From assembly GCA_013695505.1 (NCBI GenBank), contig JACDAH010000079.1, positions 1-12,385 of the forward strand: 12,385 nucleotides of DNA, read 5' to 3'. The DNA is from Chloroflexota bacterium. GTDB lineage: Bacteria; Chloroflexota; Limnocylindria; Limnocylindrales; CSP1-4. Shown piece after piece: positions 1-12,385 of this stretch. Numbering within the stretch: position 1 is the first letter of the stretch; each line of letters starts with the position of its first letter. Position numbers and translations under genes: made by a program. The notes under the pieces were generated by a model. It was not told the origin of the DNA. It saw only the letters and a program-made list of their open reading frames with translations, and ran no database searches.

Positions 1-630
1 CTGCACGCCATCGCGGCCCAGCTCGAGCTCGCGCGCACCCAGGAGCTGCGAATCCTCGGCGTGGACGACGGACACGAGGCCCGTCCGGGCGACGACGCGC
101 AAGGCCGCGAGATGCTCGGCCGCGTCGGTCGCGACGAGCCCGACGAACTCCTGCTCGCGACCGGCCGGCCGCGGTGTCCGGAACGTCTTGAACGCGATGG
201 CGCCGGCAGCGGCCAGACCTTCGATCGTGTCGAGGTTGTCCGCCCCGGCGCCGCCGTACAGCCCGAAGTCCACGTGCGCCTTTGGTCCGACGAGCGACAG
301 CCGGCGACGCCAGATCTCCGCGTCCGAGACGGCCGGGGACGAGATCGGCATCTCCAGGATCGTCGTGATGCCGCCCGCGGCGGCCGCGGCGGTCGCCGTT
401 CCGAAGTCCTCGCGCCGATCGACCGACGGGTCCCGCGCGTGCGTGTGCGTGTCGATCACGCCGGGCAGGACCAGCGCACCCGCCAGGTCCACCGTGCGAC
501 GCGCGTCCGGCGCGCCGTCGCCCTGCCGGATGAGCGCCACGATTCGGCCCTCGTCGACCGCGACGCTTCCCTGGACCTCGCCTTCGGGCGTGGCGAGGCG
601 CCCGTTGGTCAGCAGGAGCTCGACCTCCAC
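1..630 (-). CDS. Cyclic amidohydrolase (dihydroorotase/allantoinase/hydantoinase type), 3'-truncated by window edge
   Basis: The first 210 codons are present; the C-terminal half lies beyond the left edge. A short N-terminal beta section (residues 1-55) leads into the hallmark metal motif GVIDTHTHARDP, with H62 and H64 as metal ligands and R66 as in dihydroorotases. K148 in AFKTF is placed as the carboxylated bridging lysine, and H190 in VVHAED as the next metal ligand. This is the metal-dependent amidohydrolase fold that opens cyclic amides such as dihydroorotate, allantoin or hydantoins. The substrate cannot be fixed without the C-terminal half. The GTG start (630-628) lies 2 nt after the stop of the upstream lyase gene and no other start codon is close, so translation is probably coupled. 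The lack of nearby pyrimidine genes argues against a biosynthetic dihydroorotase. Family assignment is secure; the specific reaction is not. Confidence 0.9.
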   Translation of the reverse strand, partial: MEVELLLTNGRLATPEGEVQGSVAVDEGRIVALIRQGDGAPDARRTVDLAGALVLPGVIDTHTHARDPSVDRREDFGTATAAAAAGGITTILEMPISSPAVSDAEIWRRRLSLVGPKAHVDFGLYGGAGADNLDTIEGLAAAGAIAFKTFRTPRPAGREQEFVGLVATDAAEHLAALRVVARTGLVSVVHAEDSQLLGARELELGRDGVQ

Positions 631-632
631 GA

Positions 633-1586
633 TCAGTGCCCCACGGGATCCCGCAGCAGGTCGCCGAGCAATGCGCCCGGCTCGAGCATCGGGCCCTCCA
701 GTCTGAGGCGCCGGAGGAGCCAGTCAAGCGCCTCGACGGTGACCGGTGCGAGCTGGCCCACCGGCTGGCGCACCGTGGGATGGGCAATCGCACCGCGGCG
801 CTGGTACACGAGCTTTCGGATCGCGAGACTGGCGAAGGGCTGGCTCTCGAATCGAATGAGCGTGGCGAACCGATCGAAGAGCAGGGCGGCTCCGTCCGCG
901 TCCCCGGCGAACCAGCGCCGGACGATTGCGACCAGGACCTCCGGGAATCCGAAGCCGGTCATGGTGCCGTCGGCGCCTGCGGCGAGCTCCTCCAGCAACA
1001 TCGCGCCACCAAGCCCGCCGAGGATCGACACGCCGGGCGCGAGCTCCCGAAGCTTGCGGACCTTTGGCGGCGACGGCTCATCCTCCAGCTTCACGATGCC
1101 GGCTCGCGGAGCCTCCTCGGCGAGCGCCGCCATGAACTCGGCGGTCATGAGAACGCCTGAGCTGGCGGGATGATCCTGCACGACGACCGGGATCGTGATC
1201 GCTTCGGTGACCGCGAGGTAGTGGCGGCGGAGGGCGGCGTCGGTCGGACGGGCGAGCGGTGGCGGGGCAAGCATCACGGAATGGGCGCCGGCGCGCTCGG
1301 CTTCGCGCGCGTAGGCGACGGCGCGGTCCGTCGAGGCGTGCGTCACGCCGACGCAGACCGGCATCCGGCCGGCCGTCGTACCAAGGATCCCGTCGATCAC
1401 GCGCGCACGCTCATCGTCGCCGATCTTCGCCGCCTCGCCGAGCACGGCGAGAATCGTCATCCCGGTCACACCGGTGGCGAGCACGAAATTCGCAAGCGTG
1501 GCGAGTGACCGCTCGTCGAGGGTTCCGTCGGGCAGGAACGGTGTCGGAACGATGTTCCAGACGCCGCCCGTCCGCTCGGCGGTCAT
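633..1586 (-). CDS. DapA/N-acetylneuraminate lyase superfamily protein (not a true DHDPS)
   Basis: A 317-residue TIM-barrel protein of usual family length. The N-terminal GVWNIVPTPF strand is typical, and K166 in GIVKLED is the Schiff-base lysine of class I aldolases. Two dihydrodipicolinate synthase signatures are altered. The GTTGE pyruvate-binding loop is AVLGE (47-51), and the YNxP motif carrying the catalytic tyrosine is QDHP (137-140). It therefore probably performs another aldol, retro-aldol or decarboxylation/dehydration reaction on a keto acid. Similar VLGEA/VQD variants occur among uncharacterised 'dihydrodipicolinate synthase family' proteins. The ATG at 1586 lies inside the last codons of the AroM-like gene (ATGA overlap), and the amidohydrolase follows 2 nt downstream, so all three are likely one transcript. 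A role on a product of ring opening is inference from this order. Confidence 0.9.
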   Translation of the reverse strand: MTAERTGGVWNIVPTPFLPDGTLDERSLATLANFVLATGVTGMTILAVLGEAAKIGDDERARVIDGILGTTAGRMPVCVGVTHASTDRAVAYAREAERAGAHSVMLAPPPLARPTDAALRRHYLAVTEAITIPVVVQDHPASSGVLMTAEFMAALAEEAPRAGIVKLEDEPSPPKVRKLRELAPGVSILGGLGGAMLLEELAAGADGTMTGFGFPEVLVAIVRRWFAGDADGAALLFDRFATLIRFESQPFASLAIRKLVYQRRGAIAHPTVRQPVGQLAPVTVEALDWLLRRLRLEGPMLEPGALLGDLLRDPVGH

Positions 1587-2269
1587 GCGCGATCCGCGAC
1601 GGGCGCTCGCACCCGGGCAAGGTCGGCCATGGCGAGGGCGCCATATCGCCCGAGGTCGAAGACCTGGGCATTGCCCCTCGATCCAAGGGCTTGCTCGAGG
1701 CGATCGATCAGGTCGGCCGGGTGGCCGACGAAGTCGAGGACGACGGCCTCATGCTGCTCGGCGGCCTCCACGACCTGGTCAAGACCGGCGGGTAGCGGCG
1801 TCGCGAGCACCACTGGATCGAAGCCGAGTGCCCGCCACTTCGCTTCGGAGGCCGGAACCTGGCCCGGCAAGGGCACCACGACGAGCATCGTCGCGACGCC
1901 ACGCTCGTGAAGGACGCGTGCCACGGCAACGGCGGGCCGGATCAGCGGCCGATCGCTGGCGAGGTCGTGGAACCCACCGGCGCACAGGAGGAGGAGCGCG
2001 TCGGCGCCCGCGGCCTCCGCGCGCCGGACGGCGGCCTGGAGGTGCGGTGCGATCCATGCCTCGTCGACGACGACCTGGCGCCCGTCGGCGAGGCGGGTCG
2101 ACAGGGGGTTCGCGGCGTCCGACCCGATCGGCGGGACCGTGGCGGGGTCGATGCCGTCGAGGGCGCCCACTTCCAGGATGCGCACGTCGTCGGGCAGCAC
2201 GGCCCTCAGTTCGGCGACCAGGTCCGGGCGACACGACTGACCGATCTCGAGCGCGGCGACAGTGGGCAT
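1583..2269 (-). CDS. AroM family protein (Asp/Glu/hydantoin racemase-like fold)
   Basis: A 228-residue protein recognisable as AroM family from its overall pattern: an N-terminal ALEIGQ strand, a central LLLLCAGGF strand ending in a cysteine (C96), a VVPLPGQ strand followed by KWRALGF, and a late VVLDFVGHP strand. The family is related to the aspartate/glutamate/hydantoin racemase superfamily. E. coli AroM has no firmly established function. Members usually show a cysteine in the late strand (LDC.G.); here that position is F180, leaving C96 and C13 as the only cysteines, so a two-cysteine racemase mechanism looks unlikely. It is the first gene of the operon and overlaps the lyase by 4 nt. No Shine-Dalgarno precedes the ATG; a TACCAT hexamer lies 8 nt upstream. 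Next to an amidohydrolase, a hydantoin-racemase-like or regulatory role is possible but unproven. Confidence 0.82.
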   Translation of the reverse strand: MPTVAALEIGQSCRPDLVAELRAVLPDDVRILEVGALDGIDPATVPPIGSDAANPLSTRLADGRQVVVDEAWIAPHLQAAVRRAEAAGADALLLLCAGGFHDLASDRPLIRPAVAVARVLHERGVATMLVVVPLPGQVPASEAKWRALGFDPVVLATPLPAGLDQVVEAAEQHEAVVLDFVGHPADLIDRLEQALGSRGNAQVFDLGRYGALAMADLARVRAPVADRA

Positions 2270-2277
2270 TGCCGCCG

Positions 2278-2283
2278 ATGGTA
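2278..2283 (-). promoter_or_regulatory. Candidate -10 element for the AroM-lyase-amidohydrolase operon
   Basis: TACCAT on the minus strand is followed by 8 nt and then the ATG at 2269. This fits a -10 box whose transcription start falls close to the start codon. No clear -35 is visible and no Shine-Dalgarno precedes the ATG. It is the least typical member of the window-wide hexamer-ATG pattern because it lacks the TAG core. Confidence 0.35.
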
Positions 2284-2341
2284 GAGGACGGCATCCGTCG
2301 ATGCTTCATCGACGTAACCATCTGGCGCGCCAACCGGTATC

Positions 2342-2347
2342 TAGGCT
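2342..2347 (+). promoter_or_regulatory. Candidate -10 element for the GGDEF gene
   Basis: TAGGCT, the same hexamer found upstream of the AbrB antitoxin, lies in the divergent intergenic region. Transcription would begin near 2354, giving leaders of about 26 nt to GTG 2380 or 89 nt to ATG 2443. No good -35 is visible, so the call is tentative. Confidence 0.3.
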
Positions 2348-2442
2348 CGAATGCAGGGAAAGGGACAACTGGCACACTCGTGAAAGTCCCCCTGCCCGGC
2401 ACAGGCGATGCGCGGAAGGGACGCGGACGGAACGTTGTCTCC

Positions 2443-4095
2443 ATGGGCACCCGCGATCCCGTCGATGCCATCCGCCGTTCCGTGACGGACGGCGCGGCGC
2501 GCTCTCCGGGCGGATCTGAAGAGACGCCCCTTCCGAAGCCCGAAGGCACGGCGCGGATCCGGAACCTCGACCCTGATGGTCCAAATGGGGGCCCGCTCGA
2601 GGAGCGCCAGCCGTCAGCCGGGCCCACCTCGCCGTTGATCCGCGTGGCAGCTCTGACGGCGCGCATTCTCGATGTCGAGATCTCCGTTCTCAATGTCGTT
2701 CCTCCCGGCGCTCAGAGCCCGTCGGCCACGATCCAGGTCGATCGGGACGGTGCGACCGTCGAGCGTCGTCTCGGTCCAGGAGTGCGGACCCTGGCCGAAG
2801 TGCCGCTCGTCAGCTCAAGGGGCGCCGCGTTCGGAGTGCTCGGCGTGCGCGATCGGGCGGCCCGCAGCCTCACCGCGGATGAGCTCCAGACTCTGGACGA
2901 CCTCGGCCGGATCGTCGCCGACGAGGTCGAGCTTCAGGAAGAGGTCCGACGCCAGCGAGCGGCGAACCGGGAACAGACGGAGCACGAGCTGCAGGGCGCG
3001 CAGGATGTCGCGACCGTGGCCGCCGCCGTGCGCTCGCTCTCGGGGCTCGAGGAGCCCGGACCCATTCGCCGCGCGATCTGCGACATCGCGCTGCAGCTGA
3101 CGGGCGCCGACTCCGCCTCGATCTTGAGCGTGGTCGGAGAGGACATGCGCCTCTTCCAATCGGCCAGCGCCGGTCTGACCTGGAATGTCCGCGACAGCCT
3201 GGTGAGCGACGAGACTTCGCCCGCGGCGACGGCCTACACGGGCGGCAAGACCGTGGTGCTGACGGCCGAGGAATCAGCCGGGAGCGTCGCCGTAGGCGAT
3301 CCCCGACCGCTGCCCCTGTTCACGCTGTGGCAGCCGTTCGCCGCCGGGGGTAGCTCGACGGCTGCGGTTCTGGCCCTGGCCTGGCGGGGCCCGCTGATCG
3401 TCGAGCCGCCGCGCCTCACGGACCTGACCGAGCTGATCGCGGCCGAGGCGACGACCGTGCTGGAGCGGGCGGATCTGCTCGTCCAACTCGCGGGACTGGC
3501 ACGGACCGATGAATTGACGGGCCTGCCCAACCGCCGGGCCATCGGCGAAGACCTCGCTCGCGAGATGGAGCGCGCCAAACGACAACAGACGCCGTTGTGC
3601 GTGGGCCTTCTGGATCTCGACCTGTTCAAGCGCTTCAACGACAGCCACGGCCACGCCGCGGGCGACGCTCTGCTGACGGAGGCGGCGACGGCGTGGCGGG
3701 AGTGCCTCCGCGCCGGAACCGACTCCCTGGGCCGGTATGGGGGCGAGGAGTTCCTGGTCGTGCTTCCGGCCCCGCCCGACGATGCCGTCGCGACGGTGGA
3801 GCGACTCCGGTCCCTCACACCGAGGGATCAGACGGCCTCGGTGGGGATCGCCAGCTGGGATGGCACGGAGTCTGCCATGAGCCTCGTCGCGAGGGCCGAT
3901 GTCGCTCTGTATACGGCCAAGGCCCGCGGCCGGGATCGGAGCGAGCTGGCGGCGACGCCGGCGGCTGAGCCACGACCCGAAGTTCGCCTCGTCGGTGTGT
4001 TCCAGCCCGAGCACCGGGCATCGCGCCGAGACTCGTCACCAAGCAGGGGCACGGTGCCGCCGGTCGACGATGCTCCGGATCGCGTCGGCAGATGA
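2443..4095 (+). CDS. Diguanylate cyclase with tandem GAF sensor domains (GAF-GAF-GGDEF)
   Basis: A 550-residue soluble protein. Residues 1-60 are low-complexity. A short GAF-like domain spans about 62-163, a charged helical linker about 158-188, a second GAF domain about 190-345 and the GGDEF domain about 352-502. The last begins with the classic DELTGLPNRR motif and includes the metal-binding LLDLDLFKRFND strand. The active site is GGEEF (433-437), intact for making c-di-GMP from two GTP. The inhibitory RxxD site five residues before it is degenerate: AGTD, with the arginine one position too early, so product inhibition may be weak. No membrane segment is seen, so the GAF domains presumably sense a cytoplasmic ligand. 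The start is uncertain: ATG 2443 was chosen, but GTG 2380 is in frame with a purine-rich stretch about 14 nt upstream. A cAMP cyclase gene follows 163 nt downstream on the same strand. Confidence 0.92.
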   Translation: MGTRDPVDAIRRSVTDGAARSPGGSEETPLPKPEGTARIRNLDPDGPNGGPLEERQPSAGPTSPLIRVAALTARILDVEISVLNVVPPGAQSPSATIQVDRDGATVERRLGPGVRTLAEVPLVSSRGAAFGVLGVRDRAARSLTADELQTLDDLGRIVADEVELQEEVRRQRAANREQTEHELQGAQDVATVAAAVRSLSGLEEPGPIRRAICDIALQLTGADSASILSVVGEDMRLFQSASAGLTWNVRDSLVSDETSPAATAYTGGKTVVLTAEESAGSVAVGDPRPLPLFTLWQPFAAGGSSTAAVLALAWRGPLIVEPPRLTDLTELIAAEATTVLERADLLVQLAGLARTDELTGLPNRRAIGEDLAREMERAKRQQTPLCVGLLDLDLFKRFNDSHGHAAGDALLTEAATAWRECLRAGTDSLGRYGGEEFLVVLPAPPDDAVATVERLRSLTPRDQTASVGIASWDGTESAMSLVARADVALYTAKARGRDRSELAATPAAEPRPEVRLVGVFQPEHRASRRDSSPSRGTVPPVDDAPDRVGR

Positions 4096-4162
4096 TCGGA
4101 TAGCGTTCGGCGCGGATGGCAAGCTACCGCAGCAGCGCCACATCGAAGGTCATGAGCTCCTG

Positions 4163-4180
4163 TTCCGCCTCGCGGCGGAA
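4163..4180 (+). other. Perfect hairpin between the GGDEF and adenylate cyclase genes
   Basis: TTCCGCC and GGCGGAA form a 7-bp perfect stem around a TCGC loop. It sits 67 nt after the GGDEF stop and 78 nt before the next start. It is followed by A residues rather than a T run, so it is not a classic intrinsic terminator on this strand. It may be a GC-rich terminator or an RNA-stabilising structure. Confidence 0.35.
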
Positions 4181-4258
4181 AAGGACTCCCGCAAGCGGAG
4201 CGCAGCGGGCTGAACGGCGCTTCTTGCGAGGGGCGGCTATTCAACCCACACTCAGCAG

Positions 4259-5617
4259 GTGATCCCTGACGCGGTCAACGCGGAGCCGCCGCGATACGCA
4301 CGCGCCGGCGACCTGCACATCGCCTACCGCGTCGTCGGCGACGGGCCGATCGATCTCGTTCTCGTTGACCAGTGGTTCAGCAATGTCGATGCGATGTGGG
4401 AGTTCCCGCCGCTCGCCCGCCTTCTGACGCAGCTCGCCTCGTTCAGCCGGCTGATCGTCTTCGACAAGCGCGGGACCGGCCTTTCGGATCCGATCGCAGT
4501 CGATGCGCTGCCGACGATCGAGGAATGGATCGACGACCTTCGGGCCGTGCTCGACGACGCGGGTTCGACGCGGACCGCACTGCTGTCGGGAATCGGCGCC
4601 TCGGTCATGTCCCTCATGTTCGCCGCGACGTATCCGGAACGGACGTCATCGCTCGTCCTCGTGGACGGCTGCGCTCGGTTGGCGTGGGCGGACGACTATC
4701 CGTCGGGTCAACCGGTCGGAGCCCTCGAGCGTCAACTCGAGTGGATCCGTGCCGGCTGGGGGAAGGACGGCGGGACCATGGCGTTTCTGGCCCCGAACCT
4801 CCTCCTGGAGCACCCCGTCGCGGAGCAGTACATCCGCTACGAGCGCCAGTCGGCGAGCCCGGGCATGGCGAAGGCAATGATCGGTTGGCTCTACGAGGTG
4901 GACGTGCGTCACGTGCTGCCGGCGATCAGCGTCCCGACGCTTCTCCTTCACCACGTCGAGGCCGACCGCATTGCTCCGATCCATGGCCGGTATATCGCAG
5001 AGCGCATTCAGGGCGCCCAATTCGTCGAGATTCCCGGACGTGAGAATTACACCTGGGCCGGCGACACAGCGCCGATGCTCGCCGAAATCCAGGAGTTCCT
5101 GACCGGCGAACGCCCGGTCGCCGAGCCTGATCGCGTGCTTGCGACCGTCCTGTTCACGGACATGGTGGATTCGACGAGGCGCGCCGCCGAGTTGGGCGAC
5201 GCGGGTTGGCGCAAGTTGTTGGCCGCTCACGATCAAGCCATCAGATCGATCCTGGAGCGGTTTCGCGGTCGGGAGATCAAGACCACCGGTGACGGGTTCC
5301 TGGCGACCTTCGATGGGCCGGCAAGGGCGATCCGGGCGACGATCGCGATTCGAGGAGTGCTTGCCGCCCAAGGCATCGCGGTTCGGTCGGGCCTCCACAC
5401 CGGCGAAGTCGAGATCGTCGGACGCGACATCGCGGGGATCGCCGTCCACATCGCGAGCCGGATCGGAGGGCTGGCACGCCCCGGCGAGGTTCTCGTTTCG
5501 AGTACGGTCAAGGACCTCGTCGCGGGCTCCGGGATCATCTTCGAGGCGCGCGGGGCACATGCCCTCAGAGGCATCGAGGAGGAATGGCGGCTGTTTGCGG
5601 CGTCGGAGCCGGCATAG
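4259..5617 (+). CDS. Alpha/beta-hydrolase-like domain fused to class III adenylate cyclase
   Basis: A 452-residue two-domain protein with the same architecture as Mycobacterium tuberculosis Rv1900c. Residues 12-282 form an alpha/beta-hydrolase fold, with typical strands including IVFDKRGTGLSDP and FAATYPERTSSLVLVD. The nucleophile elbow that should read GxSxG is SGIGAS (110-115), with I112 at the serine position. The usual histidine near the end of the domain is N263 in RENYTW; the acid D236 remains. This domain is therefore probably non-catalytic and sensory. Residues about 290-447 are the cyclase: metal-binding D301 (LFTDMVDST) and D345 (TGDGF), adenine-specifying K341 and D390, and transition-state R401. 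H397 stands where canonical enzymes have asparagine. The product should be cAMP. The GTG at 4259 is the only sensible start, since an in-frame TGA lies at 4211-4213; no Shine-Dalgarno is apparent. Confidence 0.92.
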   Translation: MIPDAVNAEPPRYARAGDLHIAYRVVGDGPIDLVLVDQWFSNVDAMWEFPPLARLLTQLASFSRLIVFDKRGTGLSDPIAVDALPTIEEWIDDLRAVLDDAGSTRTALLSGIGASVMSLMFAATYPERTSSLVLVDGCARLAWADDYPSGQPVGALERQLEWIRAGWGKDGGTMAFLAPNLLLEHPVAEQYIRYERQSASPGMAKAMIGWLYEVDVRHVLPAISVPTLLLHHVEADRIAPIHGRYIAERIQGAQFVEIPGRENYTWAGDTAPMLAEIQEFLTGERPVAEPDRVLATVLFTDMVDSTRRAAELGDAGWRKLLAAHDQAIRSILERFRGREIKTTGDGFLATFDGPARAIRATIAIRGVLAAQGIAVRSGLHTGEVEIVGRDIAGIAVHIASRIGGLARPGEVLVSSTVKDLVAGSGIIFEARGAHALRGIEEEWRLFAASEPA

Positions 5618-5632
5618 CGGTTAGGCCGCCGA

Positions 5633-5650
5633 ACGGCAGCTCGTTGCCGT
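5633..5650. terminator. Possible bidirectional terminator hairpin
   Basis: ACGGCA and TGCCGT form a 6-bp perfect inverted repeat with a 6-nt loop. It lies in the 57-nt gap between the convergent stop codons of the cyclase (5617) and the DUF72 gene (5675). The position suits a shared terminator, but no T run follows on either strand. Confidence 0.35.
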
Positions 5651-5674
5651 GACGGTGGCCCACGGCTCTTCCAG

Positions 5675-6472
5675 TTATTTCTCGGGATCCGGTTGCGATC
5701 GGCGCCGCGCCAGGATCGCCCGGAAGCGTCGAGCGTCCTCGACGCGGGGGATGTTGTTGAACAGCACGTACGCCGGCGAACCGGTCCTCGCGGGCAGTGT
5801 GTCCGCCAACAAGTCCAACTCGCTATCCGTGTAGACATGCCGCGCGCCGGTGGTGCCGTGGAGTCGCAGGTAGGTCCGCTCCGGGGTCACCGTGGTCGAG
5901 ACGAACGGGTCGACGACGTGGACTAGGTCGAGCTCGCGACAGAGCGTCGCGACCAGCTCTGGCGGCCACTGGCCGCGCGGCTCCCATAGCGTCCGCACGC
6001 CTCGGGGTCGCTCGACGGTTCCAAAGAATGCGCGCAGGCGACCGATATTGTCGTCGGTGGGCCGGAATGACGCCGGGCATTGGAGCAGAATGGCCGTGGC
6101 GCCGAGGATCGCGGCGCACTCGAGGGTCCGCTCCCAAGCGCGCAGGACGATCGCGGTCATGCGGAACCCGCCCGCTGCCGCGCGGTCGACGTCCGTCAGG
6201 GCCGAGCGGAGGCGCCGATAGGTCGGGCTCGACGCGTCGTGCGTGACGAGCTGCCATGCCTTGATCGTGAACTCGAAGTCGCTCGGCGCGAGCGCGCGCC
6301 AGCGACGCATCGTGGCCTCACGAGGCGGCTCGTAGAACGTCTGTTGGACCTCCACGAGCCGGTACTCGTGGACGTAGTCGTCGAACGCCATGCTGAAACC
6401 GCACAGCCCGACGCGGACCCCGTCGTCCCCGTCGCGCGCCAGGGCGCCGTCCGCGTCACGACGATCGCGCAT
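5675..6472 (-). CDS. DUF72 (YecE-like) domain protein
   Basis: A 265-residue protein with the DUF72 TIM-barrel signatures: GLCGFS near residue 22; a VEVQQTFYEPP strand (41-50) followed by a conserved tryptophan; FEFTIKAWQLVTH (66-78); LLQCPASF (129-136); WEPRGQW (163-169); YLRLHG (201-206); and YVLFNN near 235-240. The family is widespread in bacteria and archaea, but its biochemical role is not established. The first 18 residues are charged and not conserved, and no alternative start codon lies before the conserved core. The ATG at 6472 has no Shine-Dalgarno; TAGTCT ends 6 nt upstream of it, which suggests a leaderless transcript. It is convergent with the cyclase gene and probably monocistronic. 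Confidence 0.9.
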   Translation of the reverse strand: MRDRRDADGALARDGDDGVRVGLCGFSMAFDDYVHEYRLVEVQQTFYEPPREATMRRWRALAPSDFEFTIKAWQLVTHDASSPTYRRLRSALTDVDRAAAGGFRMTAIVLRAWERTLECAAILGATAILLQCPASFRPTDDNIGRLRAFFGTVERPRGVRTLWEPRGQWPPELVATLCRELDLVHVVDPFVSTTVTPERTYLRLHGTTGARHVYTDSELDLLADTLPARTGSPAYVLFNNIPRVEDARRFRAILARRRSQPDPEK

Positions 6473-6478
6473 TGCCCG

Positions 6479-6484
6479 AGACTA
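6479..6484 (-). promoter_or_regulatory. Candidate -10 element giving a leaderless DUF72 mRNA
   Basis: TAGTCT on the minus strand is followed by 6 nt and then the ATG at 6472. This is the same geometry seen upstream of several other genes here. No recognisable -35 lies 16-18 nt further upstream. Confidence 0.45.
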
Positions 6485-6589
6485 GCCGATTGCCCCGCGC
6501 GAAGCGGATCGACTCGGCGATCGCAAACCGGACGGCACTCGGTCCGCGAGGTCATTGAGTGGCGCCCCGACCGTCACCTGCATGGGGTG

Positions 6590-7156
6590 TCACCGCTTCG
6601 TGTAGACCTGCAATACGACCCCGGAACGAAAGGACGTGCAATCGGTCAACGTCAGCCCATGGGGCGTGAGGCCTTCGGGCATGAGGTTGCGGCCACGGCT
6701 GCTGAGGACCGGGTAGACGAACAGCCGGTACTCGTCAACGAGGTCGGCGCGGATGAGTGCGTGAACCACGCTGATGCTGCCGGTCACCCCGAGGTCACCG
6801 CCGTCCCCGTGGCCCTTCAGCGCGCCAACCTCGTCTTCGAGCCGACTTGAGAGCACCGTGCTGTTCGTCCAGGCGGGATCGGCCAGCGTGGACGAGACGA
6901 CGTACTTCGGCACTCGGTTGAGGTGCGCGGCGCTGCCTGAAGCGTCGTCGGTCTGGAGTGGCCAGTAGCCACGGAAGTCTTCGAAGGTCTTGCGACCGAG
7001 CAGCAGCGCTTCCTCGCGGGCCATCTGATCCTGCATCGCCGCGAAGAGATCGTCCGCGTCGTCCTGATCGGCAGGGTCGAACCAGTCGTCGATGAATTCG
7101 ATGATGCCGTTGGCCGTGATGTTCTCGGTGACGACGAGGCGACGAACGTGAGGCAT
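6590..7156 (-). CDS. Dihydrofolate reductase family / RibD C-terminal-like reductase
   Basis: A 188-residue protein of the DHFR-like fold found in the RibD C-terminal domain family. Residues 6-20 (RLVVTENITANG) form the first strand and loop. LLLGRKTFEDF (51-61) is the nucleotide-binding glycine/arginine segment, KYVVSSTL (84-91) a central strand, and LGVTGSISVVHALIRADLVDEYRL (122-145) the glycine-rich pyridine-nucleotide region and following helix. VYPVLSSRGRNLMP follows. Members bind NADPH, but most have no proven substrate; this is unlikely to be the housekeeping dihydrofolate reductase. The start ATG 7156 is supported by a GGAG motif about 8 nt upstream on the minus strand. The conserved core begins immediately, so the longer open frame upstream is not coding. 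It shares orientation with the VOC gene 305 nt away but has its own ribosome binding site. Confidence 0.9.
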   Translation of the reverse strand: MPHVRRLVVTENITANGIIEFIDDWFDPADQDDADDLFAAMQDQMAREEALLLGRKTFEDFRGYWPLQTDDASGSAAHLNRVPKYVVSSTLADPAWTNSTVLSSRLEDEVGALKGHGDGGDLGVTGSISVVHALIRADLVDEYRLFVYPVLSSRGRNLMPEGLTPHGLTLTDCTSFRSGVVLQVYTKR

Positions 7157-7461
7157 GGCGGGCACTCCAACTGGCGAGGGTTCCGTACAGCGTGAAGACG
7201 TTGGCCGGGGGTAGAAGTCATCGTCGGCGGTTCGTTCCGATGATTTCCGGGAGGATGGACCCCATAAGGCAATCGTCTCGTGCTGCTCGACGCGAGGAAC
7301 GGGACGTACGAGACGGACCCGGAAGGTCGGATCCTGGGGGTGACGCCGCCCGTGCGATGACCCGGCTCGTTGAGCTCGTGTCCGTCGCCTGCGAGCGAAC
7401 GGTTCTTGGTCAGGATCCGGAAGCCGCGGACGCCGCGGACGCCGCGGACGCGGGACCTCGC
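7157..7461. other. 305-nt stretch with no convincing gene
   Basis: This stretch lies between the reductase start and the VOC gene stop. Open frames here are arginine- and proline-rich products of GC-rich sequence and show no family motif. It contains the reductase ribosome binding site, presumably its promoter, and a short 9-nt tandem repeat. A 26-codon frame (7280-7360, plus) reads plausibly but matches nothing I recognise. Confidence 0.5.
7423..7449. repeat. Three tandem copies of a 9-nt unit
   Basis: GCCGCGGAC is repeated three times without interruption, followed by a partial GCGGAC-like copy. It lies just downstream of the VOC gene stop in non-coding sequence. It probably arose by replication slippage; no function is evident. 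Confidence 0.8.
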
Positions 7462-7944
7462 TCAGCCACCCGCGGCGGCGCGCTCGAGCTCCGCGATGTC
7501 GATCTTCCCCATCTGGAGCATCGCCTGCATGGCCCGCTCGGCGGCGGCCGGGTCGCCGGTGTCCTGGGTGAGCTCCATGAGCCGCCGCGGAATGATCTGC
7601 CACGACACGCCGAAGCGGTCCTTCAGCCAGCCGCACGGCCCGGGCTCGCCTCCGTCGGCCGTTAGCGCGTCCCAGTAACGGTCGACCTCGGCCTGATCGG
7701 CGCAGTCGACCATGAAGGAGATCGCCTCATTGAAGGCGAAGTCCGGGCCGCCGTTGAGTCCGACGAACTTTTCGCCGCGGAGCGTGAACTCCACCGTGAT
7801 CACGGTCCCCTTCTCGCCGCTGGGGGTGTCGCTGGCCGCTCCGTGGACGCCGTCGACCCGGCTGTCGGGGAAGATGGACGTCCAGAAGTTGGCCGCCTCC
7901 TCCGCCTGACCGTCGAACCAGAGGCAGGGTGTGATCGGTGACAT
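7462..7944 (-). CDS. VOC superfamily protein, PhnB-like (3-demethylubiquinone-9 3-methyltransferase domain family)
   Basis: A 160-residue protein with the PhnB-like signatures. It opens with ITPCLWFDGQAEEAANFW (4-21), followed by FPDSRV and a VITVEFTLRGEKFVGLNGG strand pair. Next come FAFNEAISFMVDC (69-81), the VDRYWDALTADGGEPGPCGWLKDRFGVSWQI region (87-117) and a C-terminal helical tail with repeated MQAMLQMGKIDI-type helices. The family adopts a beta-alpha-beta-beta-beta vicinal oxygen chelate fold. Despite the Pfam name, methyltransferase activity is not established for most members, and many are linked to resistance-like or unknown roles. The start is certain: a strong GGAGGAA Shine-Dalgarno (7955-7949) precedes the ATG at 7944, the best ribosome binding site in the window. 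It is transcribed divergently from the 85-residue gene at 8148. Confidence 0.93.
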   Translation of the reverse strand: MSPITPCLWFDGQAEEAANFWTSIFPDSRVDGVHGAASDTPSGEKGTVITVEFTLRGEKFVGLNGGPDFAFNEAISFMVDCADQAEVDRYWDALTADGGEPGPCGWLKDRFGVSWQIIPRRLMELTQDTGDPAAAERAMQAMLQMGKIDIAELERAAAGG

Positions 7945-7948
7945 GTCG

Positions 7949-7955
7949 TTCCTCC
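7949..7955 (-). promoter_or_regulatory. Strong Shine-Dalgarno of the VOC gene
   Basis: GGAGGAA on the minus strand, with GGAGG 6 nt before ATG 7944. It contrasts with the genes in this window that have no Shine-Dalgarno and appear leaderless, and it fixes this start. Confidence 0.8.
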
Positions 7956-8061
7956 GATGCGGACGATGCTCACATGGCAGCGCTCGATGTGCCTGTTAGA
8001 CGACACGGACACCGCCGATTCATCGGTCCACCTCGACACGCATCAACGCAGTCACCGTCCT

Positions 8062-8081
8062 CGACGACACGTCTGTCGTCG
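8062..8081. other. Perfect 8-bp inverted repeat in a divergent intergenic region
   Basis: CGACGACA and TGTCGTCG flank a CGTC loop. The element lies between the divergent VOC gene (start 7944) and the small gene at 8148, about 55 nt before the latter's -10 hexamer. It could be an operator for a dimeric regulator or an RNA hairpin. No T run follows, so a terminator is unlikely. Confidence 0.45.
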
Positions 8082-8135
8082 CTGCGGACCGGACTGCGCA
8101 GCGCTGGGCAGACCCCACGCACAGGCCATGCGCAT

Positions 8136-8141
8136 TAGAGT
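8136..8141 (+). promoter_or_regulatory. Candidate -10 element giving a leaderless mRNA for the small-protein/nucleotidyltransferase pair
   Basis: TAGAGT is followed by 6 nt and then ATG 8148. No Shine-Dalgarno fits in this gap, so the mRNA is probably leaderless. No clear -35 element is seen. Confidence 0.5.
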
Positions 8142-8147
8142 CTTGCC

Positions 8148-8405
8148 ATGCGGCGACCGCTGGACACTTCGATCGACGGGCGTGAACGGCAGCTCGAGCT
8201 GTATCGAGCGATGACCGCCGAGGATCGGGTCCGACTGGCCGACCAGATGAGCACCGAGGTTCGCGAACTGGCTCGGGCAGGCATCCGAGCGCGAATGCCC
8301 GACGGCGCCACGGTAGCCGAGGTGGAGGCGGAGCTCGTCCGGACTCTGGTGGGTCCAAACGCCGGCGCGGGCGCTCAGGCGCGCCGAGCCCCCGCGAGTC
8401 GGTGA
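8148..8405 (+). CDS. Small conserved hypothetical protein paired with a nucleotidyltransferase
   Basis: An 85-residue, largely helical and charged protein. Its core runs from the LDTS motif (5-8) through RQLELYRAMTAEDRVRLADQM (14-34), VRELARAGIRARMPDG (38-53) and a valine/glutamate-rich helix to residue 68; the last 15 residues are alanine/arginine-rich and probably disordered. I recognise this arrangement (an LDTS start, a 'YR.MT..D...LA' helix and an 'AGIRAR.P' motif) as that of short proteins commonly encoded just before nucleotidyltransferase genes in Chloroflexota and Actinomycetota. No biochemical function is known to me. The stop overlaps the next start (GTGA, 8402-8405), so the two are translationally coupled. 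The pairing resembles a toxin-antitoxin or MNT-type module, but that is inference. The start is fixed by a TAGAGT hexamer 6 nt upstream. Confidence 0.75.
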   Translation: MRRPLDTSIDGRERQLELYRAMTAEDRVRLADQMSTEVRELARAGIRARMPDGATVAEVEAELVRTLVGPNAGAGAQARRAPASR

Positions 8406-8948
8406 CGTTCGGCGAGCTTCTCGCGCTCGTCGTCGAACGGCTCGATCGAGCAGGGATCCCATTCATGGTCACGGGATCTCTGGCGAGCTCGTACCACGGT
8501 GAGCCACGCTCGACCCGCGACGTGGACATCGTCATCGACCCGGAGCCAGCCTCGCGGGATCAGTTCGTCGAGGACCTCGTCTCGGCGGGCTTCTACGTGG
8601 ACCGCGAGACAGCTCGGGAGGCGCTCGCGAACCGATCCCAGTTCGACGCGATCGGGCCGGCCGCGGCCAAGGTCGACTTCATCATCCGGCGCGAGCGTCC
8701 CTTCTCGCTCGAAGAGTTCGGGCGCCGCCAGCACGCGAAATCTTCTTGGCACGGCCGCGTTCGTGGTGACGCCGGAAGACCTCGTGATCGCCAAGCTGGA
8801 GTCGGCGGCGGCGTCGGGCTCCGACCGGCAGCTCGACGATGTCGCCGGCATCCTGGCGATCGCACGTCCGCTCGACGCCGCTTACATAGAACGGTGGGCA
8901 CGCGCCCTTGGTCTCGAAGACGCGTGGCGTCGCGTCCGGGAGAATTGA
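8402..8948 (+). pseudogene. Nucleotidyltransferase-fold protein interrupted by a frameshift
   Basis: The gene starts with GTG inside the stop of the preceding gene. Residues 23-46 carry the nucleotidyltransferase signature: TGSLASSYHG with G25/S26, then RSTRDVDIVID with D40 and D42. D92 in KVDFII completes the catalytic acidic triad. After residue 110 (FGRRQ) the frame loses family likeness. The expected C-terminus, LLGTAAFVVTPEDLVIAKLE and QLDDVAGILAI, continues in the +1 frame and ends in TGA at 8946-8948. The whole span is 547 nt, that is 182 codons plus one base, so a single extra base between about 8732 and 8742 (GCGAAATCTT region) explains it. Read without correction, the first frame stays open to 9064. 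This is either a real disabling mutation, a sequencing or assembly error, or a recoding site. The catalytic residues all precede the break. Confidence 0.85.
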
Positions 8949-8980
8949 CTTTCTCACGTTCCGCAACGCCAAAGACCGAG

Positions 8981-9048
8981 GCTGGCGCGATAGCACGTTT
9001 GCGGTTTAGGAGGCTCGTGGCCGCTCGTTCAGGCTCCTTTGCGCCAGC
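8981..9048. other. Inverted repeat in the convergent gap between the nucleotidyltransferase and PIN genes
   Basis: GCTGGCGC (8981-8988) and GCGCCAGC (9041-9048) are perfect 8-nt complements. Nested inside are AGGAG (9008-9012) and CTCCT (9034-9038). Both neighbouring genes end here, so a folded RNA acting as a shared terminator is plausible. There is no T run. No gene was found in the 139-nt gap. Confidence 0.35.
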
Positions 9049-9087
9049 GCCACTTCTTGCGTAATTTGTTCGTTACTGGCCGATCAG

Positions 9088-9531
9088 TCAGGTCGGCGGC
9101 CGTTCTCCGGTGGAATCCGGCAGGCCGAGGACGCCGATCCCTTCGATCAGCGCGGCCGCCGCCAATGGCCGGTCGGACGTCGCCAATGCCTCCCCGACGG
9201 CCGCGGCGGTCGCGAGCGCCATGCAGTCGGCCATCGACAGCGGACTGGACTTGCGATCGTAGTGGCGGGCGTGCAGTTCGCCCGCCGATATGCCGATCGC
9301 GCCATCCACGACCTGCACCTGGAGGCCGGCGGTCTCCAGCATCGCCAACGCGGTCATCGTTGCAGCCACGGAACGCCCGTAGATCCTGGTCATCACATCG
9401 AGGATCTCGGCCGCATTCACGGCGCTGACTCGCGCCGGTCGTGACGGGTCACGCAGCTCCGCCTCGACCTCCGCGGCGGCAGGCTCGTCGCGGAGAAACG
9501 CGATGAGGGCCTGAGCATCGAAGACGGTCAG
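9088..9531 (-). CDS. vapC: PIN-domain ribonuclease toxin (VapC-like), apparent CTG start
   Basis: A 147-residue PIN-domain protein. The four acidic residues expected at the Mg2+-binding RNase site are all present: D5 (TVFDAQAL), E42 (NAAEILD), D102 (LSMADCMAL) and D120 (TSDRPLA). The N-terminal strand TVFDAQALIAFLRDEPAA is essential to the fold, so the gene cannot start at the internal GTG near 9420. The only start-like codon before that strand is CTG at 9531-9529, which overlaps the antitoxin stop codon (CTGA). This is the common VapBC overlap geometry, but with CTG instead of ATG or GTG. VapC toxins cleave tRNA or rRNA when released from VapB; the specific target here is unknown. Expression should depend on coupled translation from the antitoxin gene. 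The rare start may keep toxin level low, or may reflect a mutated GTG. Confidence 0.85.
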   Translation of the reverse strand: MTVFDAQALIAFLRDEPAAAEVEAELRDPSRPARVSAVNAAEILDVMTRIYGRSVAATMTALAMLETAGLQVQVVDGAIGISAGELHARHYDRKSSPLSMADCMALATAAAVGEALATSDRPLAAAALIEGIGVLGLPDSTGERPPT

Positions 9532-9782
9532 CGGATCGCTCCGGAATCTCGCGCTGCCTCCTCGGCGCGCGTACGCGCGCGAGCTTCGTCCGAGGTGGTC
9601 GCGACCTCTGCCGCATTCGGCCTGAGGGAACCCCGGGCGGCGGCGATCGGATCGTCGGGCAGAGGTCGGACGATGACCTGATCGCCTCGGTCTTCGATCA
9701 TGATCCGATCGGTATTCCAGCGGTGCCGGACGTCGGCGGGGATCGACACCTGTCCGCCCCGTGAAATGCGTGCCTGCTTCAT
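9528..9782 (-). CDS. vapB: AbrB/SpoVT-type antitoxin (VapB-like)
   Basis: An 84-residue protein with an N-terminal AbrB-family swapped-hairpin DNA-binding domain: KQARISRGGQVSIPADVRHRW followed by the DRIMIEDRGDQVIVRPLPDDP strands (about 2-46). The C-terminal half (47-84) is alanine/arginine/glutamate-rich and would fold on the PIN toxin to inhibit it. It should bind its own promoter, alone or with the toxin, and repress the operon. Two in-frame ATGs exist (9788 and 9782). The second was chosen because the -10 hexamer at 9795-9790 would place the transcription start near 9783, and the core motif begins right after it. The stop overlaps the PIN gene start. VapBC modules act in stress response or element maintenance; no mobile element is visible nearby. 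Confidence 0.88.
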   Translation of the reverse strand: MKQARISRGGQVSIPADVRHRWNTDRIMIEDRGDQVIVRPLPDDPIAAARGSLRPNAAEVATTSDEARARTRAEEAARDSGAIR

Positions 9783-9784
9783 GT

Positions 9785-9824
9785 GCATGAGCCTAACTCA
9801 TGAGTGCAGCCTGTCAATCATGAG
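9785..9824. repeat. Three CATGAG repeats over the antitoxin promoter, candidate operator
   Basis: CATGAG occurs at 9785-9790, 9799-9804 and 9819-9824, the middle copy within the palindrome CTCATGAG (9797-9804). The first and third copies share the longer CATGAGCC. They overlap the -10, spacer and -35 regions of the antitoxin promoter, as expected of autoregulatory sites. Confidence 0.5.
9790..9817 (-). promoter_or_regulatory. Antitoxin-toxin operon promoter (TTGACA / TAGGCT)
   Basis: On the minus strand a perfect -35 TTGACA (9817-9812) and a -10 TAGGCT (9795-9790) are separated by 16 nt. The -10 ends 7 nt before ATG 9782, so the transcript would be leaderless. This is the clearest sigma-70-type promoter in the window. 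Confidence 0.7.
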
Positions 9825-9924
9825 CCAGCTCCAATCGCGCCCACCGCTCGGATCCGTGATGGAATCTCTCGGGTGGCTCGTGCGCGAGGACTTCGACCAG
9901 CCTATCCGACGCGCAGAGCGGCGT

Positions 9925-10872
9925 TCACTCCAGAAGGTAGCGACCAACCTCGTTGAGGAGCGGCTCGGCGGCTGCGAACCGGCGAATCTGTTCACCGGCG
10001 AGCTGGAACGAGCGGATCGTACTCGCCGGTGAGTCGCCGGCCATGTGCGGGCTGATCAGGACGTTGGGCAGCGCCCAGAGCGGATGCCCCAGCGGCAGCG
10101 GCTCCGGATCGGTGACATCGAGCGCGGCCCGAAGCCGGCCCGTCCGAAGCTCCGCGACCAGCGCGTCGGTGACGATCGTGGAGCCGCGCCCGCCGTTCAC
10201 CACGAGCGCGCCGTCCGGCAGACGGCTGAGCCGCCCAGCGTCCAGCAGGCCGCGGGTCTCGGTGGTCAGCGGCAGCATGTTCACGAGAATCTCGGCGGCG
10301 CAGAGGATCTCATCGAGATCGGCCAGACCGCGGACGCCGTCGCGGGCGGTGCGACCCACGCCGATGAGCTCTACGTCGAACGGGCGGAGCCGGTCTGCGA
10401 TCGCCGTCCCGATCGACCCGAGCCCGAGGATGACGACGCGCCGTCCGGACAGCTCGGGCGGCTCGATGGTTCCCCACTCGTGTCGCGTCTGCGCATCGCG
10501 GGACTGGACCAGGCCACGCTGCATTGCCAGGATGGCCCCAACCACCCACTCCGCGAGCGGCGTGTCGAAGACCCCTCGGGCGTTGCAGACCGTGACGTGC
10601 GCGGGCACTCGTCCGATGAGCCAGTCGACGCCGGCGCTCGTCGTCTGGATGACGCGCAGCCGCCCCGGTGGTCCGGCGAGCAGCTCGAACAGCGAGGGGC
10701 GGATGCGGGTCGACGGCACGATCAGCTCGACATCGGCAAGGTCCGGGACCTGCCCGGGCTCGGCCGGAACGAGTCGGACGTCGACGTTGGCCGGCAGATC
10801 GCCGATGTGGACCGACTCGGGGACGTCCGGCACACAGACGACAACGGTGTCGGGACGGGCTGGCTCGGTCAT
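9925..10872 (-). CDS. D-isomer-specific 2-hydroxyacid dehydrogenase
   Basis: A 315-residue enzyme of the usual family length that interconverts a 2-keto acid and a D-2-hydroxy acid with NAD(P)H. The catalytic domain contains TTSAGVDWL near 77-85. The Rossmann domain has GLGSIG (150-155). The catalytic triad is R229 (NGGRGS), E257 (DVTDPEPLP) and H276 (SPHMAGDS). The second Rossmann strand ends in GVGRTAR rather than an aspartate, which suggests NADPH preference as in glyoxylate/hydroxypyruvate reductases; cofactor choice is inference. ATG 10872 was chosen because GAGG lies 8 nt upstream; a GTG at 10881 overlaps that ribosome binding site. The substrate cannot be named from sequence. It is transcribed divergently from the cupredoxin gene. 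Confidence 0.93.
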   Translation of the reverse strand: MTEPARPDTVVVCVPDVPESVHIGDLPANVDVRLVPAEPGQVPDLADVELIVPSTRIRPSLFELLAGPPGRLRVIQTTSAGVDWLIGRVPAHVTVCNARGVFDTPLAEWVVGAILAMQRGLVQSRDAQTRHEWGTIEPPELSGRRVVILGLGSIGTAIADRLRPFDVELIGVGRTARDGVRGLADLDEILCAAEILVNMLPLTTETRGLLDAGRLSRLPDGALVVNGGRGSTIVTDALVAELRTGRLRAALDVTDPEPLPLGHPLWALPNVLISPHMAGDSPASTIRSFQLAGEQIRRFAAAEPLLNEVGRYLLE

Positions 10873-11000
10873 GTCTGGCACCTCGGCTCGAAGATACCGG
10901 GCGCGAGTGCCCGTCGGGTGGCAAGCCCGATCAACGCTCGGTCAAGGAGCCCCCGTCTGTGACCGACACCCTGCCGCACAGCGTGGGATCTCAGCAGGAC

Positions 11001-11006
11001 TAGGAT
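11001..11006 (+). promoter_or_regulatory. Candidate -10 element for the cupredoxin gene
   Basis: TAGGAT ends 7 nt before an in-frame ATG at 11014, matching the leaderless pattern seen elsewhere. Transcription from about 11013 would also serve the Shine-Dalgarno-led ATG at 11071. No -35 is evident. Confidence 0.4.
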
Positions 11007-11070
11007 GGTCGTCATGGGCGGCGACTACTCCGTCCCCGCGGATGGCCCTCGGCCGCCAGGGAGACGAAAG

Positions 11071-11613
11071 ATGACGCCCGTAACCACCCACCGGGAACAT
11101 GCGTTCGCCTCGCTGCCTGCGCTGGCACTCAGCGCCGCGCTCGTGATGCTCGGCGCGTGTTCGGCCGCGACGCTGCCGAGTTCGAGCGTCTCGGCCGCGC
11201 CATCATCGGTGCGGGTCGACATGGCTCTCTCGCCCGGACCATCGACGTTGGCCTCGGCGTCGCCGGCAACCCGACCCACCATCGCCGTTGTCAGGGTGAC
11301 GCCGATCCCGAACGCGCCCGACAGCAACAAGGTCGTCAAACTGATCGCGGCCCACGTGCGGTGGGTCCCCAACACGCTCGCGGCCCCGGGCGGCGAGGTC
11401 TGGCACGTCCAGATCGACAATCAGGACGGGCCACCGGAGCATCACAACTTCGTCGTTGCATCCGGAACGACCTTTCCGGAACGGATCTATCAGAGTGCGA
11501 ATTTCAACCAGGGGACCTTCACCTTCGACATCCCCGCGCTTCCGGCCGGCAACTACCGTTTCATCTGCACGGTCCACCCTGAGGTCATGACCGGGCCTCT
11601 CGAGCTCCGCTGA
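11071..11613 (+). CDS. Secreted cupredoxin lipoprotein (plastocyanin/halocyanin-like)
   Basis: A 180-residue exported blue-copper-type protein. Residues 1-29 are a lipoprotein signal peptide with a hydrophobic LPALALSAALVM segment and the lipobox LGAC; C30 should be lipidated. A serine/alanine/proline-rich linker spans about 31-70. The cupredoxin domain (about 85-180) has the first copper histidine in EHHNFVV (H125, or less likely H124). The C-terminal loop CTVHPEVM supplies C166, H169 and M173, the full type 1 copper set (H, C, H, M). It probably carries electrons on the outer face of the membrane; the partner is unknown. ATG 11071 is preceded by AGGGAGA about 7 nt away and gives a normal signal peptide. 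An upstream in-frame ATG at 11014 would add 19 residues and fits a leaderless start. No respiratory genes are adjacent. Confidence 0.9.
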   Translation: MTPVTTHREHAFASLPALALSAALVMLGACSAATLPSSSVSAAPSSVRVDMALSPGPSTLASASPATRPTIAVVRVTPIPNAPDSNKVVKLIAAHVRWVPNTLAAPGGEVWHVQIDNQDGPPEHHNFVVASGTTFPERIYQSANFNQGTFTFDIPALPAGNYRFICTVHPEVMTGPLELR

Positions 11614-11717
11614 CGCGGGTCGGCATTTCCTCCAGCGGACGCACCCTGGGGCGCCGTGCGAGCGACCGACGGCTGAGACCACATGGCTCGAACATGACTG
11701 GAACCTCGGCTCGGCGA

Positions 11718-12269
11718 TCAGCCGGGGATTGCGGCCGGGTCACCCCGACGGAGGAGGATGCCGAGGTAGGCCTTCCAAGGGCCGACGGCGTCGTCGTAGG
11801 AGCCCGCCATGGCCGCGAAGATCTGCGAGACGTGGTCCAGGTCGTGCACGGCCCATGTGGCGAGCAGCTCGCGGAGCGTCACCTCGCCGAGGCCGGGATG
11901 GAGGCCTCGCCGGTCGAGATCCGCCTCATCGGTCACGAGCGCCTCGAGACGCAGGAGGGTCTGTCCCCGCAGCTCCGCGAAGCGAGCCACGAGCCGATCC
12001 AGCGGCACGTCGACGTCGCGCTCGACGTGGGCGAACCGATCGAACGCATCGAACGGCTTCGACACCCCGTCTTCGAGGATGCGCTCCGCCCGCGGGATCC
12101 AGTCGTCGACCTCGGCCGAGATCAGGTGGCCCACGACGTCCCGGGGCCGCCATCCGTCGGCGACATCCGGGGTGTCGGTCCAGGTATCGGGAATGCCTGC
12201 CAGCAGCGCCGACACGACGGTCGGGGTGCGACGGAGGACGTCGACGGTGTCGGCGAGAAAGGCGGACAT
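11718..12269 (-). CDS. DinB-fold / mycothiol-dependent maleylpyruvate isomerase-like protein
   Basis: A 183-residue four-helix-bundle protein of the DinB superfamily. The metal-binding histidines are visible as H48 in VVGHLISAEVDDW and the H142-x3-H146 pair in AVHDLDHVSQI, the usual three-histidine site. The helix LFDRF-type spacing and the RLEALV / LTLRELLATWAVHDLDH arrangement are typical, and the length fits. Family members are often thiol-dependent transferases (mycothiol or bacillithiol) or of unknown role; nothing here indicates the substrate. A GTG (12272) directly precedes the ATG (12269). The ATG was chosen because TAGTAT ends 7 nt upstream of it and no Shine-Dalgarno is present. It is convergent with the cupredoxin gene across a 104-nt gap. 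The 113 nt to the right edge contain no gene I can support. Confidence 0.88.
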   Translation of the reverse strand: MSAFLADTVDVLRRTPTVVSALLAGIPDTWTDTPDVADGWRPRDVVGHLISAEVDDWIPRAERILEDGVSKPFDAFDRFAHVERDVDVPLDRLVARFAELRGQTLLRLEALVTDEADLDRRGLHPGLGEVTLRELLATWAVHDLDHVSQIFAAMAGSYDDAVGPWKAYLGILLRRGDPAAIPG

Positions 12270-12276
12270 CACCGTG

Positions 12277-12282
12277 ATACTA
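12277..12282 (-). promoter_or_regulatory. Candidate -10 element giving a leaderless DinB-family mRNA
   Basis: TAGTAT on the minus strand is followed by 7 nt and then ATG 12269. The spacing equals that of the antitoxin promoter. No convincing -35 is present. Confidence 0.5.
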
Positions 12283-12385
12283 ACGGCCGCGTGGTCGTTG
12301 TCGTTCCGGGGCCGTGATCGGCTGTGATCCCGCCGTCCACGTCGTCGCCACGCGCCGTACCGGCGGTCGGCCTCGCCGGATACCC

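Follow-up and report, generated by a model that had tools for sequence, protein, structure and literature searches.

The hexamers that lie 6-8 nt before six start codons of the window, i.e. of the whole 12,385-nt stretch of Chloroflexota DNA analysed here, are in all probability (about 0.92) TANNNT -10 boxes of promoters used by the housekeeping sigma factor, with transcripts that start at or beside the start codon and are leaderless. In such a mechanism, the ordinary housekeeping sigma factor would read the TANNNT boxes, and their spacing would put the transcription start at the first base of the start codon or next to it. Messages starting there would therefore be leaderless, and ribosomes would take them up without a Shine-Dalgarno (SD) sequence. 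What was observed is the motif itself, where it lies, its retention in two orthologs of a single relative, and a canonical main RpoD in relatives; from these we infer the transcription start at the ATG, the recognition by sigma and the leaderless translation. The boxes and the genes of the window are:

1583..2269, minus strand: AroM gene (PF07302; found by the gene finder), predicted to be leaderless
2278..2283, minus strand: putative -10 box TACCAT, 8 nt 5' of the AroM ATG (2267-2269); sequence reading
5675..6472, minus strand: DUF72 gene (PF01904; found by the gene finder), predicted to be leaderless
6479..6484, minus strand: putative -10 box TAGTCT, 6 nt 5' of the DUF72 ATG (6470-6472); sequence reading and exact pattern search
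8136..8141, plus strand: putative -10 box TAGAGT, 6 nt 5' of the ATG (8148) of the 85-residue gene; sequence reading and exact pattern search
8148..8405, plus strand: 85-residue gene, predicted to be leaderless; not picked up by the gene finder
9528..9788, minus strand: AbrB-type antitoxin gene (86 aa); open reading frame, not picked up by the gene finder
9790..9795, minus strand: putative -10 box TAGGCT, 7 nt 5' of the AbrB-type ATG at 9780-9782; sequence reading and exact pattern search
9812..9817, minus strand: TTGACA, a perfect -35 box 16 nt 5' of TAGGCT; sequence reading
11001..11006, plus strand: putative -10 box TAGGAT, 7 nt 5' of the upstream cupredoxin ATG (11014); sequence reading and exact pattern search
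11718..12269, minus strand: DinB_2-family gene (PF12867; found by the gene finder), predicted to be leaderless
12277..12282, minus strand: putative -10 box TAGTAT, 7 nt 5' of the DinB-family ATG (12267-12269); sequence reading and exact pattern search

A preliminary description of this DNA had drawn attention to five TAGNNT hexamers that precede an ATG by 6-7 nt. They are real: they were read on the sequence and relisted by the exact pattern search. The SD sequences that this description had assigned to the VOC/3-dmu-9 (GGAGGA), reductase (GGAG) and dehydrogenase (GAGG) genes are visible by eye. At a threshold of 0.001, neither the 85-residue gene nor the AbrB-type gene had a Pfam match; the name AbrB stems from that description and from inspection. 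A search of 24 relatives gave no match to the 85-residue gene; a single 44%-identical piece occurs at another place of its own genome. In the AbrB-type gene, the spacing of 7 nt refers to the second ATG, and the first in-frame ATG (9786-9788) lies 1 nt past the box. The pattern TAGNNTN{6,8}ATG has 84 places in the genome, five of them inside the window versus 0.41 expected by length (Poisson probability 7e-5, uncorrected for the window having been picked). The chance of about 1% per gene given previously is valid for equal base use (3/256), but drops to about 0.3% at the upstream composition of the organism's family, f1 (A 0.158, T 0.143, G 0.336).

The proposal to count the hexamer upstream of all starts of the genome was followed on stretches, and a peak 6-8 nt before the starts was seen. 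For these counts, start codons were called blind to the motif, and a gene was taken as a first gene if no same-strand neighbour lay close upstream. In the own genome, TANNNT occurred at this distance in 22 of 142 first genes (1.6 expected); after removal of the window and of two purposely chosen contigs, 17 of 118 were boxed. A genus-mate gave 14/97 (1.2 expected) and a further family member 39/396 (5.1 expected). When the window and three more contigs that had been picked on purpose were left out, family f1 still reached 70/597 (7.7 expected). Three further sets of the class gave 14/78 (1.0 expected), 12/64 (0.6) and, for family f2, 6/47 (1.2). Among 9,920 combinations of pattern and spacing, TA...T at 6 nt ranked first (z 21.3). 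Equal enrichment at neighbouring offsets was not seen; offsets 0-5 and 12-20 were near background. A whole-genome count, which does not depend on gene calling, found 216 sites at 6-7 nt versus 55 at 12-13 nt in the own genome.

Within family f1, 75 of 635 first genes carried a box, versus 8 of 350 close same-strand genes (1/70, 3/46 and 4/234 in the three genomes). Family f2 is contrary to this restriction, as 8/63 close same-strand genes were boxed versus 6/47 first genes. Confinement of the hexamer to genes lacking an SD sequence had been named as further support. This was observed in f1 (SD in 0/75 boxed versus 187/560 other first genes), but the exclusion is largely forced, because the hexamer fills the SD position.

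Start codons came from a home-made gene finder, which hit the annotated start in 36 of 46 Thermus genes and in 27 of 39 E. coli genes; in the window, two genes with a box escaped it, and its start for the cupredoxin gene lies even further downstream than the candidates considered below. A first pass over all genes at 6-8 nt gave 15/134, 15/143 and 17/285; it used fewer stretches and milder start-codon weights, which were later altered, as GTG starts seemed too many. As the calling of starts was blind and not free of errors, the boxed share, roughly 9-18% of first genes in this class of Chloroflexota, is probably too low.

In Thermus, the positive control, 13 of 60 first genes were boxed (0.9 expected) with the same peak, and close genes were boxed as well (8/83). 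E. coli, the negative control, showed no peak (1/55; 4.3 expected). Samples of other lineages were drawn from 52 of 80 named loci. The boxed counts were 1/55 in Dehalococcoidia (2.3 expected), 1/86 in Lachnospiraceae/Clostridia (4.3 expected) and 4/115 in the Paenibacillus group (6.3 expected). The Actinomycetota sample, in which six of nine loci were from Coriobacteriia, lacked the peak (2/58; 1.6 expected), against the published expectation. In small samples from named near relatives, the count was 1/32 (0.1 expected).

Orthologs were compared as well. In one relative, the DinB ortholog has TAGGAT, 7 nt and ATG; the DUF72 ortholog, whose N-terminus differs, starts with GTG and has TAGGAT 6 nt ahead of it. 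Thus, as judged from the sequences, box and start of DUF72 have shifted together. In two more distant homologues, one of DUF72 (68% identical) and one of DinB (64% identical), the box is absent. The leaderless-promoter reading, already put forward in the preliminary description, is supported by the peak at 6-8 nt, by three f1 genomes and another three sets from the class, by both controls and by the two orthologs, and leaderless transcription appears to be the best reading of the position of the box.

It is very improbable that the boxes are promoters of genes with leaders, in which translation begins at SD-led codons further downstream and the ATG that adjoins the box goes unused. The cupredoxin gene gives this idea its example: the upstream ATG does have TAGGAT at 7 nt, as had been described, but it has a rival in a second in-frame ATG at 11071, 19 codons (57 nt) downstream, which follows the SD-like GGGAG and by inspection suits the lipoprotein signal peptide of this gene better. 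However, the peak at 6-8 nt is sharp and also appears in the whole-genome counts anchored exactly at ATG. Together with the joint shift of box and start in DUF72, this points to selection on the distance between box and start.

A further proposal of the preliminary description was a TAG core specific to this lineage, for which the main sigma factor would have an altered -10 specificity. We regard this as highly improbable, although five of the six boxes of the window begin with TAG. In f1, TAG accounted for 28 of 75 boxes (37%) versus a background G frequency of 0.336 (34%; p 0.54); genome-wide, the own genome had 69 of 216 (p 0.67), and TANNNT at other offsets had TAG in 74 of 204 cases. The other families of the class are somewhat richer in TAG (15/32, p 0.19), and the f2 genomes point the opposite way (10/14 boxes, a small set). 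A distinct TAG core was consequently rejected for f1 as a general rule, the third base being at background, and the run of TAG in the window looks like a local coincidence. The third base would be free, and TAG would be a frequent guise of TANNNT in G+C-rich DNA. AroM, previously listed as a looser case, is a full member, because TAC (30/75) is as frequent as TAG in f1.

The main sigma factor of relatives agrees with TANNNT as the element recognized. All 12 main RpoD proteins of f1 examined contain WWIRQAITR...PVHMVETIN, with canonical regions 2.4 and 3.0, and have T at the position of E. coli T440. A second sigma factor of f1 has Q at this position, which could favour a deviating specificity. 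The incomplete assembly of the own genome did not yield its main RpoD. In relatives, the main RpoD has the usual residues that read the -10 element. Taken as a whole, the findings make a special TAG-reading sigma factor unnecessary.

Further features of the boxes were inspected in f1. A -35 element (four or more matching bases of the six in TTGACA, at 15-19 nt) was not enriched, being found in 12/75 boxed versus 67/560 control genes; the AbrB-type gene is the exception within the window. G occurred two bases 5' of the box in 50 of 75 cases versus a base composition of 0.336. An extended -10 as a rule was reduced to a weak preference, given that TANNNT at other offsets has this G in 92 of 184 cases. 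Most boxes would thus act without a -35, and the somewhat common G would resemble that of weak extended -10 promoters. A ban on A at the third position (0/75) was dropped, as A is also scarce at other offsets (8/204). Two other candidates were discarded. Bidirectional promoters sharing one TA were sought in the 18 of 184 divergent pairs with gaps of -30 to 60 bp; two symmetric boxes were found, one of which (23-bp gap) is centred between the starts. A CA...A signal 12 nt before the starts of 20 genes belonged, by eye, mostly to SD-containing genes.

An artefact, in which TAG serves an overlapping upstream gene as stop codon or the hexamer results from the composition near starts, is next to negligible: TAG is indeed a stop codon and f2 has boxed close same-strand genes, but such genes are rarely boxed in f1, TAC is as frequent as TAG, and the other offsets are near background.

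The box of these putative leaderless promoters has been published before: it is the TANNNT -10 element of leaderless genes in Actinobacteria and Deinococcus-Thermus, where it occurs without a -35. According to the available text of Zhong et al. 2025 (PMC12340547), the Deinococcus -10-motif is a TANNNT that precedes the ORF by about 6-7 bp, in most cases without a -35, and its promoter action was proved by reporters; in Deinococcus-Thermus, it and GGAG are the two main upstream motifs. TANNNT, the spacing of about 6-7 bp and the scarce -35 are common to both systems. Their motif concerns about 30% of ORFs and is backed by reporters and transcript data, whereas ours concerns the smaller share of first genes given above and is known from sequence. 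The word Chloroflex is absent from the available text of that study. TA-led leaderless genes of high-GC bacteria were described by Zheng et al. 2011 (PMC3160421), the available text of which lists 4 of 12 Chloroflexi genomes with 4.0-5.7% of genes and the pattern TAtaaT; in contrast, the class studied here has the high-GC form TAnnnT. In Mycobacterium, leaderless genes make up about a quarter of the genes with a primary TSS (Cell Rep. 2013, PMC3898074, as far as its available text goes). TANNNT, the free internal NNN and the lack of a conserved -35 are shared with our case; the phylum is another one, and 5' ends were mapped there. Leaderless expression as such is already known; here it emerges clearly from the sequences of a little-studied group of Chloroflexota.

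In eight genomes drawn from the class, the whole-genome ratio of sites at 6-7 nt to those at 12-13 nt was 2.2-7.1; outside the class, it was 0.99-1.75 in 51 of 53 genomes and 2.6-2.7 in two genomes of family f7. Several of the outside ratios were significantly above 1, with an absolute excess of up to 304, which for some genomes is as large as in the class. Tentatively, and at somewhat less than even odds, a leaderless pathway relying on the -10 box could be a major mode of expression throughout the class, and this pathway would have arisen or been retained separately from the other Chloroflexota classes. If real, it would parallel Deinococcus-Thermus, and leaderless initiation would become a comparative test case within one phylum. 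By sequence statistics, this poorly studied soil lineage of Chloroflexota appears to use leaderless genes at a scale approaching the published figures for Actinobacteria. With that many leaderless genes, gene finders that expect an SD sequence may therefore misplace many starts in this lineage.

Sequence reading and a pattern search confirmed at their places the five TAGNNT hexamers of the window and the TACCAT box of the AroM gene, which the preliminary description had read as -10 elements of leaderless promoters. In the genome of the organism itself (G000; an assembly of 2,535,247 bases in 549 contigs, 61% complete), the pattern TAGNNTN{6,8}ATG was found at 84 places on both strands. Because five of these lie within the window, where 0.41 are expected by length, the window is an unusually dense spot for TAGNNT boxes. 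The following was also observed for single genes of the window:

8402-9064, + strand: nucleotidyltransferase-like gene downstream of the 85-residue gene; the N-terminal part is read in one frame and the C-terminal part in another, and the gene appears to be frameshifted near 8740.
9420-9540, - strand: PIN-toxin-like partner of the AbrB-type gene; the coding sequence reaches back to the antitoxin end, no ATG, GTG or TTG occurs in this frame before 9420, and the gene seems to use a rarer start codon, one that overlaps the stop of the antitoxin.
9780-9830, - strand: promoter of the AbrB-type gene, in which, by eye, a 16-nt spacer separates a perfect TTGACA from TAGGCT; the CTCATGA/TCATGAG words repeated around it are likely a self-operator.
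11001-11073, + strand: cupredoxin gene start, with an in-frame ATG at 11014 beside a -10 box and another at 11071, 19 codons apart, after the Shine-Dalgarno-like GGGAG; by inspection, ATG 11071 is the better match to the lipoprotein signal peptide.

For the positional analysis, genes were called in 60 stretches from the own genome, which came to 264,980 usable bases once N and pieces below 1,000 bases had been removed. A genus-mate (G001) supplied another 20 stretches, a further member of family f1 (G007) 40, and four further genomes of the class 20. To choose a start, the script weighs codon usage and the type of start codon alone and ignores the upstream sequence; before counting, genes were left out if no start had been called for them or if less than 90 bases of sequence lay upstream. 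Compared with the annotation, it recovered 45 of 46 genes in Thermus and 37 of 39 in E. coli, with the start exactly right in 36 and 27 of these, respectively; among the genes of the window, the 85-residue gene and the AbrB gene escaped it, and it placed the cupredoxin start elsewhere. First genes, i.e. those without a same-strand neighbour within 40 bases upstream, were counted separately from close genes, which have one. The enrichment anticipated by the preliminary description was found in these samples, as TANNNT peaks 6-8 nt before the starts of first genes.

Genes with TANNNT 6-8 nt before the start (set: first genes; expected from other offsets; close genes)
Own genome: 22/142; 1.6; 1/70
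Genus-mate G001: 14/97; 1.2; 3/46
Family member G007: 39/396; 5.1; 4/234
Class genome G044: 14/78; 1.0; 1/42
Class genome G041: 12/64; 0.6; 1/50
Small-genome sister family f2 (L241-L246): 6/47; 1.2; 8/63
Thermus plasmid pTT27, positive control: 13/60; 0.9; 8/83
E. coli K-12, negative control, no peak: 1/55; 4.3; -

Family f2, where boxes are as frequent in close as in first genes, is the exception to the first-gene rule. The own-genome sample takes in the window (3/10) and two more contigs picked for a reason; without these three, 17 of 118 first genes have the box (1.5 expected), and family f1 without all four picked contigs gives 70 of 597 (7.7 expected). Among 9,920 pattern-by-spacing combinations, TA...T at 6 nt ranks first (39 vs 2.6, z 21.3); the top 4-mers were GCTA at 10 nt, overlapping the same box, and Shine-Dalgarno words. 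Start codons following boxes at 5-10 nt in all six sets were ATG (117), GTG (30) and TTG (1). A G stands two bases upstream of the box in 50 of 75 cases, compared with 92 of 184 for TANNNT at other offsets, and no -35 enrichment was seen (12/75 boxed genes vs 67/560 others). At locus L227 (1441-1465), a divergent gene pair with a 23 bp gap has a single TA common to both -10 boxes (+ strand: AGGGTAGCCT). This may be a leaderless promoter working in both directions; of the 18 close divergent pairs inspected, no other was a centred case of this kind.

Without gene calling, TANNNT was counted exactly over whole genomes at 6-7 nt ahead of every ATG, and these counts were compared with those at 12-13 nt, which have the same reading-frame phases. 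The own genome has 216 and 55 sites, respectively; the ratio is 2.2-7.1 across the eight class genomes drawn, 0.99-1.75 in 51 of 53 other Chloroflexota genomes, and 2.6-2.7 in the remaining two, both of family f7. A restriction to the class is not established, because several ratios within 1.2-1.75 outside it are significant, the absolute excess there reaches 304, and the ratio is diluted wherever composition makes TANNNT common.

In a relative (G002), TAGGAT precedes the ATG of the DinB ortholog (87% identical) by 7 nt, within otherwise changed upstream sequence. The DUF72 ortholog of G002 (about 80%) has TAGGAT 6 nt before a GTG whose N-terminal position differs; as the TAG of this box is an in-frame stop, no usable start lies upstream of it. 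No box was seen for the DUF72 homologue of G006 (68%), nor any TANNNT 6-8 nt before the in-frame ATG two codons ahead of the aligned stretch in the DinB homologue of G010 (64%); the 85-residue gene had no match among 24 relatives. At a contig end of the own genome (L207, contig C163, 3410-3620), the DinB promoter with its box and the first 66 codons recur at 95% protein identity, as a strain variant or a duplicate.

The proposed lineage-specific TAG core was not borne out: the third base of 75 f1 boxes is C in 30, G in 28, T in 17 and A in none (G against a background of 0.336, p 0.54). TAG makes up 69 of the 216 own-genome boxes (p 0.67), the 69 being the 84 places minus 15 with spacing 8, counted by eye, and 15 of 32 boxes in other families (p 0.19). 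In f2, 10 of 14 boxes are TAG, which would favour such a core there, in a small and unadjusted set. An altered main sigma factor found no support either, as regions 2.4 and 3.0 are ordinary in the main RpoD of 12 of 12 f1 relatives, although the search pattern itself demanded WW-I/V-R-Q/K-A and so left no freedom to vary except at the T440 place. Locus L096, given to the same search, did not match the pattern, and the main RpoD of the own genome was not found in its 61%-complete assembly, presumably because this is incomplete. The family has a second sigma-70 factor, encoded in the own genome (L002, 1492-3051, - strand) and in two relatives (L093, L094); in its -10-reading helix, Q stands at the place of T440 of E. 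coli sigma70.

Thus, the boxes are real and their reading as leaderless promoters is supported by the sequence comparisons, whereas a TAG-reading sigma factor is not. No account of leaderless genes in this class was found among the literature matches listed; in PMC5397173, the Chloroflexi are represented by two species only. TANNNT adjoining the start codon is established as a leaderless promoter (PMC3160421, PMC3898074, PMC12340547). TANNNT-led leaderless genes are an already known kind, to which the present class adds a further case.
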